Assembly (NCBI RefSeq): GCF_001027925.1
Contig: NZ_LECT01000014.1
Location: 1-64,000, forward strand
Reading direction: 5' to 3'
Length of the DNA stretch: 64,000 nt
DNA from: Rhodopirellula islandica
Lineage (GTDB): Bacteria; Planctomycetota; Planctomycetia; Pirellulales; Pirellulaceae
The translations under genes and the position numbers were made by a program. The notes below the pieces were generated by a model. That model saw only the letters and a list, made by a program, of their open reading frames with translations. It had not been told where the DNA came from and did no database searches. Positions 1 to 64,000 of this stretch are shown in pieces. Within the stretch, counting starts at the first letter, position 1; each line of letters starts with the position of its first letter.

Positions 1-123
1 CCCCGTCACCGCCCCAACCACCCGAATTTTTCAATTTACAATTTCCAATTTCACTTTTTCAATCCATCCCAGCTCGCCTGTCGCCGCTCCGCGGCTTGCC
101 GAGCGTGTGGGGTAACGCCCAAA

Positions 124-240
124 ACCTCGGGTTGAAAACCCGAGGCTGACAACTGTCACCGCTCCGCGGCTGTTCGATCAACCAAACACACCCAGTCGCG
201 GAGCGACGACAGCCGAAAGCCTTGGGTTTCAACCCAAGGT
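124..240. repeat. ~120-bp intergenic repeat element, copy 1
   Basis: The element is bounded by two hairpins: CTCGGGTTGAAAACCCGAG on the left and CTTGGGTTTCAACCCAAG on the right. Between them an inner inverted pair (CCGCTCCGCGGCTG against CAGTCGCGGAGCG) can fold. A closely similar element lies in the opposite orientation at 55702-55821. The order of modules is preserved: hairpin, GACAACTGTCACCG, inner stem, inner stem, GCCGAAAGCC, hairpin. No coding potential is evident. It is a dispersed structured repeat of unknown function. Confidence 0.85.
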
Positions 241-295
241 CATCCGCCCACGACACAAAAGTCCCCCAGTCGCGGAGCGACGGCAGGTGGCGATC

Positions 296-320
296 GACGG
301 GCTTGGAAGCCCATCGTACG
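296..320. repeat. Hairpin repeat, copy 1 (GGGCTTGGAAGCCC type)
   Basis: A short palindrome, GGGCTTGGAAGCCC, is flanked by GAC and ATCGTACG. It recurs inverted at 2626-2650, where two stem positions have changed together (G-C to T-A), so the pairing is kept. Confidence 0.7.
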
Positions 321-372
321 TGCTATCGGGGCTCATCCGACGAAAGGGGCATGCCGCTCGCTTGAACTCGGA

Positions 373-1371
373 TCACTTGCCGCTGTACCAGACGCCTCGC
401 CGCCATTGGTGCAACTGCAGTCGACGCAGGAAATCATCCGGCAGTGACGGCAGGGCTTCGGTGGCCACATTCAAGGCGACTTGTTCCACATTTCGCATGC
501 CGACGATCACCGTTTGAACGGCCGAGGGAGCCATTGCGAACTTGATCGCGGTGGCGGCCAACGAGTAGTGCTCCTCCAGCCCGAACTCTTTCAAGTCATC
601 GCGAATCGCTTCGACTCGTTTGGACGTGCGTTCCATTCGGTCACCGGCAAAGTAGCCGGACCGAAAATCGTCTTTTGGGAACGAATGGTCGGCGGGATAC
701 TTGCCGGTCAAGGCACCTTCGTCCAGGGAGACGCGAACGATCACACCGGTTCCGGTTTCTTCGGCGACGGGCAACAACTGCGCCGCAGGTTCTTGTTCAA
801 AAATGTTGAACACCACCTGCACCACGTCGACCAATCCATCTCGCATGAGCTGGATCACGCAGTTCTGATCTTGCTCAGGGGTGCACAGACCGATGCGGTT
901 GATTTTGCCTTCCTGGCGTAGTTTCTGAAGCACGAGCAAGGGCTGCGGGTCATCGTTCCAAGCCGCCGTCCACGAATGCAATTGCAACAGATCGAGGCAT
1001 TCGACGCCGAGGTTGCGAAGACGCTCCTCGACATTGGCCCGAATGTACGCGGCCCCGTAACGATCTTGCCAACGACAGTAGGGGCTTGGCGGCCAGGGGC
1101 CCTCCGAAGGCGGCGTCTTGGTCGCCACGTGAATCTTTTCCCGCATCGATGCGGGCAATTGTTTCAGGAACCGGCCGATGACCTGTTCACTGCGACCGTC
1201 CCCGTATCCGGGTGCGGTGTCGATGAAAGTGACCCCATGCTCGATGGCATGCTGAAGCGTCGCGAGGGAGGCGTCGTCCTCTTGAGCGCCCCACTGCCCG
1301 CCCAGGGCCCATCCACCGAAGCCAAGTTGAGAGACCGGGAAACCGTCGTGGCCAAGCGGGACTTGTTTCAT
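373..1371 (-). CDS. Aldo/keto reductase
   Basis: This encodes a 332-residue aldo/keto reductase, a cytoplasmic NAD(P)H-dependent TIM-barrel oxidoreductase; its substrate cannot be read from sequence. The catalytic tetrad is visible as D51 (FIDTAPGYG), Y56, K85 (VATKT) and H132 (LLQLHSW). I chose the ATG at 1371 because the homologous protein begins at MKQVPLGHDG, although the frame stays open to 1509 with unrelated sequence. The architecture resembles family members that act on sugars and small carbonyl compounds. The gene stands alone, bordered by repeats downstream and a divergent glycosyltransferase-like gene upstream. Confidence 0.9.
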   Translation of the reverse strand: MKQVPLGHDGFPVSQLGFGGWALGGQWGAQEDDASLATLQHAIEHGVTFIDTAPGYGDGRSEQVIGRFLKQLPASMREKIHVATKTPPSEGPWPPSPYCRWQDRYGAAYIRANVEERLRNLGVECLDLLQLHSWTAAWNDDPQPLLVLQKLRQEGKINRIGLCTPEQDQNCVIQLMRDGLVDVVQVVFNIFEQEPAAQLLPVAEETGTGVIVRVSLDEGALTGKYPADHSFPKDDFRSGYFAGDRMERTSKRVEAIRDDLKEFGLEEHYSLAATAIKFAMAPSAVQTVIVGMRNVEQVALNVATEALPSLPDDFLRRLQLHQWRRGVWYSGK

Positions 1372-1585
1372 AGCAAACGTTTCACGTCGTGAGTTTCTGG
1401 GGGGGTAAAAAAAGAATGGGTCTGGAAAGCGATGACGATTATCGGGCCGGTTCGTTCGACTCAAAAGGAAGTTGCCCGCTTTCGGGACGAACCGACCCGA
1501 TCGTCTCAACTGGAATCATGCTCCCGTCCGAAATCCTTTCTCAGCGGCGACCCGAGGGTCTCGGTTAGCCCGGTAAGCAGAATCC

Positions 1586-2551
1586 TTGGCAGGTGCAGTG
1601 GTGCGAAAATTGTCCAACATCCCGCGTTTGTCGATCGTCGTCCCCCATGGTGGTGATGACGCGGCTTTCGAATCCTCGCTCGCAAGCGTATTGCAGCATC
1701 GCCCAGATGGGTGTGAGGTGATTGTGTCCCATGACGGGAACTATGACGACCCGTTTGATTTGGCCGAGGAGGTTCGGTTTGTCGACAGCGGCTCAACCAA
1801 CGTTCTCCGCCAAATCACCGACGCAGCTGAACTGGCAATGGGCCGGTTCGTGCACGTCGTCGCGGACGGGCATGTCGCCACCGCGGACTGGACCGATGCG
1901 GCACTGGCCCAATTCGAAGGCCATGAGACTGGCGTCGTCGTGCCCGTTGTCCGCGACCCTGAATCGCAGCGGATCGAACACGCGGGCTGGCGAACGACCG
2001 CCTCGTCCGCCTGTGGACCGATCGGCTTCGGTGACAAACAAGTCGCTCGGAAAGCCGCCGCTCGCGTCGAAGGAGCCTTCCTCGCCGCGTCGTTCTGGCG
2101 CCGAGATCTGCTTCGCAGCTTGTCCGGAACGTATCGCGGCACCGACACCATCGAGGCCTCCGTCGGCTTCGGTCACCTGGTCACGCAAGCCGGCTGGCGA
2201 TGTGTGATTGCCGAAGACAGCGTGATGGGAGTGGACTTCGAAACCGAAGTGCTCGACTACGATCTTCGCATCCAGCGGAACCATCGTCGACTGCAAGCCC
2301 TGTCGGACCACCTTCGCAGTGGTGGATCAGCGGGATGGGGACGCGGCGTGCAACGTCTGCTCACAACCACTCTGGCGGGCGGACTTCGCCCCTCGAGTTT
2401 GCTCGCAGGACTTCGACGGATGACCGCTCCCTTGGCCGGAAACGCGATCTCGCGTTCCGTGCAAACCGCGGGTGTGTTGTCCGTTGACGACAATCCCGAA
2501 ACGTTGCCAATGCCAGCGATGGACCGCGAACCGCTTCGACGCGCGGCTTAG
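1586..2551 (+). CDS. GT2-like glycosyltransferase family protein
   Basis: A 321-residue protein whose N-terminus (LSIVVPHGGDD, then EVIVSHDGNYDDP) resembles the nucleotide-sugar-binding part of family 2 glycosyltransferases. A region near residues 90-130 holds VVADGHVATADW at the place where GT2 enzymes carry their DXD. That motif is degenerate, so catalytic activity is uncertain. No membrane segment is obvious. The start is uncertain: TTG 1586 opens the frame, while GTG at 1598 or 1601 would begin nearer the conserved strand. It is divergent from the aldo/keto reductase and followed by a hairpin-rich spacer. Confidence 0.65.
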   Translation: MAGAVVRKLSNIPRLSIVVPHGGDDAAFESSLASVLQHRPDGCEVIVSHDGNYDDPFDLAEEVRFVDSGSTNVLRQITDAAELAMGRFVHVVADGHVATADWTDAALAQFEGHETGVVVPVVRDPESQRIEHAGWRTTASSACGPIGFGDKQVARKAAARVEGAFLAASFWRRDLLRSLSGTYRGTDTIEASVGFGHLVTQAGWRCVIAEDSVMGVDFETEVLDYDLRIQRNHRRLQALSDHLRSGGSAGWGRGVQRLLTTTLAGGLRPSSLLAGLRRMTAPLAGNAISRSVQTAGVLSVDDNPETLPMPAMDREPLRRAA

Positions 2552-2599
2552 CCGGACGCGTTGCGTCTCGGCTCAGCCCATTGGAATAGCTGCTCGGAC

Positions 2600-2619
2600 G
2601 ACGGTCTTGCATGACCGTC
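2600..2619. repeat. Hairpin GACGGTC-N6-GACCGTC
   Basis: A perfect 7-bp stem with a 6-nt loop lies in the spacer between two converging genes. It belongs to the same GACGGTC-type repeat cluster as the unit at 2626-2650. It could act as a weak terminator for either gene but has no U-tract. Confidence 0.5.
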
Positions 2620-2625
2620 GCGACT

Positions 2626-2650
2626 CGTACGATGGTCTTCCAAGACCGTC
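2626..2650. repeat. Hairpin repeat, copy 2 (GGTCTTCCAAGACC type)
   Basis: This is the inverted copy of the unit at 296-320. It differs at two positions that face each other in the stem, so the hairpin is conserved while its sequence changed. Confidence 0.7.
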
Positions 2651-2704
2651 GCTCGGGTTTGGCTGGGCTCGGAAGCCCCGCCTACGATTCACTCGCCTAC
2701 GATC

Positions 2705-3874
2705 TCACTCGGGAACAATCCGCAGCACCAAGTTGTTGCGGTGGATCACGTTCTCGTAGGGGCGATGCCCGAGGATCCATTCGATTTGCTCGCTGGGCTT
2801 GCCGGCGATGCGAGCCACTTCTTGGCTGCGATAGTTCGACAAGCCACGTCCGAACTCCTTCCCGTTGGGACCAACCAAGCGGACCACATTCCCGTGAGCA
2901 AAGGTTCCTTCGACTCGCTGAATGCCGATCGCGAGCAAGCTTCGGCCTTGCTTCTGGATCGCGTCCACGGCACCTTGGTCCAGGTGCAGCGTCCCTGCCA
3001 CGTTGGCGGAACTGCCGATCCAACGTCGCCGCCCTTTCAACGAGCGTTTAGGCGGAACGAAGAAGGTTCCCACCGCTTCGCCCGCGAAAATGCGATCCAG
3101 CACCGTGTCGTCGTTGCCGGGGCCGATGATGGTCGGATGCCCGTGTGAGTTGGCCAGCTTGGAAGCACGCAACTTACCGCCCATCCCGCCTTTGCTGACC
3201 GCGGAAATCTGGTCATCCACCAACGCCATCACCCCATCGTCCACGCCGTGGACCATGCGAATCGGCTGGCTGTCTTCCGCGTCCGGGTGACCATCGTACA
3301 ACGCCGAAACGTCGGTCAACAAAATCAACATCGCATCGTTGAAGAGGCCCGCCACATGCGCTGCCAAACGATCGTTGTCACCGAAGGTCGTTTTCAGTTC
3401 CGAAACCGCCACCGAATCATTTTCGTTGACGACCGCGATCGCGCCGAGTTCATCGATTCCATTGAGCGCGTTGCGAACGTGCAGGTAACCACTGCGGCGT
3501 CGGAGGTCATTGCGAGTCAGCAGAACCTGCGCGGCGTGTCGCCCTCGTTTCTGCAGCGATTTTTCGTAGGCACCGATCAAGTCGGCTTGCCCAATGGCGG
3601 CGATCGCTTGCAGGGTCTTCAAATCGGTTGGACGCTGGGGCAACTTCAGCTTGGCAACGCCAGCGCCGACAGCACCGCTGCTGACCATGATGGTTTGCCG
3701 TCCGGTGTCCGCGATGCGGCATAGCTGCTCCGCCAGTCGATCCACGCGTTCGAGATCGAGCTTGCCGTCCGAAGTGGTGAGGACTCGCGTCCCAACCTTG
3801 ACGACCACACATTTCGTTTCATCGAGGATCCGTTGCCGAATGGCGAGATCGTTGAGTTCAGTGGATTCTTTCAA
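2705..3874 (-). CDS. proB: Glutamate 5-kinase with C-terminal PUA domain
   Basis: ProB phosphorylates L-glutamate to glutamyl-5-phosphate, the first step of proline synthesis, in the cytoplasm. The 389-residue length fits the kinase-plus-PUA form. The amino-acid-kinase domain shows CVVVKVGTRVLT (residues 22-33), MVSSGAVGAG (63-72), VNENDSV and FGDNDRLAAHVA. The PUA domain follows at about 285-375. Its start overlaps the xylulokinase stop by 4 nt, so the two are co-transcribed and probably translationally coupled. No proA or proC partner is present in the window. Pairing with a pentulose kinase has no obvious pathway logic. Confidence 0.95.
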   Translation of the reverse strand: MKESTELNDLAIRQRILDETKCVVVKVGTRVLTTSDGKLDLERVDRLAEQLCRIADTGRQTIMVSSGAVGAGVAKLKLPQRPTDLKTLQAIAAIGQADLIGAYEKSLQKRGRHAAQVLLTRNDLRRRSGYLHVRNALNGIDELGAIAVVNENDSVAVSELKTTFGDNDRLAAHVAGLFNDAMLILLTDVSALYDGHPDAEDSQPIRMVHGVDDGVMALVDDQISAVSKGGMGGKLRASKLANSHGHPTIIGPGNDDTVLDRIFAGEAVGTFFVPPKRSLKGRRRWIGSSANVAGTLHLDQGAVDAIQKQGRSLLAIGIQRVEGTFAHGNVVRLVGPNGKEFGRGLSNYRSQEVARIAGKPSEQIEWILGHRPYENVIHRNNLVLRIVPE

Positions 3875-5400
3875 AGCGTTGATTGCAATTCAGCCAATTG
3901 GTGCATGTCGTCTTTCAAACTGCTGTACAACGATCGGTACACAGGAAAGAGCTTGTTGTAAGTGTTTTTCGCGGAACGCTCCGCTTTCGTTTCGGCGGCC
4001 ACTTCAATGGTCGCCTGGCAAGCCTGTGCGATGTGTTTGTAGGCTCCGTCGCCGACCGCGGCGAGCAGAGCGACACCGAAGGCCGGCCCCTGTTCCACCT
4101 TCAAGGTGGTGATCTTTTTGCCAAACACATCCGCCTGCATTTGACGCCAAAAGACGTTTTTGCTGCCGCCACCGCTGGCGCGGATTTGGCGAACTGGAAC
4201 GCCCAGTGACTCGATGATCTCCAGGCTGTCTCGCAGAGCAAACGTGATGCCTTCCATCACCGCACGGGTCATTGCTGCTCGATCATGAGTGAGATTCATG
4301 CCGACGAAGGCACCGCGAGCGTTGGGATCCGCGTGCGGCGTCCGTTCACCATTCAAGTAAGGCAAGAACAACATCCCACCGCTGCCGGCGGTCGCCTTTT
4401 CAGCTTCCGCCGTCGCGGCCTCGAACCGTTTCGAGGCGGGCACACCTGCCAAACCTTGCAAGACCTGATCCACCCACCATTGCAGCGAACCACCGCTGGT
4501 CAAGTTCACCCCCATCATGTGCCACTTCCCACGGACGGCGTGGCAGAACGTGTGAAGTCGCCCAGATGCATCGACGTTGGGTTCGTCACTGTGGACAAAC
4601 ATCACGCCGCTGGTTCCGATCGACGTGCTGAGCAAACCCGATTTCACGATGCCGTTGCCGATCGCACCCGCAGCGCAGTCGCCCGCGCCCCCGACGACTT
4701 TGCAATCCGTCGTCAACCCGAGTGCCTTGGCCGCCTCTTTGGTCAGCGTGCCGGTGACGTCTTCCGACTCCACCACACGTGGCAACAAATCAGGGGACAA
4801 ATCCAGTTTCCCGAGCAATTGCTTCGACCAATCACGCTTTTTCACGTCCAGGAACAACGTGCCGCTGGCGTCGCTGACCTCGGTGACATAGTCGCCGATC
4901 AGTCGCCGGCGGATGTCATCCTTGGGCAGCAAAACCTTCGCCAGTTTGTCGAAGTTGCGTTTCTCATTGTCACGCAACCAAAGCACCTTGGGAGCCTGAA
5001 ACCCCGTCAGAGCAGGGTTCGCGACCATCCCGATCAGCTTTTCACGGGAACCGGCTGCCGACGTGATTTGATCACACTGATCCGCCGTTCGTTGATCGTT
5101 CCACAGCAGGGCAGGGCGGATGACATTGTCGTCTCGGTCCAAGAAAACCGAGCCGTGCATTTGTCCTGACAAACCGATCGCTTTCACGTCAGCCTTGTCG
5201 ACACCTGATTTTTTCATCACCGCCTTGACGGTCTTTTTCGTTGCCGCCCACCAATGCTCCGGATCCTGCTGGGTCCAACCTGGTTTGGGTTGTTCCATCG
5301 GATATTCGGCGTTGGCCTCCGCGACCACTTGCCCCGTTTCGTCGATCAGCAGGGTCTTGGTGCCGCTGGTGCCAATGTCGATGCCGAGATAGTGAGCCAT
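3871..5400 (-). CDS. xylB: Xylulokinase (FGGY carbohydrate kinase)
   Basis: The 509-residue FGGY kinase phosphorylates D-xylulose to xylulose-5-phosphate. Key features are the N-terminal phosphate loop GIDIGTSGTK, the QMHGSVFLD segment typical of xylulokinases (GQMHG), WNDQRT, and the C-terminal ASGGGSKNVFWRQMQADV region. ATG 5400 (MAHYLGID) is clearly the start; upstream codons in the same frame encode unrelated sequence. It is the first gene of a two-gene unit with proB. It is divergent from a solute-binding lipoprotein gene across 144 bp, which suggests a shared control region for sugar uptake and use. Confidence 0.93.
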   Translation of the reverse strand: MAHYLGIDIGTSGTKTLLIDETGQVVAEANAEYPMEQPKPGWTQQDPEHWWAATKKTVKAVMKKSGVDKADVKAIGLSGQMHGSVFLDRDDNVIRPALLWNDQRTADQCDQITSAAGSREKLIGMVANPALTGFQAPKVLWLRDNEKRNFDKLAKVLLPKDDIRRRLIGDYVTEVSDASGTLFLDVKKRDWSKQLLGKLDLSPDLLPRVVESEDVTGTLTKEAAKALGLTTDCKVVGGAGDCAAGAIGNGIVKSGLLSTSIGTSGVMFVHSDEPNVDASGRLHTFCHAVRGKWHMMGVNLTSGGSLQWWVDQVLQGLAGVPASKRFEAATAEAEKATAGSGGMLFLPYLNGERTPHADPNARGAFVGMNLTHDRAAMTRAVMEGITFALRDSLEIIESLGVPVRQIRASGGGSKNVFWRQMQADVFGKKITTLKVEQGPAFGVALLAAVGDGAYKHIAQACQATIEVAAETKAERSAKNTYNKLFPVYRSLYSSLKDDMHQLAELQSTL

Positions 5401-5544
5401 GGTGCGTTGCTTCAGTGCAATGAATTCAAAGACAAGGGGGGATGAGAGCCGCTCTGAGAAAGCGAACTGGCGGGTAGTATAACGCGTACTTGCGTTTTCA
5501 ACCACGCAACCAACCTTCCAACTGACGTCCCACGAGCTCCCACG

Positions 5545-7077
5545 ATGCCTGCGAAAACTCGCCTCGCGAAGATTGAATCTGCCGATCGGGACGCGTTTCG
5601 TTCCGCTTCCGCCGACGATGCCGAGCAGCATCCGGCGATCCTAGCGTCGTCTTCGAGCCGCTCAATCCATTCCCAAAACACCCCACCAACCCTCTGGCAG
5701 CGCCGCCAGTGGTTGGCCTGGACGTCCATCGCCGGAACCGCCGTTTTGACGGGTTGCCGCGAATCCTCCTCGACCGACGAAGCCGAATCGGCGTCCATCA
5801 TTCGGACCGACGTGCCACTTCGAATCGTTTGGACGGGAACCGATTCCGACGCCGAAACGTTGCGTCGAACCTGGCAATCGATCAGCGAACAACCGCTCCA
5901 AATCACCGTGGTCACGCCGCCGACGGAGTCCGCATCGTCCCAGGATTCCCCCGACAAACCCGATGGCGACGCTGACCAAGAAGCATCGATTTGGGATGCC
6001 GCAGCCAAGGCTGATGTCATCGTCTTCCCACTCAGCCAGTTGGGCGAAATGGTGTCGCGGGAGCGGATCATGCCATCGCGAAAGTCTCCATCCGGGACGA
6101 AACCGAACCCACCGGCGGTCCGAGTGGCCACGACGTTCGGACAAGAATCGCGAGCCCTCTGCTTGGGCGGGGCCTTGCCCGCTTTGTTGGTTGGCGAGAA
6201 AGCGACCTCCAAGGTTTCAACCTCCTCCACGATCACCTGGGACGACCTCGAAAAGCTTGCCGCAGAGTTTCCAGGAAAAGTCGCCGAGCCAACCGCGGAG
6301 GGCTGGGCTGGCGTGTCCTACCTTTGGCGACTCGCTTCGGTCCTCAGTGCCAGCTGGTTGTTTGACCGCGACACGCTGGAGCCGTTGCTGACTCAACCCG
6401 AATACGTCGACGTCTTGCGTCAGATGGTCGCCACGACCCAGCAGGGGCCTGATTCATTCATGACTCCTGGCGAAATCTTTCGCAATGTCGGTTCCGGTAA
6501 ACTCGTTGCTGGCATCGGATTCCCGCAAGTCGAAATCGACCCAGTGGATGAAGATGACGAGTCCGCCTCAGCCGGCAACGTCCAAGTTTCCGGCTTGCCC
6601 ATCGCCGAGCGCGGCGTGGCCAATGCCGACGGCGTGATCATGGAACGAACCGGCCGCGCGGTGTTCGCGCCGCAAACACTCGCGGGATCACTCGCCGCAT
6701 CCTGCCGCCAGACCGCCGCCGCGAATCAGTTTCTCAAATGGTTGGCGGGAGGCGAGGGCAGCGAACCGTTGTACCGATCGATTCCCGGCCTGCAGCACCC
6801 CACGACCGAATCATCGATTGATGGTGCCGCCGGTGGCAACTACCAACCCTGGTTGCGATCGGCCTGGCAGAACCCCAACGTGATGCCGCCACTGAACCTG
6901 GTCGGCGGAGATCGCTACTTGGCAGTGCTGGATTCAGAGATCCGCAAGTGCTTGACAGGCGATCAAAGTCCTGAGGACGCTTGCGCCGCGATTTCCGAAT
7001 CCTGGTCCGAACTGCACAAGGAGTACGGCGTGAAGAAACAAAAGCGTTCCTGGCAGCAGGCCCTCGGACTTCTTTGA
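5545..7077 (+). CDS. Extracellular solute-binding-like lipoprotein
   Basis: A 510-residue protein resembling family 1 (sugar-type) ABC solute-binding proteins. An unusually long hydrophilic N-terminus precedes a twin-arginine-like RRQWLAW and the lipobox LTGC with Cys71, so it may be exported as a lipoprotein, possibly through Tat. No start codon nearer the signal was found. The middle contains alternations typical of the fold (ADVIVFPLSQL, GEIFRNVGSGKLVAGIGFP). The C-terminus ISESWSELHKEYG resembles the final helix of binding proteins. No permease or ATPase gene is adjacent. Divergence from xylB suggests a sugar ligand; this is inference. Confidence 0.7.
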   Translation: MPAKTRLAKIESADRDAFRSASADDAEQHPAILASSSSRSIHSQNTPPTLWQRRQWLAWTSIAGTAVLTGCRESSSTDEAESASIIRTDVPLRIVWTGTDSDAETLRRTWQSISEQPLQITVVTPPTESASSQDSPDKPDGDADQEASIWDAAAKADVIVFPLSQLGEMVSRERIMPSRKSPSGTKPNPPAVRVATTFGQESRALCLGGALPALLVGEKATSKVSTSSTITWDDLEKLAAEFPGKVAEPTAEGWAGVSYLWRLASVLSASWLFDRDTLEPLLTQPEYVDVLRQMVATTQQGPDSFMTPGEIFRNVGSGKLVAGIGFPQVEIDPVDEDDESASAGNVQVSGLPIAERGVANADGVIMERTGRAVFAPQTLAGSLAASCRQTAAANQFLKWLAGGEGSEPLYRSIPGLQHPTTESSIDGAAGGNYQPWLRSAWQNPNVMPPLNLVGGDRYLAVLDSEIRKCLTGDQSPEDACAAISESWSELHKEYGVKKQKRSWQQALGLL

Positions 7078-7222
7078 AGCAGGTCAGCAGGAATGATTGG
7101 GCACAACCATGTGAGCCGTTTGGGCGTTGGCCTGGACTGCGAAAACTTGAGGGTTAACACGAACAATGCGGCATACCTTTTGGTTCTGTCTCACGCCCCA
7201 ACGGGGCGGCCCTAAGGACCAC

Positions 7223-7317
7223 GTGAACAACAAGTGACGTAGCGGAAGGGCGCGAGCCCTCCGGTTCCTCACCGGGCGGCTTGCGCCACACCGCTAACAT
7301 CGTCACTTATTGTTCAC
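7223..7317. repeat. 95-bp inverted-repeat element
   Basis: The arms GTGAACAACAAGTGACG (7223-7239) and CGTCACTTATTGTTCAC (7301-7317) are complementary with a single mismatch. Inside are secondary pairs AGCGG/CCGCT and AGGGCGCGAGCCCT. This resembles a miniature, non-coding mobile or folded RNA element. No transposase is nearby. Confidence 0.75.
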
Positions 7318-7488
7318 GCGTGGCTAGCCGTAACCCAGGGCGTTGCCCTGGGCTGTCATAACGCTGCCCGGTTGGGGCGAAGTCGTGGAACAGAACTTGC
7401 GCAAACCGATACGCTCCACAACATCAAACATTCAGCAGTCCAGCGTTGGCCCCGGCGGGATGGAGAGTATTTCTTGGAGGCTCGTTTT

Positions 7489-7521
7489 CCGGGGGGTACG
7501 CTGCTACGCAGCAACCCCCGG
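7489..7521. repeat. GC-rich palindrome
   Basis: Arms CCGGGGGGT and AACCCCCGG surround the inner palindrome GCTGCTACGCAGC. It could form a strong RNA hairpin about 100 bp from the stop of the LRR gene. Confidence 0.55.
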
Positions 7522-7619
7522 CTACCATCTGAAATCCCTACCGGGACGAAGAAAGACAGCATCCAGAAGAAAAGTTGCATCCGCTATCAGAACGCCGATC
7601 GCGAACGTTTCGGTCTGGC

Positions 7620-8645
7620 TCAATACTCGAAACGTTTGAGATTCGGAAACATCGCTTCGAGTTCTTTGGCGGGGGCTTCTTCCAAACCAAGATTGGTGAC
7701 GAACAAGGTTTCCAATTCTTGCAGTGGCTCCAGTTGCGGCAGGGAATCCGGTGCCACGCTGGTCTTGCCCAAGTGCAGCAACTTCAAGTGAGGCAGCGAG
7801 ACGATCACCGGGATGGCTTCTTCGGTGATCGCAGGGCAATTGTCAATGTTCAAGATCGTCAAGGATGCTTTGCCTTCGAACGCCTTCAGGGACTCGTTGT
7901 CGATCTTGGTCAGCCAAAGATTGATCTTTTCCAAGCCTTCGATTTTCGCGATCGCCGGCATTCCCTGGGGACCGAAATCCGTTTCAGCCAATTCGAGATC
8001 CTTCAAAGGCAGCTTTGAAATGGGATCAAATGCATCGCCAGTGACTTGAGTGCCTCGCAGGTTGAGTTTGGCCAGTTTTGGCAAGGAGGAAATGGACTCC
8101 AGCACTTTGTCCGTGACCGGCGAGTTCATCAACGATGCCTCCTGCAGTTCATTCAATTCGGCCAGAACACTCGCTCCTTCGTCCGTCACGGACGTGTCCT
8201 GAAACGTGACCCCGATCAATGCTGGCAAACCGGAAATCGTTTTGGCTTTCGCATCGTCGAATGATTTGCCATAAACTCGCAGCCGCTTCAGATGGGGCAG
8301 TGCCGCCAATCGCAAAACCATTCCGTCGGTCCAAGCCGCAGCCGGCACGAACAACTCGCTGACCGTGCTGGTGTTGGACAACAACTTCACCGCATCATCC
8401 AAATCGGACTCGGCCACTTCCCGCAGGTCAACGACCACGACATCATCGCCTCGCAACTTGGTTTTGGCACCCGCGACACCATCCCATGCGGACGCCAAAC
8501 TCTCGCCCGTGGATTCTCCACTTTCCGATTGGTTGTCAGCGGGAACAGGGATGGTTTTGCTGCTGCTGACACCGCACCCGAGCGTTCCAATGACCAGGCA
8601 ACCGACCAGCAAGCTTTGTGCGAGCCGAACTTGTGAGAGATTCAT
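7620..8645 (-). CDS. Leucine-rich-repeat lipoprotein
   Basis: A 341-residue predicted lipoprotein with signal peptide and lipobox GTLGC (Cys24), so it is probably anchored in a membrane and faces the periplasm or exterior. From about residue 90 to the end it consists of leucine-rich repeats of the LPxLKxLxLxxTxVT type (for example LPKLAKLNLRGTQVTGDAF), a family much expanded in planctomycetes. A GGAG sequence 7 nt upstream supports ATG 8645. The start lies only 35 bp from the divergent CPXCG gene. Its binding partner is unknown. Confidence 0.85.
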   Translation of the reverse strand: MNLSQVRLAQSLLVGCLVIGTLGCGVSSSKTIPVPADNQSESGESTGESLASAWDGVAGAKTKLRGDDVVVVDLREVAESDLDDAVKLLSNTSTVSELFVPAAAWTDGMVLRLAALPHLKRLRVYGKSFDDAKAKTISGLPALIGVTFQDTSVTDEGASVLAELNELQEASLMNSPVTDKVLESISSLPKLAKLNLRGTQVTGDAFDPISKLPLKDLELAETDFGPQGMPAIAKIEGLEKINLWLTKIDNESLKAFEGKASLTILNIDNCPAITEEAIPVIVSLPHLKLLHLGKTSVAPDSLPQLEPLQELETLFVTNLGLEEAPAKELEAMFPNLKRFEY

Positions 8646-8680
8646 CGGAACTCCGCTGAAGTGAAATTGAGAAACAAAAA

Positions 8681-9049
8681 ATGAACAGGGATGAAATCAT
8701 CAGCGACCACGACTCAGACGAACTCGACGATTCGAACCACACGCCCAGCGAGGAATCCGCCATCGATCCCGTGCCCGAATGGCAACAATTGCTGAACGAC
8801 GACCCGCTGCCTCAGGAAGAGGACTGGGAAACGTCCGAGTCAGCCTCCACGGATGCGGATTTGGACGGCACCTACGTCTGTGACAACTGTGGCGAGGAAA
8901 TCGTGATTCCGCTGGACATCGCCGCTGGACGCGACCAACAGTATGTCGAAGATTGTCCGGTGTGTTGTAGCCCGAGCGTGATTCATGTCCATTTTGACGA
9001 TTCCGATCACGCCGATGTGTGGGCGGAAGCCGAACAAGACCGCTACTGA
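8681..9049 (+). CDS. CPXCG-type cysteine-rich small protein
   Basis: A 122-residue acidic cytoplasmic protein. Its first ~65 residues are low-complexity and rich in Asp/Glu. The C-terminal half has YVCDNCGEE and EDCPVCCSPS, giving four cysteines spaced like a zinc ribbon, followed by IHVHFD. This matches the small Cys-rich CPXCG family, whose members have an N-terminal C-x-x-C-G-E and a later C-P-x-C; the family function is unknown. Here the second knuckle reads CPVCC, with Cys replacing the usual Gly. It is followed 49 bp later by the ComB-like gene. Confidence 0.75.
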   Translation: MNRDEIISDHDSDELDDSNHTPSEESAIDPVPEWQQLLNDDPLPQEEDWETSESASTDADLDGTYVCDNCGEEIVIPLDIAAGRDQQYVEDCPVCCSPSVIHVHFDDSDHADVWAEAEQDRY

Positions 9050-9098
9050 TCGACTCGACACACCGCCCCACTGAAACCATCCCCTGATTTCAATCAAC

Positions 9099-9905
9099 AT
9101 GAAAATCGAAACTTGGCTGACGCCCAACGCCGCTGGTGAATCCGAACGAACCCGTGCTTCGGTCGTCGTTGTCATCGACGTCTTGCGAGCGACCACGGTC
9201 GCGACCACCGCGCTATCCGCGGGCGCCAAATCGATCACGACCTGCGGTGAAATCGAAGAAGCTTTCGCGATGAAAACCGCCGCCGCACCCGACAACGTGC
9301 CGCTGCTGTGTGGCGAACGAGGCTGCCAGCCGATCGTGGGATTCGACCATGGCAATTCCCCCGGGGAATACTCGCCGGCCGGCGTCAGTGACCGCGAATT
9401 GGTGCTGACGACCACCAACGGAACCGCCGCGATCCAGGCAGCGGAAGATTGTGATCACATGTGGCTGGCCTGCTTCGCCAACTTGTCCGCGGTCATCGAC
9501 CGCTTGGTTCGGTGGCACTCGGCCAACCAAGAGAATGATGCATTCGTGCGAATTGTTTGTGCAGGGACCAATGGCTGTGTCACCACGGAAGACGTGCTGT
9601 TGGCCGGTGCGATCATCGCGATGTGCCACCAACGTCTGGCCGACTCCCCTCGTTTTTACGACGGTCCGATTGAGCTTTTGAACGATTCAGGTGCCCTCGC
9701 GCTGTCCGCTTGGCAACACTGCATCACACACGATGGCGTCAACAGCTCCGAAACACTGGCCGAACGGCTAAAACTGACCCAAGGAGGCAAAAACCTGATT
9801 GCCGCCAACTACGCCGGCGATTTGGTGGATTGTGGCAGCATCGATGTCTTTGAGCTGGTCCCCACCAGGGACCAACGGGCCCCCGCTCGGTTTGTGGCGG
9901 GCTGA
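9099..9905 (+). CDS. comB: 2-phosphosulfolactate phosphatase family protein
   Basis: A 268-residue ComB-family protein. The family hydrolyses 2-phosphosulfolactate to sulfolactate, a step of coenzyme M synthesis in archaea. Many bacteria carry homologues without that pathway, so the substrate here is open. Recognisable blocks are VVVIDVLRATTVATTAL (residues ~24-40), LLCGERGCQPIVGFDHGNSPGEY, LTTTNGTAAI and CAGTNGCVTTEDVLLAG. It starts at ATG 9099 with no strong ribosome site. No other coenzyme M gene is seen nearby. Confidence 0.85.
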   Translation: MKIETWLTPNAAGESERTRASVVVVIDVLRATTVATTALSAGAKSITTCGEIEEAFAMKTAAAPDNVPLLCGERGCQPIVGFDHGNSPGEYSPAGVSDRELVLTTTNGTAAIQAAEDCDHMWLACFANLSAVIDRLVRWHSANQENDAFVRIVCAGTNGCVTTEDVLLAGAIIAMCHQRLADSPRFYDGPIELLNDSGALALSAWQHCITHDGVNSSETLAERLKLTQGGKNLIAANYAGDLVDCGSIDVFELVPTRDQRAPARFVAG

Positions 9906-10016
9906 TCCAAGACGACTTTCAATGCAAAAACGCATTCAGTTTGCTTGCTATTTCGACTAAACTGGCGGGTTGTCGAAAAGACTTCCGATCCACTCACTTG
10001 TTCCATTTGTCACGCC

Positions 10017-11255
10017 ATGACGTTTGATTTGAAACGCTCTCTCCGCCCACTCGGCATCGCAGCCGTCTGCTCGATGGCAGCTGGGTCGATCCTTTCACCG
10101 GGCGCCTCCAATTCGGTGCACGCCCAAGAAGCCGCTGCGGAAACCAGCCAAGCGGCGATCGTTGGAATCGCCAGCGAAAAGCCCTCCGACGGCCCCTTCG
10201 TGGACCTGGGCGATGGTCGCTTCATGGTCTCTTACACTGAAAAAATCCCCGGCACCGACATCTCGTTTGAGATGGTCCCGGTTCCCGGTGGCACCTACAC
10301 GATGGGCAGCCCCGAAGATGCCGACCCACGTGTGGAAGATGAAGGACCAACCGTTGAGATGAACGTCTCACCGATGTGGGTCGCCAAAACCGAGACGACC
10401 TGGGCGATGTACAAGGAATACATGCGAATGTACGCCGTGTTCAAATCGTTCGAAGCCGATGGCGTCCGCACCGTCGACGATTCCAACATGGCCGATGCGA
10501 TCACCGCGCCAACTGAGCTGTACGACCCTTCGTTCACGTACGAGTACGGCGAAGAGCCCGAACAACCCGCCGTGACGATGACTCAGTACGCTGCTCAGCA
10601 ATTCACCAAGTGGCTCAGCCTGATCACCGAAAATCAGTACCGATTGCCCACGGAAGCGGAATGGGAATACGCCGCTCGCGGTGGCACCACGACCGCTTAC
10701 AGCTGGGGCGACAGCGCGGACGACATCGAAGACTACGCTTGGTACTTCGACAACTCCTACGACGGCCCTGCCCATGTCGGCACCAAAAAGCCCAACCCGT
10801 ATGGCTTGCATGACATGCACGGCAACGCCGCGGAATGGACCGTCAACGAGTACTCCGAAGACGGGTACGAATGGCTCAAAGAGTCCCCTGTCGACAACGC
10901 CATCGACGCGGTTCGTTGGCCCGAAAACCCTTGGCCGTGCGTCGCTCGTGGCGGCAGCTGGGAAAGCGATCCACCGGAACTTCGCAGCGCCGCTCGCTTG
11001 GCTTCCGATGACGATGAATGGAAGAACGAAGACCCGAACTTCCCCAAGAGCCCCTGGTGGTTCACCGACGACCCTTCCCGTGGAGTTGGTTTCCGCTTGT
11101 TCCGTTCACTCGAACCACTCGACCGCGAAGCGCTGAAAAACTTCTGGGAGCCCACCGCCCTCGAAACGGTCGACGATGTTCAAAGCCGCATCGACGGTGG
11201 CCGAGGCGGATGGGGACTGGTCGACAAGGACCTGCCCGAAGCCGCCGCAGAATGA
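10017..11255 (+). CDS. Secreted SUMF1/FGE-fold protein, probably non-catalytic
   Basis: A 412-residue protein with an N-terminal signal peptide (cleavage near VHAQEAAA, residue ~37) and a formylglycine-generating-enzyme-sulfatase fold. Landmarks are PGGTYTMGSPEDADP, YRLPTEAEWEYAARGG, NPYGLHDMHGNAAEWT and CVARGGSW...RSAAR. At the position where true FGE enzymes carry the copper-binding cysteine pair, the sequence reads GGSWESDPPELRSAAR with no cysteine. I therefore infer a structural or ligand-binding role rather than sulfatase maturation. ATG 10017 is chosen because the signal peptide begins there. A hairpin and a Rho-independent terminator follow. Confidence 0.85.
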   Translation: MTFDLKRSLRPLGIAAVCSMAAGSILSPGASNSVHAQEAAAETSQAAIVGIASEKPSDGPFVDLGDGRFMVSYTEKIPGTDISFEMVPVPGGTYTMGSPEDADPRVEDEGPTVEMNVSPMWVAKTETTWAMYKEYMRMYAVFKSFEADGVRTVDDSNMADAITAPTELYDPSFTYEYGEEPEQPAVTMTQYAAQQFTKWLSLITENQYRLPTEAEWEYAARGGTTTAYSWGDSADDIEDYAWYFDNSYDGPAHVGTKKPNPYGLHDMHGNAAEWTVNEYSEDGYEWLKESPVDNAIDAVRWPENPWPCVARGGSWESDPPELRSAARLASDDDEWKNEDPNFPKSPWWFTDDPSRGVGFRLFRSLEPLDREALKNFWEPTALETVDDVQSRIDGGRGGWGLVDKDLPEAAAE

Positions 11256-11277
11256 TCTTCCGCCACAACGAAATCAC

Positions 11278-11300
11278 GCTGGCGTGAGCTTCACGCCAGC
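11278..11300 (+). terminator. Perfect 10-bp stem-loop after the SUMF1 gene
   Basis: GCTGGCGTGA and TCACGCCAGC pair perfectly around a GCT loop, 22 bp after the stop codon. There is no U-tract; it probably strengthens or precedes the terminator immediately downstream. Confidence 0.5.
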
Positions 11301-11306
11301 GGCACC

Positions 11307-11335
11307 AGGCCCGAGTTCACTCGGGCCTTTTTTTA
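11307..11335 (+). terminator. Rho-independent terminator
   Basis: AGGCCCGAGT and ACTCGGGCCT pair around a short loop and run into seven T residues, a canonical intrinsic terminator for the upstream SUMF1-fold gene. Confidence 0.85.
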
Positions 11336-11442
11336 TGCGCCCCGCACACCAGTGAGCGTGGCAGAAGTCATCCCGACTTTCGCGAACCAGTGAGCGATTC
11401 CAAACTCGCGCTGAGTTGCTCTACCGGAACGAGCCATACGAC

Positions 11443-13653
11443 TCACTCGCTCGCACGCCATTGAACTTGATCCGAGGCGTCCCGCGTTTGATAGATCGCC
11501 TTCGCGGTTGCCCACGCTTCGTCACTGGAATCGTGAATCGTCAGGGCATACGGCGCACGCCAAGCGGCCAAAGCATCCACATCGCCGTACTTCACGATGC
11601 CTGGGACGAAACTCTCGTCGTCCTGGTGACGCAGGTCAGCGAATCGGAAACCATTCACATCAATCACGGCTTCGGTCAGAAACGGCCCCGCGATCGCCGC
11701 CGCAGGCAACGCATACGCCGCGGCGCCTTGGGGTGCCACCAACGTCACATCACCGGGTGAGTTCTGAAACGCGGAGATCACCGCCAAAACATCCCCGCAG
11801 CGTGTCGCTGGCAACGGCCGGTTGTAACCATACGTGAAGGCCGCCGAAGCACGTCGCGGCTGCGGGTTCGTTCGCTGCTTCCCTGCCTCCGCATCCGTGG
11901 GCATCGAAGCGATGTCGATCACGATCAGCACCTTGGATTGTTCCAATTGATCAGCCAGGGCAGCGGACCATTCGGGTTCGCCCGTCGACTCCTGAGCCGT
12001 TGCCTGAACCCACAGAACCGTTGTCGGTGGGGAAACATCCTGGGCCGATTTCGCGATCCATTTTTGAATCGGAATCTCACGCCGACGAGCCCGATCGACC
12101 ACCACTCCCGAGACAACCGTCGCGCCCGATTCATGCTGCACTGGCTCCGAGAATTTCACCGACACGCCGGAAGTCTCTGGCAGGGGCAGGTCAAACAACG
12201 TCGCCAGGGCAGGGCGGATGGTTTCATCGAATCCCGCTGCCGTTGCAGACTGCCCCAGGCAATCTGCCAGCAAGCGTTCGCTTTGCTGGTCCCACCAACT
12301 CAGGACCGACTTTTCATGTTGGGGGCCTCGCTGCGTGGGGGCAGGGTGCTCGTCATCCCAGACCGCACCTTCCTCGTCGGTGATCGCAGGAAAATCGGTC
12401 TCAACGATGGGGGTCTCCAACCCAAGCCCCAAGTGCTCGTTCATCCATCCGTACATGATCCGGCGGGTCACATAGTTGTAGTTGTGCTTGAACTGCACCA
12501 CCGATTCACACAACACATTCTCAGATTGCCCCATCATTGAATACAGTTGCTTCAGTTCGGGATAACCGTCCGACATCATCTTGATCGTCCAGTCATCGGC
12601 CGCCGTCATCCCCATGGGTTTGGGGGCCATCAAAGCGGCCAACTCCACGTTGCCCGTGCCAATGCGAAGCAAGCAGGCATTCTCGCAGGCACAGCCGCCT
12701 TGCATCGATGTCGACACCATCCCGTTGGGAAAGCTGGCCATGATTCGCGGCTCCAACGCATCCAACAAAATCGTTTGAGTCCCGCCGCCGCTTCCACCGG
12801 TGACCGCCAAACGGTTTGGATCCACATCCCCGAGCGAAGCCAGGAAATCAAAGGAACGCAACGCGTTGTAAGTTTGCAAGCCCAGGATCGATTGCAGACG
12901 AGCGTCGGCCGGCGTACTGAAGAACAACTCCGGATCCGATCCTGCGGGGACGACTTCTTCCTCACGAGTCTCATGGCGACGGTGAGCGAACTCATAGCCC
13001 AACTGCACGGAATCGGCGTAGCCGACCATGTCATAGATGAACGCCACACAGCCCATTCGAGCCAAAGTCGCACAGCGGGCCAACTTTGGAAGACTACCGG
13101 ATTCCATGTACAGCTCATCGCCGTTTGCGATCAACGCCTTCATCCGGTCCGCATCGTTACGCATCATCCGGCCACCGTGCCCGTGCGGGTTCAGCACCCC
13201 CGGACGCTTGCCGTCTGCATTGAGCCCACGCGAAAGACTTTCGCCGGCGGGACGGAACAACAACCCGGTCACAAAGTGGCCTGGCAAACTTTCAAAGTAG
13301 ACCTTTTCAACCTGAAACCCATCTCGCTTCACAACCGAATGAATCGTGGCCTGGATCGGTGGCCGCGGCAACATGGGATGCAGGCCAGTCGCCATCGCGA
13401 CACGCGTTCGAAGTTGCTCCGCCCGAGATTCCCATTGCTCCCGTGACTCAGGAACATCAAAGGGGAAGTGCCCATCAAGTGTCTTGAGATCCGGCAGATC
13501 CTCCGAAGCGACCGTTTCTTCCAACTTGGTCTCCTCGGCTTGCAGGTCGCGCGGCAAGGCGACAGAAACCAAAACCATTCCGGCGAGCAGAACGGCCAAG
13601 CCATTCCCAAACACCGAGTTCGGGACGTGTTTCACTATCGGTCGGGTTCTCAT
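11443..13653 (-). CDS. Secreted alpha/beta hydrolase, acetyl-xylan-esterase-like, two-lobed
   Basis: A 736-residue exported hydrolase. The signal peptide runs to about residue 38 (ending LPRDLQA). The first half is an alpha/beta hydrolase: GLLFRPAG, PHGHGG, IYDMVGYADS and the nucleophile elbow GGSGGG with Ser288. The second half (from about 480) resembles a degenerate second hydrolase lobe (VLWVQA, TLVAPQGAAAYALPAAA). Such large secreted esterase or peptidase-like proteins are common in planctomycetes that degrade algal polysaccharides; the substrate is unknown. ATG 13653 is preferred because the longer frame adds an unrelated N-terminus. Confidence 0.8.
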   Translation of the reverse strand: MRTRPIVKHVPNSVFGNGLAVLLAGMVLVSVALPRDLQAEETKLEETVASEDLPDLKTLDGHFPFDVPESREQWESRAEQLRTRVAMATGLHPMLPRPPIQATIHSVVKRDGFQVEKVYFESLPGHFVTGLLFRPAGESLSRGLNADGKRPGVLNPHGHGGRMMRNDADRMKALIANGDELYMESGSLPKLARCATLARMGCVAFIYDMVGYADSVQLGYEFAHRRHETREEEVVPAGSDPELFFSTPADARLQSILGLQTYNALRSFDFLASLGDVDPNRLAVTGGSGGGTQTILLDALEPRIMASFPNGMVSTSMQGGCACENACLLRIGTGNVELAALMAPKPMGMTAADDWTIKMMSDGYPELKQLYSMMGQSENVLCESVVQFKHNYNYVTRRIMYGWMNEHLGLGLETPIVETDFPAITDEEGAVWDDEHPAPTQRGPQHEKSVLSWWDQQSERLLADCLGQSATAAGFDETIRPALATLFDLPLPETSGVSVKFSEPVQHESGATVVSGVVVDRARRREIPIQKWIAKSAQDVSPPTTVLWVQATAQESTGEPEWSAALADQLEQSKVLIVIDIASMPTDAEAGKQRTNPQPRRASAAFTYGYNRPLPATRCGDVLAVISAFQNSPGDVTLVAPQGAAAYALPAAAIAGPFLTEAVIDVNGFRFADLRHQDDESFVPGIVKYGDVDALAAWRAPYALTIHDSSDEAWATAKAIYQTRDASDQVQWRASE

Positions 13654-13712
13654 GGAGATCTCTTTGGCAGGAGGGGTGCTGAAACAGCGGAGGGGAAAGA
13701 GTGCGTTGAATT

Positions 13713-14291
13713 CTAAGCTTCCAGGACCGACGCGATGCGAGTTCGCATCCGGCCGATGGTCGGAAACATCGCGACGACACCAACCAAGGCGACCACAGCG
13801 CACATCAAATTCACGGGTGACCGGGTCAAAAACATCATCACAAAATTGATCACAGCGGTGCCCTCCAACATGGCTTGCCCGATCAATCGAGCCGTTTGGT
13901 CAGCCTGACAGAATCGACTCAGCGGCATCGGCATTGGCTCTCGCTCGGGCCACTGAACCCAGCTGCGAGCGGACGCGACCGCCCCTTCGGCGGCTTTCAA
14001 TCTCGTTGCCGCCGCCGATCGCAACATCGCGGGAACCAGAAACGCCAACACCGTGTTGAACACCAACGCCGCCACACCAATCAAGACAAAGAGGGTTGGG
14101 TTGCCTTCGGGTGCATCGTCGCTTCCTATCACCCCCAAGATCACTCCGATGAACAAACATCCCGTGGCCAGCCCCAACGTGACCACCATTCCCTGAAAGG
14201 CCCAACCGGCCAAAGTCATGCCTCGCGAATCCATTGCGGAATGGGCGTCGGGGTTGGCGGCTGTTGAAGCGTCGTCGGACATTGGATTCAT
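13713..14291 (-). CDS. Small multi-spanning membrane protein
   Basis: About 192 residues with four likely membrane helices: MVVTLGLATGCLFIGVILGVI, PTLFVLIGVAALVFNTVLAF, AVINFVMMFLT and LMCAVVALVGVVAMF. A cytoplasmic segment between helices 2 and 3 contains SWVQWPEREPMPMPLSRFCQAD. I do not recognise a family with an assigned function. Two starts fit: ATG 14291 (MNPMSDD) or ATG 14282 (MSDD). The open frame continues far upstream but overlaps the divergent deacetylase gene, so it is not used. It ends 59 bp before the hydrolase start and may be co-transcribed with it. Confidence 0.7.
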   Translation of the reverse strand: MNPMSDDASTAANPDAHSAMDSRGMTLAGWAFQGMVVTLGLATGCLFIGVILGVIGSDDAPEGNPTLFVLIGVAALVFNTVLAFLVPAMLRSAAATRLKAAEGAVASARSWVQWPEREPMPMPLSRFCQADQTARLIGQAMLEGTAVINFVMMFLTRSPVNLMCAVVALVGVVAMFPTIGRMRTRIASVLEA

Positions 14292-14368
14292 TCGTCTTGT
14301 CGAGTGCGATAAGGTGGTTGTGTGCAGCCCGGTGCTGCCCTTGAAACAGATTGCTGCGTTGACACACG

Positions 14369-15334
14369 TTGTCGACGACGCAGGACAAAGTTTACCTCTC
14401 AACCAACCCGCCTGCATTGCGTCTGTATTACACCGATCACTTTGACCTGCCGTTGCCTGACGGCCACCGGTTTCCGATGGCCAAGTACCGTTTGCTGCGC
14501 CAGAGGGTGGCGGAATCGGAGCATCATCGCGATGACGTGTTGGTCGTCCCCCAAGCTGCAACGGACGAGGAACTGCTGACCTGTCACACGCCGGATTATG
14601 TCCAACGGGTTCAAACGGGAACCCTGACCAAGCAAGAAATCCGGCGAATCGGATTCCCCTGGTCCTTGCAGATGGCCGAACGCTCGCGGCGAAGCACCGG
14701 GGCCACGATCTCAGCCGCACGAGCGGCCCTGGCCGAAGGAATCTCCGCCAATCTTGCCGGCGGCACCCATCACGCCTTTGCGGGCGAAGGGGAAGGCTAC
14801 TGTGTTTTCAATGACGCCGCCGTGGCCATCCGAACTTTGCAAGCCGAAGGGCTGATTCAGCGGGCCGCGATCATCGACCTGGACGTCCACCAAGGCAACG
14901 GAACCGCATCGATCCTGAAAGAAGACCCAAGCGTTTTCACCTGTTCCGTGCACGGGGTCAAAAATTTCCCGCTGCGGAAAGTGCCCAGCGACTTGGACGT
15001 CAGTCTGCCAGACGGGACGGCGGATGAAGACTACTGTCAGGCATTGCAAATCGTTCTGAACACACTCCAGAAACACCAAAACCAATCAGGCCGATTTGAA
15101 CTGGTCGTCTACTTGGCTGGCGCCGACCCATTCCAAAATGACCGCTTGGGCCGCCTGTCACTCACGATGGATGGGTTGCGTCAGCGCGATGAGATGGTGC
15201 TCCAGTGGTGTCATCAAAACGAATTGCCGGTGGCAATCGCCATGGCTGGGGGTTACGCTAGTAGTGTCAGTGAGATCGTTGATATTCACTCCCAAACCCT
15301 CCATGTCGCCAAAGTTTGGTCACTGTCCCGCTGA
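14369..15334 (+). CDS. Histone deacetylase-family (AcuC/Hdac-like) zinc hydrolase
   Basis: A class II-like deacetylase of the arginase/HDAC fold, up to 321 residues. Zinc and catalytic motifs are GGTHHAFAGEGEGYCVFND, IDLDVHQGNGT and YLAGADPFQNDRLGRL, so the two histidines and the D-H-D zinc ligands are present. Bacterial members remove acetyl groups from proteins, polyamines or acetoin-related substrates; the target is unknown. TTG 14369 opens the frame, but family proteins usually begin at the LYYTDHF strand, so TTG 14417 is a good alternative. Only 9 bp separate it from the ECF sigma gene, so they probably share an mRNA. Confidence 0.88.
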   Translation: MSTTQDKVYLSTNPPALRLYYTDHFDLPLPDGHRFPMAKYRLLRQRVAESEHHRDDVLVVPQAATDEELLTCHTPDYVQRVQTGTLTKQEIRRIGFPWSLQMAERSRRSTGATISAARAALAEGISANLAGGTHHAFAGEGEGYCVFNDAAVAIRTLQAEGLIQRAAIIDLDVHQGNGTASILKEDPSVFTCSVHGVKNFPLRKVPSDLDVSLPDGTADEDYCQALQIVLNTLQKHQNQSGRFELVVYLAGADPFQNDRLGRLSLTMDGLRQRDEMVLQWCHQNELPVAIAMAGGYASSVSEIVDIHSQTLHVAKVWSLSR

Positions 15335-15343
15335 GCTTCTTTG

Positions 15344-15961
15344 ATGTCGTCGATCACGCAAATCCTACGAAGTAGTCAAAAAGGTGACGCGGCCAAAACC
15401 GACCAGATGTTTTCGTTCTTGTACGATGACTTGCGTCGGATGGCGGGTCGATTTCTGCAATCGGAACCGCAGCGGGAACGCCTGAGCAGCTCTTCGCTGG
15501 TGCACCAAGCCTATGTCCGAATGGTCGACCAAGACCATGTGGACTGGCAGGGTAAAACGCATTTCTTTGCCATTGGTGCCACCGTGATGCGTCGCATTTT
15601 GGTGGACCATGCTCGACGCACCCACGCCCAAAAACGCGGGGGCGGCTGGATTCGACGTCAGCTGGACGACGAAGTCACCTTTCTCCTGGATCAGGATGAC
15701 GATGTCGTTGCTCTGGACGAACTGTTGCTGCAATTGGCGGCCTTGAGCCCCAGGCAAGCTCGGGTGGTCGAACTCCGATTCTTCGGCGGCTTGGGAATGA
15801 AGGAGATCGCCGCGGAACTCAACCTGGGACTTCGGACCGTCGAAAAGGAATGGGCCATGGCTCGCGCCTGGATGCGTCGCGAACTCCGCGACCCAGACGA
15901 CGACGCCAATGACTCCAGCGCCGACAACGCTGCCCCCGACGAAAAATCTTCGACCTCATGA
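15344..15961 (+). CDS. ECF-type RNA polymerase sigma factor
   Basis: About 205 residues. Sigma region 2 (FSFLYDDLRRMAGRFLQ, then SSSLVHQAYVRMVD and ATVMRRILVDHARR) and region 4 (LSPRQARVVELRFFGGLGMKEIAAELNLGLRTVEKEW) are clear. The SSSLVHQAYVR signature is typical of the planctomycete ECF group genetically paired with Ser/Thr kinases. TTG 15341 could extend it by one residue. Its stop overlaps the kinase start in ATGA, implying translational coupling. No separate anti-sigma gene exists; control is probably by the kinase next door, as inferred for this ECF group. Confidence 0.92.
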   Translation: MSSITQILRSSQKGDAAKTDQMFSFLYDDLRRMAGRFLQSEPQRERLSSSSLVHQAYVRMVDQDHVDWQGKTHFFAIGATVMRRILVDHARRTHAQKRGGGWIRRQLDDEVTFLLDQDDDVVALDELLLQLAALSPRQARVVELRFFGGLGMKEIAAELNLGLRTVEKEWAMARAWMRRELRDPDDDANDSSADNAAPDEKSSTS

Positions 15962-18615
15962 TGGATGCGGATCGTTACCAGCGTGTCCGTGACCTGTTCT
16001 GGGAAGCTGAAGAGATCGCAGAGGACGCGCGGGAAGAGTTCGTTCGCACCCAAGCGTCCGGGGATGAAGACCTGGTCCGCGAAGTCCTTTCGTTGCTGTC
16101 CGAGCACGATCCCGACGCGGCTCGAGTGGAAGGCACCGCATCTCGAAAGACGCCCGGAAACGGTTTGTCGCATTTCGGACAAGGCCTTCCCACACCACGC
16201 GAGACCACCGAATCCGAAGTGGTGCGTGCGATCCGCTCCATGGCAGACACATCCTCGGGTCCCACGCCGGATTCGGTGTCCAATCTCGACCGCCCCCCGC
16301 CGTCCAGGACCGCTGCATCCAACGGTGTTCGTGAGAGCCACACGGTGCACTCCGCGCAGCGCACTCATGCGATGCCGCGTCACGATGTCGATCGCCCGCA
16401 ACCCACTCCCGGGCGACATCGAAAGACACTGACCTCCATTGGTCCCATCGACCGAGCCCAACAGTACAGCTGGTTGGTTTGGCTTCTCGCTGCCACCACC
16501 ATCAGTTGCATCTGGTTGGTAGCAGCTTGGGTCGACCATCGACTTCGACAAGAGAAAGAATCGTCCGCCCAACGATCGTTGTCGCTGACACTCGACCTCT
16601 CCACCCTCCAAGTCGAGCGGCTTCTCCGTCGCGACAAACAGTTTGCAATCGACTTGGCGGGGGACCCCAACGTTCGAGAGGCCATTCGTTCCCTCACCGG
16701 TGACACTTCCACGTCAATGGATCCCGACAAAGCCGATGACACCCAACAAAAACTCAACGCTTCCGTTCGAGATTTGAACGCGGCATTGCCAGAGCGGAAT
16801 CCTCCGGAACTGCCCCCTTTCCAAGCACCCGAAGTCGTCTTTTTCAATCGAGAACTGCAACCACTCGCCCTGATTTTTCCCGATGGAAGCAACGGTTCAC
16901 TGAACGATCCAACGCTCGCTCCACTTCCTCCTGACGGCGCAGCAGATTTGGCCCGAGCACTCAGCGGACGAACCGTGCTGCATGCTCCCGCTCCCCTGGC
17001 AAGCTTGCTCGGCAAAGAACTGGCCAACGAATTCAACGCGTCACGATCCAACCCGTTGGCTTGGATCGTTCCTGTTCATGATCACCCTCCCACAAAGTCG
17101 AAATCGCAAACCAGCCTGCGTTCCGAGGTGCTTGGAGCAGCCGTTGTCATTCCACCGAGCACCAACCGCTGGCTGAATGACTCCCTGTCCTCGATCAGTC
17201 GCTCGCAGGATGTCGATGCGTACTTGGTCGATCGCGATGGTTTCATGCAAACGACCAGCCTGAACCTGCCCGACAAAATTGCTCCGTCACAGGGAACCCC
17301 ATTCCGAGTGACAGAGAGCCCCAATCCATCGGAAGCCAAGGAACGCTTGGATCGCTTCATGGCCCAACTGGATCGGTTGACCGAATCAGCCTTGCTCGAT
17401 GACGATCACGAATCCACTTTTCATCGCACCATTTACCCGCTGACCATCGCAGCGGCTTCGGTTTCACACAGCTCCGAACCTCAGGTTCATGGCCAGCTTT
17501 ACCGAACCTACACCGGCAAGTGGTGCATCGGTGTTTGGCGATGGCTGCCAGAATTTGGTCTTGGCCTGATTGTGGAAAGTGATTCTCAGCAAGCGGCCTA
17601 TCCGTTGGCGTCCACCTGGCCCTGGGCGTTGCTCCTGTCGCTTGCCTCGATTGCTCCGATCTTGCTCGCCAAGCGATTGTCCAAGGACCCGGCACCCTCG
17701 GCGCTCAAGCAACCACTTGGACGGTACAACATCCACGAAGAACTGGGTGCCGGCGGCATGGGCGTTGTCTACCGAGCGAGCCACACCGAACTGGGACGAG
17801 AAATCGCACTGAAAGTCCTGCGGGTCGATCGGCAGGACGACGACGATCACCGACGCTTCGACCGCGAAGCCCGCTTGGCCGCCAGCCTGTGCAGCCCCCA
17901 CAGCGTGACCATTTACGATTACGGTCGCAATGAACACGGGGAAGCATTCTGTGTCATGCAGTTGCTCGAAGGTTTGACGTTGTCAGAGGTCGTCGCTCGC
18001 AGTGGTCATCAAGCCCCCGGCCGGGCGATTTGGATCCTGCGTCAGGTCTGCCAAGCCGTCTTGGAAGCCCATTCTCAAGGCTTGATGCATCGCGACCTGA
18101 AACCGCAAAACGTCATGCTCAGCTTCGACACCATCGTGGGTGATTGGGCAGTGGTGTTTGACTTCGGATTGGCGAAACCGCTCGAACCCAACCAGGGTGT
18201 CTTTCAAACCGCCGAAACCGTTTGGGCCGGAACCCCCATGTACATGGCCCCCGAAAGGTTCCGGGCTCCATCGGTCATGGACCCCCGAAGCGATGTCTAT
18301 TCACTCGGTTGTGTCTTATACTTCTTGTTGACAGGGCATCCGCCGTTCGCGGAATGCGACCCCGAATCCATGTTCGCTCTGATCCTGACGCAACAACCTC
18401 TCGAAATCGAAACGCATCGCGGCGAGCCGATCGATTCGGGCCTGAATGCGTTGGTCCAAGCTTGCATGGCCAAGGACAAACATGACCGAGTGGGATCGGT
18501 TGCGGATCTGATCCAGCGCTTGGATGCATTCGCCCCGCGGTATCCCTGGACGCAAGAAGACGCACACCAATGGTGGCAACGTCACGCCGATGAAGAACTC
18601 GCCAAAAAGCTTTGA
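15958..18615 (+). CDS. Membrane Ser/Thr protein kinase with periplasmic sensor domain
   Basis: An 885-residue kinase. The N-terminal segment (residues 1-60, DRYQRVRDLFWEAEEIAEDAREEFV) is typical of kinases linked to ECF sigma factors. A transmembrane helix near 170-192, a ~350-residue presumably extracytoplasmic domain and a second helix near 554-572 follow, resembling a double-Cache-like sensor layout. The kinase domain starts at about 590 with GAGGMGVVYRA, Lys619, HRDLKPQN (Asp713) and DFG (Asp735), so it should be active. Unusually, the kinase is C-terminal to the sensor rather than N-terminal. It overlaps the sigma gene by 4 nt and ends 4 nt before the hybrid kinase. Confidence 0.9.
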   Translation: MMDADRYQRVRDLFWEAEEIAEDAREEFVRTQASGDEDLVREVLSLLSEHDPDAARVEGTASRKTPGNGLSHFGQGLPTPRETTESEVVRAIRSMADTSSGPTPDSVSNLDRPPPSRTAASNGVRESHTVHSAQRTHAMPRHDVDRPQPTPGRHRKTLTSIGPIDRAQQYSWLVWLLAATTISCIWLVAAWVDHRLRQEKESSAQRSLSLTLDLSTLQVERLLRRDKQFAIDLAGDPNVREAIRSLTGDTSTSMDPDKADDTQQKLNASVRDLNAALPERNPPELPPFQAPEVVFFNRELQPLALIFPDGSNGSLNDPTLAPLPPDGAADLARALSGRTVLHAPAPLASLLGKELANEFNASRSNPLAWIVPVHDHPPTKSKSQTSLRSEVLGAAVVIPPSTNRWLNDSLSSISRSQDVDAYLVDRDGFMQTTSLNLPDKIAPSQGTPFRVTESPNPSEAKERLDRFMAQLDRLTESALLDDDHESTFHRTIYPLTIAAASVSHSSEPQVHGQLYRTYTGKWCIGVWRWLPEFGLGLIVESDSQQAAYPLASTWPWALLLSLASIAPILLAKRLSKDPAPSALKQPLGRYNIHEELGAGGMGVVYRASHTELGREIALKVLRVDRQDDDDHRRFDREARLAASLCSPHSVTIYDYGRNEHGEAFCVMQLLEGLTLSEVVARSGHQAPGRAIWILRQVCQAVLEAHSQGLMHRDLKPQNVMLSFDTIVGDWAVVFDFGLAKPLEPNQGVFQTAETVWAGTPMYMAPERFRAPSVMDPRSDVYSLGCVLYFLLTGHPPFAECDPESMFALILTQQPLEIETHRGEPIDSGLNALVQACMAKDKHDRVGSVADLIQRLDAFAPRYPWTQEDAHQWWQRHADEELAKKL

Positions 18616-18619
18616 ACTC

Positions 18620-21600
18620 ATGCGACGATGGTGGACACAACTTTGGCGACGTCCACGATCTTGGGTGATCCTGATCGCGTTGGTGGCCATCGCCGATGCG
18701 ATCACGCCGCCAGACTGGGCCGTCGTGGTCGCCCATTTGATTCTGCTGCCGCTGGCCTGGCGAGTGCTTCACCGCCGCTTCATCACCTGGATGACCGCCA
18801 TCCAAAGCCTGGCGGTCGCAGCCGTTGGCCTGCTGCATGTCTTTGGTCCGATCGCGCATCGGTTTTCGGGATCCGCCCCGACCGAGACATTCGCGTGGCT
18901 CGAACCGGTTCGTCTCTGGACCTTCTTTGCCCTGATGGCCACCGGCTACTTCCACATTTACTTGCAGGGCCGCTTGCGAACCCGGCTCAAGCACCAACGC
19001 ATGCTGCAGCACCGTGTGCATCGGCGATCGCTGCAGATCCGACGCGTCAACCGTGCCCTTCGCAATGAAGTCACGCGACGACAAGAAACCCAACACCGCC
19101 TCGATCAAAGCGAAACCACCTTCCAATCACTGATCGATCGCATGCATTTGCAGGTCGCACGCAAAAGTGCCGAAGGGGTGTTCACCTACGCCAACGAACA
19201 GTTCTGCGCCGACATCGGCATGACGCCAGTCGATGTGATCGGAAGCACCGATGCGGAGTTGTTCGGGGATGCCATCGGCGAAAAATACCGCACCGATGAC
19301 ATGTCGGTGATGTCGACCGGACAAGCGGTCGACAAAGTCGAAGTGCACCCGGGTCCTGATGGTCGCGTCGGTTTTGCTCAAGTCTTCAAAGCCCCCGAGT
19401 ACGACCAAAACGGACAATGCGTTGGCGTTCAAATTATCTTCTGGGACATCACCGAAAAACACCGCAACGAAATCGCACTCCGAGACAGTGAGGCTCGAAA
19501 ACGGGCCCTGTTCGATGCGGCCGGTGACGCGGTGCTGTTGATCGATGACCAGCGTGCGATCGTGGAAGCCAACCCGTCAGCCAGTCAACTGCTGCAAGCT
19601 GGCGGCGGACGTTTGGTCGGTCGCCCATTGAATGACTTGATCTCGCCAGTGTCCAAACAGTGGGCCTCTCTGCCGTTGACCGAGCGACACCAATTGCAAC
19701 TTCGCCGCGGGGATGGAAGCGCATTTGAAAGCGAGGTGTCCGTTCACGACATTCCGGTGGGCGGTGCAACCGGACATGCTGTGATCATTCGCGATGTCAC
19801 TCTGCAGCGAGCTGCCTTTGAGGCCATGCGAGAAGCCAAAGCCGCTGCGGAACAAGCCAACCGTACCAAGACGCAATTCATGGCTGGCATCTCTCACGAG
19901 TTGCGAACGCCGCTCGGCGGGATCCGCGGGTTGACGGATCTGCTGGCTCAACAAACGCTCCCCAATGCCGCCCGCCGTTACGTCAACCTGATCGCTCAAA
20001 ACACCGAATTGCTACGAGATGTCATCGAAGACATCCTCGACTTTGCCGCCATCGAAGCCGGTCGCGTCACGATCGACCCGGTTCCAGTGAACTTGCACGA
20101 AGTCGTGGGCGATGCCTTTGGTTGCCTTGCTGTTCGTGTCGCAGACAAACCCGTTCGACTGTGTCTGTCAATCGATCCCAACACACCGCGAAGCGTGATC
20201 GCTGATCCCAAGCGACTCCGGCAAATCGTGCTGAACCTGGCAGGCAACGCGATTAAATTCACCCATCAAGGCGAGGTGAGTTTGCGACTCAGTCCCATCG
20301 GTGAACCACGGAATCTTCGAGAAGACAACAGCACCTCCTCCAACGCCAACGCCAACGTCGACCAACGCGACATCACCGCACCCATGGCATGGTTCGAACT
20401 CACCGTTGCTGATACCGGCATTGGCATTGCTCCTGAGAATCAATCGCGAATCTTCGATGCGTTTGAGCAAGCCGATCGTGGCACCAACAAGCAATTTGGT
20501 GGCACTGGCTTGGGGCTTGCGATCGCTCGCGGTTTGGCCCAACGAATGGGCGGCGACATCACCGTGACCAGCCACGTTGGCCAGGGCAGCCAATTCCAAT
20601 GTGCGTTGGCATTGCCCCTGGATCCCCGGCCCGTCAAAGCAGAGAAGTCACACGCTGCCGTTCCGCCGGAAGGTGCCACCGCGGTGGTCTCGGTTGACAA
20701 CGCCACCATGCAGGACGCCATTGCAGAAACGCTGCTGCATTGCCAATGGCCGATCCGCACCCCCTCCATGCTAGAACCCGACTGTGTTCACTTGCACTGG
20801 ATCCTGACGGATCAAACGGCCGACGCCGCCTTCCGCATTCGAGCCCGAAAATCCAGTGACCGCGTGATTTGGCTCACCCGGGCTGGCGAGCCCACTCCCC
20901 GGCGTGCCAAGCGTGAAGACGCGATTGTGATTGAACCGCTTCATCCAGATGAGCTTCGCCGTTGGCTCTCGGGAAAACCCTTGCTGCAATCCAGCCGAGG
21001 CCAACGCAAACGACGCCGCGGAATCAAACCATCCTCACCAACGGCCAATGCTTCGGTCGCTCCCGTTCCGCAAGTGGGTCAAACGACGTCGACCAACGAA
21101 TCAGACACGCCCCATGTGACGAACGACGCACCCACCGCCGACGCCGGGTACCGGTTGCTTGTCGTCGACGACAGCGCGACCAACCGCTTGGTGATTCACG
21201 ATCAATTGGTCGCCTCGGGGCATCACGTGCAGACCGCTGACTCGGGAGATGTCGCTATCCAAAGATTGGCGTCCAACACGTTTGACTGCGTCATGATGGA
21301 CTTGCAAATGCCAAACATGGACGGCACCGAAGCCACCCGAATCATTCATCAACAATTCGAAAAAGCAGGCCGAACCCCGCCTCCGATCATTGCCCTGACC
21401 GCCCATGTGACCGACCAACACCGTCAACTTTGTCGCGAAGCCGGCATGGATGGCTACATCACAAAACCGGTCGACCTGGATTTGCTGCTGGGTGAAATTG
21501 AACGCGTGATGGCCGCATCGAAAACGCCTGAACCCGATGCCATGCTGCCTCCCGAATTGCCGTCGAACGACAACGCCCCTCAACCATTCGGGACAAACGA

Positions 21601-22072
21601 ATCCCCCCTCCCTTCCACCAGCAACCCGACTTCGGTCGCGCCCCATTCGGAGTCGCCTGCAGCAGAAGCTGCCGCGGAAGAGGCGTGGGACTGGCGATCT
21701 CAATTGTCAAAGCACTGCGGGAACGACCCTGATACGATGGACTCCGTCTGCGATGCCTTCTTGATGGAAGTCCCCTCGCTGCTGAAGAATTTGACGCAGG
21801 GTGCCAAGCGAGGCGATGCGAACAAACTTCGTTCCGCATCGCACACCTTGAAGTCATGCCTGCGCTACTTTGCTCCGCAACCCGATGTGGCCAAGGCCGC
21901 CGAAGTCGAGTCGGCCATCCAAGACCCCGAGTGGGTCGAGCGTCTGAAGGCAGCCACCAACCATCCCGACCCAGCCTCGCTGGAATCACCCGAGTCCCAG
22001 GCAATCGAGACTCTTCTCAACACGGCAACCAACTGGGTCTCGCGGATTCGCGAATCGTCCAATCAACGCTAA
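18620..22072 (+). CDS. Hybrid sensor histidine kinase (PAS-PAS-HisKA-HATPase-REC-HPt)
   Basis: About 1150 residues. Four hydrophobic helices fill the first ~120 residues. Two PAS-like domains follow (about 165-290 and 294-400), then a dimerisation domain with ISHELRTP (His426), an ATPase with N-box NLAGNAIKF, G1 DTGIGIAP and G2 GTGLGLAIA, a degenerate receiver-like insert (about 675-770), a real receiver (Asp894 in MMDLQMPNMDG) and a C-terminal HPt domain (His1075 in SHTLKS). It therefore holds a full His-Asp-His relay but no output regulator. ATG 18620 is chosen because it sits just 4 nt after the Ser/Thr kinase stop; a longer frame would overlap that gene by about 90 bp. Confidence 0.92.
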   Translation: MRRWWTQLWRRPRSWVILIALVAIADAITPPDWAVVVAHLILLPLAWRVLHRRFITWMTAIQSLAVAAVGLLHVFGPIAHRFSGSAPTETFAWLEPVRLWTFFALMATGYFHIYLQGRLRTRLKHQRMLQHRVHRRSLQIRRVNRALRNEVTRRQETQHRLDQSETTFQSLIDRMHLQVARKSAEGVFTYANEQFCADIGMTPVDVIGSTDAELFGDAIGEKYRTDDMSVMSTGQAVDKVEVHPGPDGRVGFAQVFKAPEYDQNGQCVGVQIIFWDITEKHRNEIALRDSEARKRALFDAAGDAVLLIDDQRAIVEANPSASQLLQAGGGRLVGRPLNDLISPVSKQWASLPLTERHQLQLRRGDGSAFESEVSVHDIPVGGATGHAVIIRDVTLQRAAFEAMREAKAAAEQANRTKTQFMAGISHELRTPLGGIRGLTDLLAQQTLPNAARRYVNLIAQNTELLRDVIEDILDFAAIEAGRVTIDPVPVNLHEVVGDAFGCLAVRVADKPVRLCLSIDPNTPRSVIADPKRLRQIVLNLAGNAIKFTHQGEVSLRLSPIGEPRNLREDNSTSSNANANVDQRDITAPMAWFELTVADTGIGIAPENQSRIFDAFEQADRGTNKQFGGTGLGLAIARGLAQRMGGDITVTSHVGQGSQFQCALALPLDPRPVKAEKSHAAVPPEGATAVVSVDNATMQDAIAETLLHCQWPIRTPSMLEPDCVHLHWILTDQTADAAFRIRARKSSDRVIWLTRAGEPTPRRAKREDAIVIEPLHPDELRRWLSGKPLLQSSRGQRKRRRGIKPSSPTANASVAPVPQVGQTTSTNESDTPHVTNDAPTADAGYRLLVVDDSATNRLVIHDQLVASGHHVQTADSGDVAIQRLASNTFDCVMMDLQMPNMDGTEATRIIHQQFEKAGRTPPPIIALTAHVTDQHRQLCREAGMDGYITKPVDLDLLLGEIERVMAASKTPEPDAMLPPELPSNDNAPQPFGTNESPLPSTSNPTSVAPHSESPAAEAAAEEAWDWRSQLSKHCGNDPDTMDSVCDAFLMEVPSLLKNLTQGAKRGDANKLRSASHTLKSCLRYFAPQPDVAKAAEVESAIQDPEWVERLKAATNHPDPASLESPESQAIETLLNTATNWVSRIRESSNQR

Positions 22073-22161
22073 GATAGTGTTTCTGCTGTGTCACCTCGGA
22101 CGCCCCTTGTGTGACCTTGGATTTCCCGTTTGATGAACGTCCTCTTCAACGAGTTCGACCC

Positions 22162-23160
22162 ATGAAAGCTGCCTTCATCACTGAACCAGGTCCCGCCGAT
22201 TCCATCCAAATCGCGGAGCAACCGGATCCCACTCCCGGACCTGGCCAAGTCTTGATTCGTGTTTACGCCTCAGCCATCAATCCGATCGACACGTACATTC
22301 GCTCCGGCGCCATCGCCATGGATTTGCCTCAGCCATTTGTGCCGGGATGCGATGCGGCGGGTGTGGTCGAAAACGTGGGGCCCGGTGTCAAACGGTTCAC
22401 GATTGGCGACCGCGTTTGGTGCACCAACCAAGGACTGCTCGGCCGCCAAGGGACTCTCGCTGAATTGATTGCGGTCGAGGAAGGCTGGGTGTTCAAGTTG
22501 CCCGAACCCGTGCCCTACGAAGACGCCGCCGCGTGCGCTCTGGTCGGTGTCACCGCTCACCTCGGATTGTTCCGTGAAGCCCAACTGTCACCCGGCGAAA
22601 GCATTCTGGTCATCGGTGGAAGTGGGGGCGTGGGATCGATGGTGGTGCAAATGGCCGCTGCCAAAGGAGCCCGTGTGATCACGACCGCGGGCAGTGAAGC
22701 GAAAGCCCAAGTCTGTCGCGATCTCGGTGCCGAAGAAGTGATTCTGTACAACGAAGAATCCATCGCCGAGAAAACCAAAGCCTTCGCGTCCGACGGCGTC
22801 AACGTGTTCTGGGAAACTCGTCGCGAACCAGACTTCGATGTCGCCGTCGACTTGCTCGCGGGCCGCGGACGCATGGTGTTGATGGCAGGGCGAGACGCCC
22901 GGCCCGCCTTTCCGGTCGGCCCGTTTTATGTCAAAGAATGCTCGCTCCATGGCTTTGTGATGTTCAAAGCCACCCCCATGGAAATGAAGACCGCTGCCGA
23001 AGACATCTCCAATTGGCTCGCCTCCGGTAAACTGTCCGCCAACATCAGTGCTCGCTTCACTTTAGAAGAAGCCGCCCAAGCTCACGCCTTGCAAGAATCA
23101 GCGACGCTGGAAGACAGCAGTCAACTGGCCGGCAAAATCATCGTCAATCTCAACACCTAA
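22162..23160 (+). CDS. NADPH:quinone oxidoreductase (zeta-crystallin type)
   Basis: A 332-residue zinc-free medium-chain dehydrogenase/reductase. The GroES-like half shows [21 protein letters not shown] and [13 protein letters not shown]. The Rossmann half shows [24 protein letters not shown]. No catalytic-zinc cysteine cluster is seen, which fits quinone reductases. ATG 22162 (MKAAFI) matches the family start; the frame is open to 22111. It is 8 bp upstream of hisI, so they may be co-transcribed without evident functional link. Confidence 0.9.
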
Positions 23161-23168
23161 TCGCTTCC

Positions 23169-23549
23169 ATGCCTTCTCCCATTCCCAACTTTGACGCCGG
23201 GGTTCCGTGCCCCAAGACCGGCCAACCACTGCTCCCCGCCATCGCGCAAGACGCCACCACCGGGCGAGTGCTGATGCTAGCGTGGATGAACCGCGAAGCA
23301 TGGGACGAAACGCTGTCGGGCAACCGCGCCGTCTACTTCAGCCGTTCACGGGGCAAACTCTGGCGCAAAGGTGACACCAGCGGCCACGCCCAAGTCGTGC
23401 GTGAAATCCGAGTCGACTGCGACGCCGACACGATCCTGTTGTCCGTCGACCAAACCGGTGCGGCCTGCCACGAAAACTACGAAAGCTGCTTCTTCCGCCG
23501 CGTCGATCCCGACGGCAAAACTCACATCACCGAAGACCGCATCGCCTAA
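23169..23549 (+). CDS. hisI: Phosphoribosyl-AMP cyclohydrolase
   Basis: A 126-residue single-domain HisI that opens the purine ring of phosphoribosyl-AMP in histidine synthesis (third step). The catalytic and metal-binding blocks are present: [33 protein letters not shown] (Cys84, Asp83/85/87), [12 protein letters not shown] (Cys100, Cys107). There is no fused HisE domain, so phosphoribosyl-ATP pyrophosphatase must be encoded elsewhere. Its TAA stop is overlapped by the first unit of an inverted-repeat element. Confidence 0.95.
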
Positions 23550-23571
23550 AAGGTGTCAGGTACCTTTTTGG
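23548..23571 (+). repeat. AAAGGTGTCAGGTACCTTT-type palindromic unit, left copy
   Basis: The unit begins inside the hisI stop codon (TAA at 23547-23549) and can fold with arms AAAAGGT/ACCTTTT. It is in inverted orientation to the unit at 23737-23760 and is identical to the unit at 63186-63209. The placement on a stop codon recurs there. Confidence 0.9.
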
Positions 23572-23736
23572 TAGATTGGGTAATCTACCTGCGATCGTCC
23601 ACCTTGCCTGCTGAATGAATTCGGATGCCGATCCAGGTCGGCAATGTTCACGCAGAAGTGCAAGGCAATCACGCCCATCAACCAGCCAGCTTCTCGACAT
23701 CATGCCGAGTCAGAAACGAACAAACTGCCTATTCTT
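23572..23736. other. Interior of inverted-repeat element between hisI and the BtuF-like gene
   Basis: This 165-bp interior has no gene. Its ends resemble the 31-bp interior of the element at 63186-63264 (an AATC-ending segment on the left; CAAACTGCCTATTC against CAAACCACCTATTC on the right). The middle looks like extra sequence or an insertion. Confidence 0.5.
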
Positions 23737-24682
23737 CCAAAAAGGTACCTGACACCTTTTGGGGCTGCAGGGCGGGGGGGAGGCCGTTCGGCAGGGGATG
23801 GATTTGTGGGTGCAGGGTGTTCGCGAGAATCTCTAAACTGTCCACCAATCTCGGGCCAGGTCGACTGAAGTAAGCGGAACCGTCCACCACGTGGACACGT
23901 TCTTCCCGCACACACTTCATCTCCGACCAACCGGGATAGCCACGCAGAATCGGCATGTCTTCCAAGGTTCGCGACACGCTGAAACCGCAGCAGGCGATGA
24001 ACAAGACATCGGGATCCGCGTCTCGAATGCGATCCCACGACGTGGTCACGGAACGCTCGCCCGACTCGCCCACGCATTCGTGGCCTCCCGCCAATCGAAC
24101 CAACTCGGGGCTCCAGTGCCCGGCGCTAAACGGTGGATCAATCCACTCCAACAGCATCACACGGGGCACTTCGACTCCCGGCCGAGCCAGCCACTCGGTC
24201 GTGCGTTCCTGCACTCGATCCACCCTTGCTTGCAAACTGCCAATCAGAGCCTCGGCCCGGTCGGGACACCCCGCGGCTTCACCGACCAGCGTGATGCAAT
24301 CGAACATCTCGGACAGCGAGGTGGGTTCCAAATTCACCACACGCGGTTGCCCGGGCAGGGAGCAGGCCGCCGCGTTGACTTCAGACTCCGCCACCGCGCA
24401 CACATCGCACAACGCCTGCGTCACAATCAGATCGGGGCACAACGATTCCACCACCGGCATGTCCAGCGAGTACAACGCCCGCTCGGTTTGCAATCGCTCC
24501 CGAACCATCGCATCAATCTCGCCACTGGTCGCATCGTGCGGGATCAAGGTCCGGGTCACCTTCGGAAGACTCTCGACACCAGGCGGAAAATCACACTCAT
24601 GCGTGACACCGACCAATTGGTCTCGCAACCCCAGCGCGCTAACGATTTCGGTCGCACTGGGCAGGAGTGAAATGATGTTCAT
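23729..24682 (-). CDS. BtuF-like (cobalamin/metal-chelate type) substrate-binding-fold protein
   Basis: A 317-residue protein with the helical-backbone periplasmic-binding fold of BtuF/FepB proteins: RIISLLPSATE-like start (MNIISLLPSATEIVSALGL), GVTHECDFP, YSLDMPVVESLCPDLIVTQALCDVCAV, and AGHWSPELVRLAGG. No signal peptide is present; the protein begins directly at the first strand, as in several bacterial cobalamin-binding homologues of unclear location. No btuC or btuD lies adjacent. The ligand is unproven. The last nine residues come from the palindromic repeat, so the original C-terminus was probably replaced or extended. ATG 24682 is preferred over the longer frame. Confidence 0.8.
   Translation of the reverse strand: MNIISLLPSATEIVSALGLRDQLVGVTHECDFPPGVESLPKVTRTLIPHDATSGEIDAMVRERLQTERALYSLDMPVVESLCPDLIVTQALCDVCAVAESEVNAAACSLPGQPRVVNLEPTSLSEMFDCITLVGEAAGCPDRAEALIGSLQARVDRVQERTTEWLARPGVEVPRVMLLEWIDPPFSAGHWSPELVRLAGGHECVGESGERSVTTSWDRIRDADPDVLFIACCGFSVSRTLEDMPILRGYPGWSEMKCVREERVHVVDGSAYFSRPGPRLVDSLEILANTLHPQIHPLPNGLPPALQPQKVSGTFLEE
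23737..23760 (-). repeat. AAAGGTGTCAGGTACCTTT-type palindromic unit, right inverted copy
   Basis: This is the reverse complement of the unit at 23548-23571. It lies inside the 3' end of the BtuF-like gene and encodes that protein's last residues (KVSGTFLEE). Confidence 0.9.
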
Positions 24683-24867
24683 GAAGGGTTTGCTAGGGCT
24701 AGAGTGGCGATGGAAGAAACTTATCACGCTCCTGCAATCTTCCCACCCGTGATGCCTGCCTGATTGCCGGACTTGCTTGGCACCTGCCCAGCAACGATGA
24801 TCAGAGCCCCCTCTCGCGAACTTACGAGCGAGGATCCCACCCAAGTCATCCCACCGAGCGATTCACC

Positions 24868-27519
24868 ATGCATCCCCCCACCGGCCCGCAACCTGCCTTT
24901 CAATCAGCGAAGCACCTTGCTTCCTGGATCCGGCCTTGCACTTGCCTTGTCGTGCTTGCAGCCATCTGCGTCGCTTCCCTCGCCACCGTGGCCCACGCTG
25001 ATGACGAAGCGCTCCGGACGGTTCAGGATGGCGTGCCCCAAGGCAAACTCACCAAGGGCGTGTTTGAGACCAGCGAAACGTTTCCGGGAACTCGTCGCGA
25101 TTATGCCGTTTATGTTCCATCGCAATACGATCCGGAAACACCAGCGAACTTGATGGTGTTCATGGATGGCATGAACTACGCGAAACCCAATGGTTCGTTT
25201 CGTGCTCCGATCGTGCTCGACAATTTGATCGGCAAGGGGTTGCTGCCGCCAACGATCGCGGTCTTCGTCAACCCCGGCACGGTGCCCGCCACCAAACCAG
25301 GTGCCAAAGCTCGGAGCAATCGTTCGTTCGAATACGATTCGCTGGGAGATCGTTACGCGGGATTCTTGATCGATGAATTCCTCCCCGTGGCCTTGAAGGA
25401 CCTGCAGGTTTCTTCCGATCCCAAACGACGCGCCGTGGCGGGCATCTCTTCGGGTGGCATCTGTGCGTTCACCGTGGCTTGGGAACGGCCAGATCAATTT
25501 GGCAAGGTGATCAGCCACATCGGCAGCTACACCAACATTCGTGGCGGTTGGGCTTACCCTGGTTTGATTCGCAAAACCAAATCCAATCCCAAACCAATCC
25601 AGGTTTACCTGCAAGAAGGTCGCGATGACTTGAGCAACCTGCACGGCAACTGGCCGCTTGCCAACCGTGACATGGCCGCCGCACTTCAATTCGCAGGCTA
25701 CCAATACAAATTCGTGATGACCGAGGGCGGGCACAGCGGCCAGTGGGGCGGAAAAGAACTGCCCAGCGCCTTGCAGTGGCTTTGGAACGACGAGGCCGAA
25801 TCCACCGTCATCCCTCCCGCATCGACCAAACCCAAATGGGAGCCTCACCCGCTCGCCGTCGTCAACGAAAACGTGCCGCAAGGCAAAGTGGAAACGATGC
25901 CACCTTGGAATTCGAAGATTTTTGGCAACACCATTCGTGACTGGTCCGTCTACGTTCCGGCTCAGTACGACGCGAGCAAACCAGCGGCATTGATGGTGTT
26001 TCAAGATGGCGAACGAATGCGAGACACCAAGGGTCGTTGGCGAATCCCAACCGTGTTCGACAACTTGATTGCCAGCGGTGAGATGCCTCCCACGATTGCA
26101 GTGTTCCTCAACCCAGGCCACGACAAATCGAAACCTCGCCAAGGCCGCAAGTCATCCAATCGTGGCTTCGAGTACGACAGCCTCGGTGATCGTTACAGCC
26201 GATTCTTGCTGGAAGAAATCCTTCCCGAGGTCGAAAAGAAATACAACCTTTCCGACGATCCCAACATGCGTGCGATTGGCGGATCGAGCTCCGGAGCGAT
26301 CTGTGCTTTCACCGTTGCCTGGGAACGTCCTGATCAGTTCCGCAAGGTTTACTCCAACGTCGGCAGCTTTGTGAACTTACGTGGTGGCGACATCTATTCG
26401 TCCCTGATTCGCAAGACGGAACCCAAACCGATTCGCGTTTCCATGGCCGACACCAGCGGTGACAACGACAATCCTTTTGGGCACTGGCCGATCGCCAATC
26501 AACGCTTGGAATCATCGCTGAACTACATGGGCTACGACGTGCGTTTGGATTGGGCGGAAGGTTACGGGCACAACGCCGACTTTGGCAGCATGCAATTCCC
26601 CGAAGCCATGAAATGGTTGTGGCGAAAGGAGACTCACACGCCTGCCATCGATACCTCGGACGACCTGCGAGGCGACCTGACGCTTCTGAATCTGTTGGTT
26701 CCTGGCAAGTCTTGGGAGGTGGTGGCAGACAACCTCGGCTTTGCCGACGCTCCCTGCAGCGACGCGGAAGGAAACTTCTACTACTGCGACATGCGTGCTC
26801 CCGCGGTTGTCCGAGTCAACGTGACCGACCAAAGCAAAACTGTCATCGCGAAAGAATCGGTCAGTGGGTTGATGTTCGGCCCTGACGGGTTGCTCTATGC
26901 CTGCCAGGGATCCAAGAAGCGTGTGATCTCAATCGACCCGAAATCGGGCGAAGTGAAAACGATCGCCGAAAACGTCGCCCCCAATGACCTGGCCGTTTCC
27001 GATGAAGGCTACTTGTTCATCACCGAAACCGGGGCTCACCAAGTCACTCGAATCAACATTGAAACGGGTGAGGTGACTTCGGCCGATGAAGGAATCTCGC
27101 GTCCCAACGGGATTGCGTTGTCCAACGACGGCGGCACATTGGCGGTGTCCGATTACGGTGGGGAGTTCACTTGGACATTCCGAGTCAATGCGGACGGTGT
27201 GCTCAATGCCAAGATGCCGACCATGCCGATGCGATTGCCAATCGACCCCAAGGGTGAATTCAAATTCAATGAACCACCGCCCTATCTCACCGCTTCCAAA
27301 GGTGACGGCATGGCGGTCGACAAGATCGGTCGGTACTACGTCACCAGCGAATTGGGCGTGCAGATCTTTGACCCCACGGGTCGTCCCTGCGGCGTGCTTC
27401 CCAAACCGAATCCGGCAAAGCCACTGACCAGCTGCGTGTTGGCAGGACCAGATCACTCCCATTTGTACGTGACCAATGGAACGACGATCTATCGCCGGGA
27501 ATTGACCGTCAAAAAGTGA
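24868..27519 (+). CDS. Secreted tandem esterase fused to SMP-30/gluconolactonase propeller
   Basis: An 883-residue exported protein. After a signal peptide (ending near VAHA, residue 44) come two homologous enterochelin-esterase-like alpha/beta hydrolase domains. Domain 1 spans about 60-310 with nucleophile Ser194 in GISSGG; domain 2 spans about 335-600 with Ser474 in GSSSGA. Both share FEYDSLGDRY and ICAFTVAWERPDQF, evidence of internal duplication. Residues ~620-883 form an SMP-30/gluconolactonase-like beta-propeller (GLMFGPDGLLYACQ, RPNGIALSNDG, GDGMAVDKIGRYYV). The probable role is hydrolysis of ester-linked or lactone carbohydrates outside the cell. No neighbour clarifies the substrate. 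Confidence 0.85.
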   Translation: MHPPTGPQPAFQSAKHLASWIRPCTCLVVLAAICVASLATVAHADDEALRTVQDGVPQGKLTKGVFETSETFPGTRRDYAVYVPSQYDPETPANLMVFMDGMNYAKPNGSFRAPIVLDNLIGKGLLPPTIAVFVNPGTVPATKPGAKARSNRSFEYDSLGDRYAGFLIDEFLPVALKDLQVSSDPKRRAVAGISSGGICAFTVAWERPDQFGKVISHIGSYTNIRGGWAYPGLIRKTKSNPKPIQVYLQEGRDDLSNLHGNWPLANRDMAAALQFAGYQYKFVMTEGGHSGQWGGKELPSALQWLWNDEAESTVIPPASTKPKWEPHPLAVVNENVPQGKVETMPPWNSKIFGNTIRDWSVYVPAQYDASKPAALMVFQDGERMRDTKGRWRIPTVFDNLIASGEMPPTIAVFLNPGHDKSKPRQGRKSSNRGFEYDSLGDRYSRFLLEEILPEVEKKYNLSDDPNMRAIGGSSSGAICAFTVAWERPDQFRKVYSNVGSFVNLRGGDIYSSLIRKTEPKPIRVSMADTSGDNDNPFGHWPIANQRLESSLNYMGYDVRLDWAEGYGHNADFGSMQFPEAMKWLWRKETHTPAIDTSDDLRGDLTLLNLLVPGKSWEVVADNLGFADAPCSDAEGNFYYCDMRAPAVVRVNVTDQSKTVIAKESVSGLMFGPDGLLYACQGSKKRVISIDPKSGEVKTIAENVAPNDLAVSDEGYLFITETGAHQVTRINIETGEVTSADEGISRPNGIALSNDGGTLAVSDYGGEFTWTFRVNADGVLNAKMPTMPMRLPIDPKGEFKFNEPPPYLTASKGDGMAVDKIGRYYVTSELGVQIFDPTGRPCGVLPKPNPAKPLTSCVLAGPDHSHLYVTNGTTIYRRELTVKK

Positions 27520-27598
27520 TGTCTGCGGACTGGATTCGCTTCAAGGCAATCAAATGCGATTCCTTGAAGCGTCATCCATCAGCAACTCTTTCGTCCGC

Positions 27599-27979
27599 TT
27601 AGGCGGACATGTTCTTGGGGAGCAACGCTCGCAAGAACTGAGGCAACACGCCCATGTAGCAGCTGCACTTCGGGCAGACCGTGGATTGGTCGCTGACCAA
27701 GTACTCGCATCTCGGACACGGTCGATGTGACCCCGTGGATGGGTCGCTGGGTTGAGTTTCACTCTGCTGAACCGGCATGCTTGCCTCCCCCAGAATTCGC
27801 ATCACCCCCGTGTCTGAAAGCGAATCTCGCTGAGGGGGTTGCTCGGGGACGGTGAAAGCATCCTCCCACGGAACGGTGACCGCGACGCCACAACGTGGGC
27901 AGGGCAAAGTTTTGCCAGCCAGCGCCCCAGCGGCTCGCAAATGGTGCCCATTGCTACAAGTCAGTGATTTTCGATTCAT
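27599..27979 (-). CDS. Small double zinc-ribbon protein
   Basis: A 126-residue soluble protein with two zinc-ribbon-like cysteine sets: CSNGHHLRAAG...CPRCGVAV near the N-terminus and CPRCEYLV...CPKCSCYMG near the C-terminus, joined by a Pro/Ser-rich linker. The first resembles the N-terminal ribbon of many planctomycete membrane proteins, here without membrane helices. No function is known. It is convergent with the esterase fusion. Confidence 0.65.
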   Translation of the reverse strand: MNRKSLTCSNGHHLRAAGALAGKTLPCPRCGVAVTVPWEDAFTVPEQPPQRDSLSDTGVMRILGEASMPVQQSETQPSDPSTGSHRPCPRCEYLVSDQSTVCPKCSCYMGVLPQFLRALLPKNMSA

Positions 27980-28180
27980 CTTTTCATCCTGTTTGGTGAA
28001 ACCGTGTGAGTCTCCACTCTCGGCAAGGCTTCAATGCCGATATCGGGGCAAGGTTCCGCCAAATGAATCGGGAAATCGTTTCCCCAGGGATTCGTTTTCA
28101 CACGCCTTTTCCGTCGGAACCTTCTTCCAGGACTGGGGTTCCAACGCCTGAACGTTCGTGCCCAAGCAGGAAAAAATGCA

Positions 28181-28861
28181 ATGCAAGATCGACTGCTATT
28201 GGTCGAAGATGACACTCACTTGGCAGCGATGGTCAGCGATTTCCTCCATGAACACGGTTTCACGGTTGAAATCGAAAATGATGGTGAACTCGCAGCGAAA
28301 AGAATCGTCCACAATCGGTTTGATGCCATCGTGTTGGACATCGGTCTCCCGGGCATGAACGGGATCGATGTCTGCCGCGCGGTGCGCAACCAATTCTCGG
28401 GACCGATCATCGTGTTGACGGCTCGCGGCGAAGAAATCGATGAAGTCGTTGCGTTGGAGGTCGGCGCGGATGACTTCATGAGCAAACCAGTTCGTCCACG
28501 TGCCTTGCTCGCGCGTCTGAAAAACCACCTTCGAAAGTCTGACACGCAATTGAACGAAGAGGACCGAATCATTGTCGGCGATCTCATTGTGACGCCCGCC
28601 AAACGCCAGGTCACCATCGGGGGAGACACGGTCGAGATGACCACCGCGGAGTTTGACTTGATTGAGTACCTGGCAATACGAGCGGGATCGGTCGTCGCCC
28701 GCAAAGACATTTATGTCGACCTGCTGGGTTTGCCCTACGACGGCCTGGATCGTTCCATCGACCTGCGTGTCTCGCGTGTTCGTCGAAAACTCGGCGATGA
28801 CCCAAACCAACCCACACGAATCAAATCGGTTCGCGGGGTTGGATACCTGATGGCGAAGTAA
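28181..28861 (+). CDS. OmpR-family response regulator, RstA-like
   Basis: A 226-residue regulator. The receiver domain (1-120) shows LLVEDD, phospho-acceptor Asp in IVLDIGLPGMNG (residue ~52), LTARG and the switch Lys in MSKPVRPR. The winged-helix DNA-binding domain (130-226) shows EFDLIEYLAIRAGSVVARKDIY and RSIDLRVSRVRRKLGDDP. The receiver wording (LAAMV, GADDFMSKPVRPRALLARL) resembles RstA. AGGA lies 9 nt upstream of ATG 28181. No histidine kinase is adjacent, so it is an orphan. It converges on the PKS gene with 30 bp between stops. Confidence 0.92.
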   Translation: MQDRLLLVEDDTHLAAMVSDFLHEHGFTVEIENDGELAAKRIVHNRFDAIVLDIGLPGMNGIDVCRAVRNQFSGPIIVLTARGEEIDEVVALEVGADDFMSKPVRPRALLARLKNHLRKSDTQLNEEDRIIVGDLIVTPAKRQVTIGGDTVEMTTAEFDLIEYLAIRAGSVVARKDIYVDLLGLPYDGLDRSIDLRVSRVRRKLGDDPNQPTRIKSVRGVGYLMAK

Positions 28862-28891
28862 ACGCCCCCCATCCTCTCGCATGCCAAGACG

Positions 28892-31800
28892 TCATTTCGC
28901 CGTCGCGTGCTGTTCCATTCGCTTCGCCAATTCGCGAGCCTGCTCGCCCATCAGCATCGTGAAGTGATCTCCATCGGTCTGTTCCACAATGACCTCTGTG
29001 TCGAGCTGAGACGCCCAATCCAAGTGGTCGGTCCAGCGTTCTCCCGAGGAACCCTCCAGCGCGGTGGTCTTCACTGGCAGGATCAGCTGCACACTTGGGC
29101 TGGCCGGATCAATCTCATACGACTTGATGAACTGAACATGCCGCCGACTGGTGTCGATCAACTTGCGAACCATCTCGGCAGAAGCTGACTGACTGAGAAC
29201 CCCGGCACGCTGCGCTTCTTCCAACACAAGCTGCCAGATTTTGTCTGTCCCACGCGCGCCTTCCAACTCTTCCGCGGTCAGACGCATGTTGGTCCCGGAA
29301 AACGCATTGGAGAACTGAATCAGATCGGCGACAAACTGAACGTCATCGTTCGGATCCACGTTGCGGTAGATCGATGGAAGCGGAGTGTCCAACAAAGTCA
29401 CCGACACATCGTCGCGACCTCGTTTTTCCAAACGCCGGGCCAACTCAAGAGCGAACACGCCGCCCGCAGACCATCCAATCAACCTCAGTTCCTCATCGGC
29501 AAACTGTTCCTGCACCAGATCAACGTACTCGTCCATCATCGCATCGAGCGTTGCCGGTGGCTCGCTGACTCCGTCGGATCCCCCGCCTGCCAACGCGTGC
29601 ACGGGCTGGTCGTCATCCACCTGTTGCGAGAAATCGGAGTAGCAGGCCGTGGATCCACCCAAGGGATGAATGCACAGCCAAGGCGAACGGCTTCCCTCGG
29701 CTTTCAATGGAACGATCAACGCAGTCCGATCGTTCGCGTTTCGTGTTGGTTTGCCACTCGCGGCTTTCATGCCTCCATCCTCGTCAGCGAACTGCGAGAC
29801 CACATGGCCAACCAAACTGTTGATCGAGGGGGACTCAACGAGTGCTGACATTGGGATGGTGATGGCCAAACGTTGTTCGAGATTGTTCTTCAACTCCATC
29901 GCGATCAACGAATCCATGCCCAGCTCACTGAGCTTTTGCGTGACGTCAATTTGCTCGGCTTCCCATCCCATCAATCGAGCCAACTCGGACGCGAAATAAT
30001 GGCGCAACTGGTCGGTTCGTTCGTCTTCTGGGATTCCCGCCAACCGAGCCCGAAATTCATGATCAACCTGATCCACCTTCGAATTGGAATCGGCCAGTGA
30101 ACTGTCTGCGAATTCGGTGAAGAAAGGCCGGGTGCGACGCATGCTGTTTGTCATCGCTGGCCAGTCCACATCCATCACCGCGACGTAGTGATCGCCGGCC
30201 TCAATGAGTTCTTGCATCGTTTGCAAACACGCCTCGGCGGGAAGCAAATGCATGCCCCGAGATTCCAACTGAGACGAGCGGTCTTCCGTGGCCGCCATGC
30301 CCGATTCCGCCCAGGGTCCCCAGGCGATGCTGGTCGCGGGCAAACCTTTGCCACGCCGATACTCAGCGAGAGCGTCCAAGAACGAATTGGCCGCAGCATA
30401 GTTGGCTTGTCCAGGCGATCCCAAGCACGCGGCGATGGAAGAGAACAAGACAAACGACTCAATCGGAAAATCTTTGGTCGCCAAGTGCAAATTCCATCCG
30501 CCTTGCACCTTGGGCCCCATCGGAACGAGCAACTGCTCCGCCGTCATGTCCATCAACAAACCGTCCTGAAGAACACCGGCCGCGTGATAGACGTGTGCGA
30601 TTGGTGGCATGCCATCGGGCAATTGCTTCAGCGCCGAACGCAGCGATTCCAGATCCCCCACATCGCCTTGCAACACGATCACGTTGGCATCGTCCGATTC
30701 TTCCGTCAAAGCATCAATCTTTGCCGCGACCTCGCCGGTTGGCTGACGACGGGACAGCAGTGCAATGCTGGTTGCCCCCTCATCGATCAATCGTTTGGCC
30801 AGCTTCAATCCGATCGCGCCGGTCCCGCCGGTGATCAAAACCGTCGACGCAGCCGACTCATCCTTCGCCTCAGTCTCAGCGGTGGAATCCATCGTGCTCT
30901 GCGTCGACATTCGCGTGATGACTTTGCCGATGTTCTTTCGCTGCGCCATGTAGCGGAACGTTTCGACCATTTCGGTCTGATCAAACTCGGTGCAGGCAAT
31001 CGGTTGCAAGTCGCCTGCTTCGAATCTCTCAGCAAGCTCCGACCACAATTTCTCGATCTTCGCTGGACGCTGCCGCAACACGCGATCCAAGTCGATCGCG
31101 TGATAAGACAGGTTGTCTTGGAAGGGCAGCAACCCCACTTTGCGGTCTTGGTAAATGTCGGTCTTGCCGATTTCCAAGAAGCGACCGTAGGCGTTGAGCA
31201 CACCGAGACTTTTCGGAATCGCTTCGCCGGGAAGCGAATTCAAAACCACGTCCACGCCTTGGCCGCCAAAGGCACGCCGAATGTCGTCAGCAAACGCCGT
31301 GGTCCGCGAATTGAAGACATGCTTCACCCCGCAGCCACGCAGAAAATCGCGTTTCTCATCGCTGCCCGCCGTCGCGATGACTTCGGCACCCAGGTACTGA
31401 GCGATCTGAGTGGCGGCCAATCCAACCCCGCCGGCCCCAGCGTGGATCAACACGCGTTCGCCAGGTTGCACATCGGCCAAATGCACCAGCCCATACCAGG
31501 CGGTCAAAAACGCGATCGGGATCGTGGCGGCCTCGACATCATCGATGCCGGCCGGCCGTTTGACCAGCGTGTACTCCGGTGTCTTCGCGTGCGAACCAAA
31601 GCTGAACGGAGCGACTCCCATCACTCGATCGCCAACTTGAAAGCGTTTTGCATCTTCGCCGACCGCAGTGACAACGCCGGCGCATTCAATCCCCAGTGGC
31701 ACCACTTTGTCAGTGATACCGGGGTACAACCCCATCACCTTCAGCACATCGCTGAAGTTCAACCCGGCGGCATTGACCCGCAGTTCAACTTCACTTCCCT

Positions 31801-34800
31801 GAGGCGCCTCGCGTTCCATGGGCTCAAAGTACAGCGAATCGAAACTGCCGGTCTGACGAAAACGCAAGCGGTGTGGCTGCGACGGAATGGTGATCGTCGT
31901 TTCGCCACCTGCACCGTCCTGAGCATGTCGTTTCACCAAGCGAGCGAGATAGCGTTTGCCACCTCGATAAGCAACGTGATCTTCCTCATTCTCCGCAACC
32001 GTCTCAGCCATGACCGCGGATGCATTGGATTGGTCCGTCGCCGATGGATCCAGATCCAACAAACGAGGCTTGAGATCCGCGAGCTCCATCATCGCAACGC
32101 GAATCATTCCCCACACAGGCGCGTGAGCCAAATCAATGTTTGTCTCCGATGCAGAAACCGTTTGAGCTCCCTTCGTGACATGCCACCACCCTCGAAAGTG
32201 TTTTCCAGGCGTGACGTGCTCAATGGCCGAGCGGACTTGCGTGAGCGCCTCCTGACACGCGACTTCCGCGTCACCCGCCGGGTCGCTCGATGCTTCGCTT
32301 GAATCCCAAAGGGTGATGATCGCCGCGAGTGGCTTCGTCGACTCCTCCCGCGCGGCAAGTGATTTCAAATCACACTCCAACTCGCCGGTCACGACCTGCG
32401 CCCCGAGACCAACCAACTGCTTGGCAACCGAATCTCGCAACGATCCACCTCCGCCAAGCAACCATACCTGCTGCCCATCCAAGTCCACCTCAGCAGGCAC
32501 AACCGGCGATGACTCAGCGTCCTGCCAATCGATCTGATACAGCGAATCGTCCAGTGACTCTGACGCACCACCCCCCACGCGTCCGACACGTGTCACACGA
32601 ACGCCGGTCCATTCGGCCACGACCTCGTCGCGTTCGTTGACCAGCCAAACGTCGCCTTCCACGAATTCGGGATCCAAGACCTCTCCCGCTGAAGTCCGCC
32701 GGCCATACGTCCGAAGCGTTCCCGAGGGACGCTGATGAACCACCGCCCGCGAAACTTTCGTGGGCATGTATGTCGCTTCGCTGAACGTGTCGTGATCTGG
32801 ACGCGGAACCAATGCCGAGAACGTTTGCATCAACGCATCGCCCAACACGGGATGCAAGATGTAGTCATCGAATTCAGCTCGCGTGGTATCGTCGCACTGA
32901 ATTTGGCCCAGTGCCTCGTCGATCGAATAGTCGACGCGATGCAACATCCGGAATCGTGGTCCGTACTCCAGTCGTCGATGCGACATCAAGTCATAGAATT
33001 CGTCGTGACCTTTTCCCCCGACAAAACGCTGAGCAACGGTCGACATGCCGGGTGGCGGCAAGACGACTTCCACCTCGGTCGATTCGTCGGACTGTTCCGC
33101 AGGGACCAGCGAAGCGGACATGTGCCGTTGCCAAGGCTCTCTGGCATCGACACGATCGCGAGAAAAGACCTCCAGTGAAAGACTTTCATCCACGATGGTT
33201 TGAAACGTCTTCCAACGATCTTCGCTGACGAACATGGCGTGTTCGATGTTCGCATCCGTGATCGCATGCGAACCAGCACCGAAGCGATCTCGAGCCGCGG
33301 CGAAGGCGACCTCCATGAACGCAGCTCCGGGCAAATTGACCGATCCTTGCACCGCATGATCGGCCAAGAACTCCGGTGAGCGAGCAGACAAAGCGTTTTC
33401 ATACAACCGACTCTGCAGCGCCGATGGCTGCAATCGGCCCAGCATCGGATGCAGGAATTCGCCTGCCCCCGAGCGACTGCGAGATGGATCCTCGACGATG
33501 TCATCCGATGGATCCAACCAATATCGCTGGCGATCAAAAGGATAGGTTGGCAACACCAAACGTCGTCGTTGCCAAGGTTGATCGAAGGCACGCCAATCAA
33601 CCTTGCCGCCGCGAGCGTGAACGTCGCCCACCGCTTCGTACAGGACTGTTTCGTCGTCGTTGCCGGACCGGAGCGATGGTGTCCAAATCGCGTTGGATTC
33701 TGGCAAGCAACGTTTCCCCATGCCGGTCAAAATCGGTGACGGACCAACCTCCAACATCACATCGATGTCCATCTCGGAAAGAGCTTGCATACTGGGTTGG
33801 AAACGAACCGCGTTGCGAATGTGATCGCACAGGTAGTCGGCGTCCCAAGCCTTGGTCAGTTGCTCCCCGGTCAGGTTGCTGATCAAAGGAATCCGTGGTG
33901 CCTTGAATTCACATTGCTCGGCGATCTTCCGGAACTCATCCAGCATCGGTTCCATCAACTGCGAATGAAACGCGTGAGACACCTGCAAGGCTTTGGAAGC
34001 AATGCCAGCTTCCTCGCAGTGTTTGGCGAACGCGTCGAGATCCGACAACGGTCCAGACACGACCGTGTTCTGCGGCCCATTCTCAGCGGCGATCGAAAGA
34101 GTCCCGCTGCCCGACGTCTGAAACTCTCCAAGTTGTTTGGCGATGACTTCCGCCGATTCAAACATCGCTGTCATGCCACCGCCGGCAGCCAACTCACCCA
34201 TCAAGCGGCCGCGATGAGCGATCAAGCTCAATGCGTCGTCCAGCGACACGACTCCCGCGATGCAAGCGGCCGCGAATTCTCCGACGCTGTGTCCCAACAC
34301 GACCTGTGGTTTCACGCCCCACGACAACCACAGCTTCGCGAGGGAATATTCGATCGCGAACAGGGCAGGTTGGGTGTACCGTGTTTGATGAACCAAATCC
34401 GAATCCGGGCCCTCCCCGTACAACACATCCAGCAAACGCTTGGGCAACACCTCCGACAGGATTTCATCGCACTGCAGCATCGCCTTGCGAAACACCGGCT
34501 GGGTTTCGAACAAACCTTTGCCCATGCCCGGCGATTGCGATCCTTGGCCAGTGAACAAGAAAGCGATTCGCGTGGCGCGGCTGGTCACGGTTTGTCCGCT
34601 GCGGATACCGGGACCTTTCTTGCCTTCGCTCAACTGCGTCAACTGCTGGCCAAGTTGCTTTGAGTCTTCAAAGACGACCGTGGATCGGTGGGTGTGGTGA
34701 ACGCGTCCCACGTTCATCGTGTGAGCCACATCCACGATGTTGTCATCGTTGCGTTCCAGGTGCTGCTTCAATCGCGAGGCAACCTCCGCGATGGCGGCTT

Positions 34801-36328
34801 CGCTCTTCCCACTCAAGGCCAGCACATGCCGAGTTCGCTCCTTCGTTTGGGACTCGTTCGAACCAGCGACCTCGACCGTTTCCTTCGGCAAATACTGCTG
34901 CATCAACAAGTGCGTGTTGGCTCCGCCAAAGCCAAACGAACTGACACCGGCGATCAATGGCTCATCGTCCACAGGCCAAGGGGGTGATTGAGCGGGAATC
35001 ACAATGCGGGAACGCTTCAGCGACATTCGCGGGTTCAGCTTTTTCAGATGGAGCTGACCGGGAATGGTTTGGTGACGCATCATCAACAACAACTTGATGA
35101 TGCCAGCCACACCCGAGACCGTTTCCATGTGGCCCACGTTGGCTTTGACACTGGTCACATAACAAGGCGGGTCGACGCCGGGTGTTCCGGAGAAGACCTG
35201 GGTCAGCGCATCAACTTCGATCGGATCGCCCAGTGGTGTTCCAGTGCCGTGGGCTTCGATGTAATTGACTCGGGAAGCGGGCAAACCTGCTTCGCGAAGT
35301 GCGGTCCGAATGACCGCTTGTTGCGACACACCGTTGGGCGCCGTGATACCACTGGTTCGACCATCTTGGTTGGTCGCGCTGGCCAGGATCGTTCCCCAGA
35401 TGTGATCGCCATCTCGCTCGGCATCGCGGAGTCGTTTCAACAACAACATTCCACAGCCTTCACCGCGAACGTAGCCATTGGCATCGGCGTCGAAAGGTCG
35501 ACACTGACCATCCGGCGACAGCATTCGAGCTTTCGAAAACGCGATGGTTGTTTCGGGGGTCAAAATCGCATTCACACCGCCGGCGAGCGCCGCGTCGCAT
35601 TCGCCGGATCGCAAACTTTGCACGGCCAAGTGAATCGCCATCGTCGAGGACGAACACGCGGTGTCGATCGCCATGCTGGGACCACGAAGGTCCATGATGT
35701 AGGACAACCGGTTGGCGGCAATCGAAAGGGCGTTGCCTGTCCCAACATGCGCATCGATGTACTGGTAGTAACCGTCGTAGGTCGACGGGACCTTCGAGTA
35801 ATCCGTGCCGCCGATTCCGACGTAGGCCCCAACGGGAGTTCCCGCCAAACTGGAAACAGGGATGCCCGCGATCTCAAATGCTTCCCAACTGACTTCCAAC
35901 AACAACCGTTGTTGGGGATCCATCCGCGCGGCTTCACGCGGCGAGATGCCAAAGAACTTGGGATCGAATTGATCGATGTTGGCGACCATTCCCGCGCGAC
36001 GAACCGACATCCGTCCGGCCTTTTGCCCGGTGGGGTCGTAGAGCGAATCCACGTCCCAGCGTTCCGGCGGGATCTCCGCGGTCGCATCGATCCCTTCGGA
36101 AATCACCTTCCAATAAGCGTCCAAATCCGGCGCACCGGGAAACCGGCACGACACGCCCACGATCGCGATCGGTTCCGCAGTCGCCGTCGATGGGCGCGAA
36201 CCCGCCGAATTGGTGGCAGGGGAGGGCGTCGAGGAGGATGAACGGGCCAAACGTTTTCGCAGGGCAGCTCTCTGCTCCGGAGAGAGTTTCGCGAGGCGTT
36301 CGGAAAGGTCACGTTCAGGTGAATTCAC
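28892..36328 (-). CDS. Iterative-type highly reducing type I polyketide synthase
   Basis: A 2478-residue single-module PKS with all domains in one chain. KS about 52-480 (Cys225, His360, His400); AT about 588-880 (GHSVG Ser681, HAFH at 785-788 as in malonyl-CoA-specific ATs); DH about 955-1245 (His991 in HAVQGSVNLPG, Asp1164); structural pseudo-KR about 1285-1465; ER about 1487-1805 (NADPH motif HAGAGGVGLAA); KR about 1827-2010 (GGTGAIG, Lys1940, Ser1964, Tyr1977); ACP about 2105-2180 (GMDSL, Ser2140); thioesterase about 2215-2470 (GWSAGG Ser2287, His2455). All active sites appear intact, predicting a fully reduced, hydrolytically released chain. GTG 36328 is the start. No PPTase or tailoring gene adjoins it. 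Confidence 0.95.
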   Translation of the reverse strand: MNSPERDLSERLAKLSPEQRAALRKRLARSSSSTPSPATNSAGSRPSTATAEPIAIVGVSCRFPGAPDLDAYWKVISEGIDATAEIPPERWDVDSLYDPTGQKAGRMSVRRAGMVANIDQFDPKFFGISPREAARMDPQQRLLLEVSWEAFEIAGIPVSSLAGTPVGAYVGIGGTDYSKVPSTYDGYYQYIDAHVGTGNALSIAANRLSYIMDLRGPSMAIDTACSSSTMAIHLAVQSLRSGECDAALAGGVNAILTPETTIAFSKARMLSPDGQCRPFDADANGYVRGEGCGMLLLKRLRDAERDGDHIWGTILASATNQDGRTSGITAPNGVSQQAVIRTALREAGLPASRVNYIEAHGTGTPLGDPIEVDALTQVFSGTPGVDPPCYVTSVKANVGHMETVSGVAGIIKLLLMMRHQTIPGQLHLKKLNPRMSLKRSRIVIPAQSPPWPVDDEPLIAGVSSFGFGGANTHLLMQQYLPKETVEVAGSNESQTKERTRHVLALSGKSEAAIAEVASRLKQHLERNDDNIVDVAHTMNVGRVHHTHRSTVVFEDSKQLGQQLTQLSEGKKGPGIRSGQTVTSRATRIAFLFTGQGSQSPGMGKGLFETQPVFRKAMLQCDEILSEVLPKRLLDVLYGEGPDSDLVHQTRYTQPALFAIEYSLAKLWLSWGVKPQVVLGHSVGEFAAACIAGVVSLDDALSLIAHRGRLMGELAAGGGMTAMFESAEVIAKQLGEFQTSGSGTLSIAAENGPQNTVVSGPLSDLDAFAKHCEEAGIASKALQVSHAFHSQLMEPMLDEFRKIAEQCEFKAPRIPLISNLTGEQLTKAWDADYLCDHIRNAVRFQPSMQALSEMDIDVMLEVGPSPILTGMGKRCLPESNAIWTPSLRSGNDDETVLYEAVGDVHARGGKVDWRAFDQPWQRRRLVLPTYPFDRQRYWLDPSDDIVEDPSRSRSGAGEFLHPMLGRLQPSALQSRLYENALSARSPEFLADHAVQGSVNLPGAAFMEVAFAAARDRFGAGSHAITDANIEHAMFVSEDRWKTFQTIVDESLSLEVFSRDRVDAREPWQRHMSASLVPAEQSDESTEVEVVLPPPGMSTVAQRFVGGKGHDEFYDLMSHRRLEYGPRFRMLHRVDYSIDEALGQIQCDDTTRAEFDDYILHPVLGDALMQTFSALVPRPDHDTFSEATYMPTKVSRAVVHQRPSGTLRTYGRRTSAGEVLDPEFVEGDVWLVNERDEVVAEWTGVRVTRVGRVGGGASESLDDSLYQIDWQDAESSPVVPAEVDLDGQQVWLLGGGGSLRDSVAKQLVGLGAQVVTGELECDLKSLAAREESTKPLAAIITLWDSSEASSDPAGDAEVACQEALTQVRSAIEHVTPGKHFRGWWHVTKGAQTVSASETNIDLAHAPVWGMIRVAMMELADLKPRLLDLDPSATDQSNASAVMAETVAENEEDHVAYRGGKRYLARLVKRHAQDGAGGETTITIPSQPHRLRFRQTGSFDSLYFEPMEREAPQGSEVELRVNAAGLNFSDVLKVMGLYPGITDKVVPLGIECAGVVTAVGEDAKRFQVGDRVMGVAPFSFGSHAKTPEYTLVKRPAGIDDVEAATIPIAFLTAWYGLVHLADVQPGERVLIHAGAGGVGLAATQIAQYLGAEVIATAGSDEKRDFLRGCGVKHVFNSRTTAFADDIRRAFGGQGVDVVLNSLPGEAIPKSLGVLNAYGRFLEIGKTDIYQDRKVGLLPFQDNLSYHAIDLDRVLRQRPAKIEKLWSELAERFEAGDLQPIACTEFDQTEMVETFRYMAQRKNIGKVITRMSTQSTMDSTAETEAKDESAASTVLITGGTGAIGLKLAKRLIDEGATSIALLSRRQPTGEVAAKIDALTEESDDANVIVLQGDVGDLESLRSALKQLPDGMPPIAHVYHAAGVLQDGLLMDMTAEQLLVPMGPKVQGGWNLHLATKDFPIESFVLFSSIAACLGSPGQANYAAANSFLDALAEYRRGKGLPATSIAWGPWAESGMAATEDRSSQLESRGMHLLPAEACLQTMQELIEAGDHYVAVMDVDWPAMTNSMRRTRPFFTEFADSSLADSNSKVDQVDHEFRARLAGIPEDERTDQLRHYFASELARLMGWEAEQIDVTQKLSELGMDSLIAMELKNNLEQRLAITIPMSALVESPSINSLVGHVVSQFADEDGGMKAASGKPTRNANDRTALIVPLKAEGSRSPWLCIHPLGGSTACYSDFSQQVDDDQPVHALAGGGSDGVSEPPATLDAMMDEYVDLVQEQFADEELRLIGWSAGGVFALELARRLEKRGRDDVSVTLLDTPLPSIYRNVDPNDDVQFVADLIQFSNAFSGTNMRLTAEELEGARGTDKIWQLVLEEAQRAGVLSQSASAEMVRKLIDTSRRHVQFIKSYEIDPASPSVQLILPVKTTALEGSSGERWTDHLDWASQLDTEVIVEQTDGDHFTMLMGEQARELAKRMEQHATAK

Positions 36329-36586
36329 GATGCAGTGTTCAGGTTAGATGTTCAGGCGGGAGGCGAACGAATTCGCGAAGCCGAGATGTCTTCACAAGTT
36401 TGCTTAAGCGACGAAGAATTACTAGCACCGGGGGGGACTTCCCAAAGCCTTGATTGTGAGTCGTCGTTTCGGTCATTTGCATCTATACTAACCCCCAAAC
36501 CGCCTCACCCATGGGTCCGTTTCTGCTCGGAGTGGCCCGCCCGGTTTCGCGAGACGTCCGTCTTCCCTTCTGCCAACGATTTCTTG

Positions 36587-37408
36587 ATGCCGATTCGCTT
36601 GCAATGCTCTTGTGGCAAACAACTTAGCGTCCGCGATGAATTTGCCGGAAAAGCAGTCAAATGCCCCGGATGCAGCAAGGCAATTCGCGTGCCGGCTGCC
36701 GGCGGGCCCGCCAAGCCAGCCGCACCGCGGGCCGCGAAGCCTCAAGCCGCGGCCGCTCGGCCCGCCGCATCCCGTCCGGCCCCCCAAGCACCGCAATCTG
36801 ACTCGCTGGACGATTTGTTCACCGAAGAAGGTTTCGATCGCCAGATCGCGGGGGTGTGCCCAGCCTGCAAATACGAAATGGCAGCGGGAGCCGTGCTGTG
36901 CACCAAATGCGGCTACAACAAAGAAACCGGCACCAACATGGAAGGGCACAAAGTTGCCGGTGTCGACATCGACATGGGCACCCTGGCCCTGATGAAAGCG
37001 GAAAAGGACATGGTCCGCGATGTTGCATTGCAAGAAAAAATGCACAAGGGAGCTGGCATGCCACCCTGGATGCTGGCGTTGATCCTGTTCATCGTCGGCA
37101 GTGCCGTTGTGATCGCCGTCTTGGCCGTCAACGCCTCCCGCCGCACCGAGCAACTGCAATTCAAGCCGCTGCAAATGTTTTGCAATTTGGGCGGTTCCGC
37201 GTTCGCCATGGTCGCCATTGGCTGCGTGCTGACGCTGATCGCTCGCGCTTTCAAAGTCAGTCGCAACGAGGGCCTGCTCTCTTTGACGATCCTATACGTT
37301 CCGATCTTTGTCATCCGCCACTTCCGCGACAACTGGAAACCTGCCGTGACCGCGATCATCTGCGGCGGTTGTGCAGGCGGTTTCTTCGCCATGGCCTCGC
37401 GAATGTGA
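36587..37408 (+). CDS. Zinc-ribbon membrane protein
   Basis: A 273-residue protein starting at MPIRLQCSCGKQL. The N-terminal ribbon (CSCGKQLSVRDEFAGKAVKCPGC) is followed by an Ala/Pro-rich linker, a second four-cysteine motif (CPACKYEM...CTKCGYNKETG) and a C-terminal region with about three membrane helices (PWMLALILFIVGSAVVIAVL, FAMVAIGCVLTLIA, TAIICGGCAGGFFAM). This architecture is widespread in planctomycetes and has no assigned function. The frame is open upstream to 36335, but the ribbon sets the start at ATG 36587. It is divergent from the PKS. Confidence 0.8.
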   Translation: MPIRLQCSCGKQLSVRDEFAGKAVKCPGCSKAIRVPAAGGPAKPAAPRAAKPQAAAARPAASRPAPQAPQSDSLDDLFTEEGFDRQIAGVCPACKYEMAAGAVLCTKCGYNKETGTNMEGHKVAGVDIDMGTLALMKAEKDMVRDVALQEKMHKGAGMPPWMLALILFIVGSAVVIAVLAVNASRRTEQLQFKPLQMFCNLGGSAFAMVAIGCVLTLIARAFKVSRNEGLLSLTILYVPIFVIRHFRDNWKPAVTAIICGGCAGGFFAMASRM

Positions 37409-37426
37409 TCCTCTTCGGATCGCCGC

Positions 37427-38560
37427 CTACCGAAGTGTTTGCGGGTGCACCTCACCTTCCGCTGTCCAGCAGACGGGATCGGACGACCATTCAAACGAGC
37501 GTTTGCTGATCGCCGTTTCTGGGCTTCTGCACGACTCCCAAATCGAGGTCAAGTTTCCTCTCACCAGCTCTCGAACACCGATGTACGAGGTCGTCAGCCG
37601 TGGATTGATCTCGATCACGCAGTCCTCTTCGGGACGATCCCCCAAGATGAAGTCGATCCCCAAAAATCCTCGCGGCGGTTCTGGCATGGCCCGCAACACT
37701 TGATCTGCCAACGCCCGCCCACGCGACTGCAAATCAGATTCGATTGGACCGCTGCCGCCTCGGTAGCGAGCCCCTGAGCCAGCGGGTTGGCTGGGAAATG
37801 CAAGGTCGTCCACGCACCATTCGCAATCCTGCCACATCGCGGGACAGATGACTGGCTGGTTTCTTCCCTTGGTCATTCCACCATCGGTCATTGCACCAAC
37901 GATCAAGATCGATGCCGGTCGGCCTTCGATCCAAGCCTGCACGATGTCGTTGCTCTGACTCCCCGAATCGGCCGACACCCGATCATCGAAAACACGGACC
38001 GACTCGGAACCACAGCCATCCCTGGGCTTTCGAACCCAACGTTTGGCATCCAGCCCGACGGATCCCCACCCGTCCATTTCGCGAGCTGCATCGTCTGATA
38101 GCTGGCATTTCTGGGCCCAAGTCACTGGCGTCGCGATCTTGTGTTTGGCCAACCACTGGGCGGTCAGCCATTTGTCCGTCGCCATGCGAACCAGCGTCTG
38201 ATCCACCGCCAACACCTCCACCCCGGACTCGCGAAAAACCGTGATCATCCGGTGGAGTTCGCCGTCGGTCTCGGGGGCGACAACGATCGCCACGTCACAC
38301 GTTTGGGCCGCTTCCAACCAAGCTTCTGCGACGTTCGCGGATGCATTCACAGTGAGCCGCTGAACGTCGCGGGGCAGAACATTCGCGAGATTTTCCAGCC
38401 TGGCATCCAGCGGCGTGAGCACATCTGCCCAAGCCGCGAAATCGGTGACCAAAGCCTGCCACATCGCTCGACCTTCCCTCAGCAGCGAAGGCGGGATCTG
38501 TTCCAGCGGCGTGGACACCATGCCACCGCCGCACAAATACTCACCCACAAAGACTCGCAT
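37427..38560 (-). CDS. ATP-grasp ligase, COG1821/MfnD-like
   Basis: A 377-residue ATP-grasp protein. The N-terminus (MRVFVGEYLCGGG) and the domain order resemble archaeal tyramine-glutamate ligase MfnD and planctomycete/methylotroph homologues encoded among tetrahydromethanopterin-linked C1 genes. ATP-grasp landmarks are DKWLTAQWLAKHKIATP, WVRKPRDGCGSESV, and the metal-binding end GIDFILG...CVIEINPRLTTSYIG. I infer a carboxylate-amine ligase, perhaps in a C1-carrier (methanofuran-type) pathway; no other C1 gene lies in the window. It ends the reverse-strand run with the thioesterase, 12 bp away, and the MIP18 gene. Confidence 0.75.
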   Translation of the reverse strand: MRVFVGEYLCGGGMVSTPLEQIPPSLLREGRAMWQALVTDFAAWADVLTPLDARLENLANVLPRDVQRLTVNASANVAEAWLEAAQTCDVAIVVAPETDGELHRMITVFRESGVEVLAVDQTLVRMATDKWLTAQWLAKHKIATPVTWAQKCQLSDDAAREMDGWGSVGLDAKRWVRKPRDGCGSESVRVFDDRVSADSGSQSNDIVQAWIEGRPASILIVGAMTDGGMTKGRNQPVICPAMWQDCEWCVDDLAFPSQPAGSGARYRGGSGPIESDLQSRGRALADQVLRAMPEPPRGFLGIDFILGDRPEEDCVIEINPRLTTSYIGVRELVRGNLTSIWESCRSPETAISKRSFEWSSDPVCWTAEGEVHPQTLR

Positions 38561-38572
38561 GAGCAGGTGCCG

Positions 38573-38965
38573 TCAGCGAGTTTTCAGGTTGGGCAACCGA
38601 GCCAGTTTCCCGCTGCGATCGACGCAGGCGATCACGGAATCCGCTTCGACGAGCAACTGCCCATCCCGATGAATTTGATAGCGGTGTCGCATTCGAACTT
38701 TGCGAACTTCCATCACGGTGGTTGTCAATTCCAACCAATCATCGAACTCCGCCGGAGCGAAGTACTTCACATTCATTTCAGCGACGACCAGCATGTGGCC
38801 GTCGTCTTCAATCGATTTGTAGTTGTGACCGAGTTCGCGCAGCATCTCGACCCGCCCACGCTCGAAATAATTCAAGTAGTTGGCATGGTGAACTCGACGC
38901 TGCCCATCCGTCTCTTGATAGGCCACGCGGAATTCGTACTTGTGTGCAGGCAGCGAATCCGTCAC
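38573..38965 (-). CDS. Hotdog-fold acyl-CoA thioesterase (YbgC/4HBT type)
   Basis: A 130-residue single hotdog domain. The signature Y-x-E-T-D...HHANYLNYFERGRVEML matches the 4HBT/YbgC active-site region (Asp in the ETD segment). It would hydrolyse acyl-CoA thioesters in the cytoplasm; chain specificity is unknown. The usual GVVYHANY reads QRRVHHANY here. It starts at GTG 38965, 5 bp after the MIP18-family stop, in a three-gene reverse-strand unit. Confidence 0.85.
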   Translation of the reverse strand: MTDSLPAHKYEFRVAYQETDGQRRVHHANYLNYFERGRVEMLRELGHNYKSIEDDGHMLVVAEMNVKYFAPAEFDDWLELTTTVMEVRKVRMRHRYQIHRDGQLLVEADSVIACVDRSGKLARLPNLKTR

Positions 38966-38970
38966 CGCGA

Positions 38971-39291
38971 TTAAAAGATGCCGAGGTGATCGCGAGCTTC
39001 ATCGGTCATGCAATCCGGTGTCCAAGCCGGTTCCATGACGACTTTCACATCGCAGGTGTCGACTTCTTCCAGTGACTCCGCTGCATTCTTGGTTCCCGCG
39101 ACCAGTTGAGGCCCGGCGGGGCACATCGGGCTGGTCATGGTCATTTCAACGTTGACGTCATGACGGCCGTCTTCTTTTTCCTCGCCGACTTGAACGACGT
39201 ACACCAACCCCAGGTCAACAATGTTGACGTACAACTCGGGATCGATGACCTCTTTGAGGGCTTCGCGGACTTTGTCTTCAGCCAGAGCCAT
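38971..39291 (-). CDS. MIP18/DUF59-family Fe-S assembly protein
   Basis: A 106-residue protein of the MIP18 (DUF59, SufT/PaaD-like) family, which helps deliver or repair Fe-S clusters. Hallmarks are VIDPELYVNIVDLGLVY, MTMTSPMCPAGPQL (the conserved Cys in the CP motif) and VVMEPAWTPDCMTDEAR. ATG 39291 (MALAEDKV) is preferred; a TTG at 39312 would add seven residues. It heads the unit with the thioesterase and the ATP-grasp ligase. Confidence 0.87.
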   Translation of the reverse strand: MALAEDKVREALKEVIDPELYVNIVDLGLVYVVQVGEEKEDGRHDVNVEMTMTSPMCPAGPQLVAGTKNAAESLEEVDTCDVKVVMEPAWTPDCMTDEARDHLGIF

Positions 39292-39435
39292 TGGAATGCT
39301 CGTTTGAATCAAGTGGTTGGGAATCGTTTGCCAGCGTCAACGCACGGACGCGGTCAGTCAGAAAAGTCGCCCCGAGGCGACTCTCGGGAGACGTTCATCA
39401 TGGCCACCACCCCCGAAATCGTCAAACCGACGGAT

Positions 39436-39897
39436 TCAATGATCCTTCGAGACCAAGTGATCCGGGGCGGAAATGGGACGGGAAGGCTCCCGAGCCGACT
39501 GGGACACGTGGACCCAAGGCCGCAAGGATTGCAACAACTTGGGACCGACGCCGTGAACCGTCATCAAACCTTCCACCGACCCAAAGGGGCCGTGAGATTC
39601 GCGATGCCGGACAACCCGATCGGCCAATTTGGGACCAATTCCAGGCAACAGAGACAATTCACGAGCGTCGGACGTGTTCAACCCAATGCTCAACGGCGAA
39701 GAAACACCCGGTGATTCCGGAGGCGAATCCGTGGAGACGCTCCGGGTTGTGGTTTGCGTCACCCAACACGTCGCCGCCAAAACCACCAGACTCATCCCCA
39801 ACTGCAAACCGGGGTGGGTCAGCACACAAGCCGTTCTGCCGCCGCAAGGCTCAGTGGAGACGTCCCTGGCGGGAGCTTCAGTGACTGGCATCGACAT
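39436..39897 (-). CDS. ComEA-like helix-hairpin-helix protein
   Basis: About 153 residues. A membrane helix (LGMSLVVLAATCWV, about residues 33-46) is followed by a linker and two helix-hairpin-helix DNA-binding motifs: LSLLPGIGPKLADRVVRHRESHGPF and LMTVHGVGPKLLQSLRPWV. This is the ComEA arrangement, in which a membrane-anchored protein binds incoming double-stranded DNA during transformation. No ComEC or ComF gene is in the window. ATG 39897 or 39891 both fit; TTG 39903 is less likely. Confidence 0.8.
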   Translation of the reverse strand: MSMPVTEAPARDVSTEPCGGRTACVLTHPGLQLGMSLVVLAATCWVTQTTTRSVSTDSPPESPGVSSPLSIGLNTSDARELSLLPGIGPKLADRVVRHRESHGPFGSVEGLMTVHGVGPKLLQSLRPWVHVSQSAREPSRPISAPDHLVSKDH

Positions 39898-40146
39898 TCC
39901 CAATCAAGCTTTCTGACGCGGGTGTTCCGGACACATCGTTCTTCGCCAATGCCCATGTTCGATCGGCCACGGGTCAGGGCAAGGTGCAAGCCTCGCAGGG
40001 CAGGGTCCAAGGAGCCCGATCGGCTCCGCATTGGCAATCCCAGTGCACGATCGCCCGACCTGTTGATTCGTTTGTGGTGTCGCTAGATTGAGGCGTTGGC
40101 GGCGTGATCGCCGATCCCTTACTTCCTTCTCAGACGGTTCAATTCG

Positions 40147-40989
40147 GTGGCAGATTCAACAGGTCCGATTTCCCTCACGGTTCATGGTGCAGCCGGTCGC
40201 ATGGGACGCCGCGTCGTGGCTCTTGGCATGACGGACTCCAGCTTCCATTTGGTCGGAGCCATCGACCACGCCCAATCCGATCATCTCGGAAAAGACGCGG
40301 GTTCCGTGGCTGGTGAAGCCCCCTCAGGCGTTGAAATTTCTTCGACTTGGCCGACGCTGGGCGACCAAACCGGCCCTCAAGCCGTCGTCGATTTTTCCCT
40401 TCCCGAAGCCCTGGATGACTGCCTCGCCCACTGCGTGAAAGTCGGGTCGCCACTGGTGGTGGCAACCACCGGTTTGACCGACGAACAAAAGCAACGCCTG
40501 TCCGACGCAGCCGCCTCGATCCCGATCGTGTGGGCTCCGAGCATGTCGCTGGCGGTCAACCTGTCGATGAAAATCGCCGAGCAGATCACCGCGGCACTGA
40601 AAGACGTTTCAGGCGGGCTGGATGTCGAAATCCTGGAACGACACCACCGGTTCAAAGCCGACGCGCCCAGCGGCACGGCTCTGAAATTTGGTGAACTGAT
40701 TGCTGGACAGTTGGGTGAATCCACCACGCATGTCCACGGTCGAGAAGGTCACACGGGCGCTCGAACTCGCGAAGAAATTGGCTACCACGCGATTCGCGTC
40801 GGCGACAATCCTGGCGAACACACGATCGTGTTCGGAATGCTGGGCGAGAAGATCGAACTGAATGTCGCCGCCAGCAACCGCGACTGCTACGCGTCGGGAG
40901 CCCTGGCGGCAGCGAAGTGGCTGATCCAAGAAAACAAAGGCCCGGGTCTGTACAGCATGTTCGACGTGCTGGGCATGTCCGACAACTGA
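40147..40989 (+). CDS. dapB: 4-hydroxy-tetrahydrodipicolinate reductase
   Basis: A 280-residue DapB, which reduces 4-hydroxy-tetrahydrodipicolinate in the lysine/diaminopimelate pathway. The nucleotide-binding loop HGAAGRMGR, the VDFSLPEALDDCLAHC segment, WAPSMSLAVNLSMKI, the catalytic ERHHRFKADAPSGTA and the C-terminal PGLYSMFDVLG are all present. It starts at GTG 40147. The mqnD start follows after 4 nt, so they form a two-gene operon. A need for diaminopimelate agrees with the peptidoglycan now documented in planctomycetes. Confidence 0.96.
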   Translation: MADSTGPISLTVHGAAGRMGRRVVALGMTDSSFHLVGAIDHAQSDHLGKDAGSVAGEAPSGVEISSTWPTLGDQTGPQAVVDFSLPEALDDCLAHCVKVGSPLVVATTGLTDEQKQRLSDAAASIPIVWAPSMSLAVNLSMKIAEQITAALKDVSGGLDVEILERHHRFKADAPSGTALKFGELIAGQLGESTTHVHGREGHTGARTREEIGYHAIRVGDNPGEHTIVFGMLGEKIELNVAASNRDCYASGALAAAKWLIQENKGPGLYSMFDVLGMSDN

Positions 40990-40993
40990 GCAA

Positions 40994-41989
40994 GTGGCCC
41001 CGTCCATCCAATCGGCATCCAAACGGAGCCACCCAATCAACACTGCCCCACAACAACTTCGCATCGGTGAAGGTCCCGAACTGCACCTGGGAATCTCCAC
41101 GTGTCCCAACGACACATTCGCTTTTTCGCGATTGTTGGATGCGGCGATGAATCAGGGCAGCGAGCCATCGTTTGACACCGGCGGGTTCACCTGGCGAATC
41201 GAACTGCTGGACATTGATGAGCTCAACCAGCGGCTTTTGGCGGGCGAATTTGATCTCGCCAAAACCAGTTTTCATGCGGCCCTGTTGATGGCCGATCAAA
41301 CTCGAGTGCTGCCGGTGGGATCGGCGCTCGGATTTGGCGTCGGCCCGCTGCTGCTGGCCGCTCGAGCCGGTGAGACCCCGCAGACGCTCGCTCAAACCAC
41401 GCTTTGCCCCGGCGAACACACCACCGCTCACTTGTTGTTCCGGCTGTTCTACCCGGAATCCAACCCTCCGGCCGGTTCCTCAGCCCCGGACGATTCTCCC
41501 CCTCGGGCCAAAACCTCGGTCAGGCAGGTCGTGTTTTCCGAAATCATGCCAGCTCTGCAGCGGGGCGACGCGGACTTTGGCGTCTGCATCCACGAGGGAC
41601 GCTTCACCTACGCCGAGTCGGGACTGCATTTGGCGGCCGACCTGGGCAGTTTGTGGGAAAAATCCACTCAGAGACCACTCCCCTTGGGAGGCTTGGTGAT
41701 GCGAGACCGACACTCCCCAGCGACGATGAAATCCGCCTGCGAAGTGATCCGGCGGTCGCTGCAATCAGCCCGTCAAACACCGGATTCAGCACTCCCCGCC
41801 ATGCGTCGATACGCCCAGGAAATGGACGATTCGGTGCTGATGCAGCACGTCGATTTGTATGTCAACGACTGGACCGTGGACCTCGGGACGGTTGGCCAGG
41901 AAGCCCTGACGACACTCTCCGAAATGGCCCAGCAGATTGGGTTGGGAGCAGCGAAGCTCCGTTTTTTCTGCGGTGAAACCGGTGCCTGA
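40994..41989 (+). CDS. mqnD: 1,4-dihydroxy-6-naphthoate synthase (futalosine menaquinone pathway)
   Basis: A 331-residue protein of the MqnA/MqnD fold that makes 1,4-dihydroxy-6-naphthoate from cyclic dehypoxanthine futalosine. Markers are LGISTCPNDTFAFSRL, LAKTSFHAALLM, GFGVGPLLLA and DFGVCIHEGRFTYAESGL. A Pro/Ser/Ala-rich insert of about 25 residues (around 155-175) enlarges the protein relative to typical MqnD. It starts at GTG 40994, 4 nt after dapB. Its presence indicates that the organism makes menaquinone by the futalosine route. Confidence 0.93.
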   Translation: MAPSIQSASKRSHPINTAPQQLRIGEGPELHLGISTCPNDTFAFSRLLDAAMNQGSEPSFDTGGFTWRIELLDIDELNQRLLAGEFDLAKTSFHAALLMADQTRVLPVGSALGFGVGPLLLAARAGETPQTLAQTTLCPGEHTTAHLLFRLFYPESNPPAGSSAPDDSPPRAKTSVRQVVFSEIMPALQRGDADFGVCIHEGRFTYAESGLHLAADLGSLWEKSTQRPLPLGGLVMRDRHSPATMKSACEVIRRSLQSARQTPDSALPAMRRYAQEMDDSVLMQHVDLYVNDWTVDLGTVGQEALTTLSEMAQQIGLGAAKLRFFCGETGA

Positions 41990-42082
41990 GCACTGAGATT
42001 GTTTGCCCAGACCGGGGGAAAGAACTATCCTGGAAGTGAACGGATTGCCTCTTCTCTTCAGTCTTTTCCGCCGCTGCGTCGC

Positions 42083-45000
42083 ATGGATTCCCGGTCGCTC
42101 CCCTCCTCCGATTCCTCGCAACCGGACCGTTCAGCGGTTTTGCCGGAGGGATCGACGGTGCACCGACCGAAACCAGCCTCCCAATCAACAGGCCCCGACA
42201 CCTCGCCGCCTGATTCGACCGATGCATCGGGAACCGCCACTCAACCATTCGGCGTCCCCGTCGAAGAACCGGGTCGCGACCAACGGCAAAATTCAGCCGG
42301 ACCGCCTCCCGCTCCCAATCCGCTTCGTGCGCCGGACGATGTGATCGAGGGAGCCGAAACGGTGATTCGAGCGGGCTCCAGCCGGTCCCATGTCTCGGCC
42401 ACGCGTTCGCACCGATTGCCCGGCAACTCGTTTCGATTGCGAGACTCCTCCCACGCCTCGCATCGACACGCCACCCCGGCATCGATCACCCGTGAACTGG
42501 GCGGGCAACGGCTCAACCACTTCTTGCTGCTGGATCAAATCGGCGGCGGTGGGATGGGCGCCGTCTTCCGAGCTCGCGACGAACAACTCGGTCGAACCGT
42601 GGCGGTGAAGGTCATTCCCTTCGCGGCCGATGACCCCGACCTGCAAAGACGTTTCCGCAACGAAGCCCAAAGCGCCGCCAAGCTCGATCACCCGCTGATC
42701 GCGCGCGTCTTTGACGTCGGCAACGATGGCCCCTGGCACTACATCGTCTTTGAATACATCGACGGTGCCAACGTTCGGGACATGGTGGCAAACGGTGGTC
42801 CACTGTCGCTCGATGATGCCCTGTTCTTCACCATCCAAGTTGCCGAGGCGATTGGGCACGCGTCGCGTCGCGGCATCGTCCACCGCGACATCAAACCCTC
42901 CAACGTGATCGTGACCACCGATGGTGCCGTCAAGCTCGTTGACATGGGTCTGGCTCGCTCGGACAACTTCGACACCAGCGAAGACATGACGGCCAGTGGG
43001 GTCACGCTGGGAACGTTCGATTACATCTCGCCTGAACAAGCCCGCGATCCGCGACTGGCCGACATCCGCAGCGATTTGTACTCGCTCGGTTGCACCCTCT
43101 TCTACATGCTGACGGGTTCCCCACCGTTTCCCGGTGGGACCATGTTGCAGAAACTTCTCAGCCACGGGAACGCCGCGATCCCCGACATCCGGGAACACCG
43201 CGAAGACGTTCCGGCTGAGATGACGGCGATCTTGAACAAGATGCTCGCCAAGCTTCCTGAGCAACGCTACCAACGCAGCGAAACCCTGATCGCTGATCTC
43301 AGAGAACTGGCCTCACGTGAGAACCTGCCGCGCAGTCGCGGCGTCGCGGTTCCCACCCTGGAAGACGACGATCACCGCGAATCGATGCGTCGATTGCGTC
43401 GCCATTTGCCTTGGATGATCGCGGCAACCGTGCTGCTGTTCAGCGCTTTCGCAGTGGAATTGCATTCGCAACCTTCGCGTCGTGAACTCAGCCGCGCCAT
43501 CGAGGCCTCGATCTCGCCGGATTCCGTCGAATCCGTCGCCCCACGATTACCTGCCAGCGTGGGCGAGACAAATGATTCCGCCGCAGCGGGGTCGCCACGA
43601 ACCCCCACGCCTGGATCGGCGAGCGGCCCTCGCGTCGACGACTCAGCCTCCCCCAACTCGTCCCCGGCAACAGTTCGTGAAACGACCGACGGGGGTGCCA
43701 CCTCGCCAATGAGCAACGGACCTGCGACCGGGCAGGGTGCCTTGTTGCCGCCGGGGCAACTGCCAGCCACATCCGTTGGCGATCGATTGCCCAACGGATC
43801 ATCGCCGTCCACGACGCTCGACCAACCCGGTGCTGCGAGTGCCGCTGCAAACGATCCGACGATGGCGATCGATCAGTTAGCAGAGGACGCCGCAACAGTC
43901 CGAAACACCAGCACGCCGCGCGAGCCATCCATTCCACCTTCGATCGATCCCGATGCCGTGATTTCGGGGGCGACACCGTTGGCCGGCGGAATGACCATGA
44001 GCGACTCCGTGAGCTCCATCACTGGAGCCGATGGCGTGGGTCTGAACAGCGACTTTCCTTCGCAGGGGGCTGACCCACCTCGCCTTGGCAGCCTGCCTTT
44101 GCCACCTGGCATGACGGACGAGACCTACCAACCGCTGCCTTTGACTCCGACCGTCCCCAGCGTCGTCAATCGCGATGGGGAACGAAGCACGAGCCCGATC
44201 TACCCTGGCAGCCCGATGAATGGCAGCCCGATGAACGGCAGCCCGATGATTGGCCCCATCAATGCCAGCCCGTTGACCGGCGATTCCAGCACCGCGTCGA
44301 CCGCCCCCGATTCCATCGCCTCGAACATGCTCAGTCCTGGCACAACGAGCTCCACCCGGCCGCTGACGACAGGCGACTCGGCCAGTGAACCCGCCGCCTC
44401 AGTGGATCCCAAAACCAGTCGCCCCAAGGCAGCGAATCCGGAACCCATCCGCGTCCAAATTGTTTCCACCGAAGCCCTCCGAGTTCCCCAGCTTCGCGAA
44501 GAAGCCGCTCGTGCCGGCGTTCAGCTTGCCACCACGCTGGCGGATGCATTGCAGTTGGCCGATGAATTGGAAATCGATCGCATCGACATTGCGACGCCGC
44601 AACTTGTGTCCGCGCCAGTCACCATCCCTCGCAGTGACCTGATTCTCTCATCCAGTCTGCCTGGTGGCACCGAAATCGTGTTCCGCTCGACCGAGAACGT
44701 GGACATGCAGCGAAGCGAAATGATGACGATCGGTTCGCACCGAATCGAAATGTCAGGACTGCATTTTTTCTGGACCGTCCCCGCCACCGAAACGGACGGC
44801 GGGGCAATGTTCGCGATCAACGACAACCGTCGCGTTCGTCTGCGCGACTGCACCGTGACGATCGACAACGCGTCGCGACGAGATGATGTGCAAGCTTTCA
44901 GCGTTGTCACGGATCCAGAGCGACTGCCCTACGACCGAGTGGAGAGCGGTGCGGTGGCGGACACCAGCGGAGCTCTGCCGCTGGTATCCATTGAACTGTC

Positions 45001-45667
45001 CAACGTGATTGTCCGTGGTCAAATCACGATGTTGCGAATGGACGTGGCCGCGGAACTCCAACTGCTCTGGGAAAACGGACTGTTGGCCGTCTCTCGCCGA
45101 ATGATTGAAATGGGCGGCGCTCTCCAGCCCCCTCATCCGTCCTCGGGATCCGTCCGGCTGTCTCTGGAACAACTGACTGCGATCACCCCCAAAGGCCTGC
45201 TGCAAATGCGGATGGGCGTCAGCGCGCCCTACCCGATCGAAATTGAGCGACGGGCCGAGGAATGCGTGTTTGTCGTCGACACAGGAATTCCTCACATTGA
45301 ATTAACAGGAATCCCACGTGTCGACCGAGATGAAATTTGGGTGCGACTTCGCGGATCTGGCAACGCCTACGACACCGACACCAGACTGGACGACCCCATG
45401 CTGCTGATTCGCGATGAATTGGGGCAAACCAGGGTCACGACGATGAGCGATATCCTGGAAATCCTGGAAGATCCGCCGCCCTGGATGAACGAACGGCCAC
45501 CGCGATGGACCGTCCGTTGGACCGAGCGACTGCCCGAATCGACCCCCTCCAGCCGGTGGTCTCCGCGTAATTTTAGGCAAGATGGATCGGTTGTGGGTGG
45601 ATTCCAGGAACGGTCTCTACCTAGAATGCCGATGGAACCTACATTTGACTTTCCCCCCACACCGTGA
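42083..45667 (+). CDS. Membrane Ser/Thr kinase with long extracytoplasmic C-terminal region
   Basis: About 1194 residues. Residues 1-140 are disordered and rich in Ser/Pro. The kinase spans about 144-400 with GGGGMGAVFRA, Lys176, HRDIKPSN (Asp269) and DMG in place of DFG (Asp287 kept). One membrane helix follows at about 442-460. Next come some 300 residues of Ser/Thr/Pro-rich linker containing GSPMN repeats, then a region from about 800 to the end resembling a right-handed beta-helix (repeated short strands; NDNRRVRLRDCTV). ATG 42083 is preferred over an upstream TTG at 41999. It may phosphorylate targets after sensing a surface polymer; the ligand is unknown. Confidence 0.87.
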   Translation: MDSRSLPSSDSSQPDRSAVLPEGSTVHRPKPASQSTGPDTSPPDSTDASGTATQPFGVPVEEPGRDQRQNSAGPPPAPNPLRAPDDVIEGAETVIRAGSSRSHVSATRSHRLPGNSFRLRDSSHASHRHATPASITRELGGQRLNHFLLLDQIGGGGMGAVFRARDEQLGRTVAVKVIPFAADDPDLQRRFRNEAQSAAKLDHPLIARVFDVGNDGPWHYIVFEYIDGANVRDMVANGGPLSLDDALFFTIQVAEAIGHASRRGIVHRDIKPSNVIVTTDGAVKLVDMGLARSDNFDTSEDMTASGVTLGTFDYISPEQARDPRLADIRSDLYSLGCTLFYMLTGSPPFPGGTMLQKLLSHGNAAIPDIREHREDVPAEMTAILNKMLAKLPEQRYQRSETLIADLRELASRENLPRSRGVAVPTLEDDDHRESMRRLRRHLPWMIAATVLLFSAFAVELHSQPSRRELSRAIEASISPDSVESVAPRLPASVGETNDSAAAGSPRTPTPGSASGPRVDDSASPNSSPATVRETTDGGATSPMSNGPATGQGALLPPGQLPATSVGDRLPNGSSPSTTLDQPGAASAAANDPTMAIDQLAEDAATVRNTSTPREPSIPPSIDPDAVISGATPLAGGMTMSDSVSSITGADGVGLNSDFPSQGADPPRLGSLPLPPGMTDETYQPLPLTPTVPSVVNRDGERSTSPIYPGSPMNGSPMNGSPMIGPINASPLTGDSSTASTAPDSIASNMLSPGTTSSTRPLTTGDSASEPAASVDPKTSRPKAANPEPIRVQIVSTEALRVPQLREEAARAGVQLATTLADALQLADELEIDRIDIATPQLVSAPVTIPRSDLILSSSLPGGTEIVFRSTENVDMQRSEMMTIGSHRIEMSGLHFFWTVPATETDGGAMFAINDNRRVRLRDCTVTIDNASRRDDVQAFSVVTDPERLPYDRVESGAVADTSGALPLVSIELSNVIVRGQITMLRMDVAAELQLLWENGLLAVSRRMIEMGGALQPPHPSSGSVRLSLEQLTAITPKGLLQMRMGVSAPYPIEIERRAEECVFVVDTGIPHIELTGIPRVDRDEIWVRLRGSGNAYDTDTRLDDPMLLIRDELGQTRVTTMSDILEILEDPPPWMNERPPRWTVRWTERLPESTPSSRWSPRNFRQDGSVVGGFQERSLPRMPMEPTFDFPPTP
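44207..44251 (+). repeat. Three 15-bp in-frame tandem repeats (GSPMN)
   Basis: GGCAGCCCGATGAAT, GGCAGCCCGATGAAC and GGCAGCCCGATGATT follow one another without gaps and encode GSPMN, GSPMN, GSPMI in the kinase linker. A fourth unit is degenerate. Because units are multiples of 3, copy-number change would vary linker length without frameshift. Confidence 0.9.
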
Positions 45668-45742
45668 CTTTAATGGTGCGTCGGCGGTCTCGTCGGCTCC
45701 CGCCTGAAATCCCACCTGATCTTTACTTGAGGAACCTGCTTG

Positions 45743-46138
45743 ATGAAACGCTTGGCTCTTGTTCTGGGCATCGCTGCCTGCTTTTCCACCCCATCGTTCG
45801 CGATCAGCGAATTTGGCAAACAGTGGAAAGCTGACTACATCACCGAAGACACCGACTCTGATTTCGTGAAAGCGACCCGCAAAGCTGGTTGCAACCTGTG
45901 CCACGTCAAAGGCGCACCAGAAAAGAAAGAAGCTCGCAACGAGTACGGGCGAGCCCTGCAGAAGCTCCTCGATAAGAAGGACTTCCCCAAGGAATACTTC
46001 AAAGAGCATCCAGAAGAAGCCGCTGCAAAGATCACGGCTGCTTTCAAGAAGGTTGCCGAAGTGAAGAGCACCGACGGCAAGACCTTCGGTGAAAAGATCA
46101 AGGCCAACGAATTGCCAGCGACCGACGCAGGTCTTTGA
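45743..46138 (+). CDS. Small secreted monohaem c-type cytochrome-like protein
   Basis: A 131-residue exported protein. The signal peptide ends near SFA (about residue 21). The haem-attachment motif CNLCH lies in KAGCNLCHVKG. The rest is Lys/Glu-rich and helical (EYGRALQKLLDKKDFPKEYFKE). A Met axial ligand is not obvious, so the haem ligation is uncertain. AGGA 12 nt upstream supports ATG 45743 (TTG 45740 adjacent). It is followed by a strong intrinsic terminator, so it is probably expressed as a monocistronic message. Confidence 0.8.
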   Translation: MKRLALVLGIAACFSTPSFAISEFGKQWKADYITEDTDSDFVKATRKAGCNLCHVKGAPEKKEARNEYGRALQKLLDKKDFPKEYFKEHPEEAAAKITAAFKKVAEVKSTDGKTFGEKIKANELPATDAGL

Positions 46139-46206
46139 TTGACCTGCCCGCCGCGTGAGGTTCGAACAGAACCCCATGACGCGTGGTGAATTCGACTAAA
46201 CTACGA

Positions 46207-46240
46207 AGCCCGATGAGTGTCCCACTCATCGGGCTTTTTT
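46207..46240 (+). terminator. Rho-independent terminator
   Basis: AGCCCGATGAGTG and CACTCATCGGGCT form a perfect 13-bp stem with a 3-nt loop, followed by TTTTTT. It terminates the small cytochrome gene and lies 42 bp upstream of the next start. Confidence 0.93.
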
Positions 46241-46282
46241 CATGAGATGCCCCACCATTCTCCCCACCTGGATTCTCACACC

Positions 46283-48430
46283 ATGCGTCCCGCCTCTTGG
46301 CCGAGTCATCGCTTGTCGATGTGCTCGATGATTCTCGCCACGCTGCTGCTCATCCCCGCTTCGCAAACGAAAGCCGAAACGACTCATGACGTCGTCGTCT
46401 ACGGCGGCACCGCCGCGGCCGTCACCGCGGCGATCCAGTCCGCTCGCATGGGCCAATCAGTCGTCATGGTTTCACCCGACGTGCACCTGGGCGGCCTGAC
46501 CAGTGGAGGCCTGGGCTGGACCGACACGGGCAACAAAGCCGTCATCGGTGGACTCGCCAAAGACTTTTATCACCGTGTCTACAAGCACTACCAAAACGAC
46601 TCCGCGTGGAAGTTCCAAACTCGCGAAAAGTATGGCAACCGAGCCCAAGGGCACCGGGCCAGCGACGATGACCAAGCAACGATGTGGGTCTTTGAGCCGC
46701 ATGTCGCTGAAAACATCCTTGATGAGATGCTGGCAGAACACGACATCACCGTCCTCCACGACGCGTGGCTGGATCGGGAAAAAGGCGTGACGAAGCGGGA
46801 TGGTCGCATCGTGTCCATCCAAACATTGGATGGCAAAACGTATGCGGGCAAGATGTTCATCGACGCCACGTACGAAGGCGACCTGATCGCCGCAGCCGGG
46901 GTCGCAACGGCGCACGGTCGCGAAGGAATCAGCGACTACAACGAACCTCACGCGGGTGTTCAAACCGGCGTCCTGCATCACTCGCACCACTTCGACGTGT
47001 TGCCGCGACGGGTTGATCCCTACGTCGTGCCAGGTGACCCGAGCAGCGGGGTGATCCCCTTGGTCAGCCCCGATCCGCCAGGCGAATTTGGTTCCGCCGA
47101 TGATCGTGTCCAAGCCTATTGCTTCCGAACTTGCATGACGAACCATCCAGAAAATCGCGTGGCGTGGACACGGCCCGAGGGCTACGACCCGGCCACCTAC
47201 GAAATCATGGCCCGCACCTTCGAAGCGGGATGGCGAGATGTGTTCAATAAATTTGACCCCCTGCCGAACTTCAAAACGGACACCAACAACCACGGTCCCG
47301 TCAGCTTCGACAACATCGGTGCCAACTACGACTACCCCGAAGCCACCTACGAACGCCGCCAGGAAATCATCCAGCAACACGAAAACTATCAACGCGGGTT
47401 GCTGTACTTCATCGCCACCGACCCTCGGGTGCCGAAGGAAGTCCAAGACAAGATCAACCAGTGGGGCTTGTCGGCGGACGAATTCGCGGACAACGACCAT
47501 TGGCCGCATCAAATGTATGTTCGCGAAGCCCGGCGGATGGTGGGCGAATTTGTGATGACGGAAAACCATCTTCGAAAGGAGTTGGCCACGCCTGATTCTG
47601 TCGGCATGGGCTCCTACGGAATCGACTCGCACAACACCCAGCGTTACATCACGCCGGAGGGCTACGTCCAAAACGAAGGTGACCTGGGTGTCTCCACACG
47701 CGGGCCCTACAAGATTGCGATGGGTGCGTTGCTGCCGAAACGCGACGAATGCGAGAACCTTCTCTCTCCGGTTTGCGTCTCAGCCACCCACGTTGCCTTT
47801 GGTTCGATCCGCATGGAACCCGTGTTCATGATCCTCGGTCAATCGGCCGCAACGATCGCCGCGCTCGCCAATCAATCCGAACGTGCCGTTCAAGACATCC
47901 CGTACGCCGACCTTCGCAAACGGCTGCTCAACGACAATCAAATCCTGGAAATACCAGCCGACATTTCGAATGCCAGCTACCCGGAATCACTGAACCTGAA
48001 GTCGGTCGAAGGCATCAGCGTCGATGACACGCAAGCCGACCGCATCGGCGGTTGGATTCAAAGCCACGCCTCAGGCAATTTCTATGGCTCGGGCTATCAC
48101 CACGACGGCGAGGCCACGGACCGCGTCCGACAAGCGATCTACCAAACGGACTTGCCCAAGTCCGGCCTGTACGAAGTGCGGGTGAGTTACCCCACCAACT
48201 CCAATCGTTCCAAGCAAACACGGATCGACATCCACCACAGCGCAGGCACCACGACTCACCGAATTGACCAGACTCAATTGAAGCCCGCGTCCAAGAAGCA
48301 GCCCTTGCTGGCGCTTGGTCGGTACGCCTTCGACACGACGAGTCCCGCCAAGGTGGTCATCTCGAACGAAGACGCGAACGGCTACGTCGTGATCGACGTG
48401 GTCAATTGGCTCCCGGTCGAAAAGAAGTGA
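46283..48430 (+). CDS. Secreted FAD-dependent oxidoreductase with C-terminal carbohydrate-binding-like domain
   Basis: A 715-residue exported flavoprotein. The signal peptide ends near TKA (about residue 32). The dinucleotide-binding motif VVVYGGTAAAVTAAIQSARMGQSVV and the block HLGGLTSGGLGWTD belong to the FAD-dependent oxidoreductase family that is abundant in planctomycetes and often associated with polysaccharide use. The last ~120 residues (GYHHDGEATDRVRQAIYQTDLPKSGLYEVRVSYP) resemble the golvesin/xanthan-lyase carbohydrate-binding-like domain. Substrate unknown. ATG 46283 is chosen because it starts the signal peptide; an upstream in-frame start at 46217 lies within the terminator. Confidence 0.83.
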   Translation: MRPASWPSHRLSMCSMILATLLLIPASQTKAETTHDVVVYGGTAAAVTAAIQSARMGQSVVMVSPDVHLGGLTSGGLGWTDTGNKAVIGGLAKDFYHRVYKHYQNDSAWKFQTREKYGNRAQGHRASDDDQATMWVFEPHVAENILDEMLAEHDITVLHDAWLDREKGVTKRDGRIVSIQTLDGKTYAGKMFIDATYEGDLIAAAGVATAHGREGISDYNEPHAGVQTGVLHHSHHFDVLPRRVDPYVVPGDPSSGVIPLVSPDPPGEFGSADDRVQAYCFRTCMTNHPENRVAWTRPEGYDPATYEIMARTFEAGWRDVFNKFDPLPNFKTDTNNHGPVSFDNIGANYDYPEATYERRQEIIQQHENYQRGLLYFIATDPRVPKEVQDKINQWGLSADEFADNDHWPHQMYVREARRMVGEFVMTENHLRKELATPDSVGMGSYGIDSHNTQRYITPEGYVQNEGDLGVSTRGPYKIAMGALLPKRDECENLLSPVCVSATHVAFGSIRMEPVFMILGQSAATIAALANQSERAVQDIPYADLRKRLLNDNQILEIPADISNASYPESLNLKSVEGISVDDTQADRIGGWIQSHASGNFYGSGYHHDGEATDRVRQAIYQTDLPKSGLYEVRVSYPTNSNRSKQTRIDIHHSAGTTTHRIDQTQLKPASKKQPLLALGRYAFDTTSPAKVVISNEDANGYVVIDVVNWLPVEKK

Positions 48431-48564
48431 ATCGTAGAACCGTTGTCCCCCGCTGGTCTGTTGAACAGCCCTCAAAGGCCAAGCCTCATCCCAACTGAGT
48501 CGGCATCCAAACGTTTGCGTCACGCGGCTCGCCAACCTCCGCGACGGCTTGTTGATTGAACCCT

Positions 48565-48601
48565 AACCCGACGCGTGAGTTTTGAAGTTGCGCGTCGGGT
48601 T
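48565..48601. terminator. AACCCGACGCG hairpin, possibly bidirectional terminator
   Basis: AACCCGACGCG and CGCGTCGGGTT pair across a 15-nt loop that is T-rich on one side, between two convergent genes. The left arm plus GTGAG occurs again inverted at 56009-56023, so this is also a dispersed repeat. Confidence 0.6.
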
Positions 48602-48630
48602 GTGAAATCGAATGAATCAACAAGCCGGAG

Positions 48631-48659
48631 AGCCTTGGGATTTCAACCCAAGGTCATCC
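48631..48659. repeat. Partial copy of the ~120-bp repeat (CCTTGGG hairpin plus TCATCCGCC)
   Basis: The sequence around CCTTGGGATTTCAACCCAAGG followed by TCATCCGCC matches the right end of the element at 124-240 and its flank (AACCCAAGGTCATCCGCC). Only this terminal hairpin is present. Confidence 0.7.
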
Positions 48660-48665
48660 GCCGAC

Positions 48666-49814
48666 TCAGTCATCGAGGCTGAGACCGTAGTCCTTCATCT
48701 TCTTTGACAACGTGTTTCGGTTCATCCCCAAACGCGTGGCGGTCTTGGTCTGCACACCGCCGCATCGCAACAACAACTGAGAAATCAATTCGCGTTCGAC
48801 TTGATCCACCACCACCGAATGCAAATCCTCTGCCTCGTCGGCTTCGTCCAACCCTCGCTGAACAACGATTCGAGCGAGTGTCTTCAGATCCATTCGACTG
48901 AGATCAAACGCCGCAGCTGCTCCCGAGGATGCCTCCGCGGATTCAGGCGGCGTGTCGATGGAACCGTTGCCCATTGGTGCGATTGAACTCAACCCGCCTG
49001 CGGAGCTCGCCGATTCGCGCGTCGCGACGCTGCGTTGGGGATCACGCACACACAAGGGCAGCGCGTCGAGCACCAACTCGTCTGTGTCGCTCATCACGAC
49101 CGCTCGCTCCACATAGTTTTGAAGTTCGCGAACGTTTCCGGGCCAGTGGTAGTCCTGCAAAGCTCGCATCACACCGTTCCCGAGGTGCGAGACATAGCGG
49201 TCATTGACTTCGTTGTAGTGATCCAAGAAGAACGCCACGAGCGCCGGGATGTCTTCGCGTCGGTGTCGCAACGCTGGCAGCTCGATCGGCACCACATTCA
49301 AACGCCAGTAAAGGTCTTCCCGAAACTCATCGAGCTGCACTTGCCGCATCAAGTCACGGTTGCTGGCCGCGATGATTCGCGCGTCAGTTCGATGACTGGA
49401 AGTGTCACCGACTCGTTCGAATTCCTTTTCCTGCAACACCCGCAGCAGTTTGACCTGCAACGTCAACGTGGTGGAGTTGATCTCATCGAGAAAGATGCTG
49501 CCGCCGTCGGCGGCTTCGAAACGACCAGCGCGATTGGCAACGGCACCGGTGAAGGCACCTCGCACATGCCCAAACAATTCGCTTTCCAGCAAACTTTCGC
49601 TCAGCGCGCCGCAGTTGACTTTGACGAACGGGCCTCCGCTACGGTGACTCAATCGGTGCACCGCCGAAGCGATCAACTCCTTTCCTGTTCCGGTTTCTCC
49701 AAGGATCAGCACCGACGCATTGCTCACGGCAACCTTGCGGGTCACGCGATCGACTTCACGCATCGCGGGCGAATTGCCAATGACGCCGGGTAGGAGCTGT
49801 CCTCGAGAACTCAC
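48666..49814 (-). CDS. Sigma-54-dependent transcription activator without sensory domain
   Basis: A 382-residue enhancer-binding protein. The AAA+ domain starts at about residue 8 (GVIGNSPAM) and includes Walker A GETGTGKE, the sigma-54-contacting GAFTGA, Walker B GGSIFLDEI and WPGNVRELQNYVERAVVM. A C-terminal Fis-type helix-turn-helix ends the protein (LLRCGGVQTKTATRLGMNRNTLSKKMKDYGL). There is no N-terminal receiver, GAF or PAS domain, so it resembles PspF-like activators controlled in trans. It starts at GTG 49814, 4 nt after the nitroreductase stop. No -24/-12 target promoter was identified with confidence. Confidence 0.93.
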   Translation of the reverse strand: MSSRGQLLPGVIGNSPAMREVDRVTRKVAVSNASVLILGETGTGKELIASAVHRLSHRSGGPFVKVNCGALSESLLESELFGHVRGAFTGAVANRAGRFEAADGGSIFLDEINSTTLTLQVKLLRVLQEKEFERVGDTSSHRTDARIIAASNRDLMRQVQLDEFREDLYWRLNVVPIELPALRHRREDIPALVAFFLDHYNEVNDRYVSHLGNGVMRALQDYHWPGNVRELQNYVERAVVMSDTDELVLDALPLCVRDPQRSVATRESASSAGGLSSIAPMGNGSIDTPPESAEASSGAAAAFDLSRMDLKTLARIVVQRGLDEADEAEDLHSVVVDQVERELISQLLLRCGGVQTKTATRLGMNRNTLSKKMKDYGLSLDD

Positions 49815-49818
49815 AGAA

Positions 49819-50424
49819 TCACAACCAAGATGCGGATTGCCCGAATGCGTCCATGAAGACCTGATTCTTCAGTGGCGTTCGTTCTCGGACACCGCTCTGG
49901 CGGTCTTCTAACATCTGTTCCGCATCGGAGTTGGGTTCGCGTTCGTCGGCATACCCCATGGCGATCGCGGTGGCGGGCTCGTAGCCTTCCGGAATCTGAT
50001 ACTGGCCTCGGACCTGGCTCAGATTGACACCTGCCATTTGGTGCGTCTGCAAACCCAACGAGGTCGCTTGCAGAGACATCAGTGCGGCGGCGGCACCGAG
50101 GTCGTGCAGGGCGACTCGATTGGGTTTCTGGTTGTAAGAAAAATTGGTTCGAATGACGGTGCAGATCAGCACGCCTGCATGGGACGCCCAATCACGGTTG
50201 GCTTCCAACAGGCACTGCAACATGGCTTCAAAAGCCTCCCCGTCTTGGCGACGTGCGACAATCCACGACCATGGTTGATCGTTAAAACTGCTGGCAGCCC
50301 AGCGAGCGGCTTCCAAGCACTGACGCAATTTGTCATCTTCGACTTCACGCCCATCAAACCGATATGGGCTCCATCGATCAGCGATGACGGGCAAAACTTC
50401 CAGATCCGTTTCGTTGACTGCCAT
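49819..50424 (-). CDS. Nitroreductase-family FMN oxidoreductase
   Basis: A 201-residue nitroreductase-like flavoprotein. The N-terminal RWSPYRFDGREV and FNDQPWSWIVARR segments, GVLICTVI, ALHDLGAAAALMSLQATSLGL and the C-terminal IAMGYADERE fit the family. It probably uses FMN and NAD(P)H; the substrate is unknown. ATG 50424 (MAVNETDLE) is preferred to 50484. It is divergent from the aldehyde dehydrogenase across about 88 bp and is followed by the sigma-54 activator. Confidence 0.87.
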   Translation of the reverse strand: MAVNETDLEVLPVIADRWSPYRFDGREVEDDKLRQCLEAARWAASSFNDQPWSWIVARRQDGEAFEAMLQCLLEANRDWASHAGVLICTVIRTNFSYNQKPNRVALHDLGAAAALMSLQATSLGLQTHQMAGVNLSQVRGQYQIPEGYEPATAIAMGYADEREPNSDAEQMLEDRQSGVRERTPLKNQVFMDAFGQSASWL

Positions 50425-50512
50425 CTTCCATCCAACGCTTTGCAAGATTGTTTTGAACAACGTACCCCAGGTCGCCACGCCCAAAAACGCGACGCCAAAC
50501 CGCCCCGGTGAG

Positions 50513-51952
50513 GTGCCGATAGGTTATCACGGCGGTGCAAAGTGGGCTACGTGGTCGATTCGCCAACGCTGTCAAATTGTGAGTCGTGCACGCGACGAAA
50601 TCGCTTCGCGAGTCGATCAGTTGACACACTTCAGCCGGAGCAAACAACGGACCGACGATGCAGAAACGGTGGCGTCGGAATTGCTCCCCTTGTGCGAGGC
50701 ATTGCGGTGGATCGGCAAGCATGGGAAGAAAACGCTGGCACCCCGAAAAGTTGGATGGATCGGGCGTCCAATGTGGATGTGGGGCGTCCGCAGCGTCGTC
50801 CAACGAGTCCCCCTGGGGCGAGTCCTGATCCTCGGAACCTGGAACTACCCGCTGCTGTTGCCTGGCGTTCAAATGGCACAGGCCCTCGCCGCGGGGAATG
50901 AAGTTTGCCTCAAACCCGCCGCCGGGACCGAAGCCGTGTCCGCCGAATTGATCGCCGCTTTTTATGCCGCGGGCGTACCGGAACATGCGATCACGTTGCT
51001 GAATTCCACCACCGAGGCGGCGATCGAGGCCCAAGCCTCAGGCGTCGACTTGGTCGTCTTGACCGGATCCGTCGAAACCGGCCGAAAAGTCCTGCACCAA
51101 TCGGCCGAGAACCTGACCCCTTCGATCATGGAATTGTCCGGGGTGGATGCGGCGATCGTGCTGCCTCAGGCCGACCTCAACCGCGCAGTCGAGGCAGTCA
51201 CGTTTGGTCTGCTGTTCAACAGCGGTGCAACTTGCATCGGCCCGAGGCGACTGATGATCCAAACCGATCCATCCACCGCCGCCTTGCCAGAACGACTGAT
51301 CGATCGATTGCGAAAGACCAACGAAGTCACCCTTCATCCCGCGGCGCGGACCAGCACCGCCGACTTGCTGGACGATGTTCTCCGAAAAGGTGCCAAGGAC
51401 AGCCTGGGCCGGTACGATTCTGCCACCCTTCGCACCACCGGCAAGATGCACGCCGTGGTGCTTGAAAACGTCCCCGAGAGTCATGCCATTTTGCAAAGTG
51501 ACGTGTTCGCGCCCGTCATCTCGATCATCCCGGTCAAGCTGCCCGAGCACGCGGTCCAGATGGTCAATGCATGCCCGTATCGTCTGGCCGCCTCCGTGTT
51601 CGGCCCGACTTCCCAAGCTCAATCCATCGCGAAACAACTGGATGTCGGCGTGGTGACGATCAATGACTTGGTCGCACCCACGGCCGACCCCCGCTTGCCC
51701 TTTGGTGGTCGCGGCCAAAGTGGCTTCGGCGTGACGCGAGGCCCAGAAGGATTGCTCGCGATGACCACGCCTCGAGTCATTGCCACCCGACGCGGCCGCG
51801 TCGCGATGCACTTGTCACCTCGAAACGATGCCGATGCGGAATTGTTGTCCGGCGTACTGCAGTGGTCGCACAGCACCGGATGGACGCGGCGAATCGCAGC
51901 CCTCCGGCGAGTCACCACTGCCGCCGCTCAGTGGCGTGCATTAAAAAAGTAG
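50513..51952 (+). CDS. Aldehyde dehydrogenase, candidate carotenoid-aldehyde oxidase
   Basis: A 479-residue ALDH-superfamily enzyme oxidising an aldehyde to a carboxylate with NAD(P). Visible are PLGRVLILGTWNYPLLL, the catalytic Glu207 in MELSG and nucleophile Cys241 in GATCIGPRR, plus PFGGRGQSGFG. The hydrophobic C-terminus resembles fatty/isoprenoid aldehyde dehydrogenases. GTG 50513 fits best; the open frame upstream runs antisense to the nitroreductase gene. It heads a four-gene co-directional run with CrtI-type, acyltransferase and glycosyltransferase genes. By analogy with AldH of the staphyloxanthin pathway it would make the terminal carboxyl group of a C30 carotenoid. This is inference from context. 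Confidence 0.85.
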   Translation: MPIGYHGGAKWATWSIRQRCQIVSRARDEIASRVDQLTHFSRSKQRTDDAETVASELLPLCEALRWIGKHGKKTLAPRKVGWIGRPMWMWGVRSVVQRVPLGRVLILGTWNYPLLLPGVQMAQALAAGNEVCLKPAAGTEAVSAELIAAFYAAGVPEHAITLLNSTTEAAIEAQASGVDLVVLTGSVETGRKVLHQSAENLTPSIMELSGVDAAIVLPQADLNRAVEAVTFGLLFNSGATCIGPRRLMIQTDPSTAALPERLIDRLRKTNEVTLHPAARTSTADLLDDVLRKGAKDSLGRYDSATLRTTGKMHAVVLENVPESHAILQSDVFAPVISIIPVKLPEHAVQMVNACPYRLAASVFGPTSQAQSIAKQLDVGVVTINDLVAPTADPRLPFGGRGQSGFGVTRGPEGLLAMTTPRVIATRRGRVAMHLSPRNDADAELLSGVLQWSHSTGWTRRIAALRRVTTAAAQWRALKK

Positions 51953-52007
51953 TGCATGACGCACCCGCATTTGCCCGGAACGTTTCCCCACGGATCGAAA
52001 GCCCCCG

Positions 52008-53612
52008 ATGATCGCCCCCCATTCCGCCGCAAATGAACCCTACGCCCCGGCTGAGAAAACATCCAATCCACAACATGTCGTGGTGGTTGGCGGTGGATTG
52101 GCCGGATTGTCATCTGCCTGCGTGTTGGCCGCCCGCGGTCACAAGGTCACGCTTTGCGACAAAAACGATTGGGTCGGCGGCAAAGCGGCCGTGCATCAAA
52201 CCGAAGGCTACCGATTCGACATGGGGCCGACGATCCTGACGCTGCCGAGTGTCTTGCGTCGGGTCTTCACCGAAGCCGGGCGAAAGATGGAGGACTACCT
52301 CGATCTCATCGCCTTGGATCCGCAGTGGCGATGCTTCTTCGAAGGCACACCCCAATCAGGCACCCAAGAGAACACGGTGCTGGACTTGGTCGCTGACGTC
52401 GAACAGATGAAACGTCACCTGCGTGACTTCACTGGGGGCGACGCAACCGGCCAAGGTTACGAATCATTCATCGAGCGAAGCAAGCAACTTCACGGTGTCT
52501 CGGATCGATTCTTCTTTTGGCGATCGATCGGTGGGTTGGCCGACACCATGGAAGTCGGGGGTGCGTTTTCCGCCGCCGTGTTGAAAGATGTCCTGTCACT
52601 CAAGATGGGTCGCAGCGTCGCTTCGATCGTCCGCTCACACGTCCCTGAACATCGTGTGTCGCAAATGATGGATCACTTCACCCAGTACGTTGGCTCGTCG
52701 CCCTACGCGTCGCCTGCCGTCTTGTGCAGCATCGCTCACATGCAAACCGAAGAAGGCATTTGGTACCCGATCGGCGGCACGCGAGCGGTCCCCGAGGCAT
52801 TGTCAAAACTCGCTGGCGAACTCGGCGTTGACATCCGAACCGGAACCGACATCCTGCGGATCGAAACCGGAGGCGGATCGGTCAGCGGCGTGACCACAGC
52901 GGGCGGCGAAACGATTGCCTGCGATGCCGTGGTCAGCAACTGCGACGCGATTCGAACCTACCGCGAATTGCTCAGCGGTACACCGGAGTCGACCAAGTTC
53001 GAAAAGTCCAATCACTACGAAGCGGCCTGCAGTGGCGTGGTGCTGTACCTGGGACTGAACCGCCGCTACGAACAACTGCTGCACCACAACTTCGTGTTCT
53101 CCAAAGATCCGGAAGAAGAGTTCGACTACATCTACAAAAAAGGCCAACCAGCGCCCGATCCAACCGCGTACGTCTGTGCTCCCACGATCAGCGAACCCGA
53201 AGTGGCACCCGATGGCTGTGAAGCTCTCTATATCTTGGTGCACACGCCTTACCTGCGGCCCGGTCATGACTGGAAAGCCATGCTGCCGAACTACCGTGAC
53301 GTGATTCTGGACAAACTGGAACGAACCGCTGGGATGGAAGGCATTCGCGATGCGATTGTGACCGAAGATTCACTGACTCCGGAGGGCATCCACAATCGTT
53401 ACCGCGTTCTCAACGGCGCGATCTATGGTTTGGCCAGCCACGGCAAGTTCACCGGCGCCTTCAAACCTGGCAACCGTCGCAAGGACCTCCGTGGTTTGTA
53501 CCTGGCCGGCGGGGCGGCTCACCCCGGCCCTGGCATGCCGATGGTCTTGATGAGCGGCTGGATCGCAGCGGATTCGCTGGACCAAGACGTGACCAACGGA
53601 AAATTCGCGTGA
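52008..53612 (+). CDS. CrtI/CrtN/CrtP-type carotenoid desaturase or oxidase
   Basis: A 534-residue FAD flavoprotein of the phytoene-desaturase family. The N-terminal dinucleotide fold VVVVGGGLAGLSSACVLAARG, the GGKAAVHQTEGYRFDMGPTILTLP segment and the C-terminal YLAGGAAHPGPGMPMVLMSGW signature are clear. Whether it desaturates a C30/C40 polyene (CrtN/CrtI-like) or oxidises a terminal methyl to an aldehyde (CrtP-like) cannot be told without a phylogeny. It starts at ATG 52008 and overlaps the acyltransferase start by 4 nt (GTGA). Its position between the aldehyde dehydrogenase and acyltransferase genes favours the oxidase role. Confidence 0.9.
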   Translation: MIAPHSAANEPYAPAEKTSNPQHVVVVGGGLAGLSSACVLAARGHKVTLCDKNDWVGGKAAVHQTEGYRFDMGPTILTLPSVLRRVFTEAGRKMEDYLDLIALDPQWRCFFEGTPQSGTQENTVLDLVADVEQMKRHLRDFTGGDATGQGYESFIERSKQLHGVSDRFFFWRSIGGLADTMEVGGAFSAAVLKDVLSLKMGRSVASIVRSHVPEHRVSQMMDHFTQYVGSSPYASPAVLCSIAHMQTEEGIWYPIGGTRAVPEALSKLAGELGVDIRTGTDILRIETGGGSVSGVTTAGGETIACDAVVSNCDAIRTYRELLSGTPESTKFEKSNHYEAACSGVVLYLGLNRRYEQLLHHNFVFSKDPEEEFDYIYKKGQPAPDPTAYVCAPTISEPEVAPDGCEALYILVHTPYLRPGHDWKAMLPNYRDVILDKLERTAGMEGIRDAIVTEDSLTPEGIHNRYRVLNGAIYGLASHGKFTGAFKPGNRRKDLRGLYLAGGAAHPGPGMPMVLMSGWIAADSLDQDVTNGKFA

Positions 53613-54460
53613 CGGCAGCCTCCGACGTCATTGCGAAACCGGCGGATTGGTTTCAAAACGGATTTCATCGGTTCCTGCACTCCTACCTTCGTCGCAACTT
53701 CCACGCGATCGCGTTCGCACGTGAAACGGAATTGCAGACGCAGTTTCATTCGTTGGCCGAAGCAAACCCAGAACACGCCCAGGCCTCACCGCTGCAGGAC
53801 GGCAGCCTTCCGCTGATCGTCTACAGCAATCACGCCTCGTGGTGGGATCCATTGCTGGCTCACGCGATCAACGAACGGCTGCTCGCGCCGCGACAGTTCT
53901 ATGCACCGATCGATGCGGAGGCACTCCAGCAATACAAGGTTTTCGAAAAGCTGGGCTTCTTCGGCGTGCAATCGGATTCGAATCGAGGCGCCGCCCAATT
54001 CCTCAAGACCACCGCGGCCTTGTTCCAGCGTGAACACAGTGCGTTGTGGGTCACCCCCGAAGGACGCTTCGCAGACGTTCGCGATCACGAGGCGGAATTG
54101 ATGCCCGGTCTGGCTCACGTGTGTTCGAAACTGGACCGCGGCTGGGTCCTGCCGCTGGCGATGGAATATGTGTTTTGGGACGAGCGTTTACCGCTGGTCT
54201 TGTTCCGTTTCGGCGATGTCATCTCAATCCCCACCGTGAGTGACTGGGACAAATCTCATTGGTCGGCCGAGCTCACGCGGCGTCTTCGGACCAGTCAATC
54301 GCGATTGGCGGAATTGTGCATCCAGCGATCGAGCGAACCGTTTCAAAATCTACTGCCAGGCAAACGCGGAGCTTCCGGTATGTATGACACGGCTAGGCGA
54401 TTGAAGTCGTGGATGACCGGCCAATCATTCCAAGCCAGTCACGGGGACCAGTTTCAATGA
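53609..54460 (+). CDS. PlsC-type acyltransferase, candidate carotenoid-sugar acyltransferase
   Basis: A 283-residue lysophospholipid-acyltransferase-fold protein. The catalytic NHASWWD (HX4D) and the TPEGRF block are present, plus a hydrophobic stretch near GWVLPLAMEYVFW. General members acylate glycerol-3-phosphate derivatives. In this operon the likely acceptor is a glycosylated carotenoid, as for staphyloxanthin CrtO (inference). It starts at GTG 53609 overlapping the desaturase stop, and its own stop overlaps the glycosyltransferase start in ATGA. Confidence 0.87.
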   Translation: MTAASDVIAKPADWFQNGFHRFLHSYLRRNFHAIAFARETELQTQFHSLAEANPEHAQASPLQDGSLPLIVYSNHASWWDPLLAHAINERLLAPRQFYAPIDAEALQQYKVFEKLGFFGVQSDSNRGAAQFLKTTAALFQREHSALWVTPEGRFADVRDHEAELMPGLAHVCSKLDRGWVLPLAMEYVFWDERLPLVLFRFGDVISIPTVSDWDKSHWSAELTRRLRTSQSRLAELCIQRSSEPFQNLLPGKRGASGMYDTARRLKSWMTGQSFQASHGDQFQ

Positions 54461-55674
54461 TCGCTTGGATGGAATGGTTCCTCATCGCGGTCCTGCCGTT
54501 TGTCTCGTTGGTTCTGGCGGCGCTGGCGGCGGGCATGTTCGTGTCCAATTTGCCACTGTTCATGGACGGCAAACGATCCGATCACGTCGACGCATCTGAA
54601 TCGGGCGGCACCGATCCTCCTCGCGTGTCGGTGTTGATCCCAGCCAGAAACGAAGAGAGCTCGATCGCGGCTTGTATCGAATCCGTGTTGCGATCCGTGC
54701 AGGTCGACCTGGAGGCCATTGTGCTGGACGACGGCTCCACGGATCAAACCGGAACGATCGTTCGCGAAATCGCACAGCGAGACTCGCGAGTAAAGTTGAT
54801 CGAAGGCATCGAACTTCCCGAAGGCTGGAATGGCAAGCAACATGCCTGTTACCGACTGGCTCAGCATGCCGAATGCGAACACCTGTTGTTCTTGGACGCC
54901 GACGTGCGACTGGAACCGACCGCCCTGATCGATCTTTGCCGACGTTTCGCGGTTGAACACGATGGCGGCAAAATGGGTTTGCTCAGTGCCTTCCCTCGGC
55001 AGGAAACCGGCACACTGGCCGAGAAACTCTTGATCCCGATGATGCACTTCATCTTGCTTTCGTACCTGCCGTTCGCGCGGATGCGAGGCAGCACGCACCC
55101 GGCGTACGCGTCCGGATGTGGGCAACTGTTCTTCACAACCCAGGCCGCCTACCAGGCCGCGGGGACTCATGCTGCAATTCGATCGAGTCGCCATGATGGG
55201 CTGAAACTACCCAAGGCCTATCGAGAAAACGGGATGCTGACGGACTGCGTGGACGGGTCGCAGTGGGCGGTTTGCCGGATGTACACGTCGGCGGGGGAGG
55301 TGGTGCAGGGGCTGCTCAAGAACGCAGACGAAGGCATCGCGAATTCTCGGTTGTTGATTCCGTTCACGATTTTGTTGGGCGGAGCCAATCTGTTGCCGTG
55401 GATCACGTTGGTCATTGCCTTGGCAAAGCGGTCCAGCCTGATCGTTGAAGGCTTGCCGGTTTCGACGTCGGTGGTGATCGGGATCCTGGTCAGCACGATC
55501 GCGATTTTGGTGAGCTACGTGCCTCGAATGACCGGGGCGATCCGGCTGGGGCAGAGCGTCACGGGAGCGATCCTGCACCCGATTGCGATCGTCAGTTTCC
55601 TGCTGATCCAGTGGTGGGCATTCTGGAATCACCTCCGAGGCCGACAAGTCACCTGGCGCGGCCGCCTGGGCTGA
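54457..55674 (+). CDS. Membrane GT2 glycosyltransferase, CrtQ-like
   Basis: A 405-residue integral-membrane family 2 glycosyltransferase. An N-terminal helix (WFLIAVLPFVSLVLAALAAGM) precedes the catalytic domain with VSVLIPARNEE, VLDDGSTDQT and the DXD-type LFLDADVRL. Three or so C-terminal helices follow (LLIPFTILLGGANLLPWITLVIALA, VVIGILVSTIAILVSYV, PIAIVSFLLIQWWAF). The layout and length resemble CrtQ, which glucosylates the C30 carotenoic acid in staphyloxanthin synthesis. ATG 54457 overlaps the acyltransferase stop. It is the last gene of the run. Confidence 0.88.
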   Translation: MIAWMEWFLIAVLPFVSLVLAALAAGMFVSNLPLFMDGKRSDHVDASESGGTDPPRVSVLIPARNEESSIAACIESVLRSVQVDLEAIVLDDGSTDQTGTIVREIAQRDSRVKLIEGIELPEGWNGKQHACYRLAQHAECEHLLFLDADVRLEPTALIDLCRRFAVEHDGGKMGLLSAFPRQETGTLAEKLLIPMMHFILLSYLPFARMRGSTHPAYASGCGQLFFTTQAAYQAAGTHAAIRSSRHDGLKLPKAYRENGMLTDCVDGSQWAVCRMYTSAGEVVQGLLKNADEGIANSRLLIPFTILLGGANLLPWITLVIALAKRSSLIVEGLPVSTSVVIGILVSTIAILVSYVPRMTGAIRLGQSVTGAILHPIAIVSFLLIQWWAFWNHLRGRQVTWRGRLG

Positions 55675-55701
55675 CGCACGCTGCTTCCCACCGAAGATGA
55701 C

Positions 55702-55821
55702 CATGGGTTGAAAACCCAAGGCTTTCGGCTGCCGTCGCTCCGCGACTGGTTGTGCGTGTCGGGGTGAGCTAACAACCGCGGAGCGGTGACAGTTGTCAGC
55801 CTCGGGTTTTCAACCCGAGGT
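55702..55821. repeat. ~120-bp intergenic repeat element, copy 2 (inverted)
   Basis: This is the opposite-orientation copy of the element at 124-240. It shares the order TTGAAAACCCAAGGC, TTTCGGCTG, CGTCGCTCCGCGACTGG, CGCGGAGCGGTGACAGTTGTCAGCCTCGGG (in parts) and the terminal hairpin. The centre (about 20 bp) has diverged most. Confidence 0.85.
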
Positions 55822-55894
55822 CTCGATACAACCTCCTGACTCGACAAGCCGCTCGGGACGCGCGAAAAACAAATGGTGGCTGGCGTCTCGGTTT

Positions 55895-55987
55895 CGCCCC
55901 GGATGGGGCCGTCGTACTTAGCTCGGGGCGGAAGCCCCGAGAGACCGATACCGGAAAACAAACGGTCGCCCCGGACGGGGCCGTCGT
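55895..55987. repeat. Direct pair of GGGGCC hairpins around a third stem
   Basis: CGCCCCGGATGGGGCCGTCG (55895-55914) and CGCCCCGGACGGGGCCGTCG (55967-55986) differ at one base. Between them CTCGGGGC/GCCCCGAG forms a stem with a GGAA loop (55922-55941). The same class of hairpin is seen near 7195-7212. Confidence 0.75.
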
Positions 55988-56008
55988 GGGATTTTGGGGA
56001 GTCCCTCG

Positions 56009-56023
56009 CTCACGCGTCGGGTT
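56009..56023. repeat. CTCACGCGTCGGGTT unit
   Basis: This is an exact reverse complement of the 15-mer AACCCGACGCGTGAG at 48565-48579, marking another dispersed intergenic repeat. Confidence 0.75.
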
Positions 56024-56191
56024 GTGATGGGTGGTCTTGGTGAGACATTGGATCGAGTCTTTTCAGATTGTTGGCGAGCGGGCGGATTGCCGCACCCCGT
56101 TTTCCTGCGTCTTTTTATCCGGTTGGCTCCCTGGAGCAAATGTGTTCCGATTTGGGGGTTCGCTTTGTTTTCAAGTGCAAGGATTCCTTCG

Positions 56192-57598
56192 TTGTTTAGG
56201 CCTCATTCACGTCTTTGGTTGCTGGCCGCTGCGTGCTGCCTTCCTGTCGCGGTTGGCTGCAATGACAGCGAGATGGAGTTTGAATCCAATCGTGTTCATG
56301 CGATGGCGCTCGAACGTTCACGGGATCTGCCTACCGAAGCGGCATTGGCGGATGTCGAATTGGTGCTGGCCGAACTGTTCGGAACCCCCGCAGAACCCGC
56401 CTGGCCGGCCGATCGACTGACCGCCGACCAACGTGCATTGGTTTCGCTGGAACGGCTTCAACAAGCCTCCGGGTCCGTCGAAAGCGACGCTGAGAACGTG
56501 CACCGCGGGCTGTACACCGAGCACTGCGTGATCTGCCACGGTGTTTCCGGCAGCGGCGCCGGTCCTGCATCGATGTACCAGTGGCCTTACCCCCGAGATT
56601 TCCGGGCCGGCGTGTTCAAGTGGAAATCAACGCAGCGGGATGCCAAGCCGACTCGCGATGATCTGCGGCGATTGCTGGTAAACGGGATCCCAGGCACTCC
56701 CATGCCTTCGTTCATGACCGTGACGCCAAGCGACCGCGAAGCGCTGATCGACTACCTGATTTATCTCTCGATTCGCGGCGAAGTCGAGCGTCAACTGCTG
56801 GCTCTGGCGATCGATGACCTTGGCTACGAAGACACACCGCCGACCGATGACCTGCGTTTGCGAGTGACGGTCACGGAACAAGCCAATCTGGGAAGAAACG
56901 AGGCAGGGGAGATCGTTTTTACCGATTTGACACAGTCCAGCCGTGATGCGAAGCCCCAGGCACCTGACGAGGGCAATCAACCTGAATCGACGGCCGTGGA
57001 ACCGACCGAAGGCGAATTGGCGGTCGAGGAAATCCTGCAGGCGGTGGCCAGCGAATGGGTTCAGCCGCAGGCGTCTCCCGTGCCACCAGAACAAATCCCC
57101 CATGCCGCCGATGAACTGCACGCCTCGATCGCTCGCGGTGCCAAGCTGTTCAGTGGCCAAGTTGCCAACTGCGCGGGGTGCCACGGTCCGGCGGGGCAGG
57201 GCGGGTTGCCGCTGAATGACCTGGATGACTGGACCAAGGAATTCACGACTCGGATTGGGATCACGCCCACGGATGCCGACGCGGTCAAACCTTTCCGCAA
57301 AGCCGGCGCACTGCCACCGCGAATCATCGAGCCCCGCCGACTGGCTGGTGGGGTGTTGCGAGGCGGCGACGATCCTGAGACCCTTTTCCGCCGGATTCAG
57401 CACGGAATCGCAGGAACGCCGATGCCGGGAATCGAACTCAGCGAGTCAGCCACGGGCGCAACAGGACTAACCCCTGGAGACGTTTGGGACTTGGTTCATT
57501 ACGTTCAGTCGCTGGTCCAGCCCACGCCCAAACCGTCCGTGCGTGTGGTGGACGACGAAAATCCCTCCGCTGCCGTAGAAACAGGTGTCTCCTTATGA
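56192..57598 (+). CDS. Di-haem c-type cytochrome lipoprotein of the cytochrome-oxidase cluster
   Basis: A 468-residue lipoprotein with two cytochrome c domains: CVICHG (about residue 110) with GTPMPSFM, and CAGCHG (about residue 320) with GTPMPGI. I choose TTG 56192 because AAGGA lies 8 nt upstream and the resulting signal peptide puts the lipobox cysteine (AVGC) at residue 23. A frame extending to 55994 would run through repeat DNA. It heads an operon with ctaA and ctaB (4-nt overlap with a small membrane gene). It probably feeds electrons to a haem-copper oxidase encoded beyond the window (inference). Confidence 0.85.
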   Translation: MFRPHSRLWLLAAACCLPVAVGCNDSEMEFESNRVHAMALERSRDLPTEAALADVELVLAELFGTPAEPAWPADRLTADQRALVSLERLQQASGSVESDAENVHRGLYTEHCVICHGVSGSGAGPASMYQWPYPRDFRAGVFKWKSTQRDAKPTRDDLRRLLVNGIPGTPMPSFMTVTPSDREALIDYLIYLSIRGEVERQLLALAIDDLGYEDTPPTDDLRLRVTVTEQANLGRNEAGEIVFTDLTQSSRDAKPQAPDEGNQPESTAVEPTEGELAVEEILQAVASEWVQPQASPVPPEQIPHAADELHASIARGAKLFSGQVANCAGCHGPAGQGGLPLNDLDDWTKEFTTRIGITPTDADAVKPFRKAGALPPRIIEPRRLAGGVLRGGDDPETLFRRIQHGIAGTPMPGIELSESATGATGLTPGDVWDLVHYVQSLVQPTPKPSVRVVDDENPSAAVETGVSL

Positions 57599-57771
57599 GT
57601 CGCGACAATTATCGAACCGTTGGCGCGATCGTCGGTTTGGCATTGGGAATCGGTGCCATGTTCCTGTTCGGCATGTCCGGAATTGTTCCCGGAGCCATGT
57701 TTGGCGCGGGTGGATGCGTGATTGGCGGGATTGCCGGAGAACAGATTTTTGATCGACGAGGGCAGCAATGA
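57595..57771 (+). CDS. 58-residue membrane protein
   Basis: A short protein (MSRDNYRTVGAI...) with two hydrophobic, Gly-rich helices: VGAIVGLALGIGAMFLFGM and IVPGAMFGAGGCVIGGIAG. It overlaps both neighbours by 4 nt (ATGA at each end), which is strong evidence that it is translated as part of the oxidase-assembly operon. Its function is unknown; a small assembly factor or subunit is possible. Confidence 0.8.
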   Translation: MSRDNYRTVGAIVGLALGIGAMFLFGMSGIVPGAMFGAGGCVIGGIAGEQIFDRRGQQ

Positions 57772-58847
57772 ACCAAGCTGCTGACACCCAAAACGCATCC
57801 GAATCCGGCCCCGAATCCGAAATGGAACGCCCCGCGGACGCGAACACCAGCGATTCACCGAAGGAGGACGGCTCGCAATCCGTTCCCCAATGGCCTCACC
57901 GGCTGACTCGCGTGATGGTCTGCTTGACCTGGCCGCTGATCTGGGTCGGGGGGTTGGTGACGACCTACGACGCGGGCATGTCGGTTCCGGATTGGCCGGG
58001 AACGTACGGGTACAACCTGCTTCTGTATCCGATCTCGACTTGGTTGCTGGGGCCGTTCGATTTGTTCATCGAACACGGCCACCGATTGCTGGCCGCCCTG
58101 GTTGGCTTCATCGCAATCGGGCTGGTCATTTCTTCCTTCCTGGCTGAAAAACGTCGCTGGGCAATTGGTTTGTCGGTGCTGGTGCTTGCCGCCGTGATTG
58201 GGCAGGGCGTTTTAGGCGGCTTGCGTGTGACGCTGAGTGCACGGACGCTGGCGATGATCCATGGATGCGTCGGCCCCGCGTTTTTTGTGCTGTGTGTGAT
58301 CGCGGCCTGCGTGACCGGCCGGAACTGGCTGGCCGCTTCGGTGCGTAAGTCCGCCGAGGGCACTTCCCCGCAAACCCCGACCGCGTTTTGGCCAATCGCG
58401 TTGTTGGTTTTGGCTTACATGCAGTTGGTTTTGGGAGCGATGATGCGGCATGCCTTGCCCGGTTTCAGCCCGGTCGGATTTGCCCACATCGTCAAGACGC
58501 ACATCACGATTGCCTTCGTCTTGTGGCTGATGACGGCTCTGGCGTACTGGCGAATGCGGCGCTGCGGCGATTTGACGCTGTCGCGTCCGGCGGGTGCCTT
58601 GATATGCTTTGTGGCCGTGCAAATCGGCTTGGGGGTGGCGACTTGGATTGTCAACTACGGCTACCCACAGATGCTGGCTCCACTTTCAGCGTCTGGCTCG
58701 TACCTGCTGCACAGCAAGAACGTCCTGGACGCCTGGATCGTGACGGGTCACGTTGCGACGGGATCGCTGATCTTGGCCGTTTCGTCACTGCTGTTGGTTC
58801 GCTTGTACCGCCGCCGACGCGTATTATCCTTCTCTGTCTCATCCTGA
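57768..58847 (+). CDS. ctaA: Haem A synthase (CtaA/COX15)
   Basis: A 359-residue multi-spanning membrane protein that oxidises haem O to haem A. About eight helices are visible, with haem-ligand histidines in FIEHGHRLLAAL, MIHGCVGPAFF, GFAHIVKTHITIAF and LHSKNVLDAWIVTGHVATG. The segment GGLVTTYDAGMSVPDWPGTYGYN is a family hallmark. A charged ~45-residue N-terminal extension precedes the first helix. It overlaps the upstream small gene in ATGA and is followed 13 bp later by ctaB. Confidence 0.95.
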   Translation: MNQAADTQNASESGPESEMERPADANTSDSPKEDGSQSVPQWPHRLTRVMVCLTWPLIWVGGLVTTYDAGMSVPDWPGTYGYNLLLYPISTWLLGPFDLFIEHGHRLLAALVGFIAIGLVISSFLAEKRRWAIGLSVLVLAAVIGQGVLGGLRVTLSARTLAMIHGCVGPAFFVLCVIAACVTGRNWLAASVRKSAEGTSPQTPTAFWPIALLVLAYMQLVLGAMMRHALPGFSPVGFAHIVKTHITIAFVLWLMTALAYWRMRRCGDLTLSRPAGALICFVAVQIGLGVATWIVNYGYPQMLAPLSASGSYLLHSKNVLDAWIVTGHVATGSLILAVSSLLLVRLYRRRRVLSFSVSS

Positions 58848-58860
58848 ACCCGGAACGATC

Positions 58861-60033
58861 ATGGCATCTGATTGCCGCGAAACGCTCGAGATTGTCGCCG
58901 GAAGTGGTTTGTCCCTCGATGATGGGTCTCTCCAGAACTCGGGTTCGCTCCCTCGCACCCGCTCGGCGGCGAGCGGATCGACTGCCGTGCTGGAACCTTC
59001 GTCGCGGATGAAACCTGTTTCCCGCCCGCGTCCCTCGACCGATCGAGCCAGCACGTTGAATGATGAAATTCCCGTGCCAGAAGCCACTCCAAAATCGCAA
59101 GCTTCCGACGCACCATCGGACGCAAGCCCCGCTGCGGCCACACGCGCCGACCGAGGTGTCTTCGCCGATGTGATCGAGCTGACCAAACCCCGCATCGTCA
59201 CGATGATCCTGGTCACCACCGTCGCCTCGGCGTTGATCGCTGGCAGCGCGACGCTGACCTTGGTCGATTGGTTTTGGCTGATGATCGGAACCGCTCTGAT
59301 CGCTGGCAGTGCAGGCGCGGCCAACCAAGTTTGGGAGTGCCAAATCGATCGCAACATGCCACGGACCGCCAATCGTCCGGTCCCCGGTGGACGGATGAGT
59401 TATGCCGTTGCATTTGGCTTGACCGCCGCCAGTGGAATTGCCGGAGGAGCCATCCTGTGGCTGGGCAGCGGCCCGATTCCCGCCAGCGTCGGCATCGCGA
59501 CTTGGTTGCTCTACGTGTTGGTCTACACCCCGATGAAAACCCGAACCGCTTGGAACACCACGGTCGGTGCGATCGCCGGTGCTCTTCCTGTGTTCATCGG
59601 CTACACCGCCGCCGGTGGAACACTGACGGAACTGCCTGGCTGGATGTTGTTTGGTGTGCTGGCATGCTGGCAGTACCCCCACTTCATGGCAATCGCTTGG
59701 CTGTACCGAATTCAGTACGCCAAAGCGGGTTTTTGCATGACCACAACAGTCGAACCCACCGGACGACACGCGGCTTGGCAGAGCATTCTCGGCAGCGTGG
59801 CGTTGGCGATCTGCGGCGTGGTTCTGGCTTGGTTTCCCAACGGCCAATGGGTGGCATCGGCCGCCAGCGTTCTCGCAACGGTCCTGATCCTGGCCGCCTC
59901 GTGGCCGCTGTTGCGAGCTTCTTTGAACTTTCGTGCGAACCCCAATGACACGACCGCTCGCAAAATGCTTCGCTGGTCACTGGTTGTTCTGCCCGCCGTG
60001 CTGCTGGTGATGACTCTTCGAGCTTCACTGTAA
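58861..60033 (+). CDS. ctaB: Protohaem IX farnesyltransferase (haem O synthase)
   Basis: A 390-residue UbiA-family membrane enzyme that farnesylates haem B to haem O. The core begins near residue 103 (VIELTKPRIVTMILVTT). The first prenyl-diphosphate site reads N155-QVW-E159-CQI-D163 followed by RNMPRTANRP, so the usual first Asp of NxxxDxxxD is Glu. The second loop is YRIQYAKAGFCM, and WQYPHFMAIAW is typical. A disordered ~100-residue N-terminal extension is unusual. It sits between ctaA and the ABC genes. Confidence 0.95.
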   Translation: MASDCRETLEIVAGSGLSLDDGSLQNSGSLPRTRSAASGSTAVLEPSSRMKPVSRPRPSTDRASTLNDEIPVPEATPKSQASDAPSDASPAAATRADRGVFADVIELTKPRIVTMILVTTVASALIAGSATLTLVDWFWLMIGTALIAGSAGAANQVWECQIDRNMPRTANRPVPGGRMSYAVAFGLTAASGIAGGAILWLGSGPIPASVGIATWLLYVLVYTPMKTRTAWNTTVGAIAGALPVFIGYTAAGGTLTELPGWMLFGVLACWQYPHFMAIAWLYRIQYAKAGFCMTTTVEPTGRHAAWQSILGSVALAICGVVLAWFPNGQWVASAASVLATVLILAASWPLLRASLNFRANPNDTTARKMLRWSLVVLPAVLLVMTLRASL

Positions 60034-60043
60034 AAAATCATTC

Positions 60044-61018
60044 ATGACTACGACCTCGACTGCAACAAACCCCGCTGACGCGACGAACGAGTCCGCGTCC
60101 TCCTTGGGTGATGTCCTCTGCGACATTCGCGACCTCCACCATCGCTACGGCGACCACGTGGCGGTCGACGGAATCGACCTCTCTGTGCGTGCTGGCGAGA
60201 TCGTCGCGGTACTCGGCAAAAACGGCAGCGGCAAAACCACGCTGTTTCGCGTCCTCAGCACACTGTTGCCAATCCAACGCGGTAGCGTGACCCTCGATGG
60301 GCTGAACATCTCCGAACACGTCGACGCCGTTCGCAGCCGGCTTGGAATCATTTTCCAGTCCCCCAGCTTGGACATCAAACTGACGGTGGACGAAAATCTC
60401 CGCTGCCAGGGTGCGTTGTACGGTTTGTCGGGACGGGAACTCACCCGCCGCTGCGATGCTCTGTTGGAACAGTTCTCACTGACCGACCGACGTCGCGATC
60501 TTTGCCAAACACTTTCCGGCGGACTGAAACGTCGCGTCGAACTCGCCAAAGGCTTGCTCCATCAACCGCGAATCATGCTGCTGGACGAACCCAGCACAGG
60601 ACTCGACCCAGGGGCTCGCCTGTCGCTGTGGGATGCGTTGCAACAACTCGCAAGTGACGGCGTGGCAGTGCTGCTGACGACTCACTTGATGGAAGAAGCC
60701 GCCAAAGCCAACCGCGTGATTTTGCTGGACCAAGGCAAGAAAATCGCCGACGACGCTCCTTCACGCTTGCGAGCGGATCTGGGTGGCGGCGTGCTGACGA
60801 TCGTGCCCGATGAATTGGCTTCCGCGAAAGCGATCTTGCAACGCGAACTGAACCTGGAAACTCAAATCGTTGGCGAAACCCTTCGCATGCCATGCGATGC
60901 CCCGGAGATCGTCGCCAAAGTTTCCGCGGTGCTCGGCAGCGGCGTCCAATCGATCAGCATCGGGCGGCCCAACTTGGAAGATGTCTTTGTCGCTCGAACG
61001 GGGAAAGAATTCCAATGA
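60044..61018 (+). CDS. ABC transporter ATP-binding protein
   Basis: A 324-residue ATPase of the CcmA/DrrA-like group. Walker A GKNGSGKT (58-65), signature LSGG (157-160), Walker B LLDEP (Asp181, Glu182) and the H-loop TTHLMEE are intact. The ~100-residue C-terminal extension fits DrrA-type proteins. Its stop overlaps the permease start (ATGA). Its place directly after ctaB suggests a role in oxidase or cytochrome assembly; the substrate is unknown. Confidence 0.92.
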   Translation: MTTTSTATNPADATNESASSLGDVLCDIRDLHHRYGDHVAVDGIDLSVRAGEIVAVLGKNGSGKTTLFRVLSTLLPIQRGSVTLDGLNISEHVDAVRSRLGIIFQSPSLDIKLTVDENLRCQGALYGLSGRELTRRCDALLEQFSLTDRRRDLCQTLSGGLKRRVELAKGLLHQPRIMLLDEPSTGLDPGARLSLWDALQQLASDGVAVLLTTHLMEEAAKANRVILLDQGKKIADDAPSRLRADLGGGVLTIVPDELASAKAILQRELNLETQIVGETLRMPCDAPEIVAKVSAVLGSGVQSISIGRPNLEDVFVARTGKEFQ

Positions 61019-61926
61019 GTGCTGCTGCGATGAAAAACGATGCTTCCGCCAATCCGGGTCTCACGACCTCGGGCATGACCACGTCCGCACGGATGGGCGC
61101 CGCGTGGATGCTCGCCCGCCGCGAATGGACTCGGTTCTTTCGCCAACGCAACCGCGTGACGGCCGCGATCGTGCAACCGCTGCTGTTCTGGTTGCTGTTT
61201 GGAACCGGCCTGCGAGGCTCCTTTGAATCCGCTGGCGGTGAAAGTTTTTCCCAGTTTTTCTTGCCGGGCACCATCGGCTTGATCGTCCTGTTCACCGCCA
61301 TCTTTGCAACCATTTCGGTGATCGAAGACCGTCGCGAAGGCTTCATGCAATCGGTGTTGGTCTCGCCTGCCGGACGCTTCCCAGTCTTGGTGGGCAAGGT
61401 GCTCGGCGGTGCCGCGATCGCCTGGGCTCAAGCGTTGATCTTCCTGCTGCTGGTGTACGTGGTCGGTGCGGCTTCGATTGCCTGGACGTTCCCGTTGCTG
61501 TTGCTGCTGTTGGCCATCATTGCCATCGCGATGTGCGCCCTGGGAATGATCGTGGCCTGGCCAATGGAAAGCACCCAAGGCTTTCATGCCATCATGATGC
61601 TGGGCTTGATGCCGATGTGGTTGTTGGCTGGAACGTTCTTTCCCATCCCCGCCTGGAGCCTCTCGGGACCGGTGGTCGAAACGGGTGCGGCAACGATGGG
61701 CGACTGGGGTGGCTGGCTGCTCGCGGGCATCATGCAACTCAATCCACTCAGCTACTCCATGCTGGAACTACGTCGACTGCTGAACCCAACCTTGGACCTT
61801 TCCTCGGCAGGCTTCGCGCCGTCCTCCACAACTTGCTGGACGGTCACGGTGGTTGCCACCATTGCGGTTGTGCTCATCGCATGGCGGTTGATGCGAGGCA
61901 GCCGCAAGGCAGATACGATGGTTTGA
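61015..61926 (+). CDS. ABC-2 type permease
   Basis: A 303-residue permease with six predicted helices (VQPLLFWLLFGTGL, FFLPGTIGLIVLFTAIFATI, AIAWAQALIFLLLVYVV, LLLLLLAIIAIAMCALGMIVAW, LGLMPMWLLAGTFF, VTVVATIAVVLIAW). The family cue EDRREGFMQSVLVSPAGR is present between helices 2 and 3. It pairs with the upstream ATPase to form a homodimeric-permease exporter. It is the last gene before the phage-like insert. Confidence 0.9.
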   Translation: MSAAAMKNDASANPGLTTSGMTTSARMGAAWMLARREWTRFFRQRNRVTAAIVQPLLFWLLFGTGLRGSFESAGGESFSQFFLPGTIGLIVLFTAIFATISVIEDRREGFMQSVLVSPAGRFPVLVGKVLGGAAIAWAQALIFLLLVYVVGAASIAWTFPLLLLLLAIIAIAMCALGMIVAWPMESTQGFHAIMMLGLMPMWLLAGTFFPIPAWSLSGPVVETGAATMGDWGGWLLAGIMQLNPLSYSMLELRRLLNPTLDLSSAGFAPSSTTCWTVTVVATIAVVLIAWRLMRGSRKADTMV

Positions 61927-61996
61927 ACCATCGGCGTTGCCTCGATGGTGAGTCACCAACAATTGCCACACTTGTTCACGCTTTCGCGACAAAGCA

Positions 61997-63187
61997 ATGG
62001 AATTCATCTGGAATGACGGCGGACGATCTTCCGCAGGATTCGTTGGCCTCGCAGGCGACTGCGTGACGCGAGCGATCGCGATTGCGACTGGCACCAACTA
62101 TCGCGATGTCTACCAGACTCTGGGCAAGTCTGCGAACAAGACCGTTCGCAATGGCGTCTGCAGCTCGGTCGCGGACGACTACCTTCGCGCCAACCAGTGG
62201 CATCGACGTTCCGGCGACGACCAAGCCTTCGACGCTGAAAGTTTGCCTCGCGGGGTCGTCATCGTTCACCTCGAAAAACGCGACAGTCGGCGAGGTGGCC
62301 ACTTCAGTTGCCTCATCGATCACCAGATCCATGACACCTGGAACCCGATGGACGACGGCGACTACGTCGTTGTGAACCACTGGACCTACGCGGGTGCTCC
62401 AACCGAATCGACCTTGCCCGCGATTGGACCTCAACGGCAGCAGGACAGCGAGCAGGTTCTCACTCAGAATGAGTTCGAAAAGATCCTTCGTCGCCTGCGT
62501 GCTCTCGACACGACGGCCAGCAATCACGCCAGCACGGAAGGCGAGAAACGCAACGCCCTGCGAATGATGCAGAGCCTGATGTTGCGCCACAATTTATCTC
62601 GCGAAGACATCACCGAAGACGACAACATCGAGAGCGTTTCATACACACGGATGGCTTGCCCGGTGAACGGACGACGAGCCTGCGGATGGGAAAAATCGCT
62701 TGCCGCTTATGTCACGGAAGAAATCTTCCCGATGGTGCAGTGGTACTACGGACGCAAACAAAACCGAACGTTGTTTTGGTTCTACGGACCGGTCGATGAC
62801 GTGCAAAACTGTCTCCTGCTGTTTCGCGAGCTGTTGCTCACCATCGCGACGGCGGCTCACCTGCAATACGGCGGGCATTCCCGTGGCAGCGGAGCCTCCT
62901 ACGCCGAGGGCTACGTTCGCGGAATGCCCCAGCAGGTGACACAAACCCCAAACACCATGGCGGAAGACCAAGCGTTCAGCCAATCCGCGCTGATTCACGC
63001 TCGAACGCTGGCGGTCCAACAAGCCGCGGTGGATTGGCTGAAACTTGAATGCGGCATTGCCTTGGTGATGTCCCGAGGCAGCGGCCGCGACCAACACGAT
63101 CCCGACGCCGCCAACCGCGGAAAGCGTCACGGTTCCAAACACGACCTCTCCACCGTCAACGGCCGCAAACGCCTCGGCCACAGCTAA
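61997..63187 (+). CDS. Papain-like-domain plus DUF2786-like fusion protein
   Basis: A 396-residue protein unlike its neighbours. Residues 1-125 resemble a small papain-fold cysteine peptidase often seen in phage proteins: GDCVTRAIAIAT (Cys22), GGHFSCLID (His102) and DTWNP (Asp113/Asn116) make a plausible triad. Residues ~160-210 (EKILRRLRALDTTASNHASTEGEKRNALRMMQSLMLRHNLS) match the DUF2786 helical pattern, and the remainder (WEKSLAAYVTEEIFPMVQWYYG...FYGPVDDV) the domain usually following it. The C-terminus is basic (GKRHGSKHD). DUF2786 proteins are mostly phage or plasmid borne. Its stop codon overlaps a palindromic repeat. Confidence 0.75.
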   Translation: MEFIWNDGGRSSAGFVGLAGDCVTRAIAIATGTNYRDVYQTLGKSANKTVRNGVCSSVADDYLRANQWHRRSGDDQAFDAESLPRGVVIVHLEKRDSRRGGHFSCLIDHQIHDTWNPMDDGDYVVVNHWTYAGAPTESTLPAIGPQRQQDSEQVLTQNEFEKILRRLRALDTTASNHASTEGEKRNALRMMQSLMLRHNLSREDITEDDNIESVSYTRMACPVNGRRACGWEKSLAAYVTEEIFPMVQWYYGRKQNRTLFWFYGPVDDVQNCLLLFRELLLTIATAAHLQYGGHSRGSGASYAEGYVRGMPQQVTQTPNTMAEDQAFSQSALIHARTLAVQQAAVDWLKLECGIALVMSRGSGRDQHDPDAANRGKRHGSKHDLSTVNGRKRLGHS

Positions 63188-63209
63188 AAGGTGTCAGGTA
63201 CCTTTTTGG
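63186..63209 (+). repeat. AAAGGTGTCAGGTACCTTT-type palindromic unit, left copy
   Basis: Identical to the unit at 23548-23571 and placed the same way: it starts within the TAA stop (63185-63187) of the preceding gene. Confidence 0.92.
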
Positions 63210-63240
63210 AAACTTAGGCAATCACAAACCACCTATTCCC

Positions 63241-63264
63241 CCAAAAAGGTACCTGACACCTTTT
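63241..63264 (-). repeat. AAAGGTGTCAGGTACCTTT-type palindromic unit, right inverted copy
   Basis: Reverse complement of the unit at 63186-63209, closing a 79-bp element whose interior (63210-63240) resembles the ends of the interior at 23572-23736. It lies 50 bp upstream of the SCO1-like start. Confidence 0.92.
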
Positions 63265-63314
63265 TCGCCCTTGGGGCGTCCGCCAGAACCACCACTCCCT
63301 CAGGGCAATTCGCC

Positions 63315-64000
63315 ATGAAAATCTTCACTCACGTCACTCTGATTCTCGTTGCCGGAATTGCTCTCGGGCTGTTCGCACGCCAGCTCCGCCGATCCGCCGC
63401 TCCAGCGGATGGGCCGGGTGAGGGCGAGGTGATTTATGGCAACGACAACGCGGTGGTCGATAACGCGACGCTTCGGCCGGAAGACATTGCCAACGACACC
63501 CCCACCAAACCACCGGAAGACGTCGCATGGCTCAGTGAATTTGAACTGCTCGAACGCAGCGGCGAGATGGTCTCCACCGATGACCTGAAGGGCGCACCCT
63601 ATGTCGTCAGCTTCTTCTTCAGCACTTGCCCCAGCATTTGCGTTTCTCAGAACCAGAAACTGAAGGAGCTGCAGGACGAGTTTGCGGGGCGTGGCGTTCG
63701 CTTCGTCGCGATTTCGGTTGATCCCGAAACGGACACGCCGGAAGTCCTTCAAGAGTACGCGGCGCGGTTCGGTGCCGATCCAGACCAGTGGTTGTTCTTG
63801 ACCGGCGACCTGAATTACATCCGCCGGATCGGGGCGGAAATTTTCCAGCAACCAGTCAACAAACAATTTCATACCGAACGTTTTGTGCTGGTCGATGCCG
63901 ACGGAAAAATCGAGGGCTTCTACAACTGGCCTGAAAAACGTCAACTGGAGGAATTGAAAGCGAGCATCGAATCCATGCTCCAGGAAGAAGCCTCCTCGAA
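63315..64000 (+). CDS. SCO1/SenC copper chaperone, truncated by window end
   Basis: At least 228 residues; no stop occurs before the window ends. An N-terminal membrane anchor (THVTLILVAGIALGLFA) is followed by a thioredoxin-like SCO domain with the copper-binding C-P-S-I-C (Cys105, Cys109) and His186 in QFHTERFVLVD. SCO proteins deliver copper to the CuA site of cytochrome c oxidase, which fits the ctaA-ctaB operon upstream. The gene was probably contiguous with that operon before the DUF2786-like gene and repeat intervened. Confidence 0.93.
   Translation, partial: MKIFTHVTLILVAGIALGLFARQLRRSAAPADGPGEGEVIYGNDNAVVDNATLRPEDIANDTPTKPPEDVAWLSEFELLERSGEMVSTDDLKGAPYVVSFFFSTCPSICVSQNQKLKELQDEFAGRGVRFVAISVDPETDTPEVLQEYAARFGADPDQWLFLTGDLNYIRRIGAEIFQQPVNKQFHTERFVLVDADGKIEGFYNWPEKRQLEELKASIESMLQEEASS

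Follow-up and report, generated by a model that had tools for sequence, protein, structure and literature searches.

The four-gene run at positions 50513-55674 of a 64,000-nucleotide stretch of the Rhodopirellula islandica genome (the whole stretch analysed, referred to below as the window) is, with high confidence on our part, the tailoring operon of a squalene-route C30 carotenoid pathway leading to a predicted pink pigment with a sugar and a fatty acid. This reading is carried by the gene content of the run and of the genome, the orthology and conservation of the four genes, their intact catalytic residues and the fact that no other synthase was found. The cassette type is already known from other bacteria and the Rhodopirellula run adds another case, by which a pigment cassette known from alphaproteobacterial deletion mutants is extended to all 13 of 13 Rhodopirellula genomes. 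A search of titles and abstract openings, of partial coverage, returned no paper on these genes in Rhodopirellula. The four genes are as follows.

50513-51952, + strand: aldH (GTG start, 479 aa), an aldehyde dehydrogenase predicted to produce the carboxylic acid by oxidising a C30 polyene aldehyde
52008-53612, + strand: crtP (ATG start, 534 aa), a CrtI-family flavoprotein assigned as C30 carotenoid terminal-methyl oxidase
53609-54460, + strand: PlsC-type acyltransferase of the lysophospholipid acyltransferase family (GTG start, 283 aa), whose predicted reaction is acylation of the sugar, the role that CrtO plays
54457-55674, + strand: membrane GT2 glycosyltransferase (ATG start, 405 aa), predicted to glycosylate the carotenoic acid in the role of CrtQ

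The gene run and its enzymes

The sequence-only reading had described a co-directional run with 4-nt overlaps among the last three genes, and the open reading frames and the sequence agree with it: aldH and crtP are spaced by 55 nt, crtP and the acyltransferase gene share GTGA (53609-53612), and the acyltransferase and GT2 genes share ATGA (54457-54460). The four genes are presumably co-transcribed; a consensus scan gave 0 promoter-like and 4 terminator-like sites, not above shuffled sequence. All four have dN/dS values of 0.021-0.165 in comparison with three loci of the same genus (the nitroreductase row of locus L249, misread in frame, being left out), and the order aldH-crtP-acyltransferase-GT2 is kept in 13/13 Rhodopirellula genomes (the window and 12 further loci), so the arrangement is not due to chance.

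The flavoprotein scores 404.6 bits against the crtI_fam model TIGR02734 (cut-off 238.1) and, along almost its entire length, matches the solved structures 4dgk (phytoene dehydrogenase) and 4rep (gamma-carotene desaturase). In two trees, one of 47 rows and one of 45 rows from which HpnE, three amine oxidases and five divergent or broken rows of the first were omitted, it falls into one clade with CrtP of Staphylococcus xylosus (support 100/98 and 100/100, respectively). The tree labels were assigned beforehand, and two rows labelled CrtN (G107 and G116) grouped with Pantoea CrtI. Three amine oxidases of the same genome group with HpnE in the 47-row tree, on long branches and away from the CrtI family. 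The phylogeny proposed earlier as a check of the carotenoid assignment thus sets the protein apart from non-carotenoid amine oxidases, and its placement rules out CrtN, CrtI and HpnE as its identity as well. Since the crtP mutants of Methylobacterium extorquens are colourless (PMC10448405), CrtP is probably active during polyene synthesis; the description of the run as catalysing terminal steps is too narrow for this enzyme, while the overall reading is supported.

The remaining three proteins retain their catalytic residues. AldH matches PF00171 (Aldedh) with 289.5 bits, and its Asn111, Glu207 and Cys241 are invariant among 13 aligned cassette AldHs, the one from the window included. For the acyltransferase, which matches PF01553 with 37.6 bits (cut-off 23) and no solved structure up to E 0.1, His75-x4-Asp80 and Gly152 of the PEG motif are invariant in 14 sequences; BLAST detects no similarity to S. 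xylosus CrtO, and a CrtO identity is ruled out in favour of the PlsC family. The GT2 protein scores 76.4 bits against PF00535 (cut-off 23.3), matches solved structures only partially, and has an Asp91-Asp92 and an Asp147-Ala-Asp149 that do not vary across 15 sequences.

Backbone supply and the C30 or C40 nature of the pigment

It had been noted from the window that it holds no crtM or hpnC/D gene and that the backbone must come from elsewhere, and both statements hold. A PF00494 search of the genome gave no squalene/phytoene synthase inside the window, which lies on contig C14, and just two matches in all, both on contig C1 within an hpnC-hpnD-hpnE tandem. HpnC (317.5 bits) and HpnE (482.1 bits) are over their cut-offs, and the middle gene has HpnD as its best model, at 225.8 bits and below the curated cut-off of 278.6. 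Neither CrtM nor a phytoene synthase was found in the genome; CrtM is ruled out because the only two SQS_PSY genes have HpnC and HpnD as best models, and S. xylosus CrtM stands apart from both proteins in a tree with weak deep support. A CrtN gene is located on contig C44 and shares a clade with cassette-encoded CrtNs; S. xylosus CrtN is not firmly grouped with this CrtN of the genome (90/73 in the 45-row tree), and both trees place a CrtN and CrtP pair of the amine-oxidase family in this genome.

From these enzymes we infer the substrates, the step order and the nature of the sugar and acyl group in Rhodopirellula. HpnC, HpnD and HpnE would convert FPP to squalene, which CrtN would desaturate, and CrtP would oxidise the terminal methyl groups, probably during ongoing desaturation. 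AldH would then yield the carboxylic acid, to which GT2 would link a sugar through an ester bond, and a fatty acid would be placed on that sugar by the PlsC-type acyltransferase. The predicted pigment is a membrane acyl-glucosyl 4,4'-diapolycopenoate or -dioate.

The cassette might instead decorate a C40 carotenoid of the saproxanthin type, as reported for R. rubra: according to a review, the carotenoids identified in two marine Pirellulaceae strains were of the C40 and C45 type, and the R. rubra type strain is a C40 former (PMC12078418). In Thermus, an acyltransferase-GT pair whose GT is 37% identical to our GT2 over 232 aa has CrtI and a protein with a lycopene cyclase domain in its vicinity, and in six other Pirellulaceae genomes a Pantoea-type CrtI adjoins a CrtB-like synthase. 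Nevertheless, each of the 13/13 Rhodopirellula genomes has exactly two SQS_PSY genes, which lie in tandem and which in the window's genome encode HpnC and HpnD, and no third one that could be a phytoene synthase candidate was found in them. PF04240, the family of the CruF hydratase of the C40 saproxanthin-type pathway, occurs in 0/13 of these genomes (the control was positive in 3/14), and PF05834, the one lycopene cyclase family covered and searched in the window's genome only, gives a single N-terminal match of 37 residues that scores 23.6 bits, just above the cut-off of 23.4. Apart from this short match, C40 genes elsewhere in the genome were rejected on these grounds, and with a flavoprotein of the CrtP type we regard a C40 substrate as very unlikely.

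The squalene-route C30 reading bears on a conflict in the planctomycete literature, in which C30 pigments of Planctopirus stand against C40/C45 pigments of Pirellulaceae. Santana-Molina et al. reportedly described in 2022 a squalene-route C30 pathway in Planctopirus limnophila, which is also a planctomycete with an HpnCDE route to C30 carotenoids but belongs to a different family. Within the Pirellulaceae, an hpnD mutant of Stieleria maiorica, a species with a published double-crossover deletion method, is white (PMC12078418). We are evenly divided over the wider proposition that Rhodopirellula makes no C40 carotenoid, that its pink pigments are squalene-derived acyl-glucosyl C30 diapolycopene acids and that the saproxanthin-type C40/C45 assignment of R. 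rubra needs re-examination. Should the C40 report be correct, Rhodopirellula would have to rely on a phytoene synthase not recognised as such or on a promiscuous HpnD. With no C40 entry enzyme recognised in the genus, a single deletion together with one mass spectrum can put the conflict directly to the test.

Relation to characterised pathways

The same enzymes as in the Rhodopirellula run are found in Azospirillum brasilense as crtNPOQ and aldH with separate hpnCDE; in strain Sp7 the squalene genes lie at a separate locus, as in Rhodopirellula, and a crtNPOQ deletion mutant loses its colour and accumulates squalene (PMC13274349). For our comparison we used L156, a plasmid locus from strain MTCC4038, on the assumption that it equals the Sp7 cluster, and obtained identities of 62% for CrtP, 46% for GT2, 42% for AldH and 33% for the acyltransferase; over four alphaproteobacterial cassettes the GT2 identity is 41-46%. 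The two systems differ in that crtN is inside the A. brasilense cluster and on another contig in Rhodopirellula, and that aldH, divergent in L156, heads our run. The second relative, META1p3663-3665 of M. extorquens AM1, is likened by description: it comprises a GT, a lysophospholipid-type acyltransferase and CrtP acting on a squalene backbone, and the structure of the product is known (PMC10448405). Free diacid builds up in the GT mutant, and the mutant in the PlsC-type acyltransferase shows the mass of the glucoside; the [M-H]- values given are 885.55 for octadecenoyl-glucosyl-diapolycopenedioic acid, 621.31 for the glucoside and 459.25 for the diacid (PMC10448405). No aldehyde dehydrogenase is identified for the pathway there, in contrast to Rhodopirellula and A. 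brasilense, where aldH is present.

The likeness to staphyloxanthin synthesis drawn in the sequence-only reading holds for two of the proteins. When crtOPQMN of Staphylococcus is taken from the S. xylosus plasmid stretch L160, its CrtP shares the clade of our flavoprotein and its CrtQ is homologous to our GT2 (25%, E 9e-24), but the staphylococcal run includes crtM and crtN, both missing from ours, and its CrtO is of another type; no aldH is listed in L160, the plasmid gene table being incomplete. A true staphyloxanthin-type route, in which the cassette would complete the dehydrosqualene supplied by CrtM, would employ the same activities (CrtP, AldH, GT2 and acyltransferase), and the HpnD of the genome, under its curated cut-off, is related to CrtM (25% identity). 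It is still less likely than a C40 substrate, given the lack of CrtM in the genome, HpnC and HpnE scores that exceed their cut-offs and an acyltransferase not of the CrtO type. With CrtM and a CrtO-type acyltransferase absent, the run is not a staphyloxanthin operon proper, and the acyltransferase without CrtO similarity therefore makes the squalene-route cassette, and not the staphylococcal operon, the closest match.

PlsC-type acyltransferases usually act on lipids, and the best NCBIfam match of GT2 is HpnB, at 117 bits and far under the cut-off of 379. That these two enzymes serve hopanoids or other membrane lipids and are merely neighbours of crtP is nevertheless the least probable of the alternatives, in view of reading frames that overlap with crtP, linkage in 13/13 genomes of the genus and across four phyla, and the M. 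extorquens deletions (PMC10448405). The reading of the run as finishing a carotenoid is supported by the placement of CrtP, by hpnCDE and CrtN in the genome, and by the deletion of homologous sets elsewhere (PMC13274349, PMC10448405).

Distribution beyond the genus

CrtP is present in 39/119 Pirellulaceae genomes, and in all 39 there is a second gene of the CrtI family together with one or more SQS_PSY genes. An AldH ortholog at E ≤ 1e-60 occurs in 36/119, 35 of these 36 being CrtP-positive; at this threshold it was not found in four CrtP-positive genomes (G140, G155, G203 and G210). Fourteen of the 38 Pirellulaceae relatives with CrtP have no adjoining acyltransferase and GT2 (one of them, L111, ends at a contig end), so these two steps are not universal. 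The genes that follow crtP in 14 loci of this kind (13 from Pirellulaceae and L134 from another family, with L111 excluded) seem unrelated by eye. GT2 itself is too unspecific for counting, as a phylum-wide search matched something in 126/129 genomes. The cassette AldHs vary among lineages, that of Microvirga being 28% identical to ours. The linkage of aldH, the PlsC-type acyltransferase and GT2 with crtP is accompanied by invariant catalytic residues, and the fuller cassette including crtN, counted at 26 five-gene loci, one of which (L170) has a weak partial CrtN match, extends over four phyla and is also found on plasmids of A. brasilense and Microvirga.

The run and its flavoprotein

The run is confirmed and well supported, and it is largely ordinary: a known pathway with one more carrier. 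The positions and the shared strand given to its four genes by the sequence-only reading were borne out by the ORFs, the overlaps and the domain scans.

Genes of the run (window coordinates, strand, product; all by domain scan)
50513-51952, +, aldH, aldehyde dehydrogenase
52008-53612, +, CrtI-family flavoprotein (score over the curated cut-off)
53609-54460, +, PlsC-type acyltransferase
54457-55674, +, GT2, family-2 glycosyltransferase

A 55-nt gap separates aldH from the flavoprotein gene, and the later junctions overlap by GTGA and then ATGA. Alignments showed as invariant His75-x4-Asp80 and the PEG-motif glycine of the acyltransferase (14 sequences), Asp-Asp and Asp-Ala-Asp of the GT2 (15 sequences) and Asn111, Glu207 and Cys241 of AldH (13 sequences). 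With these catalytic residues intact, the three enzymes look functional.

A 47-row tree puts the flavoprotein, whose affiliation the earlier reading had left to phylogeny, in one clade (100/98) with Staphylococcus xylosus CrtP and with CrtPs from Alphaproteobacteria and planctomycetes. The identities CrtN, Pantoea or Thermus CrtI, HpnE and amine oxidase were rejected, all being placed apart in that tree, where the amine oxidases are three from the window's own genome and where the amine oxidases, HpnE and S. xylosus CrtN form long branches of unsure exact position. Support for the CrtP group was 100/100 in a further tree of 45 rows, from which the long outgroups had been left out. Among the matches listed, the closest named relatives of the flavoprotein come from Rhodopirellula sallentina (84%) and R. 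solitaria (83%), and the window was assigned to Rhodopirellula on that basis.

Two genes on the minus strand at 48666-50484 are divergent to aldH: one for a sigma-54 activator, which adjoins the cassette at all 12 same-genus loci, and one of the nitroreductase family, which does so at five of the 12. Palindromic segments 3' of the GT2 gene (55695-55990), for example GGTTGAAAACCC with two copies in the window, look like intergenic repeats. An Acido-Lenti-1 RNA match occurs at 194-239 on the minus strand (45.4 bits; gathering score 37).

Backbone genes and the probable squalene route

The window holds no squalene/phytoene synthase, just as had been noted for crtM and hpnC/D, and a search of the genome (55 contigs totalling 7,433,200 bases, with the window on C14) found hpnCD and crtN candidates. 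Two genes of the squalene/phytoene-synthase family (SQS_PSY) stand in tandem, followed by an HpnE (NCBIfam, 482.1 bits, cut-off 283.05). The first is HpnC (317.5 bits, cut-off 250.45); for the middle gene HpnD is the best NCBIfam model (225.8 bits), yet under its cut-off of 278.6. Contig C44 encodes a further CrtI-family protein (TIGR02734, 595 bits), which groups in both trees with cassette-encoded CrtN proteins; S. xylosus CrtN is not joined firmly to that group (unresolved in the 47-row tree, 90/73 in the 45-row tree). Just 3' of hpnE (contig C1, L015:9175-11688) one 837-aa frame combines a photolyase-like region (residues 12-461; 273 bits with the phr2 model, under its cut-off; PF00875 over cut-off) with an FAD amine-oxidase-like region starting at about residue 473.

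On the precedents of Azospirillum, Methylobacterium and Stieleria, the window genes would be the tailoring part of a squalene-route C30 pathway. A. brasilense Sp7 loses its carotenoids when hpnCDE or crtNPOQ is deleted, and in the latter case squalene builds up; aldH is located with crtNPOQ, and the authors give the end products as unknown (PMC13274349). In M. extorquens AM1, deletion of the glycosyltransferase yields the free diacid and that of a lysophospholipid-type acyltransferase several peaks, one at the glucoside mass; crtP mutants are colourless, from which the authors inferred that finished diapolycopene is not the CrtP substrate (PMC10448405). An hpnD deletion in Stieleria maiorica (Pirellulaceae) is reported to be white (PMC11958385).

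The staphylococcal operon was rejected as a match, since no CrtM was found in the window's genome and the acyltransferase of the run is not of the CrtO type.

The C40 alternative

A 2025 review reports C40 and C45 carotenoids from two marine Pirellulaceae strains and names the R. rubra type strain as C40-forming (PMC12078418). By its genes the window pathway looks unlike a C40 set: each of the 13 genus genomes has two SQS_PSY genes and no third, CruF was found in 0 of 13, and PF05834 gave a single match in the window's genome, of 37 residues and barely over the cut-off. The gene content of the genus is in conflict with the C40 chemistry of the review, R. rubra not being identified among the 13 genomes compared; this one disagreement with published chemistry is testable.

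C40-type pairs do occur in six other Pirellulaceae genomes, where a Pantoea-type CrtI adjoins a CrtB-like synthase grouping with CrtB (88/98). In three Pirellulaceae genomes (G186, G201 and G225; loci L255, L256 and L257) crtP occurs together with such a pair, which suggests that C30 and C40 carotenoids may be made in parallel there. In G159, G132 and G162 (L263, L264 and L261) a divergent single synthase-family gene adjoins crtN, and the three products form their own group (100/100). G159 and G132 have crtP with this as the sole synthase, which suggests another backbone enzyme there.

Conservation and spread

The cassette is kept in the order aldH-crtP-acyltransferase-GT2 in 13 of 13 genus genomes, counting one locus with crtP as two overlapping pieces (L248) and one genome whose GT2 match is in two pieces with one stop (G242). 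Compared with three loci of the genus, the four genes give dN/dS values of 0.021 to 0.165. In the family, CrtP at ≥65% identity was found in 39 of 119 genomes and AldH at E ≤ 1e-60 in 36, of which 35 are CrtP-positive. Each of the 39 also encodes another CrtI-family protein, at 27-39% identity to the window CrtP (two in pieces, two with stops, most outside the trees); at least four CrtP-negative genomes (G162, G176, G197, G223) encode one as well. SQS_PSY genes occur in all 39 (two in 34, three in three, one in two), and at least one in 37 of the remaining 80. In 38 crtP neighbourhoods of relatives, one stopping at a contig end (L111), aldH is adjacent in 30, the acyltransferase and GT2 in 24, all four genes in 20 and crtN in six.

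Stieleria tagensis has the same four genes as a cassette. Among 129 genomes drawn from the phylum, and besides the window's own, CrtP was found at 62-67% in five and at 48-51% in three. At least 573 CrtP relatives were confirmed in named genomes. The fetched stretches of the best 80 contained aldH (58), acyltransferase (64), GT2 (56) and CrtN (47), the first three together in 37 and all five genes in 26, one on a weak CrtN match (L170). These 80 belong to Planctomycetota (53), Pseudomonadota (13), Verrucomicrobiota (9) and Acidobacteriota (4), with one unassigned. The 56-62% identity of the window CrtP to four alphaproteobacterial CrtPs makes exchange between phyla likely. On a Microvirga ossetica plasmid (L157:11400-13058) one annotated 553-codon squalene/phytoene synthase family gene adjoins the cassette; it looks like a fused HpnC-HpnD, as both of its parts fall in with the two Palleronia synthases (99/99 for each part).
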